NCBI RefSeq assembly: GCF_034298135.1
Contig: NZ_CP139575.1
Location: 1,054,001-1,118,000 of the forward strand
DNA: 64,000 nt
Origin: Lactobacillus acidophilus
GTDB taxonomy: Bacteria > Bacillota > Bacilli > Lactobacillales > Lactobacillaceae
Direction of reading: 5' to 3'
The translations under genes were made by a program, and so were the position numbers. Under the pieces are notes generated by a model that was not told where the DNA came from, did no database searches, and saw only the letters and a list, made by a program, of their open reading frames with translations. This document shows, in pieces, positions 1-64,000 of the stretch (position 1 is its first letter; every line of letters starts with the position of its first letter).

Positions 1-1654
<1,654 letters not shown>

Positions 1655-1664
1655 AATCTACCTC

Positions 1665-3738
<2,074 letters not shown>

Positions 3739-3739
<1 letters not shown>

Positions 3740-4248
3740 TAATCATCCAACCCCTTAATAAATTGGTCGACTAAATCCTTTTGGTCTTCAGCAGATAAAT
3801 TCTTGGCAATAACTTTTTCAGCAATTGCTACAGAAATATCAGCAACTTGATCACGTGCAGCATCCAAAGCATCTGATTTAGCTTTAGCAGCTTCTTCATT
3901 TGCTTTTTTACGAATAGCTGCAGCATCTTCATTTGCACTAGCTACAATTTCTTTGCTTGTATTTTGCGCATTAGTTTTAGCGTCAGAGAGAATCTGTGTT
4001 GCTTCTTGTCTTGAGTTCTTCAAGGCAGCTTCACGCTCATTAGCAAGCGTTTCAGCTTTTTTACGATCACTTGCAGCTGAATCCAAGTCACTAATAATTT
4101 TTTGTCGCCGTTTTTCCATCATGTCTGATACTGGACCCCAGGCATAATGCTTAATCAATAGCATCAAGATGGCAAAACAAAGTAAATACCAAATAGCATT
4201 ACCTAGGTAAATATGATGTGAGGCGGCAAACAATGTTTGAATAGTCAT
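3739..4248 (-). CDS. atpF: ATP synthase Fo subunit b
   Basis: Membrane-anchored peripheral stalk. A single N-terminal membrane segment (about residues 15-33, [19 protein letters not shown]) is followed by a long, highly charged, Ala-rich coiled coil that dimerises and reaches up to F1. The 169-residue length is normal for the family. It lies between atpE and atpH in the operon. Confidence 0.97.
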
Positions 4249-4304
4249 TTACTGCCCTTCTCTCTTTATACTTAAATCCTTCAAATAAAAATTTTTGTTT
4301 TTTA

Positions 4305-5272
<968 letters not shown>

Positions 5273-5322
5273 TACTTCGTGACCTCCCTTCTCGTGTTGA
5301 ATAAAACTCGAACACGTAAATC

Positions 5323-5353
5323 ATCTTAACACCAAATATCTTCTTTGTGTAAA
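5323..5353 (-). promoter_or_regulatory. possible atp operon promoter
   Basis: Between upp and atpB, read leftward, TTTACA (5348-5353) and TAAGAT (5323-5328) are separated by 19 nt, longer than ideal. No clear terminator separates upp from atpB, so readthrough from upp is also possible. Confidence 0.3.
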
Positions 5354-5394
5354 ATGAAAGCGCATTAGAGTAAATATTTTTTGTGAAAAGGTGT

Positions 5395-6024
5395 TTACTT
5401 AGTACCGAAGAGTCTGTCACCGGCATCTCCCAAACCAGGGAAAATGTAACCATTGTCCAGCAATTTATCATCTTCTGATGCAGCATAAATATCAACATCA
5501 GGATTTTCTTCTTGGACTGCCTTAATACCTTCTGGAGCTGCTACTAAAACTGCCAATTTAATATCCTTAACACCACGCTTCTTTAATGCAGCGATAGCGT
5601 CATTAGCAGAACCACCAGTAGCAAGCATTGGATCAACAACTAAACATTCACGTTCAGCAATATCCTTTGGAGCTTTAAAGAAATATTCATGCGGCTTCAA
5701 AGTTTCTTCATCACGATACATACCAATAACAGCAATCTTAGCTGATGGTACCATCTCAAGAACACCGTTAAGCATTCCCATACCTGCACGCAAAATCGGC
5801 ACAATTGTCAATTTCTTGCCGGCGATTTCTTTTTGGACTGTCTTACCCATTGGTGTTTCAATTTCAACATCTTCAAGTGGTAAATCTCTAGTAATTTCAT
5901 AGGTCATTAATCCACCGATTTCACCAACAATTCTACGAAATTCGTTTGAACCTGTGTCCTTGCGACGAATAATTGTTAATTTGTGCTGAATCAAAGGGTG
6001 ATCCAAAACTACAAACTTTCCCAT
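5395..6024 (-). CDS. upp: uracil phosphoribosyltransferase
   Basis: Salvage enzyme converting uracil and PRPP to UMP in the cytoplasm. The 209-residue product has the PRPP-binding motif [15 protein letters not shown] and the uracil-binding [13 protein letters not shown] near the C terminus, with the normal family length. It stands directly upstream of the atp operon, an order common in lactobacilli. An AGGAGG-type site precedes the ATG, and a terminator at 6073-6105 separates it from the sua5 operon upstream. Confidence 0.97.
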
Positions 6025-6072
6025 ATATGCCTCCTATTAACAAATAACTTAATTCATTAAATATTTTAATCA

Positions 6073-6105
6073 AAAACGCAAAGGGTTTAAAGCCCTTTGC
6101 GTTTT
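6073..6105 (-). terminator. terminator after the tdk-prfA-prmC-sua5 operon
   Basis: A 13-bp stem (6073-6085 with 6093-6105) with loop TTTAAAG lies just after the sua5 stop. The leftward strand ends in a short T run and the rightward strand in a longer T-rich tail. Confidence 0.8.
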
Positions 6106-6110
6106 ATTTT

Positions 6111-7115
6111 TTATTTATTCAAATGATGGCCGCCTGCTGCCTTATTAAGTCGGTTCATATAAGCTAAACTTTCTTCGCCTTCATCAAAGCCTTGAACATA
6201 TATTGTTTCTACGTTATCTTTATCATCAAAATATCGTAGACTGCCAAATAGATTATGATCAGCATCTACTAAATCATTACCCAAATTAAATTTATTTTCA
6301 TCGGGTAAATCAATATTAGCCAGAACAGACTCTAAAGCAGCAACACCTGTTTTTTCATTAAAATTGATTTTAGAAAAGTCAGCAGGATCGTCAACTACAA
6401 TTACAGGTTCACTTGGAGCGTAATGACGATACTTCATCCCTGGAGCTTTTGGTACATCTTTATCAGATACTTTTCCAGTATTGATTAATACTTTTTCACC
6501 TAAAACTTCGCTTAATTCTTCCGGGGTAATCTCACCTGGACGAAGTACAATTGGAGTTTCTACAGATAAATCAATAATTGTTGATTCAAGTCCTACACGA
6601 GTGGGTCCCCCATCAATAATACCGGCAATTTTTCCTTTTAAGTCATGATAAACATGCTCTGCGGTAGTAGGACTAGGTTTAGTGGAAGTATTGGCAGAAG
6701 GTCCAACAATTGGATAACCCAATTTTGCAATTAAATCATGCGTTAATGAATCATCTGGGCAACGAAAAGCCACAGTCTTTAATCCACCAGTAACTGCATC
6801 AGGTAAAGTGTTAGGTTTTACAAATAAAAGAATGGTCAAAGGACCTGGCCAAAAATGCTTAATTAATTTTTTAGCTCTTTCTGGAACTTCTTTTGCATAG
6901 CGTTCCATCATCTTTTCATCTGAAACCGTAACAATTAAAGGATTATCGCTAGGACGGCCTTTGGCCGCATAGACTCCTCTAACAGAATCCTCTTTTGTTG
7001 CGATTGCTCCAAGTCCATATACAGTTTCAGTTGGAAAAGCTACTAACTCACCTTTTGCTAATAATTCAACAGCATCATCTAGTTGATCTTTTTTAAAAAT
7101 TTTTGTTTCTATCAT
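6111..7115 (-). CDS. ywlC: L-threonylcarbamoyladenylate synthase (Sua5/YwlC)
   Basis: Makes threonylcarbamoyl-AMP from threonine, bicarbonate and ATP, the first step of tRNA t6A37 synthesis. The N-terminal YrdC domain shows KGRPSDNPL and GPSANTSTKPSPT. The presence of the additional C-terminal Sua5 domain (about residues 210-335) makes this the long form. The ATG at 7113-7115 overlaps the prmC stop (ATGA); a GTG at 7124 is in frame but lies inside the likely ribosome binding site AAGGTGG. tsaE, a partner of the same pathway, is at 61674-62153. Confidence 0.94.
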   Translation of the reverse strand: MIETKIFKKDQLDDAVELLAKGELVAFPTETVYGLGAIATKEDSVRGVYAAKGRPSDNPLIVTVSDEKMMERYAKEVPERAKKLIKHFWPGPLTILLFVKPNTLPDAVTGGLKTVAFRCPDDSLTHDLIAKLGYPIVGPSANTSTKPSPTTAEHVYHDLKGKIAGIIDGGPTRVGLESTIIDLSVETPIVLRPGEITPEELSEVLGEKVLINTGKVSDKDVPKAPGMKYRHYAPSEPVIVVDDPADFSKINFNEKTGVAALESVLANIDLPDENKFNLGNDLVDADHNLFGSLRYFDDKDNVETIYVQGFDEGEESLAYMNRLNKAAGGHHLNK

Positions 7116-7954
7116 TTTTGCCACCTTCCGTGAACCATTCGTGGCTTACCTGCCATATCTTTTCTAAATTCAATATCAAAATCAGGTAATTCTTCAGCAA
7201 ACAATTCTCTTAGTTGATCTTCCTCACTAAAGCCAAACTCTAAGAAAAATTCTCCGTGACTATTTAAATGAGCCCGCACTTGTTTGGCAAACCTTCTATA
7301 GAAGTCTAGACCGTCTTTTCCACCAAATAAAGCCTCTTCAGGTTCATTTTGTAATACATTTTTATCCATTTCATTCTTTTCACCAGTTTTAATATATGGT
7401 GGGTTTGAAATGATTAAATCAAATTTTCCCAGTCCAATTAAAACATTAGCTTTACGAGTGGTGACATCAAGATTATAGTTTAAGAAATTTTCTTCACTTA
7501 TTCTTAAAGCATTATCTGTAACATCACTAGCATACATAGAAATATCTTTAATGCCCTTTTTTTCAGCTTCTTTTAAAAGAGCAACAGTAATACATCCCGA
7601 TCCAGTACCTAAATCAAGTACAGTGTCACCGTTTTTAAGTGATTCAAGCGCCCATGTAACCAATTCTTCAGTTTCAAAACGTGGAATTAATACACCGCGT
7701 TGAACCATGATTTTATAACCTAAAAACCAAGCGTAACCCAAAATATATTGTGGAGAAACACCTTTAGCTAGTTTCTTTATATCTTTATTCGCCTGTTTAA
7801 TTTGGTCATCAGACAAAGTCATGTCCTGTTTCAATTCAAATTCACTAGGCGTTAAATTAAGACGTTCAGCTAAAACATAATCAACATCTTCTGGACGGAC
7901 ATCTTCAGCAGTTTCCACCGCCTTAGCTCGAATTTCCTTTAAAGTTTTAGGCAT
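7112..7954 (-). CDS. prmC: peptide chain release factor N5-glutamine methyltransferase
   Basis: Methylates the glutamine of the GGQ motif of release factors, using SAM. The 280-residue protein has a helical N-terminal substrate-binding domain, the SAM-binding [10 protein letters not shown] (about residue 118) and the catalytic [11 protein letters not shown]. It overlaps prfA (its substrate) by 8 nt upstream and sua5 by 4 nt downstream, so the three genes are translationally coupled. Confidence 0.96.
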
Positions 7955-9032
7955 TATCAGCCAACTCCTCTAATTGCTTAGTTTGATTATAAAGAATCAA
8001 TGCATCAATAATTTCATCTAATTCACCATTCATTACACGGTCAAGTTTATTAAGAGTTAAACCAATACGGTGATCAGTGACTCTGTTTTGTGGGTAATTA
8101 TATGTTCTAATTCTTTCTGAACGGTCACCAGTACCAACAGCATTCTTACGCTTAGCATCATATTGAGCTTGATTTTGACTTTCATAGTAGTCATAAACAC
8201 GAGATTTCAAAATTTGCATCGCTTTTTCACGGTTTTGCTGTTGACTACGTTGATCCTGCATTGCTACTACAATACCGGTTGGAAGGTGAGTCATACGAAC
8301 GGCACTTGAAGTCTTGTTAATGTGCTGACCACCGGCACCACTTGAACGATAAACATCAACACGAATATCTTTTGGATCAATATCAATATCTACTTGTTCA
8401 TATTCTGGCATAACTGCTACGGTTGCAGTTGAAGTATGAACACGACCTTGAGATTCAGTTACTGGAATACGTTGAACACGGTGAGCCCCATTTTCATACT
8501 TTAATTTTGAATAAACCTTATCACCAGTAATCATAATCGCAACACGCTTATAACCACCAACTTCAGTTGGTTCTGAATCGATCATTGAAACATTCCAATT
8601 TTGACGTTCAGCATATTTTTCATACATTCTAAGCAAATCACCAGCGAATAATGATGCTTCATCCCCACCAGCTGCTCCACGAATTTCCATAATAATATCT
8701 TTATCATCATTAGGGTCTTTTGGCAGCATTAAAATCTTGATTTGATCTTCAAGTTCGGGAATTTCTTTTTCTAATTCAGCATTTTCTTCTTTAGCCATTT
8801 CAATTAAATCAGAATCTGTTTCATTAGAAATAATTTCTTTATTATCTTCAATTTCTTTTTTATTTTCTTTATATTTCTTGTACTTTTGTACAACTTCGCG
8901 CAAATCAGCTTCTTCTTTAGAAATTTCCATGTAGCGTTTAGTATCATTAATGACTTCAGGATCCGCCATCATTTCTTGAAGTTCTTCATAGTGGGCTACT
9001 AAGCTCTCTAATTGAGCCATAACTTTATCCAT
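7947..9032 (-). CDS. prfA: peptide chain release factor 1
   Basis: Decodes UAA and UAG and triggers peptide release. The 361-residue product has the catalytic loop [12 protein letters not shown] (GGQ) and the conserved [12 protein letters not shown] segment of domain 2. The helical N-terminal domain is rich in Glu and Lys. It follows tdk in the operon and overlaps prmC, which encodes the enzyme modifying its GGQ glutamine. Confidence 0.97.
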
Positions 9033-9047
9033 AAAATTAATTCCTCT

Positions 9048-9647
9048 CTATCTCACAACATTGGGGTGAAAGTAGTGATAACGACAAACTGGGTAGTAAC
9101 TTTCATCTCCACCGATTTGTACTTGTTCACCTTCGTATACAGGCTTGCCATTATTTATTCTTAAATTCATTGTTGCCTTATGGCCACAATAATGACAAAT
9201 GGTTTTCATCTCTTCTATTTTATCAGCAAAAATCAACAAGTTCTCGCTACCTTCAAATAGATGATTTTGAAAATCGTTTTTCAAACCAAACGTCATCACA
9301 GGTATATTGAATTCATCAACAATTTTAGCGCATTCTAAAACATGATGCCGCTTTAAAAATTGCGCTTCATCAATTAAAACGCAAGCCAACTTACCATCAC
9401 CATCTGCTAAATCATGGTTGTTCATCTCTTTAATATATTCAAACAAATCCATTTCTTCTGTAATTGGGATTGCTTTACGATGAATTCCTATTCTTGAAGC
9501 AACTGTTCCTACGCCACTACGATTATCAAGCCCGCTTGTCATTAAAGCAATCTTGCGACCTTGAGCCTCATAATTATGCGCCACTTTTAAGATTTCGATC
9601 GTCTTACCACTACTCATTGCACCGTAACGAAAAAATAATTGCGCCAC
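9048..9647 (-). CDS. tdk: thymidine kinase
   Basis: Phosphorylates thymidine to dTMP (type II, tetrameric kinase). The P-loop [11 protein letters not shown] is at the N terminus. LIDEAQFL (Walker B) and the structural zinc ligands CHYCGH and CRYH follow. The open frame extends to 9671, but that TTG lies before the GGGAGGGG site. The GTG at 9645-9647, giving (M)[10 protein letters not shown], has correct spacing and yields the usual 199 residues. First gene of the tdk-prfA-prmC-sua5 operon. Confidence 0.95.
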
Positions 9648-9794
9648 TTTTGGCCCCTCCCTTTTGATCAAAAAGTCTTCGCTTTAATAGTATAGAGGAA
9701 AAATCAAATTTGTGCAGTTAAATGAATGGTAAAACCTCGTTTTAATCCCTACTCTATGCTAAACTAAAACATAGTTTTAAAGTGAGGGATGTAC

Positions 9795-11147
9795 ATGAGT
9801 TTTAAATCAGGAATCGCTAAAGTTGCTGGAAAATCTAGTTATTGGTTTTTACACAATGTTTTAAAAGGTGGTACTAGTTTTCCTGGCAAATTTGCAATGA
9901 AAATCGATCCAAATGTTCTTAACTCTTTAGCCAAAGGTTATGAAACAGTGATTGTTACAGGTACCAATGGTAAAACTATGACAACTGCTTTGATTGTTGA
10001 AGCATTGAAGAAAAAATATGGTGACGTTTTAACTAATCCATCTGGTTCAAACATGCAACAAGGTATTGTCACAGCATTTTTAGCTCATAAAAATAAGCAT
10101 GTTAAACGTAAAATCGCTGTATTAGAAGTTGATGAAGCTAACGTAAAAATGGTTACGAAATTGCTTCATCCCAGCGTCTTTGTTTTAACTAATATTTTCC
10201 GTGATCAAATGGATCGTTATGGTGAAATCTATACCACTTATGAAAAAATTGTTGATGGTATTAAACTAGCACCTGACGCTACAATTATTGCCAATGGTGA
10301 CGCCAGCATCTTTTCATCAGTAGATTTACCAAATAAGAAAATTTTCTACGGTTTCAAATTGCCTGACGATAAAAAAGAGAATGATTTTAAAGCACCAGTT
10401 AATACTGATGGCGTTCTTTGTCCAAAATGTGATCATATTTTACATTATCATGAAAGAATTTACGCAAACTTAGGTGACTTCTTCTGCCCTAACTGCGGCT
10501 ATCATCGTCCTGATTTAACTTTTACCGTTAACAAGATTCTTGAACAAACACCTAACAGCGTAAAATTCCAAATGGGTAATAAGGATTATTCGATTAATAT
10601 TGGTGGTACCTACAATATCTATAACGCTTTAGCTGCATATTCTGTTGCTCGCCATTTTGGTTTAACTGAAGCAGAAGTTGCACAAGCATTTGCTGAAAAT
10701 AAGCGAATCTTTGGCCGTCAAGAATTGATTCACTACGGCGGAAAAGACATTGATTTAATCTTGGTTAAGAATCCGGTTGGACTTGATGAAGTTCTTCATA
10801 TGCTTAACACTGAAAAAGATGATTATTCATTAGTAGCTTTATTAAATGCAAACCATGCCGATGGGATTGATACTTCTTGGATTTGGGATGCAGACTTTGA
10901 AGGACTTGATCGTAGCAAGATTAAGAAAGTACTTGTTGGTGGCCAGCGCTGGCACGACATGGGATTTAGACTTGAAATCGCTGGTTTTGATCCAGGCAAG
11001 ATGAGTACTAATCCAGATGATGATAGCTTGATTGAAGAAATCAAGAAATTACCAACCAAGAAGGTTTACATTCTTTCAACTTATACTGCAATGCTTGCAC
11101 TTAGAAAGAAAATGGCTGAAAAGAAAATTATCAAAGCTGGTATGTAA
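9795..11147 (+). CDS. murT: lipid II isoglutaminyl synthase, MurT subunit
   Basis: Mur-ligase-type subunit that, with the glutaminase GatD, amidates the alpha-carboxyl of D-Glu in lipid II. The ATP site is VTGTNGKTMTT near residue 55. A four-cysteine zinc ribbon (CPKC ... CPNC, about residues 212-240) inserted in the central domain is a MurT hallmark, and a DUF1727-type C-terminal domain follows. Of two ATGs, the second (9795) has the better spacing to GTGAGGG. No gatD follows: a strong terminator comes 6 nt after the stop, so the partner must be elsewhere. Confidence 0.93.
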   Translation: MSFKSGIAKVAGKSSYWFLHNVLKGGTSFPGKFAMKIDPNVLNSLAKGYETVIVTGTNGKTMTTALIVEALKKKYGDVLTNPSGSNMQQGIVTAFLAHKNKHVKRKIAVLEVDEANVKMVTKLLHPSVFVLTNIFRDQMDRYGEIYTTYEKIVDGIKLAPDATIIANGDASIFSSVDLPNKKIFYGFKLPDDKKENDFKAPVNTDGVLCPKCDHILHYHERIYANLGDFFCPNCGYHRPDLTFTVNKILEQTPNSVKFQMGNKDYSINIGGTYNIYNALAAYSVARHFGLTEAEVAQAFAENKRIFGRQELIHYGGKDIDLILVKNPVGLDEVLHMLNTEKDDYSLVALLNANHADGIDTSWIWDADFEGLDRSKIKKVLVGGQRWHDMGFRLEIAGFDPGKMSTNPDDDSLIEEIKKLPTKKVYILSTYTAMLALRKKMAEKKIIKAGM

Positions 11148-11152
11148 AACTG

Positions 11153-11182
11153 AAATGATCCGTAAGATCTTACGGATCATTT
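11153..11182 (+). terminator. murT terminator
   Basis: A perfect 30-nt palindrome containing GATCCGTAAGATCTTACGGATC is followed by TTTTTT, just after the murT stop. Confidence 0.88.
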
Positions 11183-11187
11183 TTTGT

Positions 11188-11220
11188 ACAAAAAAAGGCT
11201 ACGACCCATGTCGTAGCCTT
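11188..11220 (-). terminator. native terminator of the tRNA-Glu/tRNA-Gln operon, now displaced
   Basis: An 11-bp stem, AAGGCTACGAC (11195-11205) with GTCGTAGCCTT (11210-11220), reads leftward into a seven-T run. It lies directly beyond the left att copy. Removing the element would place it a few bases after the tRNA-Gln 3' end, so it was probably the original terminator of those tRNAs. Confidence 0.7.
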
Positions 11221-11226
11221 AATTAT

Positions 11227-11244
11227 ATTGAGATATTGGGGCTC
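11227..11244. repeat. attL, left attachment core of the integrated element
   Basis: The 18-base sequence ATTGAGATATTGGGGCTC is repeated exactly at 18532-18549, where it forms the 3' end of an intact tRNA-Gln gene. Here it stands alone. The following bases only faintly resemble the rest of the tRNA (GCCTTGGTATATCTGCA against GCCTTACC..GGCTATATCTCA), suggesting an eroded tRNA-like arm in the element. Confidence 0.85.
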
Positions 11245-11317
11245 AAATCACATCGTCTCAATGCCTTGGTATATCTGCATTTTTAAACCTAAAAAATAAT
11301 ATTGATTAGAATATTGA

Positions 11318-12465
11318 TTATTTACCCTCTACCAGACGCACAAGCTTGTTAGCTGTATCCTTTTTCTGGTCGTCTGTAACGTGGGTATAAATATTCATGG
11401 TCGTGTTAGTCCTAAACGTGCTTTAACTTCATTCATTGATGCACCAGCTTCAAATAATAAAGAAGCGTGAGTATGTCTAAAGCCGTGAATTTTAATTCTT
11501 CTTAAATCGTACTTCTTACAAATAGCCACATTCCACTGCCGTGGTTTTGACATTGAAAGATAACCATTATTAATAGTAGGAAAAAGCAAATTATCAATAT
11601 TTAAGAAGTTGTAGCCTAACTCAAGCATGGTCTTTTGTTGCATTAACCGCCACTCTTTTAAATATTCCATTGTGGTTGCATCCATGTCTAAAGTTCTGAA
11701 ACTATTTTCAGTTTTAGGCGTGTCTTCATACAATTCATTATTTAAACCAACGGTAACATCCTTATTAATGCTAATAGTATTATCCTTAAAATTAATATCC
11801 GACCATTTAAGTGCCAGTGCCTCACCTTTACGCATCCCTGAATAAGCTAACAATCTAAAGAAAACAAAATACTTGAAGTTGTATTCTTTTGCATTCCTTA
11901 GAAAGGTGTTTAATTCATCCTTTGAGTAAAAGTCGGTGAATGGTTTAGGTTCATTTTTAGCTTTAGGTGGGATAACCTTATTCATTGGATTCTTACTAAT
12001 CAGTTCTAAATTATTGATGCCGTAGTTCAAAACATTATTCGTATAACGCATGAACCGCTTATAAGTCTTAGGTGCATCATTAAACCAAATATTTACGGCT
12101 TTCTGACAGTCTAGAACGGTTAATTTATCAATATACTTACTACCTAATTGCTTTAGGATATGGTCTTCAAAATAACGTGTAGTAGTAGCATATGTGCTAG
12201 TCTTAACGGTTTCACGATAAAGCTTAAGCCACATTTCATACAGCTTATTAAAAGTAATATGCCCTTTACTTTCTGGGATATACTCACCCTTAATTATTTT
12301 AAGTTGATAGTTTAAATATGCCTCTTGTGCTTCTTTCTTTGATTTATAGCCTTGTTTTCTAATTTGAATTGAATGTCCTGTTGTTTCATCAACACCCACA
12401 TATAAATTAAACCCATAACGTTTTTTACCACTAGGCGTGGTGTATTCCTTAATATCATTATTCAT
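11318..12465 (-). pseudogene. int: phage-type tyrosine integrase, frameshifted before the catalytic Tyr
   Basis: Site-specific recombinase expected to insert and excise the element. An Arm-DNA-binding domain (residues 1-60), a SAM-like core-binding domain and the catalytic domain with SGMRKGEAL (Arg I) and HGFRHTHASLL (His II/Arg II) are present. The frame then reads ARLGLTRP and stops at 11395. The next frame continues NTTMNIYTHVTDDQKK and onward to a stop at 11318-11320, which supplies the nucleophile Tyr. Inserting ten bases after GGAC would restore LGHSDINTTMNIYTHV, the common family sequence, so a 10-nt deletion removed the catalytic His and put the Tyr out of frame. Inactive as read, unless it is a sequencing error. 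Confidence 0.85.
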
Positions 12466-12491
12466 GTTAATAACCTCTTTTAATTAGTACG

Positions 12492-12522
12492 TGTGCAGGT
12501 AGACTAATCTTAAATATTTAAC
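12492..12522 (+). repeat. 31-bp element repeat, copy 1
   Basis: Begins TGTGCAGGTAGACTAATCTT. It matches 14658-14688 at 29 of 31 bases and an inverted copy at 18322-18352 with all differences transitions. It lies 27 bp upstream of the integrase start. Candidate integrase arm site or binding site of an element regulator. Confidence 0.7.
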
Positions 12523-12537
12523 ATGAATTGAATATGT

Positions 12538-12562
12538 GGGTTGCCTCATTTTAGGGCAACCC
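12538..12562. other. hairpin between repressor and integrase genes
   Basis: Stem GGGTTGCC (12538-12545) with GGCAACCC (12555-12562) and a 9-nt loop. There is no T run on either side, so it is not a standard intrinsic terminator. It lies downstream of the repressor gene and upstream of int. Confidence 0.45.
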
Positions 12563-12630
12563 GTGGGATGCAGGTTTAATAATTATCAGTTAATTAGAAC
12601 GAACTAGGCTTTAGAATCACGATGTCAGCA

Positions 12631-13182
12631 TTAAGAATTGTGTTTCATTAAATTTAATGCTCGCTTAGTTTCTGGGCTTAAACTAGCAAAGAAAATAGCA
12701 TTAATAATTAATTCTTTAATATCGCTATCGCTGTATTTATCCTTAGTAGTTAACAGTCGATTAACTGATTTATCATTAAAAATAAAATTGAAGTTAGTTT
12801 TCCAAAAATCTAAGTCAGTATCTTTCGGGATACTGATTTTATTTTGCTCACAATATTTTTCAATTTCTTCTTTAGCAGATAACACAGGATTAGTGAACGG
12901 TGGTTCAATCTCATAATCTTTGGTATATGGTTCTTTGTAAGCATTATCCAAACATTTATAAATATGCTCTTTTGAATAACCATGGCCCTTTAAATAGTCC
13001 ACTGAAACATTAAAGAAGTTAGCCAATGCTTGCCACGTGGGTTCGTTGGGCTGTCTATCCCCTCTTTCGTATTTAGCTAAAGCATCAGGGGTTAACGTTA
13101 AAAGATCATTGCTTTTTAAAAGTTCTGTAGTTTTCTTAAGTGATAATTTTTTATTTTCCCTTATTTCTCTTATTCTATTCAT
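12631..13182 (-). CDS. Xre-family transcriptional repressor (CI-like)
   Basis: Likely immunity repressor of the element. The N-terminal HTH (about residues 1-65: MNRIREIRENKKLSLKKTTE ... LAKYERGDRQPNEPTWQALA ... FNVSVDYLKG) is a typical Cro/CI fold, followed by a helical C-terminal region without an S24 peptidase motif. The start at ATG 13180-13182 follows AAAGAGGTG; an upstream in-frame start at 13215 would lie before that site. Its promoter faces away from the early rightward promoter, and three operator-like palindromes lie in between. Lack of an S24 domain suggests induction by an antirepressor rather than RecA-dependent self-cleavage (inference). Confidence 0.88.
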   Translation of the reverse strand: MNRIREIRENKKLSLKKTTELLKSNDLLTLTPDALAKYERGDRQPNEPTWQALANFFNVSVDYLKGHGYSKEHIYKCLDNAYKEPYTKDYEIEPPFTNPVLSAKEEIEKYCEQNKISIPKDTDLDFWKTNFNFIFNDKSVNRLLTTKDKYSDSDIKELIINAIFFASLSPETKRALNLMKHNS

Positions 13183-13228
13183 TTTAATATTCACCTCTTT
13201 AGCATATAATAGCATTTTTTATTTAAAA

Positions 13229-13256
13229 ATAATACATTTTCGTATTGATTATACAA
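13229..13256 (-). promoter_or_regulatory. repressor-gene promoter
   Basis: On the minus strand TTGTAT (13251-13256) and TATTAT (13229-13234) are 16 nt apart. The spacer contains most of operator-like site 1. Confidence 0.6.
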
Positions 13257-13297
13257 AAATGTATTGTATAATTTACTCATGAATACAAAATTGTATT
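13231..13297. promoter_or_regulatory. three operator-like palindromes in the divergent control region
   Basis: Site 1 AATACATTTTCGTATT (13231-13246), site 2 ATACAAAAATGTATT (13251-13265) and site 3 AATACAAAATTGTATT (13282-13297) share the pattern AATACa-n-tGTATT. Site 2 lies in the spacer of the rightward promoter and sites 1-2 cover the leftward one, as expected for a repressor that silences early genes and controls itself. Confidence 0.75.
13245..13272 (+). promoter_or_regulatory. early rightward promoter of the element
   Basis: TTGATT (13245-13250), a 16-nt spacer and consensus TATAAT (13267-13272). Operator-like site 2 occupies the spacer. Confidence 0.72.
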
Positions 13298-13316
13298 GAT
13301 GAAAGGAAGTACAAAA

Positions 13317-13523
13317 ATGAGTAAAGAATATTTAACTTTAAAAGAGGCTATGTCATACATGGGATTCACCACGTACGACAGTTTAAGAAAAGTTATTAAG
13401 CTAGGATTACCTGTAATTAAGTTCGGTAACTCTAAGCGCATTAGCAAAACCGCTATTGATGATTTCATGCAATCCCACACGGCGGTAGTGCATCCCACAA
13501 AGGAGTTGGTAAACAATGACTAA
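13317..13523 (+). CDS. small HTH protein, excisionase-like
   Basis: The 68-residue product has a winged-helix/MerR-like DNA-binding region of the excisionase family (LTLKEAMSYMGFTTYDSLRK ... LPVIKFGNSKRISKTAIDDF). It is the first gene after the early rightward promoter, the usual place for Xis or an Alp-type regulator. The ATG at 13317 follows AAAGGAAG; an upstream in-frame ATG at 13296 overlaps an operator-like site and has no ribosome binding site. Confidence 0.75.
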   Translation: MSKEYLTLKEAMSYMGFTTYDSLRKVIKLGLPVIKFGNSKRISKTAIDDFMQSHTAVVHPTKELVNND

Positions 13524-13734
13524 TTACAGTTCAGACGGTTCAAACGTGGTTGATCGTTGGTATAAAGACGGTTACCTCTATTGTGCATTTGTAGACGGTA
13601 CGATTATGGAATATGGACGAAATAAGATTCCTGAAAGATATATAGAGGTTATGAGAAATGAACTAGCCCAAACCGTCTACGACTTGCAAGGTGGTAAATA
13701 TGATTTTGACGACTTTGAACCCGAGGAGGCTTAA
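13516..13734 (+). CDS. hypothetical protein of the element
   Basis: A 72-residue acidic protein (C terminus GKYDFDDFEPEEA) with an aromatic-rich start (VDRWYKDGYLYCAFVDG). No family recognised. It overlaps the preceding gene by 8 nt and has an AAAGGAG site. It belongs to the early rightward operon, so a small regulator or DNA mimic is conceivable, but nothing in the sequence shows function. Confidence 0.7.
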   Translation: MTNYSSDGSNVVDRWYKDGYLYCAFVDGTIMEYGRNKIPERYIEVMRNELAQTVYDLQGGKYDFDDFEPEEA

Positions 13735-13737
13735 ACA

Positions 13738-14121
13738 ATGAACAGCAAATTAGTTATAGATATGCAAAGAGACCTACGAGCACATGGCATTAATTTAAGC
13801 CTTGAACAAACCTATCAGCATTTACTAAAAGCTAATTTTATTGATGCCGAGGGTGAACCGACCGAGTGGGCTATTAAAAATGGTTATGTGGGCGTTGAAT
13901 ATTCCTACCCACAAGGGATGCCTACGCAAGATGAAAGCGACATTTTAACGGTACTGGGATATTTACCGCAAAGCGCTATTCACCATAACGACTGTCCTAA
14001 TTTATCTGGGATTGATAAAGAACCACTTAAAAAGGCTATCAAACAAGCTTTACATGATGATGCTATTTCTATAAACGGACGAAAAAAATGGAAAAATGTT
14101 TTATTAGATTTGGAGGCTTAA
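13738..14121 (+). CDS. hypothetical protein of the element
   Basis: A 127-residue protein with an N-terminal helical stretch and a central Tyr/Pro-rich part (GVEYSYPQGMPTQDESDIL). Family not recognised. It is preceded by a GAGGAGG site overlapping the end of the previous gene and followed 3 nt later by the next gene, so it is part of one early transcript. Confidence 0.7.
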   Translation: MNSKLVIDMQRDLRAHGINLSLEQTYQHLLKANFIDAEGEPTEWAIKNGYVGVEYSYPQGMPTQDESDILTVLGYLPQSAIHHNDCPNLSGIDKEPLKKAIKQALHDDAISINGRKKWKNVLLDLEA

Positions 14122-14124
14122 ACC

Positions 14125-14349
14125 ATGAACAATGAAATTAAATTGCACCAAGCATTATATGAAATGAAAGCCGTAGCGGAACAGCTTTACCCACTTTATA
14201 AAGCATTAACAGATGAGATTGAACAATTAACAGAAGATGACCCCAACGACCCTATCACAACCAAAAAGACGCTTAAATATTTAAGTGAAGATGTTTTCGA
14301 CTTAGGGACAAGATTAATAGATAACGCTAAATCAATAGAAAAGGAATGA
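14125..14349 (+). CDS. hypothetical helical protein of the element
   Basis: A 74-residue, acidic, probably all-helical protein (ALYEMKAVAEQLYPLYKAL ... KSIEKE). No known family recognised. A GGAGG site lies at the end of the preceding gene. Its stop overlaps an in-frame ATG of the following broken HTH gene. Confidence 0.68.
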   Translation: MNNEIKLHQALYEMKAVAEQLYPLYKALTDEIEQLTEDDPNDPITTKKTLKYLSEDVFDLGTRLIDNAKSIEKE

Positions 14350-14354
14350 TAACC

Positions 14355-14646
14355 ATGGAATTTAAATTAGATGAACAGCAAGAAACAGAAATCAAAACCT
14401 ATGTATTAAATGTGGTTAAAGATGCAATCAAGCAAGCCTTACTTAAACCGCAAAGAAATTGCCAAATATTTTGGCGTTGCCGATTCAACTATTACATACT
14501 GGGCTTCTTTAGGAATGCCGGTGGCTAATATTGACGGTCGCAAACTCTATGGAAAAGCAAGTATAACAGCGTGGCTTGCGTCCCATGAGATGCCGTCCCA
14601 AAAGCAAAATAAAAAGCCCGTAACTATGGGCGTAGTTAAGGACTAA
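14355..14646 (+). pseudogene. HTH/excisionase-like gene split by a 4-bp tandem duplication
   Basis: The first frame reads MEFKLDEQQETEIKTYVLNV VKDAIKQALL and then runs out of phase to a stop at 14528. The second frame, from 14410, reads KPYLNRKEIAKYFGVADSTI and continues TYWASLGMPVANIDGRKLYG, a clear HTH_17-type domain. The break falls at CAAGCAAG (14429-14436). Removing one CAAG unit joins the frames as VKDAIKPYLNRKEIAKYFGV, which is the expected layout of this phage family. The second part could still be made from the internal ATG at 14410, which would lack the N-terminal helix. Confidence 0.72.
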
Positions 14647-14657
14647 AGAATATTAAT

Positions 14658-14688
14658 TGTGCAGGTAGATTAATCTTAAGTATTTAAC
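14658..14688 (+). repeat. 31-bp element repeat, copy 2
   Basis: Begins TGTGCAGGTAGATTAATCTT. It matches copy 1 at 29 of 31 bases and contains the perfect palindrome AGATTAATCT. It lies about 75 nt upstream of the primase gene. Confidence 0.7.
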
Positions 14689-14763
14689 TAAAAGGTGGTG
14701 GTTTAAATTGAGTTACATATAATATCGGATTATTAATAATTTATGTGAAAGGAACTTTTGTAC

Positions 14764-16260
14764 ATGGAAAATATAACACCTAAATTAGATCAAAAACTTG
14801 TAGATGAATTTAATAATTCTCCTATTAGTTTAACATACCTTAAAAGTATATTGAGAAATGATGGTCATGAGAGAAGGCAACTATTAAAAGATAAAAGCGA
14901 TAAGAAAGACAAGAATATTATTTTGCCTATGAGAACAGTAACAAATATTCTTGAATACCACATTATTTGGGCTGTTTTAGGCAACGACAAAGAAGATTGG
15001 CAAAAATCGGCTTTATATTTTTACAATACTGAAAGTGGTATCTATGAAAAAGATTCATTATTGATTGAAGAATTGATAAATACAGTTGAGCCACAAATTA
15101 CAGAAAGAAATATAAAAGAAGTTAAATCTAAACTTAGGATTGAGAGCAAAAGGCTTTTTCTAACAAATGACCCTAATTTATATGCTTTAGGCAATGGAAT
15201 TTTTGATGCTAAAAAGCATAAGCTATTAGCATATTCCCCTAAATGTGTTTTTACATCTAAGATAGCTGTAAATTATAATCCTAATGCTCAAGAGCCCCGA
15301 TTTGATAATTGGAGTTTTAGCAAGTGGATTAATGAAGATATAGCAGAAAACAAGACAGACAAAATAAAACTTATTTGGCAAACAATTAAGGCTGTAGTGA
15401 ATAGTAATTATAGTTATCATTCCGCCGTTTTCTTGATTGATAGTAAAAAAGGGTCAGCAGGTAAAGGAACGTTTGAAGCATTATTAGAAAATATTGCGGG
15501 ACCAAATAATTACGCAACGATTAAACTGAATCAATTTGAAAAAGCACCAATTTTAGCGACTATAGTAAACAAACCACTTGTAATAGGCGATGATAATGAC
15601 CCTAACAGGGCGGTTGATTCAAGCGAAAATTTCAAAAGTGCGTCAACTGGTGACCCTATTGTTATCAATGACAAATTTGAAAAGGCTTATTCTTATAAAC
15701 CTACATGCTTAATCGTTCAATCGTTAAACGCTTTACCCGTCTTTAAAGATAATACTGATGCCACATATCGGCGTATTAGAGTAATTAAATTCAACAAGAA
15801 ATATATTGAAAATGCTAAAAATAGAAGGGTCAAAGATGAATACATTTCTAATAAAGAATTACTGGAATGGATTGTTAAAAAAGCGATTGATGTAAAAATT
15901 GATGGTGTAATGATTCGTACACAAGAAAGTAATGAGATTTTAAAAGAAAACCAGATAGACAGCGATTCATTTCTTCAATTTACTAATGATATTATTGTTC
16001 CTACAACCAATGGCTATAGATTTAAAGATGACACCTATCAAGCCTATAAAAAATGGTTTGAAATTACAGGTCATCAATTTGGACTTGAAACTTACAGAGG
16101 CTTTAATAAAAGGATGCGTGAAGACATTGGATTAAAACAAAGTAGAAAAATGAGAAACGGTCGCAAAATGGATGTTTGGTTAAACATTCAATTAAAAACC
16201 GATTCGGGTAATTTGAACGATATGGACTTAAAAGACTTGAATGGACGCGAAAATAATTAG
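14764..16260 (+). CDS. phage/plasmid primase-helicase, P4/D5-like
   Basis: Replication protein of the element, a superfamily 3 helicase. The 498-residue protein has an N-terminal D5-type region (to about residue 190), Walker A SKKGSAGKGTF (about 228-238), Walker B KPLVIGDDND and an arginine-finger/sensor region ATYRRIRVIKF. A C-terminal winged-helix-like part (residues 400-480) probably binds DNA. There is no N-terminal primase catalytic domain, so it may use host primase or act as helicase only. ATG 14764 follows AAAGGAAC; the in-frame TTG at 14758 is too close to that site. Confidence 0.85.
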   Translation: MENITPKLDQKLVDEFNNSPISLTYLKSILRNDGHERRQLLKDKSDKKDKNIILPMRTVTNILEYHIIWAVLGNDKEDWQKSALYFYNTESGIYEKDSLLIEELINTVEPQITERNIKEVKSKLRIESKRLFLTNDPNLYALGNGIFDAKKHKLLAYSPKCVFTSKIAVNYNPNAQEPRFDNWSFSKWINEDIAENKTDKIKLIWQTIKAVVNSNYSYHSAVFLIDSKKGSAGKGTFEALLENIAGPNNYATIKLNQFEKAPILATIVNKPLVIGDDNDPNRAVDSSENFKSASTGDPIVINDKFEKAYSYKPTCLIVQSLNALPVFKDNTDATYRRIRVIKFNKKYIENAKNRRVKDEYISNKELLEWIVKKAIDVKIDGVMIRTQESNEILKENQIDSDSFLQFTNDIIVPTTNGYRFKDDTYQAYKKWFEITGHQFGLETYRGFNKRMREDIGLKQSRKMRNGRKMDVWLNIQLKTDSGNLNDMDLKDLNGRENN

Positions 16261-16480
16261 TTTAAGTCCATGCTAAAGCCTTGATATTACTACAATATAT
16301 ATACTTTGGACTTAAAAGACATAAATATAATAAAAGTAAAACAAGTCAAATAAAATTTAACATATATATAGTTTAAAAAAGAACGTGTTTTTAGCGTCCT
16401 TTGTGTCCTGTTCTTACAGTCCCAACGCTTTACAACTTTGTTAAATAAGTCCAATGGACGTGTTTTTACGTCCACACTTT
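16222..16480. repeat. cluster of GGAC/GTCC motifs, candidate replication origin
   Basis: About ten copies of GGAC or its complement GTCC lie in some 260 bp of AT-rich DNA at the end of and just after the primase gene. They include TGGACTTAAAAGAC twice (16223-16236 and 16307-16320) and AGTCCAATGGACGTG near 16449. The stretch from 16261 to 16560 contains no convincing gene. The position next to a replication gene suggests iteron-like origin repeats; this is inference. Confidence 0.45.
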
Positions 16481-16560
16481 GTATTTGAATTAAACAACTC
16501 GCCAAAACAACAAACCACCTCTACGCCAATAGCAGTGGTCTGCTAGAAAGAAAATTACTT

Positions 16561-16872
16561 ATGACACATAGAAGAGCAAAAATAACTAATCCTGATTCCA
16601 TACAGTCTAACATTATGCAATTCATTAAAGAAACTGAATGTAATTACGGTCATACCATAGCCAGAAATATGGCTAATGATTTAACACGACTGGCAGTTAT
16701 AGCTCAAACAAACGATTATTTAAGCGAACTAGATTCGCCACGATTTATTATTAGGTTCAAGCTTCATCCCACTACTGGTAGGTTAATCGTTGAAACCATT
16801 AACGACAAAATGAAAGGCTATCGTTATACATGTTCACCAGATCGTATACATAGACATCGAGCAAAATATTAA
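16561..16872 (+). CDS. hypothetical protein of the element
   Basis: A 103-residue basic protein with many Arg and His residues (MTHRRAKITNPDS ... SPDRIHRHRAKY), so it may bind nucleic acid. No family recognised. It stands alone after the putative origin, preceded by a weak AGAAAG site, and ends at a clear terminator. Codon use resembles the rest of the element. Confidence 0.55.
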   Translation: MTHRRAKITNPDSIQSNIMQFIKETECNYGHTIARNMANDLTRLAVIAQTNDYLSELDSPRFIIRFKLHPTTGRLIVETINDKMKGYRYTCSPDRIHRHRAKY

Positions 16873-16877
16873 TTATT

Positions 16878-16912
16878 AGGTGTATTCCATTCAAGGGATA
16901 CACCTATTTTGT
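16878..16912 (+). terminator. terminator after the rightward genes
   Basis: Stem AGGTGTATTCC with GGGATACACCT (to 16905), then ATTTTGTTAT, 6 nt after the preceding stop. Confidence 0.75.
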
Positions 16913-17067
16913 TATCATGATGTTAAGTGAGACCGATTTAAAATTGAATTGATTTAAAAACTAATGATAATTTCGCTATTGTTTTGAATAAGAGCGGATT
17001 TACTCAACCAATCTTATTTTGGGACTTTAGCTCTACTTATACAAATAAATACTAATATAATTCTCTA

Positions 17068-17098
17068 CCCTTAAAATGACCGTTTTAGGGGCTTTTTA
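17068..17098 (+). terminator. possible terminator in the gene-free stretch
   Basis: Stem CCCTTAAAA (17068-17076) with TTTTAGGGG (17083-17091), then CTTTTTACTT. Confidence 0.5.
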
Positions 17099-17250
17099 CT
17101 TACTTAGAAAACCTTATGTAAACTAAGTTATATTAGTGATTGGGGCGATTTTGATTAATGGCGAATTCGGCACATGCTAGGTGTAGAAAAGTAGAGTTTT
17201 TCGGGGTTTTTAGGTGTGATAAATTGGGAAAAATACGGGATTTCACCAGC

Positions 17251-17271
17251 GTATCTACAGATACGGAGGTA
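17251..17271 (+). repeat. dyad repeat, copy 1
   Basis: CGTATC-TACA-GATACG followed by GAGGT. An identical 21-mer with one change occurs at 17357-17377. Confidence 0.7.
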
Positions 17272-17356
17272 TACCGTTTCTTATTAATGCTTAAATCGGC
17301 GCAATAATTGTTAACAATTGCTAACATTCTAGCTTTTTTAGCTCTACCTATACATA

Positions 17357-17377
17357 CGTATCCACAGATACGGAGGT
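17357..17377 (+). repeat. dyad repeat, copy 2
   Basis: CGTATC-CACA-GATACG followed by GAGGT. The two copies are 106 bp apart and share no gene context. Confidence 0.7.
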
Positions 17378-17787
17378 TTCAATACACCCTCAAAGAACTT
17401 CAGTTAATTTAAAACCTGTCAAAACCTTACTAAAAAATTTCCGCCTTTTTTCCTAATATGGTGGCTTTTTTAACCGTGGCTAATGTAGTACAAACGTTTT
17501 AGCTGCACGCATCGAAGCAATTTAACCCACTGTCAGCAATAGAAAAAAATCAGGTTTATTCAGGTTTTCGCCCTTAAATGTTGCATTCCAAAACCGCAGA
17601 AAAGTTCAGTTTTCGGGGCTTTTTTTTAGGCTAAAAAAATATGTCGCATCCCTTGTGGTATATGGCTTTTAGTCCTATCTGCTTAATTTAAAGCCTGAAC
17701 TATTTTTACACTATTAAGCATAGTCATACTAAATCACTAATAAAATCGCTCTATACCCTCTTAAAATCAATCTGACAGCATACTAAA

Positions 17788-17822
17788 AGCACTAGTAAAT
17801 TACTTACTGGTGCTTATTTTTT
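17788..17822. terminator. terminator between the gene-free stretch and the ArpU-like gene
   Basis: An 11-bp stem, AGCACTAGTAA (17788-17798) with TTACTGGTGCT (17804-17814), T-rich on both outer sides. It can end the leftward gene beside it. Confidence 0.7.
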
Positions 17823-18192
17823 ATTTAAATTCTAACAGTGGATAAACCTTGTTCTTAATCTGTTCCTGTTTAAATATTTCAGTAAATTTTTTAAGAGCTT
17901 GGTTAGCTAAATCGTTGCTTTTACCTTGACTATAACTAATTAATTCTCTTACTTTTATCATGCTTGTACGCTTAACAAACCGCTCTACAATAATCGTTTT
18001 ATAGGGATGCTGTGGCGTGTCTTCAAGTCTATTGATAGTTAACCATGTTACGGCGAAAATATTCCAATAATAGCCCACACGGCTTTTATCCTTTAAATTA
18101 ATTTTGGTGGTTATCTGACTACCTGATAATAAATATAATCTTGGATAGTCTTCTTTAAAAAAATGCCTTACGCCCTTGTTGTATTTAATCAT
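17821..18192 (-). CDS. small protein resembling phage ArpU/RinA-type regulators
   Basis: A 123-residue protein. The pattern INRLEDTPQHPYKTIIVERF ... ELISYSQGKSNDLANQALKK F resembles the sigma-region-4-like helices of phage late regulators of the ArpU/RinA type; this is a weak, by-eye resemblance. It is transcribed opposite to the replication genes and sits next to the right att site. It may act on helper-phage or element promoters (inference). No other function can be seen. Confidence 0.55.
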   Translation of the reverse strand: MIKYNKGVRHFFKEDYPRLYLLSGSQITTKINLKDKSRVGYYWNIFAVTWLTINRLEDTPQHPYKTIIVERFVKRTSMIKVRELISYSQGKSNDLANQALKKFTEIFKQEQIKNKVYPLLEFK

Positions 18193-18252
18193 AATTAAAC
18201 CACATCCTAATGCTTAATGTATTACTTTTAACTATATTTTACCTAAAAATAA

Positions 18253-18276
18253 AACCAACGCTTTTTATCGTTGGTT
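18253..18276 (-). terminator. leftward hairpin upstream of the ArpU-like gene
   Basis: Stem AACCAACG (18253-18260) with CGTTGGTT (18269-18276), followed leftward by TTTTATTTTT. It would stop transcripts entering from the tRNA side. Confidence 0.6.
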
Positions 18277-18321
18277 CATTGGTTATTAACATAAATATGA
18301 TACATGCTTATTATATCATGG

Positions 18322-18352
18322 CTAAACATCTAAGATCAGCCCACCTACACAC
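18322..18352 (-). repeat. 31-bp element repeat, inverted copy 3
   Basis: Read leftward it begins GTGTGTAGGTGGGCTGATCT and aligns to copies 1 and 2 over about 29 bases with seven differences, all transitions. It lies about 180 bp inside attR. Confidence 0.55.
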
Positions 18353-18474
18353 TAAAATAATTTCAACTAGACCAATTTTATATTTTTTGATGCTAGTAAA
18401 TGACAGTCAAAATATTGCTTAGAATATTGTATTATTTTGCTTATTTTCACCTAATTTCAGAAAATCGCAAAAAA

Positions 18475-18524
18475 CAAAAATGCCTTAACACTGGGCTTTT
18501 AAAGCTTTCAGCATTAAGACATTT
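18475..18524 (-). terminator. element-borne terminator serving the tRNA operon
   Basis: Read leftward from tRNA-Gln, AATGTCTTAATGCTG pairs with CAGTGTTAAGGCATT across a short loop, and TTTGTTTTTTG follows. It lies just inside the element, 10-60 nt past the tRNA 3' end, and replaces the native terminator now stranded at 11188-11220. Confidence 0.75.
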
Positions 18525-18531
18525 TCTCAAA

Positions 18532-18549
18532 ATTGAGATATTGGGGCTC
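18532..18549. repeat. attR, right attachment core at the tRNA-Gln 3' end
   Basis: An exact copy of the 18-bp core at 11227-11244. It covers the 3' side of the T arm and the acceptor stem of tRNA-Gln, a usual target of tyrosine integrases. Confidence 0.85.
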
Positions 18550-18605
18550 GAACCCAAACATCCAGGAACCAGAATCCTGTGCCTTACCAATTTGGCTATA
18601 TCTCA
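18533..18605 (-). tRNA. tRNA-Gln (anticodon CUG)
   Basis: Full cloverleaf: acceptor TGAGATA/TATCTCA, D arm GCC..GGC, anticodon arm CAGGA-TTCTGGT-TCCTG with anticodon CTG, and T arm TTGGG-TTCGAGC-CCCAA. The U1-A72 pair agrees with glutamine identity. CCA is not encoded. It reads CAG codons. Its 3' end is supplied by the integrated element's att core. Confidence 0.93.
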
Positions 18606-18610
18606 GTAAA

Positions 18611-18682
18611 TCACCCGTACGAGAATTGAACTCATAACTCCACCTTGAGAGGGTAGCGTCTTAACCATTTGACCAACGGGCG
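18611..18682 (-). tRNA. tRNA-Glu (anticodon CUC)
   Basis: Cloverleaf with acceptor CGCCCGT/ACGGGTG, D arm GTC..GAC, anticodon arm CTACC-CTCTCAA-GGTGG with anticodon CTC, and T arm ATGAG-TTCAATT-CTCGT. It reads GAG codons. It lies 5 nt upstream of tRNA-Gln and is probably co-transcribed with it. Confidence 0.92.
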
Positions 18683-18765
18683 AATCAACACTCATAATTA
18701 TGCTTTTTTCTTCTATGCTTGTCAAGTCATTTTGTCTATAATAATTCAGTAGGAATGGTGAAATA

Positions 18766-19779
18766 ATGATTAATTACAACAAAACACAACATTTGATTGA
18801 ATCAATGGTTTTTGAACGTGTAGTCCCTGGTGTTAACTACGCTTTTATTAAAAATAAACAAATCTTCACTTCAACTACTGGCTTTGCAAGTATCTATCCC
18901 GAAGTTACCCAACTTAGTCCTTTTGCAGAATATGATTTAGCTAGTTTAACCAAAGTTTTAGCAACAGAGAATGTACTACTAAAGCTCTATGATCAAGGTG
19001 AACTTAACTTTACAGAACCACTAAAGGAATTTATCCCTACATTTAAAGACCCAAAAGTAAGATTATATCATCTGTTAACTCATACAAGCGGTATTAGAGG
19101 CTGGATCCCTCATCGTGATGAGTTAAGCCATGATGAATTATTAAATGCGTTAATCAACTTGCCAGTTACTGATGAGTTTGAGCATAAAATGCGTTACGCA
19201 GATACTAATTTTATCCTTTTAGGCTTGGTAATTAAAAGCATCTTTGGTGCCTCTGTTCAAGAAGTGGCTACCAAAGAGATCTTTGACCAAATGCCTTTAA
19301 TCAATACTACATTCACACCGAATAAAAGCGAATGTGTTCCAACCGCAATCATTAACGATCAAGTATTACAAGGTATTCCCCATGATCCTAAAGCTAGACA
19401 ACTAGGTTTAGATTGTGGGTCAGCCGGTCTATTTTCAAATATGCGCGATTTAATTACTTTTAGTCAAGGCTATCTAGGTCTAAAAAGAAATGTCCTTCCT
19501 TACAGTCAAGACACTGTTAGCGAATTGTTCGATGATAAAACACCTAAAGGCGTAAAACCACGTTCCTGGGGCTGGGATATTCGCTTTGATCCTAAATATC
19601 ATTATCCTATTATTCTGCATACCGGCTTTACAGGTACTCTAATAATTTTGGATCGACTAAAAAAATCCGGCTTAATCCTATTAACTAATAGAGTCCATCC
19701 TACTGGCCACAACACTATTTTCTTGGCTATGCGCGAAAAAATTATTCGTAGCTTTTTAAATGAAAATTCTAAAATATAA
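18766..19779 (+). CDS. serine hydrolase, beta-lactamase/penicillin-binding-protein-like family
   Basis: A 337-residue class-C-type fold. The nucleophile motif SLTK (SxxK) is near residue 64, the second motif appears as YADTN (YxN-like) and the third as HTG (LHTGFTGT). No signal peptide is evident, so it is probably cytoplasmic or non-classically located. Such proteins act as esterases or D-amino-acid peptidases; resistance is unlikely. It is a single gene between the tRNAs and a terminator at 19785-19815. Confidence 0.85.
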   Translation: MINYNKTQHLIESMVFERVVPGVNYAFIKNKQIFTSTTGFASIYPEVTQLSPFAEYDLASLTKVLATENVLLKLYDQGELNFTEPLKEFIPTFKDPKVRLYHLLTHTSGIRGWIPHRDELSHDELLNALINLPVTDEFEHKMRYADTNFILLGLVIKSIFGASVQEVATKEIFDQMPLINTTFTPNKSECVPTAIINDQVLQGIPHDPKARQLGLDCGSAGLFSNMRDLITFSQGYLGLKRNVLPYSQDTVSELFDDKTPKGVKPRSWGWDIRFDPKYHYPIILHTGFTGTLIILDRLKKSGLILLTNRVHPTGHNTIFLAMREKIIRSFLNENSKI

Positions 19780-19784
19780 TAGAA

Positions 19785-19815
19785 AAAAGGCAACTGTGTG
19801 TCAGCTGCCTTTTTA
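19785..19815 (+). terminator. terminator after the serine hydrolase gene
   Basis: AAAAAGGCAACTG pairs with CAGCTGCCTTTTT, with one mismatch, just after the stop. Confidence 0.75.
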
Positions 19816-19859
19816 TCTCTCACTAAATTTCATCATTCGAGTTATATTATAACTTATTT

Positions 19860-21248
19860 TTATTTAACTGTCTTACTTTTTTCTACTTTAAACATTTTCC
19901 AATAACTAAATAAAATTATTAAACTAATCAGCAAAGTAAACCAGAACGCTGCTCGACTTCCTTCTGCGGTTGCTAGAGTATAAGGTATATTAGCTCTTTT
20001 TTGCCAAATAGACATGATTGAAGCTAAAATTGTAGTTCCAACTGAACCAGCAAGTTGTTGACTAGTTTGACAAACTGCTGTTGCATCTGCACGTAACGTT
20101 CCTTTTTCTACTTTTAGCGCTTCAGCCATTGTATTACTAAAAGCCATTCTATGTCCCAACATCATAATGCCATAGAAAACAATAATTAACATTGAAGTTA
20201 AATTCAAACCGAAAATAGCAAATAATAAACAACTAATTGCCATCAAAAATCCACCAGTATAAAGGGGTAAACGTGCACCTTTTTTATCATATAAACTACC
20301 AAAATATGGATTAAGTAATCCCGCAATGATACTACCTGGAAGTAAAATTAAGCCACCAATTAATGAACTTTGCTTTCCTACAATTTGAATATAATTGGGT
20401 AACACAAAACTAATGCCGATATTATTAAACTGAAGTAAAAAATATGCTAATGCACCATAAATAAATGCTTTTTGCTTGAACACTCCTAAATTAAGCAATT
20501 TTTTTGATGACCACTTTGATAATTTTACAAAACCACCAATTAATACAACCGTCACCACTAATAAAATCCACAATAACGGGTTAGCAATACCATTACCAAT
20601 TTGATTTACCCCAATGGTTAAAGTCATAAATGAAACGGCTAAAACAATAAATGATAACCAATCAAAACTATTTTTACTTTGTTCATGATACTTACCAATA
20701 ACCGTTAAACCAGCAAAGAAAACAATAACTGCAAAAATTGTCACAAACACAAAAATGTAACGCCAATTCAAATAAAAAGTAACAATACCACCAAATGCTG
20801 GTCCTAAAGTTGGTGCCATAGCTACAACTAACCCAGCAATTCCCATATATGCTCCCCACTTAGCACGTGGCATAATTTCAGTCACTAGGTTAAACATTAA
20901 TGGTGTACTAAGACCTGCACCTAAAGCTGAAATCAATCTACCTAAAAGTAAAATGGGAAAGTTCGGTGCAATTGCACTTATCACACTACCTACCATAAAT
21001 CCAATACATGCTACGACAAACAATTGCTTAGCTGTAAAGCGTTCATTTAAATAGGACGAACAAATCATAATAATTGCAATCGCCAATAAATACCCTGTGG
21101 TAGTCCACTGTATTGTATCTAACGTTACATTAAATTCTTTCATCATTGTTGGAAAAGTTACATTTAGGCTCGTTTCAGTTAGTATCCCCACAAAAGACAT
21201 AAATGCAGCAGATAAAACTGCTAATATATTTTTAGTATTCTCTTTCAT
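19860..21248 (-). CDS. MFS multidrug exporter, DHA2 (LmrB/EmrB-like) family
   Basis: A 462-residue integral membrane protein with about 14 hydrophobic segments. The motif GRLISALGAGLSTPLMFNLV and the segment GPAFGGIVTFYLNWRYIF (motif C region GPxxGG) are typical of 14-helix drug/proton antiporters. It would export hydrophobic drugs or toxic metabolites using the proton gradient; the substrate cannot be told. It is a single gene whose start follows a GGGGAT site. Confidence 0.87.
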   Translation of the reverse strand: MKENTKNILAVLSAAFMSFVGILTETSLNVTFPTMMKEFNVTLDTIQWTTTGYLLAIAIIMICSSYLNERFTAKQLFVVACIGFMVGSVISAIAPNFPILLLGRLISALGAGLSTPLMFNLVTEIMPRAKWGAYMGIAGLVVAMAPTLGPAFGGIVTFYLNWRYIFVFVTIFAVIVFFAGLTVIGKYHEQSKNSFDWLSFIVLAVSFMTLTIGVNQIGNGIANPLLWILLVVTVVLIGGFVKLSKWSSKKLLNLGVFKQKAFIYGALAYFLLQFNNIGISFVLPNYIQIVGKQSSLIGGLILLPGSIIAGLLNPYFGSLYDKKGARLPLYTGGFLMAISCLLFAIFGLNLTSMLIIVFYGIMMLGHRMAFSNTMAEALKVEKGTLRADATAVCQTSQQLAGSVGTTILASIMSIWQKRANIPYTLATAEGSRAAFWFTLLISLIILFSYWKMFKVEKSKTVK

Positions 21249-21266
21249 AAATCCCCTTTTACAAAC

Positions 21267-21300
21267 AAAAAGAGTAGAAACTCACTGTTTCTACTCTTTC
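21267..21300 (-). terminator. pgi terminator
   Basis: Stem AAAGAGTAGAAAC with GTTTCTACTCTTT, followed leftward by TTTTTGTTTG, 62 nt after the pgi stop. Confidence 0.8.
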
Positions 21301-21361
21301 TTTAATCAATAACTGATTATATTAAAATGCATACTATCGAATATGCTGAGTATATTTTTTA

Positions 21362-22699
21362 TTAAAGACGCTTAGCTAAGTCGTCGTGTAAGTTTTCGTA
21401 GCCTGGCTTATTAAGAAGACCAAACATGTTACGCTTGTATGCTTCAACACCTGGTTGATTGAATGGATTAATACCATTCAAGTAACCTGAAATAGCAATA
21501 GCTAATTCAAAGAAGTAAATCATATAACCTAAAGTATGTGCAGTTTGATCTGGAATATTAATAGTCATAACTGGAACACCACCATCAGTGTGAGCCAAAA
21601 CAACACCTTCGTAAGCACGATCGTTTACGTAGTTTAAGCTCTTGCCTTCCAAGAAGTTAAGTTGATCCAAGTTCTTTTCATCGCCTGGAATCTTAACATC
21701 ATGACGTGGATTTTCAACACGAATAACAGTTTCAAATAAGTTACGTAAACCTTCTTGGATGTATTGACCAAGTGAGTGAAGGTCAGTAGTAAAGTTAGCA
21801 CTTGATGGCCAAATACCCTTTTGATCCTTACCTTCTGATTCACCCATTAATTGCTTGCACCATTCACCAAACATTCTTAAACTTGGTTCGTAGTTTTCTA
21901 CAATTTCAGTAGTGTAACCCTTGCGGTAAAGAATGTTACGGATTGCTGCGTATTGGTATGGAGTAGCCTTTGACAAATCAGTATCAGTGTAATCAGCACG
22001 AGCATCTGCTGCACCCTTCATTAATTCATCAATATCAGCACCTGAAGCAGCAATTGGAAGTAAACCAACAGCAGTAAGAACACTGTAACGACCACCAATG
22101 TCATCTGGAACTACAAATTCTTCGTAGCCTTCTGCATCAGCTTCAGTCTTCAAAGCACCCTTTTGACGGTCAGTAGTTGCGTAAATTCTCTTAGCAGCTT
22201 CTTCCTTACCGTATTTCTTGATTAACTTGTCCTTGAAGATACGGAATGCTACTGATGGTTCAGTAGTAGTACCTGACTTAGAAATTACGTTAATACTAAA
22301 GTCCTTGTCACCTACCCATTCAATAAGGTCATAGAGGTATGAACCTGAGAGTGAGTTACCACAGAATACAACAGTTGGCATGCCATTGTCTTCCTTGCCG
22401 TAGAAATTGCTATTCAAGAATTCAATTGCAGCTTGTGCACCAAGGTATGAACCACCGATACCAATACAAATCAAAACATCTGAATCTGATTGGATCTTCT
22501 TAGCTGCTTTCTTGATACGGTCAAATTCTTCTTTGTCGTAATCAACTGGCAAATTTAACCAACCGCGGAAATCGCTGCCTGCACCAGTACCATCACGTAA
22601 TTCTTCATTAGCAGCATTAACCATTGCTTGCATTTCAGATAATTCATTTTCATGAATAAATGGAGTTAACTTACTACTATCAAATTTAATTAAACTCAT
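21362..22699 (-). CDS. pgi: glucose-6-phosphate isomerase
   Basis: Glycolytic interconversion of glucose-6-phosphate and fructose-6-phosphate. The 445-residue product is the normal length for Firmicute enzymes. It has the sugar-phosphate site [16 protein letters not shown], the segment [11 protein letters not shown] and the C-terminal catalytic region [15 protein letters not shown]. It is a single gene with its own terminator. Confidence 0.97.
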
Positions 22700-22785
22700 A
22701 AATCTGCTTCCTAACTATTAAAAATTTTAACATTTTTATTTTAACAATCTTATTTCTTGAATACCAGTACCAATTATAAGCGCAT

Positions 22786-23388
22786 TCACCTTTTTTTGAA
22801 AAGAATATATATTAAATAGCCTAAAATAGCGCCACAAGTGTTAAAAAACACGTCATCAATATCACTAACACCTGTCATTAATAAAAACTGTAGCGTTTCA
22901 ATACCTATTGACAGAAACATACCTGAAATTGTAGTTTTTAAAAAAGATTCTTTTTTCGAAAATACAATTGGAAATAATATTCCAAAAGGTACAAAACAAA
23001 GTACGTTACCAAAGGAATTATAAAAGAAATCTAACCGACTAGGTGCATAAATCATTTTCCAAGTTTCTTTCATAAAAATTAAGTTAACGTCACTAAGTGG
23101 CCTGCTAAAATTTAAGTTAGGTTGCCAAGGAAAATACGTATCCCTAAATGTTGTTAACATCAAAATCAAAATCAAATAAAATGCAAAAATCCAGACACCG
23201 GCTTCTGATTTTATTGATCTTCTTCGACGCACAAACAGCAACCATATTAAACGTATAACAGCAAAAATCAAAAAATAAAAAACAGTTTTATCTAAAGCGA
23301 GCAAGGTTAGCTTAACTAATGCAAAATGATTGATATTTGTCGCATATTGTTTTGCCAAGAAACTATACAGCGGGCCAAAAAACAGCAT
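22786..23388 (-). CDS. VanZ family membrane protein
   Basis: A 200-residue protein with about five hydrophobic segments. It shows the VanZ-like end NVLCFVPFGILFPIVF ... IGIETLQFLLMTGVSDIDDVFFN T. VanZ proteins are linked to low-level teicoplanin resistance or envelope functions, but most chromosomal members are uncharacterised. The frame is open to 23430; the ATG at 23386-23388 (MLFFGPLYSF) follows AAAGGGG and is preferred. A second VanZ gene is at 40102. Confidence 0.84.
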   Translation of the reverse strand: MLFFGPLYSFLAKQYATNINHFALVKLTLLALDKTVFYFLIFAVIRLIWLLFVRRRRSIKSEAGVWIFAFYLILILMLTTFRDTYFPWQPNLNFSRPLSDVNLIFMKETWKMIYAPSRLDFFYNSFGNVLCFVPFGILFPIVFSKKESFLKTTISGMFLSIGIETLQFLLMTGVSDIDDVFFNTCGAILGYLIYILFKKR

Positions 23389-23529
23389 ACTTTGCCCCTT
23401 TCTAAAGTATTCATTATAGATTATACCCATTTTTCAATTGTCAAATTATTAAAAAAGAGATAACTCTTTGCAAAACGTTGTTTTAACCCGTTTCAACCTT
23501 TAAAATTAAAGGAAGTTAAAGGAGTAATC

Positions 23530-25707
23530 ATGAAGAAAAAGAAACTTATTAACTTTATCCAAACTCGTACAGGCTTCTTAGTTCTTTTGGTATTTTGTTT
23601 TTGGATAAAATATATTTTTGCAGCTTATTTCGACTTCAACCTGGGTTTATCTGATCCATACCAACACATAATCATGTGGCTCAGTCCCATAGGTACAGCT
23701 ACAATTTTAATTAGTATTGGTTTTTATTTTCCAAAACCAATTGTCTCCTATGTTGCTATGCTGGTAATGGACTTTGCTAATACGGCCCTATTATTTGCTA
23801 ACATAATTTATTATCGCCAGTTTTCGGATTTTTTAACAATTAAAACAATGACGAATGCTGGTAAAGTATCACAAGGCTTAGGGAAAAGTACCGTAGCCCT
23901 ACTTCATCCAACCGATATTATTATCTGGATTGATTTAATTGTTATCATCACATTATTGATCCTACATAAAATCAAAATTGATCAAAAATCCTATGGTCTT
24001 TCAACTCCATTCGCAATTACATCAGTCGGAGCTTTAATCTTAACTTTAAATCTCTTTTTAGCCGAAACTTCGCGTCCTCGTCTTTTAAGAAATACATTCG
24101 ATCGTTCTTATGTAGTTAAATACTTAGGTATTGATGCATTTAGTGCCTATGACGGATTCAAAAGCGCACAAAACGTACAAGTTACTAAAAATGCCAATGC
24201 ATCTGACCTAAACAACATTTTAAATTTCACCAAAAAGAATTATGCTAAACCGGCAAAATCTTATTTCGGTGTTGAAAAAAATCGTAATGTTATCGTTATT
24301 CACCTTGAAAGCTTCCAGCAATTTTTAATTAATTTAAAAGTTAATGGAAAAGAAGTTACTCCATTTTTAAACTCACTTTATAAAAACAAACATACTATCA
24401 GTTTTGATAACTTTTATCATCAAGTAGGTTTAGGTAGAACTAGTGATGCTGAAAATATGCTTGAAACTAGTACTTATGGAATTTCAGATGGCTCTTTATT
24501 TACATCATTAGGCTCTGAAAACACATTTCAAGCAGCACCACAAATTTTACGTAGTGATGGTTATACTTCAGCAGTCTTTCATGGCAATGTAGGTAGTTTC
24601 TGGAATAGAAACGATGTTTATAAAAACATGGGCTATAATTACTTTTTCGATAAAAATTATTATACTTCGCAAGCCAAAGATAGTAGTGGATATGGCCTAA
24701 AGGATAAATTATTATTTGCCGAAAGTATTAAATATTTAGAGCAAATGCAACAGCCGTTCTATACTAAATTCATTACAGTTACTAACCATATTCCATTTGA
24801 TCTAGATAAAGAAGATCAAGATTCTAGCTTTAAAACGACTAACACTAGTGATCAAACAATAAATAATTATTTTGAAACAGCTCATTATTTAGATGAAGCT
24901 CTTCGAGAATTCTTTGATTACTTAAAATCTTCTGGTCTTTATAAAAATACTATGGTCGTCATCTATGGCGATCACTACGGTTTAAGCAACTCTGAAAATG
25001 AAACTTTAGCACCTATTATTGGTGAAAGTTCTGATACCTGGAATACTTATAATAATGTCCAAATGCAACGTGTTCCATTTATGATTCATGCTAACAATTT
25101 AAAAGGTAAAATAAATCACGAAATTGCTGGTGAGATTGATGTTTTACCAACTTTACTGCATTTATTGGGAATCAATACCAAAGAATATGTTCAATTTGGT
25201 AGCGATATGCTTTCACAGAATAGACAAAACTGGATCGTTTTTCGAAATGGTACAATTGTTAGTGAAAAATACGTAATAGTTGGGGCAAAAGGAATTAAAG
25301 GCACAGTTTATAATCGTAAAAATGGTAAACAAATTATTAACTTTACCTCTCAAGAAAAGAAAGAAATAACAGAATTAGCTCAAAAAGCTAAAGATTCTCT
25401 TCACTATTCTGATTTGCTCAATAATCATAATTTATTACGATTCTACACTCCTACTGGTTTTGTTCCTACTGATCCAACTCAGTTTAACTATTCTGAAAAT
25501 TATCAAAAGATGCTTGAAATTAGAAAAGAACTTGCATCTAATTCGACTTCTCTTTATAGTAAGCATCACGGAACCACAACTAACCTTTATCGTACTAATG
25601 CACCAGAATTAAAGAATCGAACTCAGGATATTACTCAAGTTTCTCAAGATATTAAAAATGTAACTACTAAAAATAGTCAATCTAGTAGTTCCAATACGAT
25701 AAAATAA
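23530..25707 (+). CDS. LTA synthase family sulfatase-like phosphoglycerol transferase
   Basis: A 725-residue membrane enzyme. The N terminus has five hydrophobic helices (to about residue 195) and the rest is an extracellular sulfatase-fold domain. The nucleophile Thr lies in GLGRTSDAEN, metal ligands include HLESFQ and VIYGDHYG, and FHGNVGSFWNR is typical. LtaS-type proteins polymerise glycerol phosphate from phosphatidylglycerol onto the lipoteichoic acid anchor; whether this is the main LtaS or a paralogue is unclear. The Ser/Thr/Asn-rich C-terminal tail (residues 670-725) is unusual for the family. AAAGGAG precedes the ATG. Confidence 0.9.
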   Translation: MKKKKLINFIQTRTGFLVLLVFCFWIKYIFAAYFDFNLGLSDPYQHIIMWLSPIGTATILISIGFYFPKPIVSYVAMLVMDFANTALLFANIIYYRQFSDFLTIKTMTNAGKVSQGLGKSTVALLHPTDIIIWIDLIVIITLLILHKIKIDQKSYGLSTPFAITSVGALILTLNLFLAETSRPRLLRNTFDRSYVVKYLGIDAFSAYDGFKSAQNVQVTKNANASDLNNILNFTKKNYAKPAKSYFGVEKNRNVIVIHLESFQQFLINLKVNGKEVTPFLNSLYKNKHTISFDNFYHQVGLGRTSDAENMLETSTYGISDGSLFTSLGSENTFQAAPQILRSDGYTSAVFHGNVGSFWNRNDVYKNMGYNYFFDKNYYTSQAKDSSGYGLKDKLLFAESIKYLEQMQQPFYTKFITVTNHIPFDLDKEDQDSSFKTTNTSDQTINNYFETAHYLDEALREFFDYLKSSGLYKNTMVVIYGDHYGLSNSENETLAPIIGESSDTWNTYNNVQMQRVPFMIHANNLKGKINHEIAGEIDVLPTLLHLLGINTKEYVQFGSDMLSQNRQNWIVFRNGTIVSEKYVIVGAKGIKGTVYNRKNGKQIINFTSQEKKEITELAQKAKDSLHYSDLLNNHNLLRFYTPTGFVPTDPTQFNYSENYQKMLEIRKELASNSTSLYSKHHGTTTNLYRTNAPELKNRTQDITQVSQDIKNVTTKNSQSSSSNTIK

Positions 25708-25735
25708 CAGGTAGGCGTTATCGCCTACCTGTTAT
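25704..25735. terminator. convergent terminator
   Basis: Perfect stem ATAACAGGTAGGCG with CGCCTACCTGTTAT, between the LTA-synthase-like gene and the oppositely oriented oxidoreductase pseudogene. T-rich to the right. Confidence 0.8.
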
Positions 25736-25740
25736 TCTTT

Positions 25741-26804
25741 CTATTTAAAATTAATAGCTTTTGTATTGTCCTTTTTACTAAAATAATCCTTAACTTTAGG
25801 TACAACTTCTGTACCATAAATTCTAATAGCATTGAGTATATCTTCATGTGGCATTGAGACAATAGGCAAATGTAAATAAAAACTATTTAATCCCAAATTT
25901 TCCATTGTTTTAATAATCTTATTGGCAACTGTATTACTATCTCCAACAAAAATTGCGCCGTTTTCTCCAACAGCTTCTAAATACTGCTTATATGTCATCT
26001 CTTGCCACTGTGGTCTTTCCTTACTAATTTGATCAATAAGTAATTTAGTAGGATAAAAGTATTCATCAATCGCCTTTTCCTTGTCTTGATTAAGCCATCC
26101 CCAAAAATGAGCTCCCACCGTCATTTTACTTAAATCATTATTAACTTTTTTACCAACTGCCCGATACAAATCTATCAGAGGCTTAAAGTCTAATGGATTT
26201 CCCCCGATAATGGCATATACAATTGGCAGCCCCATCTCTGCAGTTCTAATAGTTGATTCGATATTCCCACCAGTAGCAACAGAAATAGGAAGTGGTACAT
26301 TAGTACGTGGGTAGACACCAACATGATCAACCTGCGGTGTAAATTTACCTTTTTGCCAATCTAATATTTCACTCTCATTCATTTTGAGCAACATTTTTAA
26401 TTTTTCGATAAAGAGCTCATCGTAATTTTCTAAATCATAGCCAAAAAGATCAAATGCTTCAGTAAATGAACCACGTCCTGCCATAATTTCAATACGACCT
26501 GGTGCATAGTTGCATATTGTTCATAGACTCGAATTGGATTAATAGTTGGCATATTAGTCGTTGCACTAGACAGATGGATTTGTTTAGTTTTAGCAGCGGC
26601 AGCAGTTAAAACTATCTCAGGAGCAGAAACTGCAAAATCTTTTCTATGATGCTCTCCAATTGCAAATGCATCAATTCCAAGATGGTCTGCTAAAACTATT
26701 TCTTTCAATAGATCACGAATTCGTTGATCATGACTAATAGTTTTACCTGTTTTTTCTAAAGGGGTAGTTTCACCAAATGATGAGATATCTAATTTTACGT
26801 TCAT
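25741..26804 (-). pseudogene. luciferase-like (LLM class) flavin-dependent oxidoreductase, frameshifted
   Basis: The N-terminal frame (to residue 101, EQYATMHQ) runs out of phase to a stop at 26430. The C-terminal frame resumes as PGRIEIMAGRGSFTEAFDLF. Family members read YATMHQLAPGRIEIMAGRG, so about ten bases are missing. The remaining TGCACCAGG looks like a collapse of two TGCACCAG direct repeats by deletion of one copy plus spacer. The C-terminal part could start at the internal ATG of MAGRGSF but would lack the first strands of the TIM barrel. Substrate unknown. Confidence 0.83.
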
Positions 26805-26892
26805 AATAATATGCCTCCCTTAGTTTCAATTAGCTTACTTTTAGTAAGCATAATATCACAAAAATGAAGAAGGTCAATATCTTATGTAATAC

Positions 26893-26924
26893 AAAACGAC
26901 GTTAGATGCTTCTAACGTCGTTTC
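26893..26924 (-). terminator. terminator of the two-component operon
   Basis: Stem AAACGACGTTAGA with TCTAACGTCGTTT and loop TGCT, then TTTTGT leftward, just after the kinase stop. Confidence 0.85.
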
Positions 26925-26928
26925 AGCA

Positions 26929-28380
26929 CTATTTTTCAATAAATTGTTCATAACCTTTATCATAAAAAGTTACCGTAAATGTAGCTCCTTGACCAGGCTT
27001 AGAATCAACGGTTATCTTACCACCATGCTGCTTAATCAACGAAGATACGATAGCAAGTCCTAGTCCTGATTCACCTGTTCCCATTCGCGCACGGGATGGA
27101 TCAGCTTTAAAGAAACGCTCAAAAATATATTTAATTTGATCGTCACTCATACCAATACCATTATCTTTAACACTAAATTCAGCTCCATGCTTTAATCTTT
27201 TACCAGAGACTTTAATTTTACCATCATGAGTAAATTGAATTGCATTTTGTACCAAATTGACCATTACTTGAGTGAAACGATCACGATTCGCATAAATTGG
27301 TAGATCAGTCGGTACTTCAAAAATCAACTTATCGCCAGCTTTTTTAGCATTCTGCATTAATTGCGATTTTAAGTCTAATAATACCGGCGTAGCATTAAAA
27401 TTAGTTTTAATTAAATTGATTTGATTATTACGAATTTTTTCATAATCCAAATTTTCATTAACTAATCTAATTAATCGTTTAGTTTCTCTCTGCATCAATG
27501 CTATCGATTTAGGTTTAGATTCTTCTGGAATTGCATCATATTGTAATCCTTCGAGAATTCCATTAATAGTAGTTAATGGTGTTCTCATTTCATGAGCAGC
27601 ATCTGCCATAAATTGGTCCCGCCGATTTTCTTGCGCCTTGACTTCTTCATTGGATCGCTTTAATGCTAATACCATTTGATTAAAGTTTTCAGCTAACTGA
27701 TCAATTTCATCGCTATCTTTATGTTTGATCTGCACATTAAAGTTACCTGAAGCTACTTTTTGCGTAGCGCGTGATAAACGTTTAATTCGTTTAGTAGAGT
27801 AATATGAAATAATAAAACTCAGAATCAAACCAACTGCAACTGTAGTCAACAACGCTCTAAGCAAATTGCGTTTGGCCATATATATCGGTCTTTCAACATG
27901 CTTAACTCTGGAACTTATCCACGCTACACCAATTAAATTTTTCCCATTCATCCAAGGAACTAAAACACCTGTATAGGCATCCTTAGTTGATGCAATTGGC
28001 GCATTTTCATTGTGATTATTTTGAATACGAATCTCTTGACCATTTTTTAAAGTAGCAAAAATATTTTTAGATAATTGTATTTTTTCTCTAGTCTTAGGAT
28101 AAATTTGCTCATTTTTTTCATTAAAAATTCGTAAATGAACATCATCCCCGCGAAGAATAAATTCTAACTGATTTAAAAAGCTATTGCTTAATATTGCTGT
28201 ATCGTCTTTTCCCTCAGCTGCTGCTAAATTTCCTAAAGAATTAGCATAACCTTCCATTCTTTGATAATTTTGCATATATGCTTGATCACGTGCATAGCCT
28301 ATCTCGGAATATCCAATAATTGAAATTGTAGTTACAATAATTAATAGAAACCCTAGCATATTTTGGTAAATTAATTTCAT
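26929..28380 (-). CDS. sensor histidine kinase
   Basis: A membrane sensor, 483 residues. A first TM helix (about 7-25), an extracellular sensor region (about 30-170), a second TM helix (about 173-193), a HAMP domain and then a HisKA domain with DAAHEMRTPLTTI (His phosphorylation site) follow. The HATPase has N box NLVQNAIQF, G1 DNGIGMS and G2 GESGLGLAIV. All catalytic motifs are intact. Its ATG lies 2 nt after the normal end of the response regulator gene, which carries a premature stop, so the kinase may have lost its functional output. Confidence 0.92.
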   Translation of the reverse strand: MKLIYQNMLGFLLIIVTTISIIGYSEIGYARDQAYMQNYQRMEGYANSLGNLAAAEGKDDTAILSNSFLNQLEFILRGDDVHLRIFNEKNEQIYPKTREKIQLSKNIFATLKNGQEIRIQNNHNENAPIASTKDAYTGVLVPWMNGKNLIGVAWISSRVKHVERPIYMAKRNLLRALLTTVAVGLILSFIISYYSTKRIKRLSRATQKVASGNFNVQIKHKDSDEIDQLAENFNQMVLALKRSNEEVKAQENRRDQFMADAAHEMRTPLTTINGILEGLQYDAIPEESKPKSIALMQRETKRLIRLVNENLDYEKIRNNQINLIKTNFNATPVLLDLKSQLMQNAKKAGDKLIFEVPTDLPIYANRDRFTQVMVNLVQNAIQFTHDGKIKVSGKRLKHGAEFSVKDNGIGMSDDQIKYIFERFFKADPSRARMGTGESGLGLAIVSSLIKQHGGKITVDSKPGQGATFTVTFYDKGYEQFIEK

Positions 28381-28382
28381 TA

Positions 28383-29105
28383 TTATTCTACCTGCAAATC
28401 ATCAAACTTATATCCAACTCCCCAAACGGTTTGGATAACTTTAGCTCCAACTTTCTCTAATTTTTGGCGCAGTTTCTTAATATGAGCATCTACTGTTCTT
28501 TCTTCTCCGTAGTATTCATATCCCCAAACCAGCTCTAATAATTGTTCACGAGAAAAGACTTACTTAGGCTTTTGAGCCATCGTATAAAGCAAGTCAAATT
28601 CCTTTGGAGTTAAATTAGTTACAGGTTGCTTGTCAAACAATACTTCTCGTCTATTTTTAGAAATTTTTAGGTGTTTTGTGGTAATTTCATAATCTTGCTT
28701 ATCTTCTTTAGCAGTATCCGGCTCTTCTTCCATCATAACTCTACGATGAAGTGCCTTGATTCTAGCAATTAAAGCAATTGGACTAAAAGGTTTAGTGACA
28801 TATTCATCAGCTCCAATACCAAGACCTAGTACTTGATCTGATTCACTTCCCCTAGCAGTAAGCATAATAATTGGTACAGTAGGTGAAATTGCTCTCACTT
28901 CTTTGGCAACTTGAATACCGTCTTTTTTAGGTAAATTCAAATCCAAAGTAATTAAATCATACTTATCTGCATTTTTTCTAAACATGTCGACGGCTTCGAC
29001 ACCGTCAACAGCAATATCTTGTTGCCAACCTTCTTTTTTGAAAAACATCCCCATCATTTCAGCAACGGAGTTGTCATCTTCAACCATTAATATATTTAAA
29101 CTCAT
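28383..29105 (-). pseudogene. OmpR-family response regulator with an in-frame stop in the DNA-binding domain
   Basis: The receiver domain is complete: acidic pair VEDDN, phospho-acceptor Asp in LDLNLPKKDG, Thr in LTARGS and Lys in YVTKPFSP. The winged-helix domain begins (LTPKEFDLLYTMAQKPK) and meets TAA at 28560-28562. The same frame then continues VFSREQLLELVWGYEYYGEE and later VGAKVIQTVWGVGYKF to a normal stop at 28383-28385. So a single nonsense change, probably CAA to TAA, removes the recognition helix and wing. The shortened 181-residue protein could still be phosphorylated but should not bind DNA. Confidence 0.88.
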
Positions 29106-29497
29106 TATCGATCCCTAAATCCTTTTGTTCTTTGACGCTTCACTTTGTCGGGATCAATATAGTCATGTGGTAGCTCATGCCGCTTAACTAAAAATTTTTT
29201 CAAACTTTTTTCGGTATAAACTATTGGCAATAAAATAAATAAATAAAAAGTTAAGAGCCAAACGAGAAAAAAGCGATCCCAATTCAAAAAGTGAATAATT
29301 AATCCTATCACAACTTGAATCAAACCAAAAAGAATACAATACAAACTTGCCCTCTTCTGAGCAAATTTAAAACTCTCCTGATTAACTTGCGCAAGATAAG
29401 ATAAATAGCCATAAATTCGATTAGGTTTTTTAGCCGGTGAAATCAGCCAAATTATACCAATCACCATCATAACTGAGCCACAAGCGATATAGATCAC
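29105..29497 (-). CDS. small membrane protein, SdpI-like
   Basis: A 130-residue protein with three or four hydrophobic helices. The cytoplasmic motif NRIYGYLSYLAQVNQESFKF AQK resembles the SdpI/YhfL family signature (GYR..S..s.e.w..aQ). The stop overlaps the start of the response regulator gene, so they form one operon with the kinase. Role unknown; an immunity-like or envelope function is possible by family, not shown here. Confidence 0.72.
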   Translation of the reverse strand: MIYIACGSVMMVIGIIWLISPAKKPNRIYGYLSYLAQVNQESFKFAQKRASLYCILFGLIQVVIGLIIHFLNWDRFFLVWLLTFYLFILLPIVYTEKSLKKFLVKRHELPHDYIDPDKVKRQRTKGFRDR

Positions 29498-29531
29498 AAA
29501 TTCTCACTCCTAATTCTGATAAATTAAACGG

Positions 29532-30497
29532 TTATTCCTCACCTGGTGCAGACATAACTATTCTCATTTTACCAGTGAATGTGAATTTCTTCATCTCATT
29601 TGGAATAATTAAATTAGTTCCCATCTTTAAATCATATGATTTTCCATCAGCTTCAAGCTTTCCTTCGCCTTTAATTACAGAAACTAACAAATATGGATGA
29701 TTCTTTAAACCGGTCTTCCAAGTACCATCCAAATCAATTTGCCATAAATAAAAGTGTGGTGAAACTGGTGGCTCTACTAAAGTTTTGATTTCAGCATCTT
29801 GATCTTTTTCAGTATGCACATTAAGCTTTGGATCAACATGTGGAACAGTTGTTACATCAATTGACTTTTGCATATGAAGTTCACGTTTTTTACCAGTCTT
29901 TTGATCAACACGATCATAATCGTAAAGACGGTAAGTAACATCACTTGATTGCTGTGTTTCAATTACAAGACATCCCTTGGTTAAAGCATGAATTGTGCCT
30001 GCTGGAACATAGAAAAAGTCGCCGGCTTTAACTGGAACTTTTCTTAAAAGTTTATCCCATTCGCCCTTGTGAATCATATCTGCAAGTTCTTCACGATTCT
30101 TAGCATGGTGACCATAGATAATATAAGCATCTGGATCTGCTTGCATTACATACCAGCTTTCAGTCTTACCTGAATCATTTTCCACCTTACGTGCATAGTC
30201 ATCATCCGGGTGTACTTGTACTGATAAATTGTCATTAGCATCTAAGAATTTAACAAGTAATGGAAATTCCTTAGCCTTAGGATTACCAAATAATTCTGGA
30301 TGTTCTAAGTAAACTTCTCTTAATGACTTACCCTTAAGTGGGCCATCAGTAACAGTTGATGCATCATCCTTATAGCCAGAAATAATCCATGCTTCACCAA
30401 CTTTTCCATCTGGAATATCATAGTTAAAAATATCTTTTAATTTACGACCGCCCCAAATTTTAGGTCTAAAGTACGGGGTCAAAAATAATGGTTCCAT
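29532..30497 (-). CDS. manA: mannose-6-phosphate isomerase, class I
   Basis: Interconverts mannose-6-phosphate and fructose-6-phosphate using zinc. The 321-residue product has the cupin core with the zinc-binding QVHPDDDYAR, the following Lys/Glu segment KTESWYVM and a second half-cupin near the C terminus. It is the length of the short Firmicute form. It is a single leftward gene with an AGGTGA site. Confidence 0.95.
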   Translation of the reverse strand: MEPLFLTPYFRPKIWGGRKLKDIFNYDIPDGKVGEAWIISGYKDDASTVTDGPLKGKSLREVYLEHPELFGNPKAKEFPLLVKFLDANDNLSVQVHPDDDYARKVENDSGKTESWYVMQADPDAYIIYGHHAKNREELADMIHKGEWDKLLRKVPVKAGDFFYVPAGTIHALTKGCLVIETQQSSDVTYRLYDYDRVDQKTGKKRELHMQKSIDVTTVPHVDPKLNVHTEKDQDAEIKTLVEPPVSPHFYLWQIDLDGTWKTGLKNHPYLLVSVIKGEGKLEADGKSYDLKMGTNLIIPNEMKKFTFTGKMRIVMSAPGEE

Positions 30498-30565
30498 TTA
30501 AATCACCTCACATAAAGTATATACTTTATATTGATAAAAATGAAACCCTTTTCTTAAATATATAA

Positions 30566-31728
30566 TTAATTTTTATATTTACTTATAGCTGTAGCTAACC
30601 TAGCCATACCATCTTTAACCATCTTTAATGGACAAGCTAAATTTATCCTAATAAAATTGTTACCATTTCCACGATAAACATTGCCTGCTGAAATTATTAA
30701 GCCTGTCTTTTCCCTAATAAATTTAGCTAATTCTTGAGAACTTATCGTAACTTTTTGAGTATCATCCACATTAAATAGGTTGCATCCCCACTAATAACTC
30801 TTAATTCCGGAATATTATCTCGAATAAAATCTACCGCATATTCAAAATTTTTATCTAATTGTTTCTTTAAAGCTTTAAGCCATTTATGTCCGTTCTCATA
30901 AGCTGCAATAGTTGCAGGAATAGCTAGAAGATTAGGTTCTGCAATCTCATCACTGTTTAGCCCTCTATTAACTATTGCCCGTAAATTTTCACCCGGTATA
31001 ATTGCTGTTGCTGCATGAAGAGCAGCAACATTGAAGGTCTTACTTGGAGAAACTAATGAAATTACATTATTGCGGGCTTTGCTGCTAACACTATAAGCAG
31101 GTATATAGTCTGGACCTTTTCTAACCAAATCACCATGAATTTCATCCGATAGTAAAACTACATGATGCTTAAAACAAAGATCTGCAATTCGTTGCACTTC
31201 TTCGGCAGTCCAAACTCTACCAACAGGATTATGAGGATTACAAAAAATCATCAATGTTGTTAATGGATTAGCTAATTTTTCTTCTAAATCATGCCAATCA
31301 ACAATATATTCTTGACCATCAAATTTTAGATCACTTGATAAAACATGTCGCCCATTATTCAAAATTGAATTATAAAAAATATTATATACTGGCTCCTGCA
31401 CTAGAACATTGTCACCGATGTGAGAAACTCTTCGTACAACTGAAGAAATAGCAGGTACAACACCCGTAGTAAAAATCATCCAATTATGCTCTGGACGATA
31501 TTTATGCTCTGTTTCATACCAATCCGCTACTGCATTAAAATAATCTTCTTTAGGAAATTCATAACCAAATGCACCCAAGGCAATCTTCTGTTTCATAGCT
31601 TTAATGATTTCAGGGGCAGTTTTAAAATCCATATCTGCAATCCACATAGGTAATTCGCCTGAATTTACATTTCATTTTACCGAACCAGTATTTGTTCTAT
31701 CTGGCGCATTTTCAAAATCATATTGCAT
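30566..31728 (-). pseudogene. MalY/PatB-type aminotransferase (cystathionine beta-lyase), two lesions
   Basis: A PLP enzyme of the MalY/PatB family (beta-C-S lyase). The ATG at 31726-31728 gives MQYDFENAPDRTNTGSVK, then TGA at 31672-31674 where family members have Trp (KWNVNSGELPMWIADMDF). The middle is intact, including the catalytic Lys region SLVSPSKTFNVAAL and the motif IFCNPHNPVGR. Near 30757 a one-base loss (ATGTGGATGATACT instead of MWIDT coding) shifts the frame, and the C-terminal 60 residues continue in the next frame to 30566. Two independent lesions make a sequencing artefact less likely. Confidence 0.87.
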
Positions 31729-31735
31729 ATTATCA

Positions 31736-32626
31736 CTAATCCTTTGGTTGTTGATGTGTATCTGAATGATCTACTTTTTGAATAATATTTGAACAAACAA
31801 TTTCTGTTTTTGCATGGTCCACTTTATTGGAATTTATAATCAAAGTTCTGATTTCAGGTACAGAAATTTTTCCAGAAATCGGATTCTTTATACTATCAAT
31901 TGTAGCATTAAGTTCTACGTCCATATTTGACACATATTCAAATGCCAAATCAGCATGAATTAATGAACTATTTTTAATTGTTAAATAATCAATATAATTT
32001 AAACCTTGATCACTTTCAATTTTACAATTAATAAATTTTATATTATTAGTATTCCAAGCTAAATATTCACCATCAATTGTAGAATCATATATTTCAACGT
32101 TCTTACAATTCCAAAATGCGTCTTTAGAAATAAAAGTTGAGTTATGTACTTCTACATTTTCAGCTCCATCAAAAACATAATTTCCAATAACACTAACGTT
32201 GTCTAAATAAATATTTTTACTATCTTTTCCGAAGTAATCGCCATTAATTTGGGAATTAGTAATTCTAATATCATCACAAGTCCACATTGTTTCTTCCGCA
32301 TTAGAAAAATGAACGTTATCTAAAACAATATGATTGGCTCTTCTAAATAATTTAGGAGCTTGCAACGCACTATTTTTTATAGAAATGTTAGTGGTATACC
32401 AGATTCCACTTCTAGACATAGTTTCAAAAATAGTATCTTCTACATTTATATTTTCAGCATACCAAAGTGGATATTTCCATTTGAAAATTGAATTTTTTAA
32501 ATTTATATTCTTTGTTTCTTTTAAAGGAGATTCACCATTTCCAAAAGTAATACCATCGAGAGTAGCATCGTTTAAACCGTAAATAATTCGTTCTCCTTCA
32601 AAATAATTATTTTTGTATTCGATCAT
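31736..32626 (-). CDS. DUF3737 family protein, beta-helix-like
   Basis: A 296-residue protein made of repeated short units such as NINLKNSIFKW, NVEVHNSTFIS and NVEIYDSTIDG, each about 20 residues, as in right-handed beta-helix proteins. Recognised as DUF3737; no catalytic role is established. No signal peptide, so it is cytoplasmic. It is immediately upstream of the MalY/PatB pseudogene (7 nt) and was probably co-transcribed with it. It has an AAGGAGAATT site. Confidence 0.82.
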   Translation of the reverse strand: MIEYKNNYFEGERIIYGLNDATLDGITFGNGESPLKETKNINLKNSIFKWKYPLWYAENINVEDTIFETMSRSGIWYTTNISIKNSALQAPKLFRRANHIVLDNVHFSNAEETMWTCDDIRITNSQINGDYFGKDSKNIYLDNVSVIGNYVFDGAENVEVHNSTFISKDAFWNCKNVEIYDSTIDGEYLAWNTNNIKFINCKIESDQGLNYIDYLTIKNSSLIHADLAFEYVSNMDVELNATIDSIKNPISGKISVPEIRTLIINSNKVDHAKTEIVCSNIIQKVDHSDTHQQPKD

Positions 32627-32800
32627 TTAATTCTCCTTTTTTTCCAATCTATTTAACATTGGTTATTATACTTATTGCAACTTATAATGTTTAATACTTA
32701 TTTATATAGTTTATCCATAACTAAAGATTATCTTTAATTTATATAGATTGAATTTATGACTGAATTAAATTTAGTGCATTTTCTAGCAAAGCATCAAAAA

Positions 32801-32830
32801 AACCGCTCTAGACAACTTACTAGAGCGGTT
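32801..32830 (-). terminator. ssrA terminator
   Basis: Stem AACCGCTCTAG (32801-32811) with CTAGAGCGGTT (32820-32830), followed leftward by TTTTTT. Confidence 0.85.
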
Positions 32831-32843
32831 CTATTTTTATCTA

Positions 32844-33209
32844 TGGAGATGAGGGGAATTGAACCCCTGTCCAAACGCATCTCGTCATTAACCTCTACGA
32901 TCATAGTTATATTACTTAAACTTCACTAGTTCAAAACGCCATATAACAGGGCTAGTATGAACCAGCTAACCTGTTAAGACTCTTTTTAACTATTCAGGTG
33001 AGGTAGTTAAACGTAACTCGCTAAAGTTGATACTCGAAAACCAGTCACGAGTAAACTGGTCAAGAGCAACGCATGCGCTAAATTAAGCAGCTAATGCGTA
33101 AGAATTTTTGTTATTTGCAGTTATATTTAACTGTAACGTTTTTACGTAGACGTAACCTACGAATCGCAGTCAATGCGGGTCTACGCCTGTCGAATCCCAA
33201 AACATCCCC
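32844..33209 (-). ncRNA. ssrA: transfer-messenger RNA
   Basis: Rescues stalled ribosomes and tags their products for proteolysis. The 5' end GGGGATG pairs with the 3' CATCTCC to form the tRNA-like acceptor. The 3' T arm reads ACAGGGGTTCAATTCCCCT. The resume frame encodes ANNKNSYALAA followed by TAA, the typical Lactobacillus tag. CCA is not encoded. Several internal hairpins correspond to pseudoknots. Confidence 0.96.
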
Positions 33210-33222
33210 TTGAGACTCTCCT

Positions 33223-33231
33223 ATTGTAGCA
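33223..33231 (-). promoter_or_regulatory. ssrA extended -10 promoter
   Basis: TGCTACAAT read leftward (TG-n-TACAAT) starts about 22 nt before the tmRNA 5' end. No good -35 is seen, consistent with an extended -10 promoter. Confidence 0.5.
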
Positions 33232-33259
33232 CAGACCAGCAAAATGAGCGAATAAAAAA

Positions 33260-34444
33260 CTAATTAATATTAGTTAAACGAACAACATCACGTTCAATCA
33301 TCAATTCTTCGTTAGTTGGAATAACCATTGCTTTAACTTTAGAACCTGGCTTAGTGATAAAGTGTTCACCATTTTCTTCATTTGCTTCATAATCAGGTTC
33401 AACGCCTAAGAACTTAAATGCATCCATAACTGCTTTTCTTACCCCAGCATCATGTTCACCAATTCCGGCAGTAAAGATAATTGCATCTACACCGCCCATT
33501 TCGGCAGTATATGCACCTACGTAACGAACAATGCGGTTAATAAAGATATTTCTAGCAAGTTTAGCCCGTTCAGTATCACTTTCTCTGATATCACGCATAT
33601 CAGGAGAAATACCCGATAAACCTAATAAGCCAGATTCACTGTTCAAAATATGAATCATTTCATCCATTGACTTATGTTCTACATGCATCAAATGTTGAAT
33701 AAGTGAAGGATCAATATCACCTGAGCGTGTAGCCATTGTAACACCAGCAATTGGACTAAAGCCCATCGACGTATCATATGACTTACCATCTTTAACTGCA
33801 GTAATTGAAGCACCAGATCCTAAATGACAAACTATTAGTTTTAAGTCCTTAAGGTCTTTACCCAGCATTTTTGCAGCGTGAGGAGCAGTATAACGAATTG
33901 ATGTACCATGAGCACCGTATCTACGTACACCATATTTTTCATAATACTTATAAGGAATAGAATACAAATAATGTACCGGATCAAGACTATAGTGATAAGT
34001 AGTATCAAAGACTGCTACTTGAGGAACGTTAGGCAAAACATTCATAAAGGCTTCAATACCACGACCCTCTGCTGGGTTATGAAGTGGTGCATAATCTTGT
34101 AATTCATAGATTTTTTGTAGATTTTCTTTATTAATAATAGTTGAATCTTTAAAGTATTCACCACCATTAACAACTCTATGGCCTACACCCACAATTTCAT
34201 TTAAGTCTTCAACAACATTAAACTCTTTTAAAAACTTTAACAACAAGCTAACCGCAGCTTCTTGGTCAGGAATATCTGTTTTTTCAACATGATCTGTTCC
34301 ATCAGCAAGTTTAATTTCAAAAGATGCATTGGCAAGACCAACACGATCGGCCATTCCCTTTGCAATTACTTTTTCAGCTGGTAATGAAAATAACTTGTAT
34401 TTAAATGATGAGCTACCAGAATTAATAGCCAAAACCTTTTTCAT
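33260..34444 (-). CDS. ackA: acetate kinase
   Basis: Forms ATP and acetate from acetyl phosphate. The 394-residue product has the N-terminal phosphate motif INSGSSSFKYKLF, the substrate motif VFDTTYHYSL and HLGSGASITAVKDGKS, plus the C-terminal FTAGIGEHDAGVR. It follows the methylase gene that ends the comG cluster, the standard order ytxK-ackA. The partner pta is far away at 62153. Confidence 0.97.
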   Translation of the reverse strand: MKKVLAINSGSSSFKYKLFSLPAEKVIAKGMADRVGLANASFEIKLADGTDHVEKTDIPDQEAAVSLLLKFLKEFNVVEDLNEIVGVGHRVVNGGEYFKDSTIINKENLQKIYELQDYAPLHNPAEGRGIEAFMNVLPNVPQVAVFDTTYHYSLDPVHYLYSIPYKYYEKYGVRRYGAHGTSIRYTAPHAAKMLGKDLKDLKLIVCHLGSGASITAVKDGKSYDTSMGFSPIAGVTMATRSGDIDPSLIQHLMHVEHKSMDEMIHILNSESGLLGLSGISPDMRDIRESDTERAKLARNIFINRIVRYVGAYTAEMGGVDAIIFTAGIGEHDAGVRKAVMDAFKFLGVEPDYEANEENGEHFITKPGSKVKAMVIPTNEELMIERDVVRLTNIN

Positions 34445-34484
34445 AAAATACTTTCCTCCACTCGTATATTTTTAAGCATGCGAA

Positions 34485-35486
34485 TTACTCAGTGATTTTA
34501 GTATACCACTCGTTTAATTTGACATTAAAGCGAATCAAAGATTCTTGTTTCTTTAATGATTCAAGCTTAGTTAATAAAACTTCACTTGCTTTTGCATCTC
34601 CACCATGATTTTGGAATACCAAAACTGATTTTTGATTAAATTTATTTTTAAACATATCATCAGGTAATTCTACAATGGCTTTTAAATATACTTTTTTGGT
34701 GAGCCAAGGCATAAAATCTGCACCAATCTTACCAGATAAAATCGACTTAGGAACTACTAAGAATGAATAACCTCCTGGCTTTAAATTCTTAATAATTTGT
34801 TCAATTAACAACAAGTGTGCAAAAGAGTGACCCTTTTCTGCTCTATTTTCAAAGTTTTTAGCATTCTCATCAATTGGATAATAACCCACTGGTAGATCAC
34901 TTACAATTGCATCAGCATTTGGACACATCCATGGCATTAATGCATCTTGGCAATACAATTCAATATCAATATCATTTAAATGAGCTGCCACATCAGCTAA
35001 GTTCAACATTTCTTCGTCATTATCAATTCCAACAAGTTTATATTGATCCTTAGAATGGTTAAGTGCCTTGAGCTGTGAAATAACTGAGAAAAGTAAAATA
35101 CCTGTGCCCACAGTTGGATCAACAATCTCCATTTTCTTATTACTAAGCAATTTGTGCATCAACATAGCAACCACAGTTGAAATTGCTGGTGGAGTTGGCA
35201 TTTGATTTACTTCACGGCCATCATCATTGATCGCCTTTAAGGTTAGAAAAGTAAATACTTGCGCTTTTTCCTTTTGACTAATACTGTCATAATTAAGAGC
35301 TTGGTACTTTTTGCTTAATTCTGCAACGGTCTTTTCATCAGGTGCACCATTTTCAACTTTGATTTTTCCTTGCTCTAAGTTATCAAAAGTTTCTACTAAT
35401 GCTTCTGTGAATGAAACATTCAATGCATTTTGTAAAGTTTGTACGCAATCTAAAAATTGATTAAATAATTTTTCAAAATTTTCCAT
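34485..35486 (-). CDS. class I SAM-dependent methyltransferase, YtxK-like
   Basis: A 333-residue protein with a helical N terminus and a Rossmann methylase domain. Motif I is DPTVGTGILLFSV and the catalytic motif IV reads DLPVGYYP, resembling the N6-adenine DNA methylase type but with D-L-P in place of N-P-P. Typically encoded between the comG operon and ackA in lactobacilli and bacilli. Target unknown; no restriction partner is nearby. Confidence 0.85.
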   Translation of the reverse strand: MENFEKLFNQFLDCVQTLQNALNVSFTEALVETFDNLEQGKIKVENGAPDEKTVAELSKKYQALNYDSISQKEKAQVFTFLTLKAINDDGREVNQMPTPPAISTVVAMLMHKLLSNKKMEIVDPTVGTGILLFSVISQLKALNHSKDQYKLVGIDNDEEMLNLADVAAHLNDIDIELYCQDALMPWMCPNADAIVSDLPVGYYPIDENAKNFENRAEKGHSFAHLLLIEQIIKNLKPGGYSFLVVPKSILSGKIGADFMPWLTKKVYLKAIVELPDDMFKNKFNQKSVLVFQNHGGDAKASEVLLTKLESLKKQESLIRFNVKLNEWYTKITE

Positions 35487-35659
35487 TTAGTAGTCCCCCT
35501 ATTACCTCACTATTTTAAAGAAAGGTAAATAGAGGTGCAAGAAAAGTCATTTATTCCGTTAATATTTTTATTATCAGCATATTATTTTCCATACTAGTAA
35601 TAAAAATATTTTGATACATTTGAATGAAAAGTATTGTAGTTACTAATACTAATATGCTA

Positions 35660-36223
35660 CTAAATAATACGCTTCCCTTTAGCTTTCTTGAGATCTTTTT
35701 TCTTTTTAACATCTTCTTTTTCATCTACTTTTTCGTCAAGTTGAAATACTAGATCAGATTTCCCTTTATTGTACTCATCAATATGGATAATAATTTTATC
35801 TTTTTTAGTTTCAAATTTTGCATCCCTAATATTGAAAATCAATGGCATATATCCACCCGTACTTTTTGTACCTACCTTAGAAACTTTTAACACTTTCTTT
35901 TTTAAATAATATTCAATATTATAAGTTTCCTCGTTCTTCTTATTATCTATTCTAGTAAAAGTAGCACTCTTATCATCATGATTATCTTTAACAGGATAAA
36001 CTGTTCTAGTATCCTTAGCATGCATAAAATTATTTAATTGAACATACGCATATGCTAGATCATTGACCTGATTATTTTCACTCATATTTATTTTCTTAAT
36101 ACTGAATAATATATTTTGCAAAATTGTCAAAATCAAAATAACTATAACTAATGAAAAAATAGCTTCAGCCAATAAAAACCCGTTAGTTTTTAATTTTGAT
36201 TTTTTGATGATTAGTCGTGTCAT
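35660..36223 (-). CDS. comGF: competence pseudopilin, ComGF-like
   Basis: Minor pilin-like protein of the DNA-uptake pilus. The N-terminal pre-pilin signal KTNGFLLAEAIFSLVIVILI has the GF cleavage site and a hydrophobic helix, then a C-terminal domain with a very Lys-rich end (KKKKDLKKAKGKRII). The ATG giving MTRLIIKK (36223) is preferred over the longer frame to 36262, which lies deep in the preceding gene. It overlaps the upstream gene. The symbol follows the position in the operon and is less certain than for comGA-C. Confidence 0.78.
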   Translation of the reverse strand: MTRLIIKKSKLKTNGFLLAEAIFSLVIVILILTILQNILFSIKKINMSENNQVNDLAYAYVQLNNFMHAKDTRTVYPVKDNHDDKSATFTRIDNKKNEETYNIEYYLKKKVLKVSKVGTKSTGGYMPLIFNIRDAKFETKKDKIIIHIDEYNKGKSDLVFQLDEKVDEKEDVKKKKDLKKAKGKRII

Positions 36224-36452
36224 AAATATAATTTGGTCCCGCTTTTTTATATATTCGATCATGAACTAAAATTTGATCTAAATTATTTTTGTGTAAAACA
36301 TGGTAAGCATATGCATGATCTGCTTTTCGTTCTATTTTATAGCCATTTTTTCTACTCTCTACTACGGTTAAATAAAAGCAGCTCACTGCAATAACAGAGA
36401 TAATAATCGCTATACAGCTTTCTAACATAAAAAATCCTTGTATTCGCTTCAT
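36183..36452 (-). CDS. comGE: competence pseudopilin, ComGE-like
   Basis: A small pilin-like protein (89 residues) with the pre-pilin peptide MKRIQGFFMLESCIAIIISV; cleavage after the Gly before FF is expected. Its ATG overlaps the stop of comGD (ATGA). It is one of several minor pilins. The assignment rests on position and the N-terminal motif only. Confidence 0.74.
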   Translation of the reverse strand: MKRIQGFFMLESCIAIIISVIAVSCFYLTVVESRKNGYKIERKADHAYAYHVLHKNNLDQILVHDRIYKKAGPNYIYDTTNHQKIKIKN

Positions 36453-36877
36453 TCTGTTGCACGTCCCCACAGCATCTGATATTTTTTCTCTCTTCTTAGT
36501 CCATAACCACTAAAAGTTACAGTAATTGGTTTAGAAGATCCTGAACTGCTAAAGCGGAATTTACTGAGTCCTTCAATATCAATATTTTTATTAATCTCAA
36601 TTTGCTTATTATAATTTGGACCAGATAAATTAATATAATGTTTTTCTTTTGAAAAAATGACAGTAACGGTATCGTCTGTAATTGTGCTTATTCGCGAAGC
36701 CTGATCTAAAGCAGCCATAACTTCTTTAGTTGTATTATCAAAAATTAACCGGTTTTGGCTTTTTCTTAACTGCAAGCTTCCAATTAATAGTATTCCGCAA
36801 CAAATAGTTAAGGTAATTAAGGTTTCAATTAAAGTAAACGCACTAGCCTTGATTCTTGGAAATTTCAACTTCACCAT
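36449..36877 (-). CDS. comGD: competence pseudopilin, ComGD-like
   Basis: A 142-residue minor pilin with pre-pilin motif SAFTLIETLITLTICCGILL and a beta-rich C-terminal domain. It overlaps comGC by 35 nt, with no strong ribosome binding site of its own, so translation is probably coupled. It would require the prepilin peptidase ComC, not in the window. Confidence 0.8.
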   Translation of the reverse strand: MVKLKFPRIKASAFTLIETLITLTICCGILLIGSLQLRKSQNRLIFDNTTKEVMAALDQASRISTITDDTVTVIFSKEKHYINLSGPNYNKQIEINKNIDIEGLSKFRFSSSGSSKPITVTFSGYGLRREKKYQMLWGRATE

Positions 36878-37202
36878 CTTTATTAATTGAATATTTCTTT
36901 TCTTCAGCTTTTTTCTTTTGATCTTCTGTCAAATAATCATTCTTTACTAATTCATCAAAGCTTGCTGGTAATTTCCCCTTATCATCTTTATATAATTCAA
37001 CTTGAGTTTGAATAGTTACTTTAAAGGCATCCCCAGTTTTAGTCTCTGCTTTCTTTTTTTGCCCTAATAAATTGGGGACAATCAATAAAACTAGAATTAC
37101 AATGATAGCAATTACCACTACCATTTCAATTAAAGTAAATCCCTCTTGTCGTCGACTTTTCGCTAAAATATTTAGCAAATATCTCTTTATTTTATTCTTC
37201 AT
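36843..37202 (-). CDS. comGC: competence major pseudopilin ComGC
   Basis: Main subunit of the transformation pilus. Signal RRQEGFTLIEMVVVIAIIVI (cleavage G-F, Glu5 in the mature protein) is followed by the family-typical PNLLGQKKKAETKTGDA and a short soluble domain ending with VEISKNQG. The 119 residues match the family. A TAGAGG-type site precedes the ATG. Function depends on ComGA, whose gene here is frameshifted. Confidence 0.9.
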   Translation of the reverse strand: MKNKIKRYLLNILAKSRRQEGFTLIEMVVVIAIIVILVLLIVPNLLGQKKKAETKTGDAFKVTIQTQVELYKDDKGKLPASFDELVKNDYLTEDQKKKAEEKKYSINKDGEVEISKNQG

Positions 37203-37214
37203 ATATCTTTACCT

Positions 37215-38219
37215 CTAAATATTTTGCATCATTGAATACATTGGCAGTAATAATTTCAGATACATTCCAATAATGCAAACCCCAATTAAAATGAAACAAA
37301 TAGGTTGAATATTAACAACTAATTTTTCGACTTTTGCAGTCAAATCAAGAAATAAACTTCGACCCAAAATTAAACATCTTTTACTTAAATCGCTTCTTTG
37401 AGACCCTGTTTTAAGCAAAATAAGCAAACTAGTCGGCAGAAAATCTTCTTTTTTTATTATTTCTTCTATACTCTTTCCTTTTACCAATTGCTGCCCAATA
37501 TTTTGTCCTAAAGTATGCTGAAGAGAATCTTTCTCTTGTTTTATTGCATACTCACACATTTTCTGCAGTGAAAAACCGCCAGCTAGCAACATCCCAATGT
37601 CATAAACTAATAAATAATTTACATATAATAAAATAATTCTCCCAATAATTGGATATCTAATTAATTTCTTCATTGAAATATAATCTTGCTTATTTAACAA
37701 TGAGATGATTCTTGTAAAAAAGTAAATTCCACTTCCAATTAAGATAATCAAAATTAATATGACCAAGTCACCAGAATGCTCACTTGTATTGTTAAATTGC
37801 ATTGAAATAAAAGACTGCATAAACATTAATAAAACAATCATCATAATTGCTAAAACAAGCGGATAGGATAATTCCGCACGCAATTTTTTTATTTGTTCCT
37901 GTTTTAAGCGACTTAATATAGCCAATTGCTCTAAGCATTCTGTTAGATTGCCTTGTTGCAGTGATAAATTTACTTGAGTTACCATAGTTCTTGAAAAACC
38001 CAGTTTTATTAATTCTTCACTTAAACTAGCACCATTTTTCATTCTACGAGCCAATTTTCCCATTAATACTCTTTGTTTTGGCCATAACACTGGCATTAGT
38101 TCAATTGAATTGCTTAATGAAAAGCCATTATTTAAACTATTTTTCAAATAATCTAAAAAAGCTAATTGTTCTTCGCCGTTTAATTTATCCTTCTTGGTAC
38201 TGCCAATATACTTCATCAT
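37215..38219 (-). CDS. comGB: competence pilus membrane platform protein ComGB
   Basis: PilC/GspF-type inner-membrane protein with three or four TM segments and two homologous cytoplasmic halves (FLDYLKNSLNNGFSLSNSIE; YDIGMLLAGGFSLQKMCEYA). The 334 residues fit the family. The frame is open to 38246; the ATG at 38217-38219 follows AAAGGAGGAGA and is the likely start. It overlaps the comGA end by 35 nt. Confidence 0.88.
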   Translation of the reverse strand: MMKYIGSTKKDKLNGEEQLAFLDYLKNSLNNGFSLSNSIELMPVLWPKQRVLMGKLARRMKNGASLSEELIKLGFSRTMVTQVNLSLQQGNLTECLEQLAILSRLKQEQIKKLRAELSYPLVLAIMMIVLLMFMQSFISMQFNNTSEHSGDLVILILIILIGSGIYFFTRIISLLNKQDYISMKKLIRYPIIGRIILLYVNYLLVYDIGMLLAGGFSLQKMCEYAIKQEKDSLQHTLGQNIGQQLVKGKSIEEIIKKEDFLPTSLLILLKTGSQRSDLSKRCLILGRSLFLDLTAKVEKLVVNIQPICFILIGVCIIGMYLKLLLPMYSMMQNI

Positions 38220-39158
38220 TAATCTCTCCTCCTTTCCATAAAGCATTTAAATTTTTCTGCCAACTAACAAAGTCACTACGAATCGATTTGTTCAGCTCAC
38301 TTTTAAGTGATTCACCACTTGCGATATCCATCAAACACCTAACTTCATTGTCACTAGGCATTAAACGTTGATAAGAAATAGCAGTTAAACAATTTTTAAG
38401 TTCATCATTACTAATTCCTAACCCTTCTAGCCGTGAAATAGTTTGAAAAGTACTTTTAGCATGTACTGTGGCAAGAACCAAATGTCCACTAAGTGCTGCA
38501 TCAACCGATAATCTCGCTGTACCTTGATCTCGAATTTCACCAATAATCAAAATATCAGGTCGATGTCTCAATGCAGCTTTTAGTAAGCTTTGATAATCTA
38601 TTCCTGCTTCATTATTGACTTGTGATTGCAAAAAAGATGATTCATATACTTCAACTGGATCTTCAATTGTCATAACTATCCTGTTTTCACTTAATTTTTT
38701 AGCAATTTCATACATAGTTGTAGTTTTTCCAGAACCTGTAGGACCACTAGTTACAATTAATCCACGCTTAGTGGCTAATTTTTCTAATTTTATAAATTGT
38801 TTATCAAAAAAATATTTACTATTTTCAATTCCATAGATAATTCGAATAACTAAAGATTCTTGATCAGTAAAATCACCTAAACTTGATAATCTTAAGTAAT
38901 ATTTCTTCTCACCTAAGCTATAAATCATTGCTCCTACTTGCGGGCGGCGATGTTCTGCTATATCCATTTGAGCACTATATTTAAAAAATTAATGATTTCT
39001 TGTCCCTCTGATAAAGAATAACTTCGTTGCCTAATAACGCCACTATGTGTTCTATAATCAACAACTATGCTTTCTTTTTTAGGAAAAAAGAAAATATCGC
39101 TTGCTTTAAGTTCAATAGCAGATACTAACAATTTCTTTATGATCTCTTTAACTTGCAT
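38185..39158 (-). pseudogene. comGA: competence pilus assembly ATPase ComGA, frameshifted
   Basis: PilB/GspE-type ATPase expected to power pilus assembly. The first 66 residues end at a stop at 38958. The rest resumes in the next frame as KYSAQMDIAEHRRPQVGAMI. The ATPase core is otherwise intact, with Walker A TSGPTGSGKTTTMYEI and Walker B/His box DILIIGEIRDQ and LATVHAKS. The break lies at TTTTTTAAA: adding one T or A restores EIINFLKYSAQMDIAEHRRP. A one-base homopolymer error in the sequence would look the same, so loss of function is likely but not certain. Confidence 0.82.
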
Positions 39159-39245
39159 AAAAAAATCCTCCTTTTTTGCATCACACTACTTATTACGCAA
39201 AAAAGAAGAATTTTTCTTTTGATAAATAAATTTTTTTAATAAAAA

Positions 39246-39273
39246 ATAGCTTAATCCAATTGGACTAAGCTAT
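39246..39273 (-). terminator. yebC terminator
   Basis: Stem ATAGCTTAATCC with GGACTAAGCTAT and loop AATT, followed leftward by TTTTTTATT, just after the yebC stop. Confidence 0.8.
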
Positions 39274-39283
39274 ATCTTTTTAA

Positions 39284-40012
39284 CTAATCTTCATCAGCTG
39301 CTGCAGTATAAACATTTTGAACATCATCACTATCTTCAAGTGCTTCAACTAAGTGTTCAAATTGTTCCTTCTTATCTGCTGGAACTGGAGTGGTGTTTTG
39401 TGGAATCATAGTCAATTCAGCATCAGCGAGCTTGTAACCAGCTTTAATAAGTGCATCACGAACTTCTGCAAATTGCTTAGGATCAGTATAAATTTCGTAT
39501 GCATCATCACTAGTTTGAAGGTCATCACCACCAGCGTCCATAACATCAAGTAAAACTTGATCTTCATCAGCATCAGTAGTTGAACGATCAATTACAATGT
39601 AACCTTTACGGTCGAACATGTAAGCAACTGAACCAGTAGCACCAAGTGAACCACCATTACGAGTGAAAGCAACACGAACATCTGAAGCAGTACGGTTCTT
39701 GTTATCAGTCAAAGCTTCAACAAATACTGCTACACCACCTGGAGCGTAACCTTCATAAGTGATTTCGTCGTAGTGTTCATCTGAGCCACCTTCGGCCTTC
39801 TTGATCGCACGTTGGATATTGTCTTTAGGCATGTTGTTTGAGCGTGCCTTATCAATTACCATACGTAATGCAGGATTCCCATCAGGATCAGGACCACCAC
39901 TCTTTGCAGCCATATAAATTTCACGAGATAACTTTTGGAAAACTTTACCTCTCTTTGCGTCTTGCGCATTCTTGCGGCCTTGAATATTGTGCCATTTTGA
40001 ATGTCCTGACAT
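39284..40012 (-). CDS. YebC/PmpR family protein
   Basis: A 242-residue product starting [20 protein letters not shown], typical of the YebC family. Members were called transcriptional regulators; YebC-type proteins have more recently been linked to helping ribosomes translate proline stretches. Three-domain length, acidic C terminus. It sits upstream of comGA and may share its transcript. Confidence 0.93.
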
Positions 40013-40101
40013 AAGGATCCTTCTTTCTTTTTTCTAATATTAATTAACGTTATTATCTTAACTCACAGTACTTTAAAATTCAATGGTATCAAACATTAAA
40101 C

Positions 40102-40617
40102 CTAGCTTTTCTTACTGAAATATTGATTTTTAATGAAAGAAATAAACATGATCAACAGGATCGCAGTTAAGGCACCTAAGCCATCTAGAATCACATCATG
40201 GACACTTGGAGTACGATCTCCCGTTAAATATTGATGATATTCATCAAAGGCTGCAAAGGCAATTGCTGCAAACCAAGTTAAAATGGGAGCTACCCACTTT
40301 ACTTTAAAAATTCGGCGTAATCCTAAATACCCAAAACCACCAAGTAAAAAATATGAACCAAAATGGGCCATTTTTCTTAGGACAAATTGGGCTAAGCCTG
40401 CCCTTCCATCTATTTGAACATTATGTATTCTTCCGCCATAAGTAAAATTCCAACCGGCAACGATATCTTCTAGCCAACTAAAATGTTTATTCATTACGCC
40501 ATCATGTAATTCTTGTTGCTGATACGTCATTGAACTTGAAACAAATAGCATTAATAATACAAATAAAGCTAACAATAAAAATATTTTTTCACGTTTTGTA
40601 AAACGAAATTTATCCAT
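40102..40617 (-). CDS. VanZ family membrane protein
   Basis: A 171-residue protein with about four hydrophobic helices. The signature KMAHFGSYFLLGGFGYLGLR ... FAAFDEYHQYLTGDRTPSVH DVILD is the classical VanZ-like pattern (H-F, D-E-x-H-Q, R-x-x-S-x-x-D). Function in the envelope is unknown. It is shorter and more canonical than the VanZ protein at 22786. It has an AAGGAAG-type site. Confidence 0.88.
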   Translation of the reverse strand: MDKFRFTKREKIFLLLALFVLLMLFVSSSMTYQQQELHDGVMNKHFSWLEDIVAGWNFTYGGRIHNVQIDGRAGLAQFVLRKMAHFGSYFLLGGFGYLGLRRIFKVKWVAPILTWFAAIAFAAFDEYHQYLTGDRTPSVHDVILDGLGALTAILLIMFISFIKNQYFSKKS

Positions 40618-40712
40618 TTAGTTTTTCCTATCTTCCTTTTTTAGTACCTTTTTAATTACTTTACCAAAAATAATATTAAACAGATGATAAGAAAACTAAA
40701 AAATTCAACAAA

Positions 40713-40735
40713 AAAGCCCGAGTAAACTCGAGCTT
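40713..40735 (-). terminator. rpsN terminator
   Basis: Stem AGCTCGAGT with ACTCGGGCT read leftward, then TTTTTT. It lies 47 nt after the rpsN stop. Confidence 0.72.
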
Positions 40736-40781
40736 CACTTTATTTGGATGTTTATTTTACTTAATTAATGAAGTATATATT

Positions 40782-40967
40782 TTACCAACTAGCTTTTTTA
40801 ACACCTGGAAGTTGACCCTGATGTGCTAAGTCTCTCATGCATTCTCTGCAAAGACCGAACTTGCGATAAACTGAATGCGGTCTACCACAACGCTCACAAC
40901 GTGTATATTCTCTAGTTGAGTATTTTGCTTCTTTATGATTACGAATAACTTGTGATGTTTTTGCCAT
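40782..40967 (-). CDS. rpsN: 30S ribosomal protein S14, zinc type
   Basis: A 61-residue S14 of the zinc-binding (C+) form: [20 protein letters not shown] supplies the four cysteines, and the end [11 protein letters not shown] is standard. It stands alone rather than in the spc ribosomal operon. The window cannot show whether another S14 gene exists. It is preceded by AGAGG that overlaps the stop of a 33-codon ORF with which it shares a promoter. Confidence 0.94.
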
Positions 40968-40976
40968 ATATAACCT

Positions 40977-41078
40977 CTATCTGTGTCTTCTAACTCTTTC
41001 TACGGCAGGCATTTTCTCTCTAGTTAAAAATGATAAACCTGCCACAATAATAGCAATAGCGATAATTTGTCCTGTCAT
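40977..41078 (-). CDS. 33-residue membrane peptide upstream of rpsN
   Basis: The ATG at 41076-41078 follows AAGGGGGAG. The product is MTGQIIAIAIIVAGLSFLTR EKMPAVERVRRHR: one hydrophobic helix (residues 4-19) and a basic tail. The stop lies 9 nt before the rpsN ATG. A good promoter lies 50 nt upstream. The shape (short helix plus charged tail) is like small membrane regulators or Fst/TxpA-type toxin peptides, but no family is recognised and no antisense RNA is evident. Its placement suggests co-translation with rpsN. Confidence 0.6.
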   Translation of the reverse strand: MTGQIIAIAIIVAGLSFLTREKMPAVERVRRHR

Positions 41079-41128
41079 ACTAACTCCCCCTTTACTTTCT
41101 TTTTACAAGCTTACTTTTCGTTAGTACC

Positions 41129-41157
41129 ATTATATCAACTTACATAAAATAAGTAAA
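41129..41157 (-). promoter_or_regulatory. promoter of the small ORF and rpsN
   Basis: TTTACT (41152-41157), a 17-nt spacer and consensus TATAAT (41129-41134) on the minus strand. Confidence 0.75.
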
Positions 41158-41181
41158 GAGCTTTTTGTAAATAGAAAGCGT

Positions 41182-41210
41182 TTTACACTAGCCAGGGTTA
41201 TTTCTAATAG
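41182..41210 (+). promoter_or_regulatory. possible promoter of the APC permease, with weak cre-like overlap
   Basis: TTTACA (41182-41187), 17 nt, TAATAG (41205-41210). The overlapping AGAAAGCGTTTTAC (41173-41186) resembles a CcpA cre site with three mismatches, so carbon control is possible but weakly supported. Confidence 0.45.
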
Positions 41211-41248
41211 GTAGAATCTATATTGGTATTTCTATATAGGAGTTATTG

Positions 41249-41311
41249 ATGCGAGAAGAATTTAAAAATAAATCGCCAGCATTCTCATTTATTTGTGGGA
41301 GAAGTGTTTAG
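41249..41311 (+). CDS. possible 20-codon leader ORF
   Basis: ATG with a good AGGAG site encodes MREEFKNKSPAFSFICGRSV and stops 30 nt before the permease start. It could be a leader peptide affecting the downstream gene, or chance. There is no similarity to known leaders. Confidence 0.3.
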   Translation: MREEFKNKSPAFSFICGRSV

Positions 41312-41341
41312 ACTATAGAAATAGAGAAGGATGAGAATTAC

Positions 41342-42967
41342 TTGGACGATTTAACTTCAACTAGCAAAATGAAGACCATCAGCTGGCCTGTTTTGACTTT
41401 GATGGCACTTTGTACTGTTATCGGATTAGACGATATCATGTACAATTTTCAAAACCAAGGGATGCCGGTTATCACCTCTTGGATTATTATGTGTTTACTT
41501 TATGTAACCCCTTATTCACTAATGGTTGGACAATTAGGATCAACTTTTAGTAATGAAGGTGGTGGACTTTCATCATGGGTACGTGGTACTGATGGTGAAT
41601 TTCTTGGTTACTTTACGGCCTGGACATACTGGGCCGCTTCAATTCCTTACGCAGTTGACTCAGCAAACGAAATTATCGTTGACCTTGGCTGGGCATTAAC
41701 TGGGTCTAAAGGATTTCAAGATAAAATTCCAACAACAATGTTTGCGGCATTAACATTTGTTGTTTTCATTGTTTTTATTATTGTTGAACACCACTTTGCT
41801 AATTCAATGGAATTCCTTTCCAGTATTGGTGGTGGATTAATGGTTATTATGACTGTTTTATTTGTTCTTTTAGCCTTTGTTGGTTTAGCAAAATCAGGCG
41901 GTCATATGGCTACTCAACCATTTACTTGGCACACAATCGTTCCCAAATTTGACTTACACTATTGGTCAACTGTCGGGATGCTTATCTATGCCATGAATGG
42001 TTGCGAATTAGTTGCACCTTATGTAACTAAGATGAAGAAACCTAAGTCAGACTTCCCTAAGGCAATGATTGCTTTAGCTATTATGACTGCATTTTTAACC
42101 ATTCTTGGATCATTTGCCCTTGGTATTTACTTCGACGCATATCATATTCCAAATGACTTAAAGATGAATGGTGCTTACTATGTCTTCCAAATGGTTGGTG
42201 AACAATTTGGTATGGGTAAGTTCTTGCTTTATCTTTGGGCTTGGACATCATTGCTATTCAACTGTGCCTTAGTTGCCGTATTATTGGATGCCATGACTAG
42301 AATGCTTATTTCCGACACTGGTGATAAGTACATGCCTAAATTCTTACGTAAAAAAGATAAGAACGGCTTACCAATTAACGGTTACATTTTAACAGTTGCC
42401 CTTTCATCATTTATTATGATTTTAGGTATTTTCCTACCTGATATGAATGATATCTTTAACTGGTTACTTAATTTAAATTCAATCGTTTCACCAGGTGTTA
42501 CCTGTTGGATCTTCTACTCATTTATGAGAATAAGAAAGAACTCAGCTAAATATCCGTCAAAATACGTTTATATTAAAAATGATAAACTTGCTTGGCTAGT
42601 CGGTCTTGCTTTATTAATAGTTACTGCAGTTGCCACAATATTAGGCTTTGCACCACAAGACGTTAAGCACGGTAGCGGTCTTTGGTGGTACGAATTAATT
42701 ATCAATATCGTTGCTGTAATCGTATTAATTGGTTTAGGTGCTATTTTGCCAGGTATTAGACGTCGTGAAGAAGAATACGGTATTGCCTTTGATAAATCTC
42801 AATGGATTTGGATGGGAATTTTAATTATTGGTTCTATTATCCTTGATGTATGGCTTGGCAGCACTAGCCTTTCTATGAAGATCGCAATGATTATCATTGA
42901 AGCTATTATCGCTTTGATTGCTACTTGGCTTGTTGGACGCAGAAAGCCACAAGGCGCAACTAAGTAA
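41342..42967 (+). CDS. APC-superfamily amino acid permease
   Basis: A 541-residue integral membrane protein with 12-14 hydrophobic helices, typical of amino acid transporters or antiporters (N-terminal TLMALCTVIGLDDIMYN; GGGLSSWVRGTDGEFLGYFT; YAMNGCELVAPYVTKMKKPK). The Cys-Glu-Leu segment in TM6 is where APC proteins bind substrate. Substrate not identifiable. The start is TTG: the upstream ATG (41331) is out of frame and meets an early stop, and AAGGATG gives proper spacing to TTG. Confidence 0.86.
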   Translation: MDDLTSTSKMKTISWPVLTLMALCTVIGLDDIMYNFQNQGMPVITSWIIMCLLYVTPYSLMVGQLGSTFSNEGGGLSSWVRGTDGEFLGYFTAWTYWAASIPYAVDSANEIIVDLGWALTGSKGFQDKIPTTMFAALTFVVFIVFIIVEHHFANSMEFLSSIGGGLMVIMTVLFVLLAFVGLAKSGGHMATQPFTWHTIVPKFDLHYWSTVGMLIYAMNGCELVAPYVTKMKKPKSDFPKAMIALAIMTAFLTILGSFALGIYFDAYHIPNDLKMNGAYYVFQMVGEQFGMGKFLLYLWAWTSLLFNCALVAVLLDAMTRMLISDTGDKYMPKFLRKKDKNGLPINGYILTVALSSFIMILGIFLPDMNDIFNWLLNLNSIVSPGVTCWIFYSFMRIRKNSAKYPSKYVYIKNDKLAWLVGLALLIVTAVATILGFAPQDVKHGSGLWWYELIINIVAVIVLIGLGAILPGIRRREEEYGIAFDKSQWIWMGILIIGSIILDVWLGSTSLSMKIAMIIIEAIIALIATWLVGRRKPQGATK

Positions 42968-42985
42968 AAAAATACTATAACCAAA

Positions 42986-43022
42986 CAAAAAATCACTAGA
43001 TCAAATGATCTGGTGATTTTTT
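42986..43022. terminator. convergent terminator
   Basis: Stem AAAAAATCACTAGATCA with TGATCTGGTGATTTTTTT serves the permease on the right strand and the hydrolase on the left. Confidence 0.85.
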
Positions 43023-43969
43023 TATACATATTTATTCAAAAACTTGGATACACGAGCTTTATACTCACGGGGATATGTTTCAAACGAACGAGCATGTGCT
43101 GCCTTTTCGGCAATCCATAATTCCTTGGGACCATTAGTAGCTTTATAATTTTGATATACCATTTTAGTTGGTACAAAGTTATCTTTGCTTCCATGAATAA
43201 ACATCATTGGTAATTTATTTTTCTTGAGCTGATTGACAGCTGATGCATCCCCTAAATAAAAACCAAGATTTGCCTTACTTACGCCACTTAATATTGCAAC
43301 GGCACTTGAAGCAACTAGCTTAGGCATTTTATATATATCTTTTGCTTCATACAAAAATTCAGATTTGACATCAGTATAACCACAGTCTTCAATGTAAGCT
43401 TTAACCTGCTTCGGCATCTTAAGTCCGCTTGTCATCATAGTAGTTGCACCCCCCATGCTAACGCCAAAGATTACAATCTTTTGTTTTTTGCCTTTTTCAG
43501 CAATATCCTTTTTAACCCATTTTTGAACATCGTATTTTTCAGGCCAACCATATCCGATGTACTTTCCTTGACTTTTACCATGAGCTCGGGCATCCGGAAT
43601 CAAAACATTATATCCTAATTGATGAAACATAGCTGCGTAAGGAGCCATTGTATCTTTATTATTCATAAAGCCATGAAGGAGGACTGCAGTTTTATGCGAA
43701 TTTTTCTTTGGAATATAATTTGCGTCAAGACAATAATTTGATGAAGCAGATTTTATATACCATTGTTCTTTCTTAGCATCTGCATACCATTTTTTATTTT
43801 GCGCGAATGGGTCTTTCTTTTTCTTACTTGAATATTTATTTAGCACACTTTTTTGTCCCGGTACAAAAGCCACATTGAAAAAGTATGCTTCTCCTACTCC
43901 AATTAAAACGATCAAGACAGCAATCGCAATTCCTACTATCCACCAAACTTTTTTGCGTTTTCTATTCAA
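43022..43969 (-). CDS. membrane-anchored alpha/beta hydrolase
   Basis: A 315-residue protein with a basic start and one N-terminal TM helix (about 6-28), then an alpha/beta hydrolase domain. The oxyanion motif is LLHGFMNNKDT, the nucleophile elbow FGVSMGGATT, the acid Asp in HGSKDNFVPT and the His in AAHARSFETY. Probably an extracytoplasmic esterase or peptidase; substrate unknown. The start is TTG 43967-43969 with AGGAG 8 nt upstream; the longer frame to 43996 starts before the site. Confidence 0.85.
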   Translation of the reverse strand: MNRKRKKVWWIVGIAIAVLIVLIGVGEAYFFNVAFVPGQKSVLNKYSSKKKKDPFAQNKKWYADAKKEQWYIKSASSNYCLDANYIPKKNSHKTAVLLHGFMNNKDTMAPYAAMFHQLGYNVLIPDARAHGKSQGKYIGYGWPEKYDVQKWVKKDIAEKGKKQKIVIFGVSMGGATTMMTSGLKMPKQVKAYIEDCGYTDVKSEFLYEAKDIYKMPKLVASSAVAILSGVSKANLGFYLGDASAVNQLKKNKLPMMFIHGSKDNFVPTKMVYQNYKATNGPKELWIAEKAAHARSFETYPREYKARVSKFLNKYV

Positions 43970-44063
43970 AATGTCAACTCCTATATAAAATAACACAAAG
44001 TTAATTATACGCTTTTAAAATTCGTATGGTATATTGACATTTTTTAGTAATTATTGCCTATAC

Positions 44064-44093
44064 AAAAAGTGATGACTTTCGTCATCACTTTTT
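44064..44093 (-). terminator. bgl operon terminator
   Basis: Stem AAAAAGTGATGAC with GTCATCACTTTTT, just after the bglA stop, T run on the leftward strand. Confidence 0.88.
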
Positions 44094-44097
44094 ATCA

Positions 44098-45594
<1,497 letters not shown>

Positions 45595-45626
45595 TTATCT
45601 ATTTATCACTTAATACTTATATTATC

Positions 45627-45640
45627 TGAAAGCGATTACT
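45627..45640 (-). promoter_or_regulatory. cre-like site between bglP and bglA
   Basis: TGAAAGCGATTACT matches the CcpA consensus TGWAANCGNTNWCA at 13 of 14 positions, implying a catabolite-controlled internal promoter or a roadblock. Confidence 0.55.
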
Positions 45641-45654
45641 TTTGCAAAAACTTA

Positions 45655-47725
<2,071 letters not shown>

Positions 47726-47729
<4 letters not shown>

Positions 47730-47756
47730 CATGCCTAATTCTCTTAGTAACATACC
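47726..47756 (-). promoter_or_regulatory. ribonucleic antiterminator (RAT) before bglP
   Basis: Read leftward: GGTATGTTACTAAGAG followed by AATTAGGCATGAACC, the RAT pattern (GG.T.GTTACT ... AGGCA..ACC) bound by LicT/BglG proteins. Confidence 0.8.
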
Positions 47757-47770
47757 TAAGTTAATAGATA

Positions 47771-48613
47771 TTATTTTTCTTGTCTTGATGTTACTCTAAA
47801 GATATGCAACACCAAATAAAATTTATCGTCTGAATCTAATGTCCAGTTCATCTTTGAATGTAAGTAAGTAGCGATTCGTTCTGCTGTGTCATAAGCTTTA
47901 TTGTATTTGATCTTCATAAATGATAATAATGAAGGATCTAGCTTTTGATTTTCCTTTATTTCTTTACGAAGCAGCCTTACTAATAAAATACGCAAATGAG
48001 TAATAAAACGACTATAGTTAAAAGAAGTAGTATCTAGAGTTATTTTATATTGAAATTGAATAATACTAATAATTCCACTGATCAAATTAGTAATTTGAAT
48101 AGTTTCTTGAACTTGCGCATCATCGGAAGCTGCATTTACCAAGTGATAAGTCATAAAAGTTGTTTCACTTTTTGGTAATATTACCTGTAACTCTCGATTG
48201 ATTAACGCGACAACTTTTTCCGCAATTGCATATTCTTTAGGGAATAAATTTTTAACTTCCCAATCATTATTTGCAGGATCAATATCAATATGATCGTTAA
48301 TTCTAGTAACGGCAAAATCAATGTGATCAGCCAATGCCAAAAATTGATAATCAGTAAAATGTGTTTGTAGAAGCGGTTCTACCATTTTAACAATCTGATT
48401 AGTTACATCAATTGTTTGTGATTTAAACTCTTTAACCTGAGCTACTTCATCTGATTGATCGCTTGTTACAAAACAACGTTCAATTTTATTTTCATCAACA
48501 TCTTGACCTTCTTTAAGACCAAAACCAATTCCTTTACCTAGAACAACTTCTTCTTGCCCTTCATCATTCCTTACCAATGCCGCACTATTATTAAAAGCTT
48601 TAAGAAATTTCAT
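47771..48613 (-). CDS. licT: BglG/LicT family transcription antiterminator
   Basis: RNA-binding antiterminator controlled by PTS phosphorylation. The N-terminal CAT RNA-binding domain (MKFLKAFNNSAALVRNDEGQ) is followed by PRD1 (LADHIDFAVTRI, FMTYHLVNA) and PRD2 (FITHLRILLVRL, LVLHIFRVTS) with the conserved His residues. 280 residues from ATG 48611-48613, preceded by AAGGTGA. It acts on the RAT sites before itself and before bglP. Confidence 0.94.
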   Translation of the reverse strand: MKFLKAFNNSAALVRNDEGQEEVVLGKGIGFGLKEGQDVDENKIERCFVTSDQSDEVAQVKEFKSQTIDVTNQIVKMVEPLLQTHFTDYQFLALADHIDFAVTRINDHIDIDPANNDWEVKNLFPKEYAIAEKVVALINRELQVILPKSETTFMTYHLVNAASDDAQVQETIQITNLISGIISIIQFQYKITLDTTSFNYSRFITHLRILLVRLLRKEIKENQKLDPSLLSFMKIKYNKAYDTAERIATYLHSKMNWTLDSDDKFYLVLHIFRVTSRQEK

Positions 48614-48645
48614 CACGAATCACCTTATTTAATCATCTGAGCTAT

Positions 48646-48709
48646 CAAAAAAGCTACTACGAATAAAATTATATACTAAAAGGTATACTATTTTATTTCT
48701 ATAGTAGCT
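48646..48709 (-). terminator. terminator in the licT leader
   Basis: AGCTACTA (48702-48709) pairs with GTAGTAGCT (48652-48660), then TTTTTT, with an internal AT-rich loop. It follows the upstream RAT. Confidence 0.7.
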
Positions 48710-48735
48710 AAGACCTGATCGAATCAGTAATCCGC
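48710..48735 (-). promoter_or_regulatory. RAT-like antiterminator before licT
   Basis: Read leftward: GCGGATTACTGATTCG followed by ATCAGGTCTT resembles the RAT consensus (GGATTACT ... CAGG). This suggests that licT controls its own expression. Confidence 0.65.
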
Positions 48736-48750
48736 TCACTTACAATTATT

Positions 48751-48779
48751 ATAATAGCTATTTTTGAAAGCGGTGTCAA
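48751..48779 (-). promoter_or_regulatory. licT-bglP promoter
   Basis: Consensus TTGACA (48774-48779), 17-nt spacer, TATTAT (48751-48756). The cre site overlaps the -35. Confidence 0.8.
48765..48778 (-). promoter_or_regulatory. CcpA cre site at the licT promoter
   Basis: TGACACCGCTTTCA matches TGWAANCGNTNWCA at 13 of 14 positions and covers the -35, which fits glucose repression. Confidence 0.7.
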
Positions 48780-48842
48780 CAATTGTTTTATAAAAAATGA
48801 AAATGTTTTAAAATAGAGAAAAAGAAAGATAAGGAGAAGACA

Positions 48843-49979
48843 ATGAAATTTGTTTTAGCACCTGATTCATTCAAAGAAAGTATGACAGCAAAAGAAGTTT
48901 GCCAAGCAATGAAAAATGGTATACAGAAAGTAATCCTTAATGCACAAATTTTTTCTATTCCAATGGCAGACGGAGGTGAAGGTACTACTGATTCACTAAT
49001 CGATACAACTAATGGCAAAAAGTATTCAGTTGAAGTCACTGGTCCATTGAATAATAAAGTTACAGCACATTATGGTATTTTAGGCGATAATCAAACAGCG
49101 ATTATCGAAATGGCTGAAGCAAGTGGTCTTTCATATGTACCTAAAGAAAAAAGGACCTCTGAAACCATCAAAAAAACTACTACTTTTGGGACTGGAGAAT
49201 TAATCAATGCCGCTTTAAAGCATAATGTTAAAAGAATTATTATTGGACTCGGCGGCAGCAGTACCAATGATGGTGGTAGCGGCATGGCACAAGCTATTGG
49301 GGTCAAATTCTTTGACCAAAATAACCATGAAATAAATCAAAAATTAAGTGGTGGGATGTTAAATCGAATCAGTAGAATTGATTTAACCAATATTAATCCT
49401 CAAATTAAAAATACAGAATTTCTAATTGCTAGTGACGTTACTAATCCTCTCACAGGTACTAATGGTGCTTCATATGTCTTTGGTCCTCAAAAAGGTGCAG
49501 ATCAGTCAGCTGTTAAAGAATTAGATGAAAACTTATCCCATTATGGCAAAATTATTGGTAAAAACATAGCCCAAATACCCGGAAGTGGCGCAGCGGGTGG
49601 TTTAGGTGCTGGCCTTTTAGCTTTCACCAATGCCACAATTCATTCTGGAGTTAACTTAATTGCTCAAGAAACGCATCTCGAAGAAAAAATTAAAGATGCC
49701 GATTACGTTTTTACAGGCGAAGGCGGTACTGATTTTCAAACTAAATTTGGTAAAACACCATATGGTGTAGCTCAAATAGCTAAAAAATATAATGTTCCCG
49801 TCATCTCACTTGCTGGCTATTTAGGTCAAGGAATCGATCAATTGTATAAAGAAGGATTTACTGCTATTTTCGGTATTTTGGACAAAGCCGAAAATATCAA
49901 TCAGGCTTTAAAAGATGGACCTAAAAATGTAGAACGTACTACTGAAAATATTGTTCGCTTAATTAATGCAAAAAAATAA
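48843..49979 (+). CDS. glycerate kinase
   Basis: GarK-type kinase making phosphoglycerate from glycerate and ATP, feeding lower glycolysis. The 378-residue protein begins MKFVLAPDSFKESMTAKEVC and shows MADGGEGTTDSL, the active-site region GLGGSSTNDGGSGMAQAIG and ITFTGEGG-like VFTGEGGTDFQT, all typical. It is divergent from licT; the promoter lies in the same intergenic stretch. It has an AAGGAGA site. Confidence 0.93.
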   Translation: MKFVLAPDSFKESMTAKEVCQAMKNGIQKVILNAQIFSIPMADGGEGTTDSLIDTTNGKKYSVEVTGPLNNKVTAHYGILGDNQTAIIEMAEASGLSYVPKEKRTSETIKKTTTFGTGELINAALKHNVKRIIIGLGGSSTNDGGSGMAQAIGVKFFDQNNHEINQKLSGGMLNRISRIDLTNINPQIKNTEFLIASDVTNPLTGTNGASYVFGPQKGADQSAVKELDENLSHYGKIIGKNIAQIPGSGAAGGLGAGLLAFTNATIHSGVNLIAQETHLEEKIKDADYVFTGEGGTDFQTKFGKTPYGVAQIAKKYNVPVISLAGYLGQGIDQLYKEGFTAIFGILDKAENINQALKDGPKNVERTTENIVRLINAKK

Positions 49980-49999
49980 GGATGGAAAATTTTCCATCC
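49980..49999. terminator. convergent terminator
   Basis: Perfect stem GGATGGAAAA/TTTTCCATCC between the glycerate kinase and the phosphatase, with T-rich flanks on both strands. Confidence 0.75.
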
Positions 50000-50002
50000 C
50001 TT

Positions 50003-50461
50003 TTAGTTTTCTGCTAATTTTTCAGCCAAGGCTTGGCAACCACGGTAAATATCCTTATATGCAGTATCAAAATCATTTGTATACCATGGATCATCAACGT
50101 CTTTAAAAGAACCCGCAAATTCTAATATCTTACGTTCTTTTCTCTCAGGATCACCGCCAGTAATTCGATTCATATCAGCAAAATTTTCTTCATCCATACA
50201 AATCAAATATTCGTATTTATCATAATCTTCTGCAGTCATTTGACTTGCACGATGCCCTCGGTCATATGGTATTTTATTTTCTTCTAAAATTCTCCGAGAT
50301 CTAGGATCAATCCCACTTCCTAATGCATCCCTTGTTGTAGCTTTAGATTCTGCTACATATTGATCTTCTAATCCTTTTTCTTTAATTAAATACTGCATAA
50401 TTGCTTCAGCCATTGGTGATCTACAAATATTACCATGACAAACAAAAAGTAACTTTTTCAT
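50003..50461 (-). CDS. low-molecular-weight protein-tyrosine-phosphatase
   Basis: Cytoplasmic phosphatase, 152 residues. The P-loop CHGNICRSPMAEA (C-x5-R-S) is at the N terminus and the general-acid Asp is in DPWYTNDF. No kinase partner or exopolysaccharide cluster is adjacent. It is 3 nt downstream of a membrane-protein gene and likely in one operon with it. Confidence 0.93.
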   Translation of the reverse strand: MKKLLFVCHGNICRSPMAEAIMQYLIKEKGLEDQYVAESKATTRDALGSGIDPRSRRILEENKIPYDRGHRASQMTAEDYDKYEYLICMDEENFADMNRITGGDPERKERKILEFAGSFKDVDDPWYTNDFDTAYKDIYRGCQALAEKLAEN

Positions 50462-50464
50462 TGC

Positions 50465-51181
50465 TTAATTTTTCACGTCCTTCATTAACCTTAACAACAT
50501 CGGCCAAATAATCGCAGTAATTATACCGATCCCTAAACCAATCCATATTCCTTGCGACAAAGTAACTATAATTCCGCTGTAAACATTATCTTGTAAAGTC
50601 GTCATTACTTCATTGGCTGCAATCCATAAGGCCATAAATGAACCCATAGTTGCTATAAATAGCGGAATTGCTGCTGAGGCTCGTCCAAACAAAATTAAAA
50701 TTGCTGCAAGTAAAAACAAAAGAGCAACTATAAAAATAGAATATTCATAGATTGTGATTGCATGATATACTTCATCAGATCTTTCTTTTAAATTATGATT
50801 AATCTGTTTTACCATATATTCATTTATAATCTCTTCTAACTTGGTTTTACTAGTTAATTTTAAATCTTTAGTAGTTATCTTGCCTTTTTCATTATATTTT
50901 TCGCATAACTTATATAAATCAGCATACGACATTTCAATTTTATATTTTTTAGGTAACTGGTTTAACAGCGTCTGCTCTAACCCAGAAGCCTCAAGGAATT
51001 GGACTCCTGTTTTAAGGTTAGGATTATCAGTGTCTTGAACAACTCGTTCAATAACCTCTTTCCCCATTGCCCTAGTATCATTAATTTTCAAGCTAATCGT
51101 ACTAGTTAAAAGGAAAAAGAATGAAATTGCCGTACAAATTACCAGAACTACTCTTAAAATTATTTTTTTAATGTTATTCAT
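50465..51181 (-). CDS. hypothetical membrane protein
   Basis: A 238-residue protein with an N-terminal TM helix (8-28), an extracellular region of about 110 residues with many Lys/Leu, and three closely spaced C-terminal TM helices (from about 145). The family is not recognised. It is followed 3 nt later by the phosphatase gene, so they are probably co-transcribed; a sensor or envelope role cannot be shown. Confidence 0.75.
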   Translation of the reverse strand: MNNIKKIILRVVLVICTAISFFFLLTSTISLKINDTRAMGKEVIERVVQDTDNPNLKTGVQFLEASGLEQTLLNQLPKKYKIEMSYADLYKLCEKYNEKGKITTKDLKLTSKTKLEEIINEYMVKQINHNLKERSDEVYHAITIYEYSIFIVALLFLLAAILILFGRASAAIPLFIATMGSFMALWIAANEVMTTLQDNVYSGIIVTLSQGIWIGLGIGIITAIIWPMLLRLMKDVKN

Positions 51182-51274
51182 CTAAAAAAACTCTTTCTAA
51201 ATTATCTACTTTTTTCAGACTGCAAACAATTTGTAAAAACATGACTTTTCTTTTTTGTCATTAAATATCACTTC

Positions 51275-52084
51275 TTAAAAAACAAATTTATTAATTGCAT
51301 ATGCAATTCCAGCTTCATCATTAGTCTTGGTCACAAAATCAGCTTTTTCTTTAATTGCTTCAATAGCATTACCCATCGCAATTTTTTTAAAATCAAAATT
51401 TTCGAACATAGACATATCGTTACCCTGATCGCCAAAAATCATTACTTCATCGTCTTTAATTCCGAGTTTCTGTGCTAACTCATGGATACCATTACTTTTA
51501 GATGCTGCTTTTTTATTAATTTCCCAAATTTGTGGATCACTTCTAGCCACATTGTATTCTTCAGTAAAACCAACTGGAAAGTATTCTGGCAGCTTATCCA
51601 TTGCAGCAACTGAACCCGTAAATTCTGCCTTAATGAATCTAAAGTCTTCAGGAATTTCATTAAAATCTTTGATTACAAAAGTTGCTCCACTTACAAAAGA
51701 CATTTTTGCCATTTTAAGTGAAATCTTTCGATCTAGCGTCCAATACTCATACTCTTTCATAAAATGCAAATTAACGCCAGAATTACGTTTTTGAATTTCT
51801 AGCATTTTTTCAAATTCTGCGAAATTAAATTGATGACTTATTAAAACTCTACCAGAAATTGATTGAACTAAGCCCCCATTGTACAAAACGGCATAATTAT
51901 TGTCACCTGTTATGCCTAGCTCATTCATATATGGAATTACTCCAGGAAGTGGTCGTCCTGAGGCAGGAACAACTTTAATACCTAAGCTATCTGCTTTTTT
52001 TAATGCTTTTCTAGTTTCTTCACCAATCTGATTGTTAGATTGAAGAAGTGTACCATCCATATCAACTGCAATTAATTTAATTAT
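51275..52084 (-). CDS. Cof-type HAD-IIB hydrolase, normal start codon missing
   Basis: A sugar-phosphatase-like HAD enzyme. The first ATG (52060) would begin MDGTLLQ and lose the first strand and the nucleophile Asp of DMDGT. In frame upstream the sequence reads ATA ATT AAA TTA ATT GCA GTT GAT, that is IIKLIAVDMDGTLL, with GTAGGAAT placed properly for the ATA (52082-52084). So an ATG to ATA change is likely, with initiation at ATA or ATT at best weak. Later motifs are intact: PASGRPLPGV, SNGIHELA and FGDQGNDMSMFEN. A tandem paralogue lies directly upstream. Confidence 0.8.
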   Translation of the reverse strand: MIKLIAVDMDGTLLQSNNQIGEETRKALKKADSLGIKVVPASGRPLPGVIPYMNELGITGDNNYAVLYNGGLVQSISGRVLISHQFNFAEFEKMLEIQKRNSGVNLHFMKEYEYWTLDRKISLKMAKMSFVSGATFVIKDFNEIPEDFRFIKAEFTGSVAAMDKLPEYFPVGFTEEYNVARSDPQIWEINKKAASKSNGIHELAQKLGIKDDEVMIFGDQGNDMSMFENFDFKKIAMGNAIEAIKEKADFVTKTNDEAGIAYAINKFVF

Positions 52085-52093
52085 TTTATATTC

Positions 52094-52909
52094 CTACAAT
52101 ACAAATTTTTTAATTGCCTTAGCAATACCATTATGATCATTATCGTCAGTTACATAGTCTGCTTTTTCTTTAATTGCTTCAATAGCATTGCCCATTGCAA
52201 TTTTCTTGAAGTTAGGATTTTCAAACATTGAGATATCATTACCCTGATCACCAAAGACCATCACATCTTTTTGATCAATTTTCAAGCGTGAAGCTAAATC
52301 CATTAAGGCATTCCCTTTTGAAGCTCCCAATGCGTTAAGCTCAATAATACTATCAAAACTGCGTACAATATCATATGTATCAAATGCCCATGCGGGTAAA
52401 CTATTCCATAATTTATCAACTTGATCACTACTTTCAATAGAAGTAAAACCAACTTTATTGAAAGTAAAATCTTGGGGAATATCCTTGCGATTTCTAACCT
52501 TAATTATATTATTAGTCAAAGCTGCATTAATCTGCATTTGAACAGATAAATCATGATCACATGTTAAGAAATATTTAGTAGTTTCAAAGTGAACATCAAC
52601 ATGACTCAAACGTTGAAAACGAAGCATATTATTAAAATCTTGATAATTAAGTTCTTGGCTCATTAAAACACGACCATCTAGACTTTGAACTACTGCACCA
52701 TTAAACACAATAGCGTATTGCTCATCTCCAGATAATCCTAACTGTTGTGCAAATGGCAACGCTCCAGAAAGCGGTCTTCCCGTTGCTAAAACAACTTTAA
52801 TTCCACTTTCGGATGCAACACGTAGAACTCTTTCTGTCTCAGGCAAAATAACATTACCACTTGATAATAAAGTTCCATCCAAATCGACTGCGATTATTTT
52901 TATTGCCAT
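52094..52909 (-). CDS. Cof-type HAD-IIB hydrolase
   Basis: A 271-residue HAD phosphatase. Motif I is VDLDGTLLSSG, motif II ATGRPLSG, the Lys in KGNALMDLA and motif IV FGDQGNDISMFENP. The C2B cap lies in the middle. It is about half identical by eye to the next gene downstream (ends FKKIAMGNAIEAIKEKADYV and FKKIAMGNAIEAIKEKADFV), so a tandem duplication. It probably acts on sugar phosphates or flavin/PLP precursors; substrate unknown. Confidence 0.93.
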   Translation of the reverse strand: MAIKIIAVDLDGTLLSSGNVILPETERVLRVASESGIKVVLATGRPLSGALPFAQQLGLSGDEQYAIVFNGAVVQSLDGRVLMSQELNYQDFNNMLRFQRLSHVDVHFETTKYFLTCDHDLSVQMQINAALTNNIIKVRNRKDIPQDFTFNKVGFTSIESSDQVDKLWNSLPAWAFDTYDIVRSFDSIIELNALGASKGNALMDLASRLKIDQKDVMVFGDQGNDISMFENPNFKKIAMGNAIEAIKEKADYVTDDNDHNGIAKAIKKFVL

Positions 52910-52955
52910 TTTTATTCCCCCTTGACCTCATTAAAACATACAACTTTAATTATAC

Positions 52956-52986
52956 AAAAAGCCGTGAGTTAACTCACGACTTTTTA
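52956..52986 (-). terminator. terminator of the cdaA-cdaR-glmM operon
   Basis: Stem AAAAGTCGTGAGTT with AACTCACGGCTTTT, followed leftward by a T run, 23 nt after the glmM stop. Confidence 0.85.
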
Positions 52987-53008
52987 TTTATGGTATCTAA
53001 TAAACAAA

Positions 53009-54367
53009 CTATTTATTAGTACCCATTTCTTTTTCTACTACCTTAACAATGCGATCTACATATGCATCAGTTTCTTCTTGAGTTGGACCTTCTGCCATAA
53101 CTCTAAGAAGATCTTGTGTACCTGAAGGACGAACAAGCACACGACCATTGCCAGCCATATCTTTTTCAACTTCAGCAATCACATCAAGAATTGGTTGATG
53201 TTCTTTCCAACTCTTTTTATCAGTAACTGGAACATTCACTAAACATTGTGGGTAATCTTTGAAATCCTTCAAAAGTTCACTAAGTGATTTACCAGTCTTC
53301 TTCATTACTAACATCAAGTGAAGACCTGTAAGCATACCATCACCAGTATTATGGTAATCGCTCATAATAACGTGACCTGATTGTTCACCACCCAAATTGT
53401 AACCATGTGCACGCATTTCTTCTGAAACGTAACGGTCACCTACTTGAGTACGAACATTCTTAAGATCCTCTTTTTCAAGAGCCTTTGTAAAGCCAAGATT
53501 ACTCATTACAGTAGTAACAATAGTATCCTTCTTAAGACGACCATGTTCAGCTAAGTATGAACCGATTACGTACATAATGTGGTCACCATCAACTTCGTTA
53601 CCATTTTCGTCAACAGCAATACAACGGTCAGCATCACCATCAAAAGCTAAACCAAGTTGTGCACCTTGCTTAACAACTTCTTTTTGTAAGTTTTCGGTAT
53701 GGGTAGCACCACAGTGATCATTAATATTTAAACCATTAGGATGAGTGTAAATTGTAGTAAAGTCAACACCACAATCAGCAAATAATCTTGAAATAAGCGC
53801 ACTTGAAGCACCATTAGCGCCATCAATAACGACTTTGATACCATCTAATTCTTCAGGAATAGTATTTTCGATAAATTGTAAATATTTTGCGCTACCTTCA
53901 TGGAAGTCAGTAACAGTACCAAGACCTTCAGCAGAAGGACGGGGTAAAGTATCTTCTTCAGCATCAATTAACTTTTCAATTTCGCCTTCCATTTCATCTG
54001 AAAGTTTCAAACCATCGCTACCAAAGAACTTAATACCGTTATCCTCTACTGGATTGTGTGAAGCTGAGATTTGAATACCTGCATCTGCACCTTGAGCACG
54101 AACTAAGTATGAAAGACCTGGAGTGGTAATTACACCAACTTCAAGAACTTCAATACCAACGGAAAGAAGACCTGAGATAAGTGCATATTCAAGCATTTGA
54201 CCTGAAATACGGGTGTCGCGTGAAACTAAGACCTTAGCTTGTTCACCATCTTTTTTATTCTTAGTTAAAACATAACCACCATCACGGCCTAATTTAAAAG
54301 CCATTTCTGGAGTTAAACCTTGATTAGCTACTCCACGAACACCATCAGTTCCAAAATATTTTAACAT
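53009..54367 (-). CDS. glmM: phosphoglucosamine mutase
   Basis: Converts glucosamine-6-phosphate to glucosamine-1-phosphate for UDP-GlcNAc and cell wall. The 452-residue protein begins [20 protein letters not shown] and has the phospho-Ser loop [15 protein letters not shown], the metal loop [11 protein letters not shown] and the C-terminal [12 protein letters not shown]. It is the last gene of the cdaA-cdaR-glmM operon, a strongly conserved group in which CdaA activity is modulated by CdaR and GlmM. Confidence 0.97.
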
Positions 54368-54398
54368 TTAATAAACAACCTTTCTTGTTCTTCAAATT

Positions 54399-55358
54399 TT
54401 AATTGCTTGCTTTTTTTACTTTAACGGATATTTGAATTTCCGCAGGATCAGTTCTAACAACGCCTTTAGGTAAAACTAGCGGATAATTCTTTATCGTAGA
54501 AGTATTAATTCCCTTTAAATCAACATTAACATCCATTTGTTTAATTTTAGCCAATGCCGATTTCTTCCCATATAAAGTTATCTCATCATTTCTCGCGGTA
54601 ACTGAATAAACTTTATTTCCATCTTCATTTTCAGGTTTCAAATTTAACTTAACCTTTTTCTTTGACAGAGAAATAGGGAGTTTAGCTCTAACTGTTGCTG
54701 GATTAATCAATACATTCAACTGGCGACCTTTACTGTCTTCAGCTACCAACATTACCTGTCTTTCATATGTATGATCCAGTCCACTTGGTAAGGCAAGTTT
54801 AGCAACGATTTGATCTATTTGATCTACTTCGCCTCTTGCACCTGTGACTTCTACCTTTTGTGGATCAACACTTGCTCTACCAATATTATATCCATTAGCA
54901 ACAACATTTTTATTATACTCTATTTGAACTGGCATGGTACGAGATTTTCTTCGTTCAATATCGACATTAATAGTTGCCGGATTAATAGTATATGATAATT
55001 GACTATTTAATCCAGTAACTTGTACTTTTACAGTCTGTTTACCAGTTCTTCTATGTGTTAAATCAATGTATGCTCGAAAATTTTGCGTATTAACAGTGGA
55101 AGTAACTAACGCACTGGATCCTTCTAATGTGATTTTTACTTTTTCAGGATAGCCAACTACATAATATTTATCTGTATTAACTGAAACTTGCAATGGTACA
55201 CTAATAGTTTGCGTTTCATTAGCAGTTTGTTTAGTTTTTTTAGGTTCGCCTTGAGTTACAAAACCAGTTTGCGTTGAGTCAATATAAACTACCAACAATA
55301 TAGCAAACAACAATGAAACTACTTTGATAAACCAACGTTTATCCCAAAAGTCTCTCAT
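54399..55358 (-). CDS. cdaR: CdaA regulator, YbbR-domain protein
   Basis: Membrane-anchored protein that modulates the diadenylate cyclase CdaA. One N-terminal TM helix (WFIKVVSLLFAILLVVYIDS) is followed by extracellular YbbR repeats of about 80 residues each (for example VSVNTDKYYVVGYPEKVKIT; VEYNKNVVANG-type repeat near residue 125). 319 residues from ATG 55356-55358, which overlaps the cdaA stop (ATGA). Longer starts to 55379 lie inside cdaA. Confidence 0.9.
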   Translation of the reverse strand: MRDFWDKRWFIKVVSLLFAILLVVYIDSTQTGFVTQGEPKKTKQTANETQTISVPLQVSVNTDKYYVVGYPEKVKITLEGSSALVTSTVNTQNFRAYIDLTHRRTGKQTVKVQVTGLNSQLSYTINPATINVDIERRKSRTMPVQIEYNKNVVANGYNIGRASVDPQKVEVTGARGEVDQIDQIVAKLALPSGLDHTYERQVMLVAEDSKGRQLNVLINPATVRAKLPISLSKKKVKLNLKPENEDGNKVYSVTARNDEITLYGKKSALAKIKQMDVNVDLKGINTSTIKNYPLVLPKGVVRTDPAEIQISVKVKKASN

Positions 55359-56197
55359 TTGTCTGCACCCCATTTCCAAACCCTGTTAATTACACGACGA
55401 ATCCAAGGAATCTTCTTTTCTTCTTTAGGTACCAATTGTGCATTTAAATACTTCAAATATTCATCTCTAGATAAGTCTAATAAAAAGCGACCATTTCTAG
55501 TAATAGTTACACCACCGGTTTCTTCAGAAACTACAATTGTAATTGCATCAGTAACTTCCGAAATACCTACAGCTGCTCGATGTCGAGTACCTAATCGCTT
55601 AGGAATCATACTACTATCAGATAAAGGCAAATATGCTGCAGCTACTGCAATCCTATTGTTAGTAATAATAACTGCACCATCGTGCAAAGGAGTATTCGGA
55701 ATAAAAATATTGATAAGTAACTCACCGGAAATATCTGCATCTAGCTTAATTCCAGTTTCAATATAATCATCTAAACCTGTATCTTGTTGAATAGTAATCA
55801 AAGCCCCTATTCGTCTTTTAGACATATATTGGATTGCTTTATCCAGCTCATTCACCATTTTTACGGACTGAGCATGCTCACTTTCTCCACGGCCGCTAAA
55901 AATAGGTGTACGTCCTAATCGTTCAAGACCACGACGAATTTCTGGTTGGAAAATTACAATTATTCCAATCACTGCCCATGATACAATTTGATCAACAATA
56001 TAGGTAACAGCATGTAATTGAAGTAAACCAGCAACAATTCTAACAATAAAAATAAAGACGATGCCTTTTGCTAGTTGTACTGCTTTAGTACCACGAATGA
56101 GCATGATTAATCGATAAACTAAATACCAAATGATTAATACATCTAAAGCTATCGACAAATTATTCCAGGTAAAAAAATTAGATACGTTAAAATGCAT
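55355..56197 (-). CDS. cdaA: diadenylate cyclase CdaA
   Basis: Makes c-di-AMP from two ATP. Three N-terminal TM helices (about 10-95) precede the DAC domain with the two signature motifs, DGA in LHDGAVIITN and RHR in GTRHRAAVGIS. 280 residues, normal length. First gene of cdaA-cdaR-glmM, which links c-di-AMP to wall precursor synthesis. Confidence 0.96.
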   Translation of the reverse strand: MHFNVSNFFTWNNLSIALDVLIIWYLVYRLIMLIRGTKAVQLAKGIVFIFIVRIVAGLLQLHAVTYIVDQIVSWAVIGIIVIFQPEIRRGLERLGRTPIFSGRGESEHAQSVKMVNELDKAIQYMSKRRIGALITIQQDTGLDDYIETGIKLDADISGELLINIFIPNTPLHDGAVIITNNRIAVAAAYLPLSDSSMIPKRLGTRHRAAVGISEVTDAITIVVSEETGGVTITRNGRFLLDLSRDEYLKYLNAQLVPKEEKKIPWIRRVINRVWKWGADK

Positions 56198-56233
56198 TTG
56201 TGCTCCTTTCTTTTTTATTATAACTAACCAATC

Positions 56234-57307
56234 TTATCGTGCATACATTTTAAATTCTAAAAACAAGTCATTATATTCTTGCGTTTTCTTTGGACCTAAA
56301 TCTTTAAAAACTTGTAAATGCTGTAAGGTTTTTTCATCAGGATAAAATTGCTTATCATTTCTTATTCTCTGGGGCAACAATTTTTGGGCAGCTATATTAG
56401 GCGTAGCGTAACCAACATATTGAGCATTTTGTGCTGCATTTTTAGGCTCAAGCATAAAATTAATAAATTTTAATGCTGCTTTTTTATTCTTAGCGGTTTT
56501 AGGAACTACAAAATTATCAAACCATAAATTTGATCCTTGCTTAGGAACTACATAATGAAGATGAGAATTATTTTCCATCATTTCATGTGCTTCGCCTGAC
56601 CAAGTTATACCAACTGCAGCTTCATTTTGCACCATATACATTTTCATTTCATCAGAAATAATTGCTTTAATATTAGGACCTAGACCATCTAACTTAGTTT
56701 GAGCCAATTGTAATTTCAAGCTGCTCGTTGTATTCATTGAATAGCCTAATGATACTAACGCCATCCCCATAGCATCTCTAGCTGAATCAACAAGTAAAAT
56801 TTGATGGTGATATTTTTTATTCCATAAATCATTCCAAGTCTTAATTGCACCTTGTTTGACAAATTTATCGTTATAAACTATGCCAAGTGTGCCCCAAAAA
56901 TAAGGAACAGAATAATCATTTTCCTGATCAAATGATTTATGCATAAAAGTCTTGCCAATATATTTCATATTAGGAATTTTTTCTTTATCCAATTTTTCTA
57001 GCAAATGAGCTTTACGCATTTTAGTCACCATATATTCAGATGGGATTGTTAAATCATATGCTGTTCCACCTTGTTTGATTTTAGTATACATTGCTTCATT
57101 AGAATCAAATGTCTCATATACAATATGGTAACCTGTTTGTCGCTCAAATTTTTTGATTAATTGCGGATCTAGATAATCTCCCCAATTATAAATAATTAGA
57201 TTTTGTGTACTTTTTTTAACCGATGACGTATCTAAATGATGAGCCAAAAATGCAAGTCCAGTACAAGCCAAGAGAATTGATATAATTGCTATAACAATTT
57301 TTTTCAT
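56234..57307 (-). CDS. potD: spermidine/putrescine ABC transporter substrate-binding protein
   Basis: Extracellular lipoprotein that binds polyamines. The signal peptide has a lipobox-like LLAC near residue 15, then the mature start LIIYNWGDYLDPQLIKKF and the PotD pattern SEYMVTKM, TWNDLWN-type. 357 residues. Its ATG overlaps the potC stop. No terminator is visible between it and cdaA 36 nt further on, so cdaA might receive pot transcripts. Confidence 0.92.
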   Translation of the reverse strand: MKKIVIAIISILLACTGLAFLAHHLDTSSVKKSTQNLIIYNWGDYLDPQLIKKFERQTGYHIVYETFDSNEAMYTKIKQGGTAYDLTIPSEYMVTKMRKAHLLEKLDKEKIPNMKYIGKTFMHKSFDQENDYSVPYFWGTLGIVYNDKFVKQGAIKTWNDLWNKKYHHQILLVDSARDAMGMALVSLGYSMNTTSSLKLQLAQTKLDGLGPNIKAIISDEMKMYMVQNEAAVGITWSGEAHEMMENNSHLHYVVPKQGSNLWFDNFVVPKTAKNKKAALKFINFMLEPKNAAQNAQYVGYATPNIAAQKLLPQRIRNDKQFYPDEKTLQHLQVFKDLGPKKTQEYNDLFLEFKMYAR

Positions 57308-58119
57308 TTAACCAATCCTCCAATTACACGGTGATTCTTTCGCCTACTCTTTTTAGTGGTAATAAAATAATATATTCCTACTAAAAGAAGTACAAACAAA
57401 AACATCACAGTACTTAATGCATTAATTTCAAGATCAATTCCTTGCCGTGCTCTTGAATAAATTTCTACGGATAGAGTTGAAAAACCGTTTCCAGTAACAA
57501 AAAACGTTACAGCAAAATCATCAAGCGAATATGTTAATGCCATAAACATGCCCGAAAAAATACCTGGCATAATTGTTGGTATCAAAACGTCACTAAATAC
57601 TTGCCACGAATTAGCACCTAAATCACGCGCCGCATCAATCAGTGACATATCCATTTCATTGAGGCGTGGTAAAACCATTAAAACAACAATAGGAATCGAA
57701 AATGCGATATGACTAAGCAAAACGGATCCAAAATTCAAGCCAATACCTAGTGCTGTAAAGAAAATTAAAAAACTAGCTCCAATGATGACATCTGGCGAAA
57801 CCATCAAAACATTATTTAAAGCTAAGGTAGTTTTTTTATGTGTCTCTCTTCTCATTCCATTAATTGCAATTGCACCAAACGTCCCAATAATAGTCGCTAT
57901 CAAACTAGAAAGAAGTGCTAATAACAAAGTTTCCAAAAAAATTGCTAGTAAGCGATCATCCTGAAAAAGAGTCTGATAGTGGGCAAAAGTAAAATGTTCA
58001 AACTTATTCATATTTTTTCCGCTTGAAAAAGAAAAATAAATCAAATAAAAAATCGGAACATACAATAAAACTAAAGTCAAAGAAAGATAAATCTTTGCAA
58101 TTAAATGTCTATTTTTCAT
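57304..58119 (-). CDS. potC: polyamine ABC transporter permease PotC
   Basis: A 271-residue integral membrane protein with six hydrophobic helices and the ABC-permease EAA-like loop DAARDLGANSWQVFSDVLIP TIMPG. It pairs with PotB to form the channel. It overlaps potB and potD by 4 nt each (ATGA), indicating one coupled operon. Confidence 0.93.
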   Translation of the reverse strand: MKNRHLIAKIYLSLTLVLLYVPIFYLIYFSFSSGKNMNKFEHFTFAHYQTLFQDDRLLAIFLETLLLALLSSLIATIIGTFGAIAINGMRRETHKKTTLALNNVLMVSPDVIIGASFLIFFTALGIGLNFGSVLLSHIAFSIPIVVLMVLPRLNEMDMSLIDAARDLGANSWQVFSDVLIPTIMPGIFSGMFMALTYSLDDFAVTFFVTGNGFSTLSVEIYSRARQGIDLEINALSTVMFLFVLLLVGIYYFITTKKSRRKNHRVIGGLVK

Positions 58120-58928
58120 AGATTTACCTTCTTTCTTTTAGATCTTTTACCTGTAATCAACATGACAACAATCATTAATACAATTAAAACCACTCCAATA
58201 GTTGCACCCATATTCCAGTTCATAGTTGTCATAAAATACTCTTCGATTGCCGTACCTAAAGTAATAACGCGGTTACCACCTATTAATCTCGTCAACATAA
58301 ATAATGATAATGATGGGATAAAAATGGCTTGAACACCACTTTCTACTCCTGGTCTAGATAATGGCCAAAGAACATAGCGAAAAGTTTGCCATCGACTTGC
58401 TCCTAAATCTTCTGAAGCCTGAATAACTGCTGGATTAATTTCCTTGATAGCATTATAAATAGGTAAAATCATAAACGGAATTTCAATATAAGTTGCTACA
58501 AAAATAAATGCAAAATCTGTAAATAAAATATTTACTGGACCTATTCCAATCAATTGTAAAAATTTATTAACTAGCCCATTATTTCCTAAAATTCCAATAA
58601 ATGCATATGCTTTAAGCAAGAGATTAATCCAAGTAGGTAGAATAATTAGTAATAACCATAGCTGCTGATTTTTCATCTTGGTTAAAAAATATGCCGCAGG
58701 ATAAGAAATTAATAACGTAATCAATGTAATCAAGAATGCATACCAAAAGGAGTTTAGCATCATTCTAAGAAAGGTCCCATTTCTAAAAAATTCCGCATAA
58801 TTATTCAATGTGAAGCCATTATTACTATCTGTAAATGAATACCATAGAATTAACAAAATAGGTAAAATTACGAATAAAATGATCCACATTAAGTAAGGGA
58901 TCAAAAAGAATGCTTTTCTAGTCTTCAT
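58116..58928 (-). CDS. potB: polyamine ABC transporter permease PotB
   Basis: A 270-residue permease with six helices and the EAA loop [25 protein letters not shown]. The frame is open to 58982, but the ATG at 58926-58928 ([13 protein letters not shown]) follows GAGGGAG and overlaps the potA end by 11 nt, the usual arrangement; the longer start would overlap potA by 65 nt. Confidence 0.9.
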
Positions 58929-60015
58929 TTTCGTCTCCCTCATACTTCTCAATTCTGGCATCAAAATCTTTTTGACTTTCATTAAGACGCATTACATGAA
59001 TATCTTCCGGATCAAAGAAGAGACCTATTCTTTGTCCCAACTTTACACCATTAGTTGAGTGGATTAACCATTCATTCTCATTCGCATCAATTGCTTTTAT
59101 TTCAAAGTGATCTCCCAAAAATAATTGTGTTTGAGCAGTTACTACAATTTTACCTTTTTCAGGAGCAACGATATCTAAATCTTCTGGCCGAATCACTACT
59201 TCAACCTTTTCATTTGATTTAATTCCACCATCCGCACATCTAAACTTATTGTTAGCAAACTCTACTACATAGTCTTTAATCATTCGACCAGGCAATATAT
59301 TTGAATCTCCAATAAAACGTGCTACAAAATCATTGACCGGCTCATCATAAATTGCTACAGGACTACCACTTTGTTGAATTTGCCCATCATTTAAAACAAA
59401 GATCTCATCACTCATTGATAGAGCTTCTTCTTGATCATGTGTAACAAAAATAAAAGTAATTCCCAACTTTTTTTGGATAGCTCTTAATTCAAATTGCATA
59501 TCTTTACGTAATCTTTTGTCAAGTGCAGATAATGATTCATCTAGTAAAAGTACTTTAGGCTCATTAACAATTGCTCGAGCAATTGCTACACGTTGCTGCT
59601 GCCCACCACTAAGTTCTGAAATCTCGCGATTAGCATAACCATCAAGACGTACCATATGTAATGCATCTTTAACTGCTGGCCTAATTTCATTAAGAGGTTT
59701 TTTCTTGATTTTTAGTCCAAAAGCAACGTTTTCAAAAACATTTAAATGCGGAAAAAGTGCATAATTCTGAAAAACAGTGTTAATATGGCGTTTTGATGCA
59801 TCAAGATCAGTAATATCTTTTCCATCGAAAAAGACTTGTCCACTACTTGGTTGAGTAAAACCGGCAATTATTCTCAAAATTGTGGATTTACCTGACCCAC
59901 TCGGACCAAGTAGCGAATAGAATTTTCCTGACTCGATTGTTATATTGATATCTTTTAGTGCAATGAAACCATCATCATATCGCTTAGTAATATGTTTTAA
60001 TTTTATAATGTCCAT
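58918..60015 (-). CDS. potA: spermidine/putrescine ABC transporter ATP-binding protein
   Basis: Energises polyamine import. Walker [14 protein letters not shown] (about residue 36), signature [15 protein letters not shown], Walker [13 protein letters not shown] and the C-terminal TOBE-type regulatory domain (from about 240) are all present in 365 residues. The linker shows DESLS rather than the common DEPLS, which PotA proteins often have. First gene of potABCD. Confidence 0.95.
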
Positions 60016-60022
60016 TATCCAT

Positions 60023-60058
60023 CCCCATAAAAACAGCTACAAGCATTGCAGCCTGTAG
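60023..60058 (-). terminator. murB terminator
   Basis: AGCTACAGG pairs with CTTGTAGCT read leftward, then GTTTTTATG, 15 nt after the murB stop and directly in front of potA. Confidence 0.75.
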
Positions 60059-60073
60059 CTTGTCTCTCATTTT

Positions 60074-60970
60074 CTAATTTTCTTTACCGATGATTCTTAC
60101 CTCAGTATGTAAATCAATATCATATTTTTCTTTAATCACCTTTTGAATAAGATGGATCAAATCTAAATAATCTGTAGCAGTAGCTCCACCTTTATTAACT
60201 ATAAATCCAGCGTGCTTAGTTGAATCTTGAGCGCCACCAATTTGTTTTCCTTGAAGCCCGGCCTTAATAATCATTGGTCCAACAAAATGACCTTTTGGAC
60301 GCTTAAATACACTGCCACATGATGGATATTCAAGCGGCTGCTTATATCGCCGCAATGCATTCAAGTAATCCATATGATCTAATATTTGTAACTTATTTCC
60401 CGGCTTTAAACTAAATGTTGCACTAAGAACAATGTCACCATTTTCTTGAATAATTGAGTGACGATAAGAAAAATCCATTTCTTGATTGGAATAAGTTTTA
60501 TATTCACCAGCACGTGTTAAAACATTAACACTCTTTACTGCTTCCTGCATTTCACCACCGTAGGCACCGGCATTCATAAATACACCACCACCAATGCTAC
60601 CTGGAATGCCTGCAGCAAATTCCATTCCACTTAGGCCATGGTTAGCCGCGGTAAAAGCCGTATCTACGATCGTAGCACCTGCATCAGCAGTTACTTCATT
60701 ACCGTTTACTTCAATATTTTTTAATTCAGTTAAAATAATTACTAAACCATCAATTCCGCCGTCACGAATAATTAAATTTGAGGCATTGCCAATAATCGTT
60801 AATGGAATTTTATTTTCTTGAGTCACCTTTACTAATTTTTCTACTTCATCAGTAGTCTTAGGAAAGGCTAAATATTCAGCTTCCCCACCTGTTTTAGTAA
60901 AAGTATATCTGCTTAATGGAATTTGCTCTTTAATGTCAATCCCTTGTTTCTTTAAATTAAGTAATTCCAC
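60074..60970 (-). CDS. murB: UDP-N-acetylenolpyruvoylglucosamine reductase
   Basis: FAD-dependent enzyme making UDP-MurNAc. 298 residues. FAD site region LTIIGNASNLIIRDGGIDG, GAYGGEMQEAV, catalytic Ser in YPSCGSVFKRP and the terminal Glu in HTEVRIIGKE fit the type II form of Firmicutes. A single leftward gene ending at its own terminator, upstream of potABCD, as seen in many lactobacilli. Confidence 0.96.
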   Translation of the reverse strand: MELLNLKKQGIDIKEQIPLSRYTFTKTGGEAEYLAFPKTTDEVEKLVKVTQENKIPLTIIGNASNLIIRDGGIDGLVIILTELKNIEVNGNEVTADAGATIVDTAFTAANHGLSGMEFAAGIPGSIGGGVFMNAGAYGGEMQEAVKSVNVLTRAGEYKTYSNQEMDFSYRHSIIQENGDIVLSATFSLKPGNKLQILDHMDYLNALRRYKQPLEYPSCGSVFKRPKGHFVGPMIIKAGLQGKQIGGAQDSTKHAGFIVNKGGATATDYLDLIHLIQKVIKEKYDIDLHTEVRIIGKEN

Positions 60971-61065
60971 GCCTCTGCCTCCTTATTGTTTCTTGTTTTA
61001 TTTTACCGCAGAAAAGCCTTAGCTTCATCATAAAAAATGTTATACTTCTTTGAAAGGAGAATTTT

Positions 61066-61599
61066 ATGAATTTTATTGCTATGGATTTTGAAACAGCTAA
61101 TCATTATCCCGAAAGTGCCTGTTCACTTGCACTAGTAATGGTGAGAAATAATAAAATTGTTGACCGATTTTATACAGTAATTAATCCACAAATGCCATTT
61201 GATGCCCGTAATATTCAAGTCCACCAAATTACTGCTGAAGATGTAAAAAATGCACCAACAATGGCAGAAGTTTGGCCTAAAATTAAAGGACTATATCAAC
61301 CCGGTATGCTAGTTGCTGCTCATAATTCCCGCTTTGATACTAATGTAATGCGTCAGAGTTTAGCGCGCTATAATATTGAAGAACCTCATTATTTAGTTAT
61401 TGATACTTTAGCTACCAGCAAGCTCTTTGAACCGGAATTACCTAATCATAAGCTAGATACAGTATCTGATGCTCTCAATGTAGAATTATGGCATCATCAT
61501 AATGCATTAAGCGATAGTGAAGCCTGTGCTGGTATTTTAATTAATCAGGAAAAGCAATTCGGTGATGAAGCTATTAAAAATTTAGTCTATCAAATATAA
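61066..61599 (+). CDS. DEDDh 3'-5' exonuclease, DnaQ-like
   Basis: A 177-residue stand-alone exonuclease. Motifs: ExoI MDFETAN (D-x-E), ExoII AHNSRFDTNV and ExoIII HHNALSDSEACAG (H-x4-D). Such proteins act in RNA or DNA trimming; it is not fused to polymerase or helicase. Divergent from murB, AAAGGAG site. Confidence 0.9.
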   Translation: MNFIAMDFETANHYPESACSLALVMVRNNKIVDRFYTVINPQMPFDARNIQVHQITAEDVKNAPTMAEVWPKIKGLYQPGMLVAAHNSRFDTNVMRQSLARYNIEEPHYLVIDTLATSKLFEPELPNHKLDTVSDALNVELWHHHNALSDSEACAGILINQEKQFGDEAIKNLVYQI

Positions 61600-61672
61600 A
61601 AACGAGTCTAAAAAAGTTTGATACATTTCCTGTCAAGTAGACAAGGAATGTATCACAGTTAGACCCGTTTTT
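61600..61672. terminator. long convergent terminator hairpin
   Basis: AAAACGAGTCTAA pairs with TTAGACCCGTTTTT, with an inner stem GATACATTTCCT/AGGAATGTATC. It lies between the exonuclease and tsaE stops and serves both strands. Confidence 0.8.
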
Positions 61673-61673
61673 A

Positions 61674-62153
61674 TTATTTCTTGAATTCTGTTAACGCATC
61701 CTCGAGCCATTTTTCGCTACGTTTACCATGTACATCAAATTTAATTAATCGCTTAGTTGAATCCCAACTATCATCAACTCGGGTAATCGTTAATTGAAGA
61801 TATTTATCAGGCAAATCATCCATTACAAGTTGTGGCCATTCAATTACTACCAAACCTGGTTCAGCTAAATATCCCTCCAAGTCGATTGAAGATAGATCAT
61901 TATCTTCTAATCGATAAAAATCCATATGAAATAGAGGCATTTTTGCTTCACGATACTCCCGGACAATTGTAAATGTTGGACTTTTTACTGGTCTATGAAT
62001 TCCCAGTTCACGCCCTAATCCTTGAGTCATAGTAGTTTTACCAGCACCTAAATCACCGTTTAACAACAGTAGGTCGTGTGGTTCAGCAGTTTTTGCCAAA
62101 GATGCTCCTAATTTTTGCATATCTTCAGCAGAATTAATCTCTAATTTAGTCAT
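61674..62153 (-). CDS. tsaE: tRNA t6A biosynthesis ATPase TsaE
   Basis: ATPase that drives the TsaB-TsaD complex in t6A37 formation. Walker A LNGDLGAGKTTMTQG, then SPTFTIVREY and the Walker-B-like FHMDFYRLED. 159 residues. Start overlaps the pta stop, so they are one operon. YwlC/Sua5 of the same pathway is at 6111. Confidence 0.94.
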   Translation of the reverse strand: MTKLEINSAEDMQKLGASLAKTAEPHDLLLLNGDLGAGKTTMTQGLGRELGIHRPVKSPTFTIVREYREAKMPLFHMDFYRLEDNDLSSIDLEGYLAEPGLVVIEWPQLVMDDLPDKYLQLTITRVDDSWDSTKRLIKFDVHGKRSEKWLEDALTEFKK

Positions 62154-63142
62154 TACTTTTCATCCTTTGCCAAAGCTTGTGCAGCAGTAACGATAGCCAA
62201 ATCGTAAATATCTTGTTCACTACAACCACGTGATAAGTCATTAACTGGAGCAGCTAGACCTTGTAAAATAGGACCTACTGCAGTAAAGTTACCAAGTCGT
62301 TGCACCATCTTATAAGCGATATTTCCAGATTGAAGTTCTGGGAATACAAATACATTAGCATGTCCTGCCACCTTAGAGCCTGGTGCTTTTTTTTCACCAA
62401 CTGATGGAACAAATGCAGCATCAAATTGTAATTCACCATCTGCAGGGATTTCTGGATGATCTTTTTGGAACATTGCAGCAGCGTCATGAACTTTATTTAC
62501 CATAGGACCTTCAGCTGACCCTTTAGTTGAAAAGCTTAAAAATGCAACCTTAGGATCGATTCCTGCCATTTTAGCAGTTTGAGCGGATTGATAACCAATT
62601 TCTGCCAAAGTTTCTTCATCTGGATCAATATTAATAGCACAATCAGCAAAAATATATCTTTCATCGCCTTTTTCCATTACGAAAGCACCCGATACGCGAT
62701 GCATCCCCTTAGCAGCATGAATTAATTGTAAAGCAGGTAAAACAGTATTAGCAGTTGAATGCGCAGCACCTGATACCATTCCATCAGCTTTTCCCATCTT
62801 TACTAGCATAGTACCAAAGTAATTACCTTTTGCTAGCTTAGCCTTTGCTTCGGCAATACTAGTATCCTTTTTTCTAGCTTTAACAAATGCTTCAGCCATT
62901 TCATCTAAACCAGCATAATTATTTTGATCATAAATCTTTACACCATCAAGATCTAAATTATTTTCTGCAGCCAATTTTTCAATATCTTCTCTTTTACCAA
63001 TCAAAATTGGATCGATAATATTGTCCTTATTTAAATTGGAAACTGCAGTTAAGATTCTAAGATCATTACTTTCTGGGAAAATAATTTTTTTCTTTTCATC
63101 AGCTTGTTCAACTTGTTCTTTGAATAATGAAAATACGCTCAT
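62153..63142 (-). CDS. pta: phosphate acetyltransferase
   Basis: Converts acetyl-CoA and phosphate to acetyl phosphate, partner of AckA. 329 residues, the short single-domain form. FPESNDLRILTAV at the start and GMVSGAAHSTANTVLPALQL plus GLAAPVNDLSRGCSEQDIYD at the end match PTA. It lies between ung and tsaE, a gene order common in lactobacilli. Confidence 0.97.
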   Translation of the reverse strand: MSVFSLFKEQVEQADEKKKIIFPESNDLRILTAVSNLNKDNIIDPILIGKREDIEKLAAENNLDLDGVKIYDQNNYAGLDEMAEAFVKARKKDTSIAEAKAKLAKGNYFGTMLVKMGKADGMVSGAAHSTANTVLPALQLIHAAKGMHRVSGAFVMEKGDERYIFADCAINIDPDEETLAEIGYQSAQTAKMAGIDPKVAFLSFSTKGSAEGPMVNKVHDAAAMFQKDHPEIPADGELQFDAAFVPSVGEKKAPGSKVAGHANVFVFPELQSGNIAYKMVQRLGNFTAVGPILQGLAAPVNDLSRGCSEQDIYDLAIVTAAQALAKDEK

Positions 63143-63153
63143 TTATATACCTC

Positions 63154-63852
63154 TTATATTAAATCAGATTTACTTACCTTTTCTGGAAGTTGCCAATCAA
63201 TTGGAGTCTCGCCAAAATTAATTAATGCCGTATTGCAACGAGAAAATGGTCTTGAACCAAAAAATCCACGATCGGCTGAAAAAGGACTCGGATGAGATGA
63301 TTTTATAATAAAGTTCTTGCTTTGATCAATTAATGGAATTTTATTCTGAGCAAATCGTCCCCATAAAATAAAGACTACCTTGCCTCGCTTACTAAGCGCT
63401 TTAATTGCCGCATCGGTTACGTCTTCCCAACCCTTGCCTTGATGTCCATTTGCATGACCATATGGAACCGTTAATACTGCATTTAGTAATAATACACCTT
63501 GATCAGCCCATTTCTTCAGATAGCCATGATTTACTGGGATAGCTCCCACATCATCATAAAGCTCTTTATAAATATTTCTAAGTGACGGCGGTAATTGAGC
63601 ACCTGGCATAACAGAGAAACTCATACCATTAGCTTGCCCGGGATTATGATATGGATCTTGTCCTAAAATTACTACCTTTGTTTTATTAAATGGCGTTAGT
63701 TTAAAAGCAGTAAAAATATGATACATATCCGGATAAATTTGCCTTGTTGAATATTCTTTTTTTAAAAAATTATGAAGTTCGTGATATTTATCACTTGTAA
63801 AGATCGGATTTAATATTTGATCCCAATCATTACCGATTAATTCTTTCGCCAA
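63154..63852 (-). CDS. ung: uracil-DNA glycosylase
   Basis: Removes uracil from DNA. Family 1: catalytic water-activating loop [17 protein letters not shown], uracil site [11 protein letters not shown] and [17 protein letters not shown]. 232 residues. It starts the ung-pta-tsaE operon and is separated from pta by 11 nt. Confidence 0.97.
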
Positions 63853-63919
63853 GTCTTACACCCTCTTTTCTAATCTTCTTTATGGTATCATTAATTTAAC
63901 AGTAATTGGGAGGAAAATT

Positions 63920-64000
63920 ATGATCAAATTAGTCGCCTGTGATCTTGATGGTACACTTTTTAATTCTGAAATGACAGTTTCTAAAGTGAATGCTCAAGCT
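63920..64000 (+). CDS. HAD-IIB hydrolase (partial)
   Basis: The first 27 codons, MIKLVACDLDGTLFNSEMTV and onward, contain HAD motif I (DLDGT). The gene runs off the right edge. GGGAGG lies 6 nt upstream. Probably a Cof-type phosphatase similar to those at 51275-52909. Confidence 0.8.
   Translation, partial: MIKLVACDLDGTLFNSEMTVSKVNAQA

Follow-up and report, generated by a model that had tools for sequence, protein, structure and literature searches.

The 64-kb stretch of Lactobacillus acidophilus DNA analysed here (the window) carries, in a tRNA-Gln gene, a compact element that is likely a PICI-like phage satellite of Lactobacillus, in which an array of pac sites suited to multiple helpers would replace a TerS of its own. 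It is one of a family of compact elements, and many of these lie at tRNA-Gln.

Borders and occupancy of the integration site

An exact 18-bp direct repeat, ATTGAGATATTGGGGCTC, forms the attL core at 11227-11244 and the attR core at 18532-18549, both on the plus strand. It is the sole exact direct repeat of at least 14 nt between 11150-11400 and 18400-18620, and no further copy was found in the 64-kb window at up to three mismatches (0.04 expected). The integration target is tRNA-Gln(ctg) (minus strand, 18533-18605), whose 3' end contains the right copy. Both copies and the tRNA end agree with the earlier note, which had proposed a 7.3-kb element in tRNA-Gln flanked by this repeat. An Rfam search returned two tRNAs and nothing else, and the left neighbour of the element is murT (NCBIfam 8.3e-164, under that model's curated cut-off).

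Empty sites reading murT, core and tRNA-Gln had been predicted and were found in relatives. In nine of 30 murT loci, a convergent tRNA-Gln lies 71-89 nt past the murT match, and the core is at the tRNA end as predicted in seven of these nine, those whose sequence was read. The gap between murT and tRNA-Gln measures 258 and 482 nt in two loci and 983-1323 nt in 11. Eight loci have no tRNA-Gln within the DNA covered; two of them, G004 and the genome of the window itself, are occupied.

Gene content

The genes between the repeats largely match what had been read from the sequence earlier: an integrase, a repressor, an Xis-like gene, an SF3 helicase, several proteins of no nameable family and long non-coding stretches with repeats. 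Protein family matches and comparison with relatives identify the first gene as a tyrosine integrase (11395-12465, minus strand), but its frame is lost near the C-terminus: it has 356 aa, against 385 aa in two relatives, L019 and L107, and ~30 residues at its end, among them the stretch that reads NIYTHV in the relatives, are out of frame. The Cro/C1-type repressor (12631-13182, minus strand), recognised by family matches, is placed from the Met of MNRIREIREN onward, following L019; its ORF could begin at 13215. PADLOC gave weak matches to the repressor and no others. The excisionase/AlpA-type HTH protein (13317-13523, plus strand) has Pfam and NCBIfam matches under their cut-offs (TIGR01764, 24.0 bits, cut-off 28.8).

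All genes from here to the non-coding block are on the plus strand. A 72-aa protein without a family (13516-13734) is 97% identical in L107; two genome loci were found for it, and no relatives in viral contigs. It is followed by a 127-aa protein (13738-14121) with relatives in other elements (L108, L118-L120), and by a 74-aa protein (14125-14349) without a family. Next comes an HTH gene (14356-14646) whose weak HTH matches are of the Nu1/TerS-like and excisionase-like kinds; it is divided between two frames, whereas L019 has it as a single 112-aa frame. Because both this gene and the integrase are frame-broken, the window copy is probably immobile.

Family matches show that the helicase (14764-16260) is a P4-family SF3 helicase without a Prim-Pol part; in the PDB its sequence matches only 7ola, an entry named DNA primase. 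A putative replication origin (16223-16480, plus strand) is suggested at the helicase 3' end by AT-rich DNA and a pair of GGACTTAAAAGAC repeats, of which L019 has one copy. A 103-aa protein without a family (16561-16872) is 89% identical in L019 and has no relatives in viral contigs or phage records. The last gene (17821-18192, minus strand), which the earlier note did not name, encodes an ArpU/RinA-like late transcription regulator (phrog_248 'transcriptional activator', 5.5e-8).

Across the family, replication genes are exchangeable and include SF3, VapE-like, Rep_trans and DnaD-like types. The earlier note had proposed searching the primase and the small proteins against satellite and prophage collections. 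For the helicase, the best seven of 715 phage records are Streptococcus satellite phages, annotated as such, and Lactococcus bIL310 is among the best 25 of the 715; the 103-aa protein has no such match. Scanning genome and viral contigs with the helicase gave no relatives, and neither phage records nor viral contigs yielded an element of this kind.

terS-like sites in the non-coding block

When non-coding parts of the elements were compared with phage DNA around TerL, 35 of 172 matches fell 200-700 nt before TerL, versus 11.0 expected by length. The strongest single match in this first comparison (L116-L128, 170 nt, 7e-15) lies far from terS. We had taken cos sites as the main reading of the block; because most strong matches in the 200-700-nt zone map inside terS, this was abandoned in favour of embedded pac sites. 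The match between L118 and phiadh is an exception, being upstream of terS and adjoining cos.

In terS family f1 (25 genes), 70 of 131 matches fall in a single 30-nt bin, +120 to +149, and the site position is fixed at ~+120 to +145 nt inside the gene. Each site consists of a directly repeated 10-bp unit (self-similarity 0.83 at offset 10 and at most 0.39 at other offsets from 5 to 14). The two half-sites vary in concert, with 0 of 10,000 re-pairings as good in a test that pools two subfamilies. From sequence alone, we infer that a 10-bp direct repeat at a fixed position within terS has the look expected of an embedded pac site.

In the window, the proposed packaging-site array is the 0.95-kb non-coding block at 16873-17820. 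The f1 site GAAAACCTGAATAAACCTGAT (17549-17569, minus strand) has its first 20 nt exactly in terS of phages KC5a and CR28. On the plus strand, there are a second, variant f1-type site (17410-17430) and an f1b-type site (17307-17328) matching terS in L166 at 20 of 22 positions. An f3-type site (17597-17625, plus strand) matches the start of the L171 terS at 25 of 29 positions, a weaker class that independent phages did not reproduce. Two weak f3-like repeats, also on the plus strand, lie at 17187-17211 and at 17073-17097, the latter doubtful because a terminator-like hairpin overlaps it. The window has no f2-type sites (880 of 1000 shuffles equally good), and a DNA search of the whole block against phages gave only chance-level matches at E up to 10. 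Judged by this resemblance, the window sites may represent two, perhaps three, TerS specificities.

Against the pac windows, the block scored 19 for f1, 18 for f1b and 21 for f3, whereas control windows reached at most 15. Shuffles attained these scores in 1/1000, 1/1000 and 0/1000 cases, respectively, and host segments in 0/1000, 0/1000 and 3/1000. These pac windows were initially picked from the same data. The comparison was repeated with terS of independent phages for f1 and f3. For the f1 window, 9 of 17 elements scored at least 17, versus 1 of 136 in other windows. Against five independent f3 phages, the window scored 14 (9-15 at its other positions), and one of 17 elements reached 17.

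A position weight matrix (PWM) built solely from terS genes found 24 f1 matches in 19.6 kb of blocks from the 17 elements (1.2/kb versus 0.01-0.04/kb in control DNA), counts that are not independent because the terS genes, and the elements, are related among themselves. The controls gave one match in 95.2 kb of host loci and two in 75.3 kb of prophage DNA cut off 700 nt short of TerL; within the window, there were two in the 56.7 kb outside the element and none in the element's other 6.4 kb. The PWM score of the f1b site, 14.6, is not rare, with four matches of at least 12 in the 56.7 kb outside the element and eight in the 75.3 kb of prophage DNA. Neither f1 nor f1b reaches 12 in elements G034 and G047, of which G034 has f2-type sites.

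Some relatives carry more site variants than the window, and the several variant copies in L117 and L120 would be as compatible with a sponge as with a start site. We consider it unlikely that the sites of such a satellite are decoys that shield the host or slow the helper by titrating the helper's TerS, with packaging by other means. The lack of a detectable TerS gene fits a sponge equally, but the one or two good sites of the window and several relatives would provide little titration. Moreover, G030 and G027 resemble the phiadh cos and the terS start over 165 and 157 nt, respectively, which points to packaging.

This resemblance would also be consistent with the sites being worn fragments of captured terS genes, now functionless, as would the best window site, which encodes GENLNKPD when read in the terS frame, and the annotated terminase gene of bIL310, orf26, which contains an f1-type site. 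Such an origin nonetheless appears quite improbable. At the f1 sites the match hardly exceeds ~20 nt, the remaining terS regions show no enrichment, differing specificities occur side by side with variants spaced 21 nt in L120, and half-sites in the elements co-vary (4 of 10,000 re-pairings as good).

Classification of the element

The earlier note had reported no capsid, terminase, tail or transfer gene, and no TerS, TerL, structural gene, relaxase or transfer family was found here. None of 17 elements matched any of 41 terS or the phiadh terminase, portal, capsid and tail proteins, structural-gene probes that represent one phage and one TerL family, and 32 genomes gave no phrog_2 match inside an element stretch. 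A prophage remnant would be expected to retain capsid, tail or lysis genes or to have relatives linked to such genes; neither was seen, including among relatives sharing the backbone. A relaxase or plasmid relatives would mark an integrative or mobilisable plasmid, and neither was found among the element proteins or, for the helicase, among plasmid records. It is thus highly improbable that the element is a defective prophage remnant or integrative plasmid, despite its broken integrase and HTH gene and the plasmid-like Rep_trans replication proteins of some relatives, as other genomes contain relatives whose integrase is full-length, which resemble it in size and gene set and in which no structural genes were found. 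The earlier preference for a satellite or minimal integrative plasmid over a prophage remnant is supported: both outcomes named as refuting it, the stretch joined to structural genes in relatives and empty sites with other borders, were looked for, and the results favour it.

PICIs lack structural genes and have a gene order of divergent repressor, AlpA/Xis-type HTH and replication gene. The window element has this gene set and order, and lacks structural genes as far as the phiadh probes (0 of 17 elements) and phrog_2 extend. Criteria given in PMC6092414 include a unique attachment site, an exclusive gene set and order, own replication genes with a conserved origin organisation, specific packaging, and phage-dependent induction, interference and particle transfer. 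The 18-bp core in tRNA-Gln is the attachment site, shared with relatives, while the window copy's integrase is broken. For replication, there is an SF3 helicase, no Prim-Pol gene and an origin predicted from repeats alone; for packaging, no terS was found and candidate pac-type sites are present. Directly observed parts of the satellite reading are the borders, gene content, lack of a detectable TerS or structural gene, backbone shared by relatives, empty sites and terS-like sites of the block.

The Streptococcus satellites Javan204 and Javan621, like other Gram-positive PICIs, have an integrase and repressor followed by regulators and small genes, a P4-type helicase and further small genes. 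They are similar in size to the window element, with helicases 28-31% identical, but carry an extra ~290-aa gene directly upstream of the helicase; the window element differs in sitting at tRNA-Gln, in having an ArpU-like gene and in the terS-like sites of its non-coding block. With the Lactobacillus PWM, Javan204 had no f1 match of at least 13 and the three in Javan621 are all inside annotated genes, so nothing is claimed here for Streptococcus. Lactococcus bIL310 and comparable small records share a helicase (33% identical) and integrase (30%), but bIL310 has an annotated terminase with its internal f1-type site at 13261, whereas the window element has sites only.

According to PMC10803314, the PICMIs of Vibrionaceae likewise have a minimal gene set with a DUF5906-type primase, without terS or capsid-remodelling genes, and headful-like packaging is suggested for them, as we infer for the window element; no cos or pac site was identifiable there. 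The PICMI search model in that text comprises int, AlpA, primase (DUF3987 with DUF5906) and Fis. In the window element we found int, an AlpA-like HTH (below cut-off) and DUF5906, and a Fis match in none of 10 proteins. EcCICFT073 and SaPIbov4 (PMC6092414) and StCI-301 (PMC13376191) also carry copies of helper packaging signals but, in the parts of these sources available, these are two cos copies (putative in SaPIbov4 and StCI-301) rather than several pac-type specificities in one block. The literature surveyed, with most subscription journals and bioRxiv outside its range, describes, in the text available, satellites with cos, two cos, or their own TerS and pac, and none with several pac types.

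Proposed life cycle and significance

On entry of a helper, the repressor of a PICI-like satellite of this kind would be lifted and Int and Xis would excise the element, which the SF3 helicase may replicate from the putative origin at its 3' end. The helper's own TerS would recognise one of the mimicked pac sites, and concatemers would then fill helper capsids by headful packaging. With sites for several TerS specificities, the element would have a broader range of helpers to draw on and would need no TerS gene of its own. Late transcription may be the target of the ArpU-like protein. Whether Lactobacillaceae satellites have dropped TerS for a library of pac specificities, made of 10-bp direct-repeat variants of the terS-embedded site and in some elements with cos in addition, and swap the replication gene freely, so that many unrelated helpers are usable, seems to us evenly balanced. 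If the arrays work, helper range would be predictable from sequence, and for a large family of TerS in lactobacillus phages the pac sites would have been located. Satellites would then, like plasmids with several oriTs, keep more than one way out.

Borders, gene content and relatives of the element

The putative PICI-like phage satellite at 11227-18549 measures 7,323 bp with both core repeats counted. As the earlier note had proposed, the 18-bp repeat is identical at both ends (11227-11244 and 18532-18549). It has no other copy within the window, its right copy forms the 3' end of tRNA-Gln, and murT adjoins the left end. Profile searches and ORFs also agreed with the gene content listed there (integrase, repressor, Xis-like gene, small genes and SF3 helicase), to which we add a right-end gene resembling ArpU/RinA. 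The 103-aa protein encoded at 16561-16872 has no family match and is 89% identical to its counterpart in L019 (6515-6832), a locus with a closely related element, versus 83% for the neighbouring helicase. Neither of the nearest two elements (L019, L107) showed the 127-aa gene at 13738-14121, which has relatives in several others, a patchiness that suggests gene exchange on a small scale.

Helicase matches of any strength were found in 13 of 75 genus genomes, the window's own counted, and only G004 had a close match (83%). Querying with the whole element matched 39 of the 75, again counting its own, in many cases solely over the right-most ~50-190 nt. For comparison we used 17 elements picked by reading neighbourhoods, with borders set by eye. 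All share an integrase and a divergent repressor; the second HTH gene was seen in all but G012 (16 of 17), and an ArpU-like gene in all but G027, G030 and G006 (14 of 17). Their replication proteins vary, being of SF3/DUF5906, VapE-like, Rep_trans and DnaD-like types. The larger relative L083 carries Prim-Pol as a gene of its own, and comparable genes occur in L114 and L115. L083 (4177-5690) and L085 (in the corresponding part), both larger relatives from another genus, also carry a SocA/Panacea-domain antitoxin-like gene (3.2e-11) that adjoins one for a protein containing hydrophobic stretches; the two may be a toxin-antitoxin pair or defence cargo. In G034, two contigs (L111 and L112) end in the same element, which could reflect tandem copies or a mere assembly artefact.

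Because tRNA-Gln was not found in the stretches examined of G058, G047, G028, G022, G027 and G006, it is not every element's site. Empty sites, anticipated from the sequence, do exist in relatives: among the 30 murT loci listed for 69 matching genomes, nine have a convergent tRNA-Gln 71-89 nt past the murT match. The gap is 258 and 482 nt in two loci and 983-1323 nt in 11 (five not convergent), and eight, including the window's own genome and G004, lack tRNA-Gln in the DNA examined. In G068 (L034/L104) the site has no element but retains, between murT and tRNA-Gln, 171 bp with 87% similarity to the right end of the element, which looks like the trace of an imprecise loss.

Terminase genes and the state of the window copy

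The absence of terminase and structural genes, claimed earlier for the window element, held in a tblastn search of the 17 elements with 41 terS and 14 phiadh proteins (E up to 1e-3), whose sole matches were integrase and ArpU. Matches to phrog_2, which we take to be a TerL family, occurred in 28 of 32 genomes and never inside an element stretch, the strong ones adjoining terS genes. Since the single match in the window's genome (3.7e-6) falls within a 789-aa frame that looks like SecA, no resident helper with a phrog_2-type TerL was seen there.

Up to residue 352 the window integrase shares 97% identity with the L019 integrase of 385 aa, after which the frame is lost; the NIYTHV stretch of its relatives, presumably the site of the catalytic tyrosine, is in a different frame. 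The HTH gene at 14356-14646 is likewise spread over two frames, versus a single 112-aa frame in L019. With both genes broken, the window copy, from the one genome of the species searched, is probably unable to move by itself, barring sequencing errors. Matches to this HTH gene, which was seen in all but one of the 17 elements, include a terminase-small-subunit-like one (phrog_57, 5e-9) as well as excisionase-like ones, and its product might mimic TerS in binding DNA.

terS-like sites in the non-coding blocks

Short matches between element non-coding parts and prophage DNA cluster upstream of TerL (35 of 172, against 11.0 expected), and most strong matches in that zone lie inside terS. We mapped matches of at least 24 bits on 41 terS genes and named site types after the terS families they resemble. 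The bin from +120 to +149 holds 70 of 131 matches in f1 (25 genes) and 5 of 17 in f1b (three genes); the +150 bin holds 11 of 26 in f2 (seven genes), and 0 to +59 holds 14 of 42 in f3 (five genes).

In ungapped comparisons these candidate pac windows outscored control windows taken from the same genes: for f1, 12 of the 17 elements reached at least 17, compared with 1 of 51 control scores. The window element scored 19 for f1, 18 for f1b, 21 for f3 and 11 for f2, values reached by 1, 1, 0 and 880 per 1000 shuffles and by 0, 0, 3 and 810 per 1000 host segments, respectively. With 12 previously unused terS genes of named phages, the f1 window (seven genes) gave at least 17 in 9 of 17 elements, against 1 of 136 for the other eight windows pooled; the window element scored 20, an exact 20-mer of phages KC5a and CR28. 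The f3 signal was not reproduced with the five independent f3 genes (1 of 17 elements; window element 14), so we count this class as weak.

A PWM derived from 14 distinct terS sites of type f1 found, at a score of at least 12, 24 sites in 19.6 kb of blocks (1.225 per kb), versus one in 95.2 kb of host loci, two in 75.3 kb of prophage stretches ending 700 nt before the TerL match, two in the 56.7 kb of window DNA beyond the element and none in the remaining 6.4 kb of the element. At 16 or more, these counts were 18, 0, 0, 1 and 0. The f1b PWM, built from four sites, gave 14 in blocks versus 3, 8, 4 and 1 at a score of at least 12. Shuffled blocks had 0.03 (f1) and 0.06 (f1b) sites per kb.

An f1 or f1b site scoring at least 12 is present in 15 of 17 elements; G034 has four f2-type matches instead, and G047 has neither these sites nor f2-type matches. 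L120 carries f1 variants at 2758, 2779 and 2800 and f1b-like sites at 2847 and 2878. Stretches around other-genus helicase relatives (L083, L085, L086, L088, L090 and L096), scored without fixed element borders, also contain f1-type matches. In the Lactococcus element bIL310 (L024), an f1b-like site (4541, score 21.6) lies between annotated genes, outside the terminase gene. The cos and terS start of phiadh, whose record carries an annotated cos, are resembled by 165 nt in G030 (63% identity, E 7e-8) and 157 nt in G027 (60%, E 1.6e-6).

A candidate set of pac sites

As found in terS, the site consists of a directly repeated 10-bp unit, with an identity of 0.83 at offset 10 and at most 0.39 at the remaining offsets 5-14; as ten is not divisible by three, codon conservation alone is insufficient to explain it. 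The half-sites co-vary, none of 10,000 re-pairings equalling the observed value for 24 terS sites and four of 10,000 for 23 element sites, figures inflated by relatedness and, for terS, by the mixing of two subfamilies. For P22, a terS-internal pac site has been reported (PMC9611059). That the sites are decoys or dead remnants are the main rival explanations.

Several pac types within one satellite were not described in the literature searched. Published satellites with two cos sites (PMC6092414, PMC13376191) differ from the window element, which has a candidate set of several pac types. PICMIs are reported to have no identifiable cos or pac (PMC10803314). The available part of a review (PMC11389934) names plasmids with several oriTs and describes no such packaging arrays.

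By analogy with known PICI biology, the element would be induced, replicated and packaged. We read the block at 16873-17820 as offering several types of helper TerS a place to start packaging, instead of the element having a TerS of its own. The annotated terminase gene of bIL310 contains an f1-type site, which suggests a possible origin: a terminase gene may have been lost and its internal site retained and multiplied.
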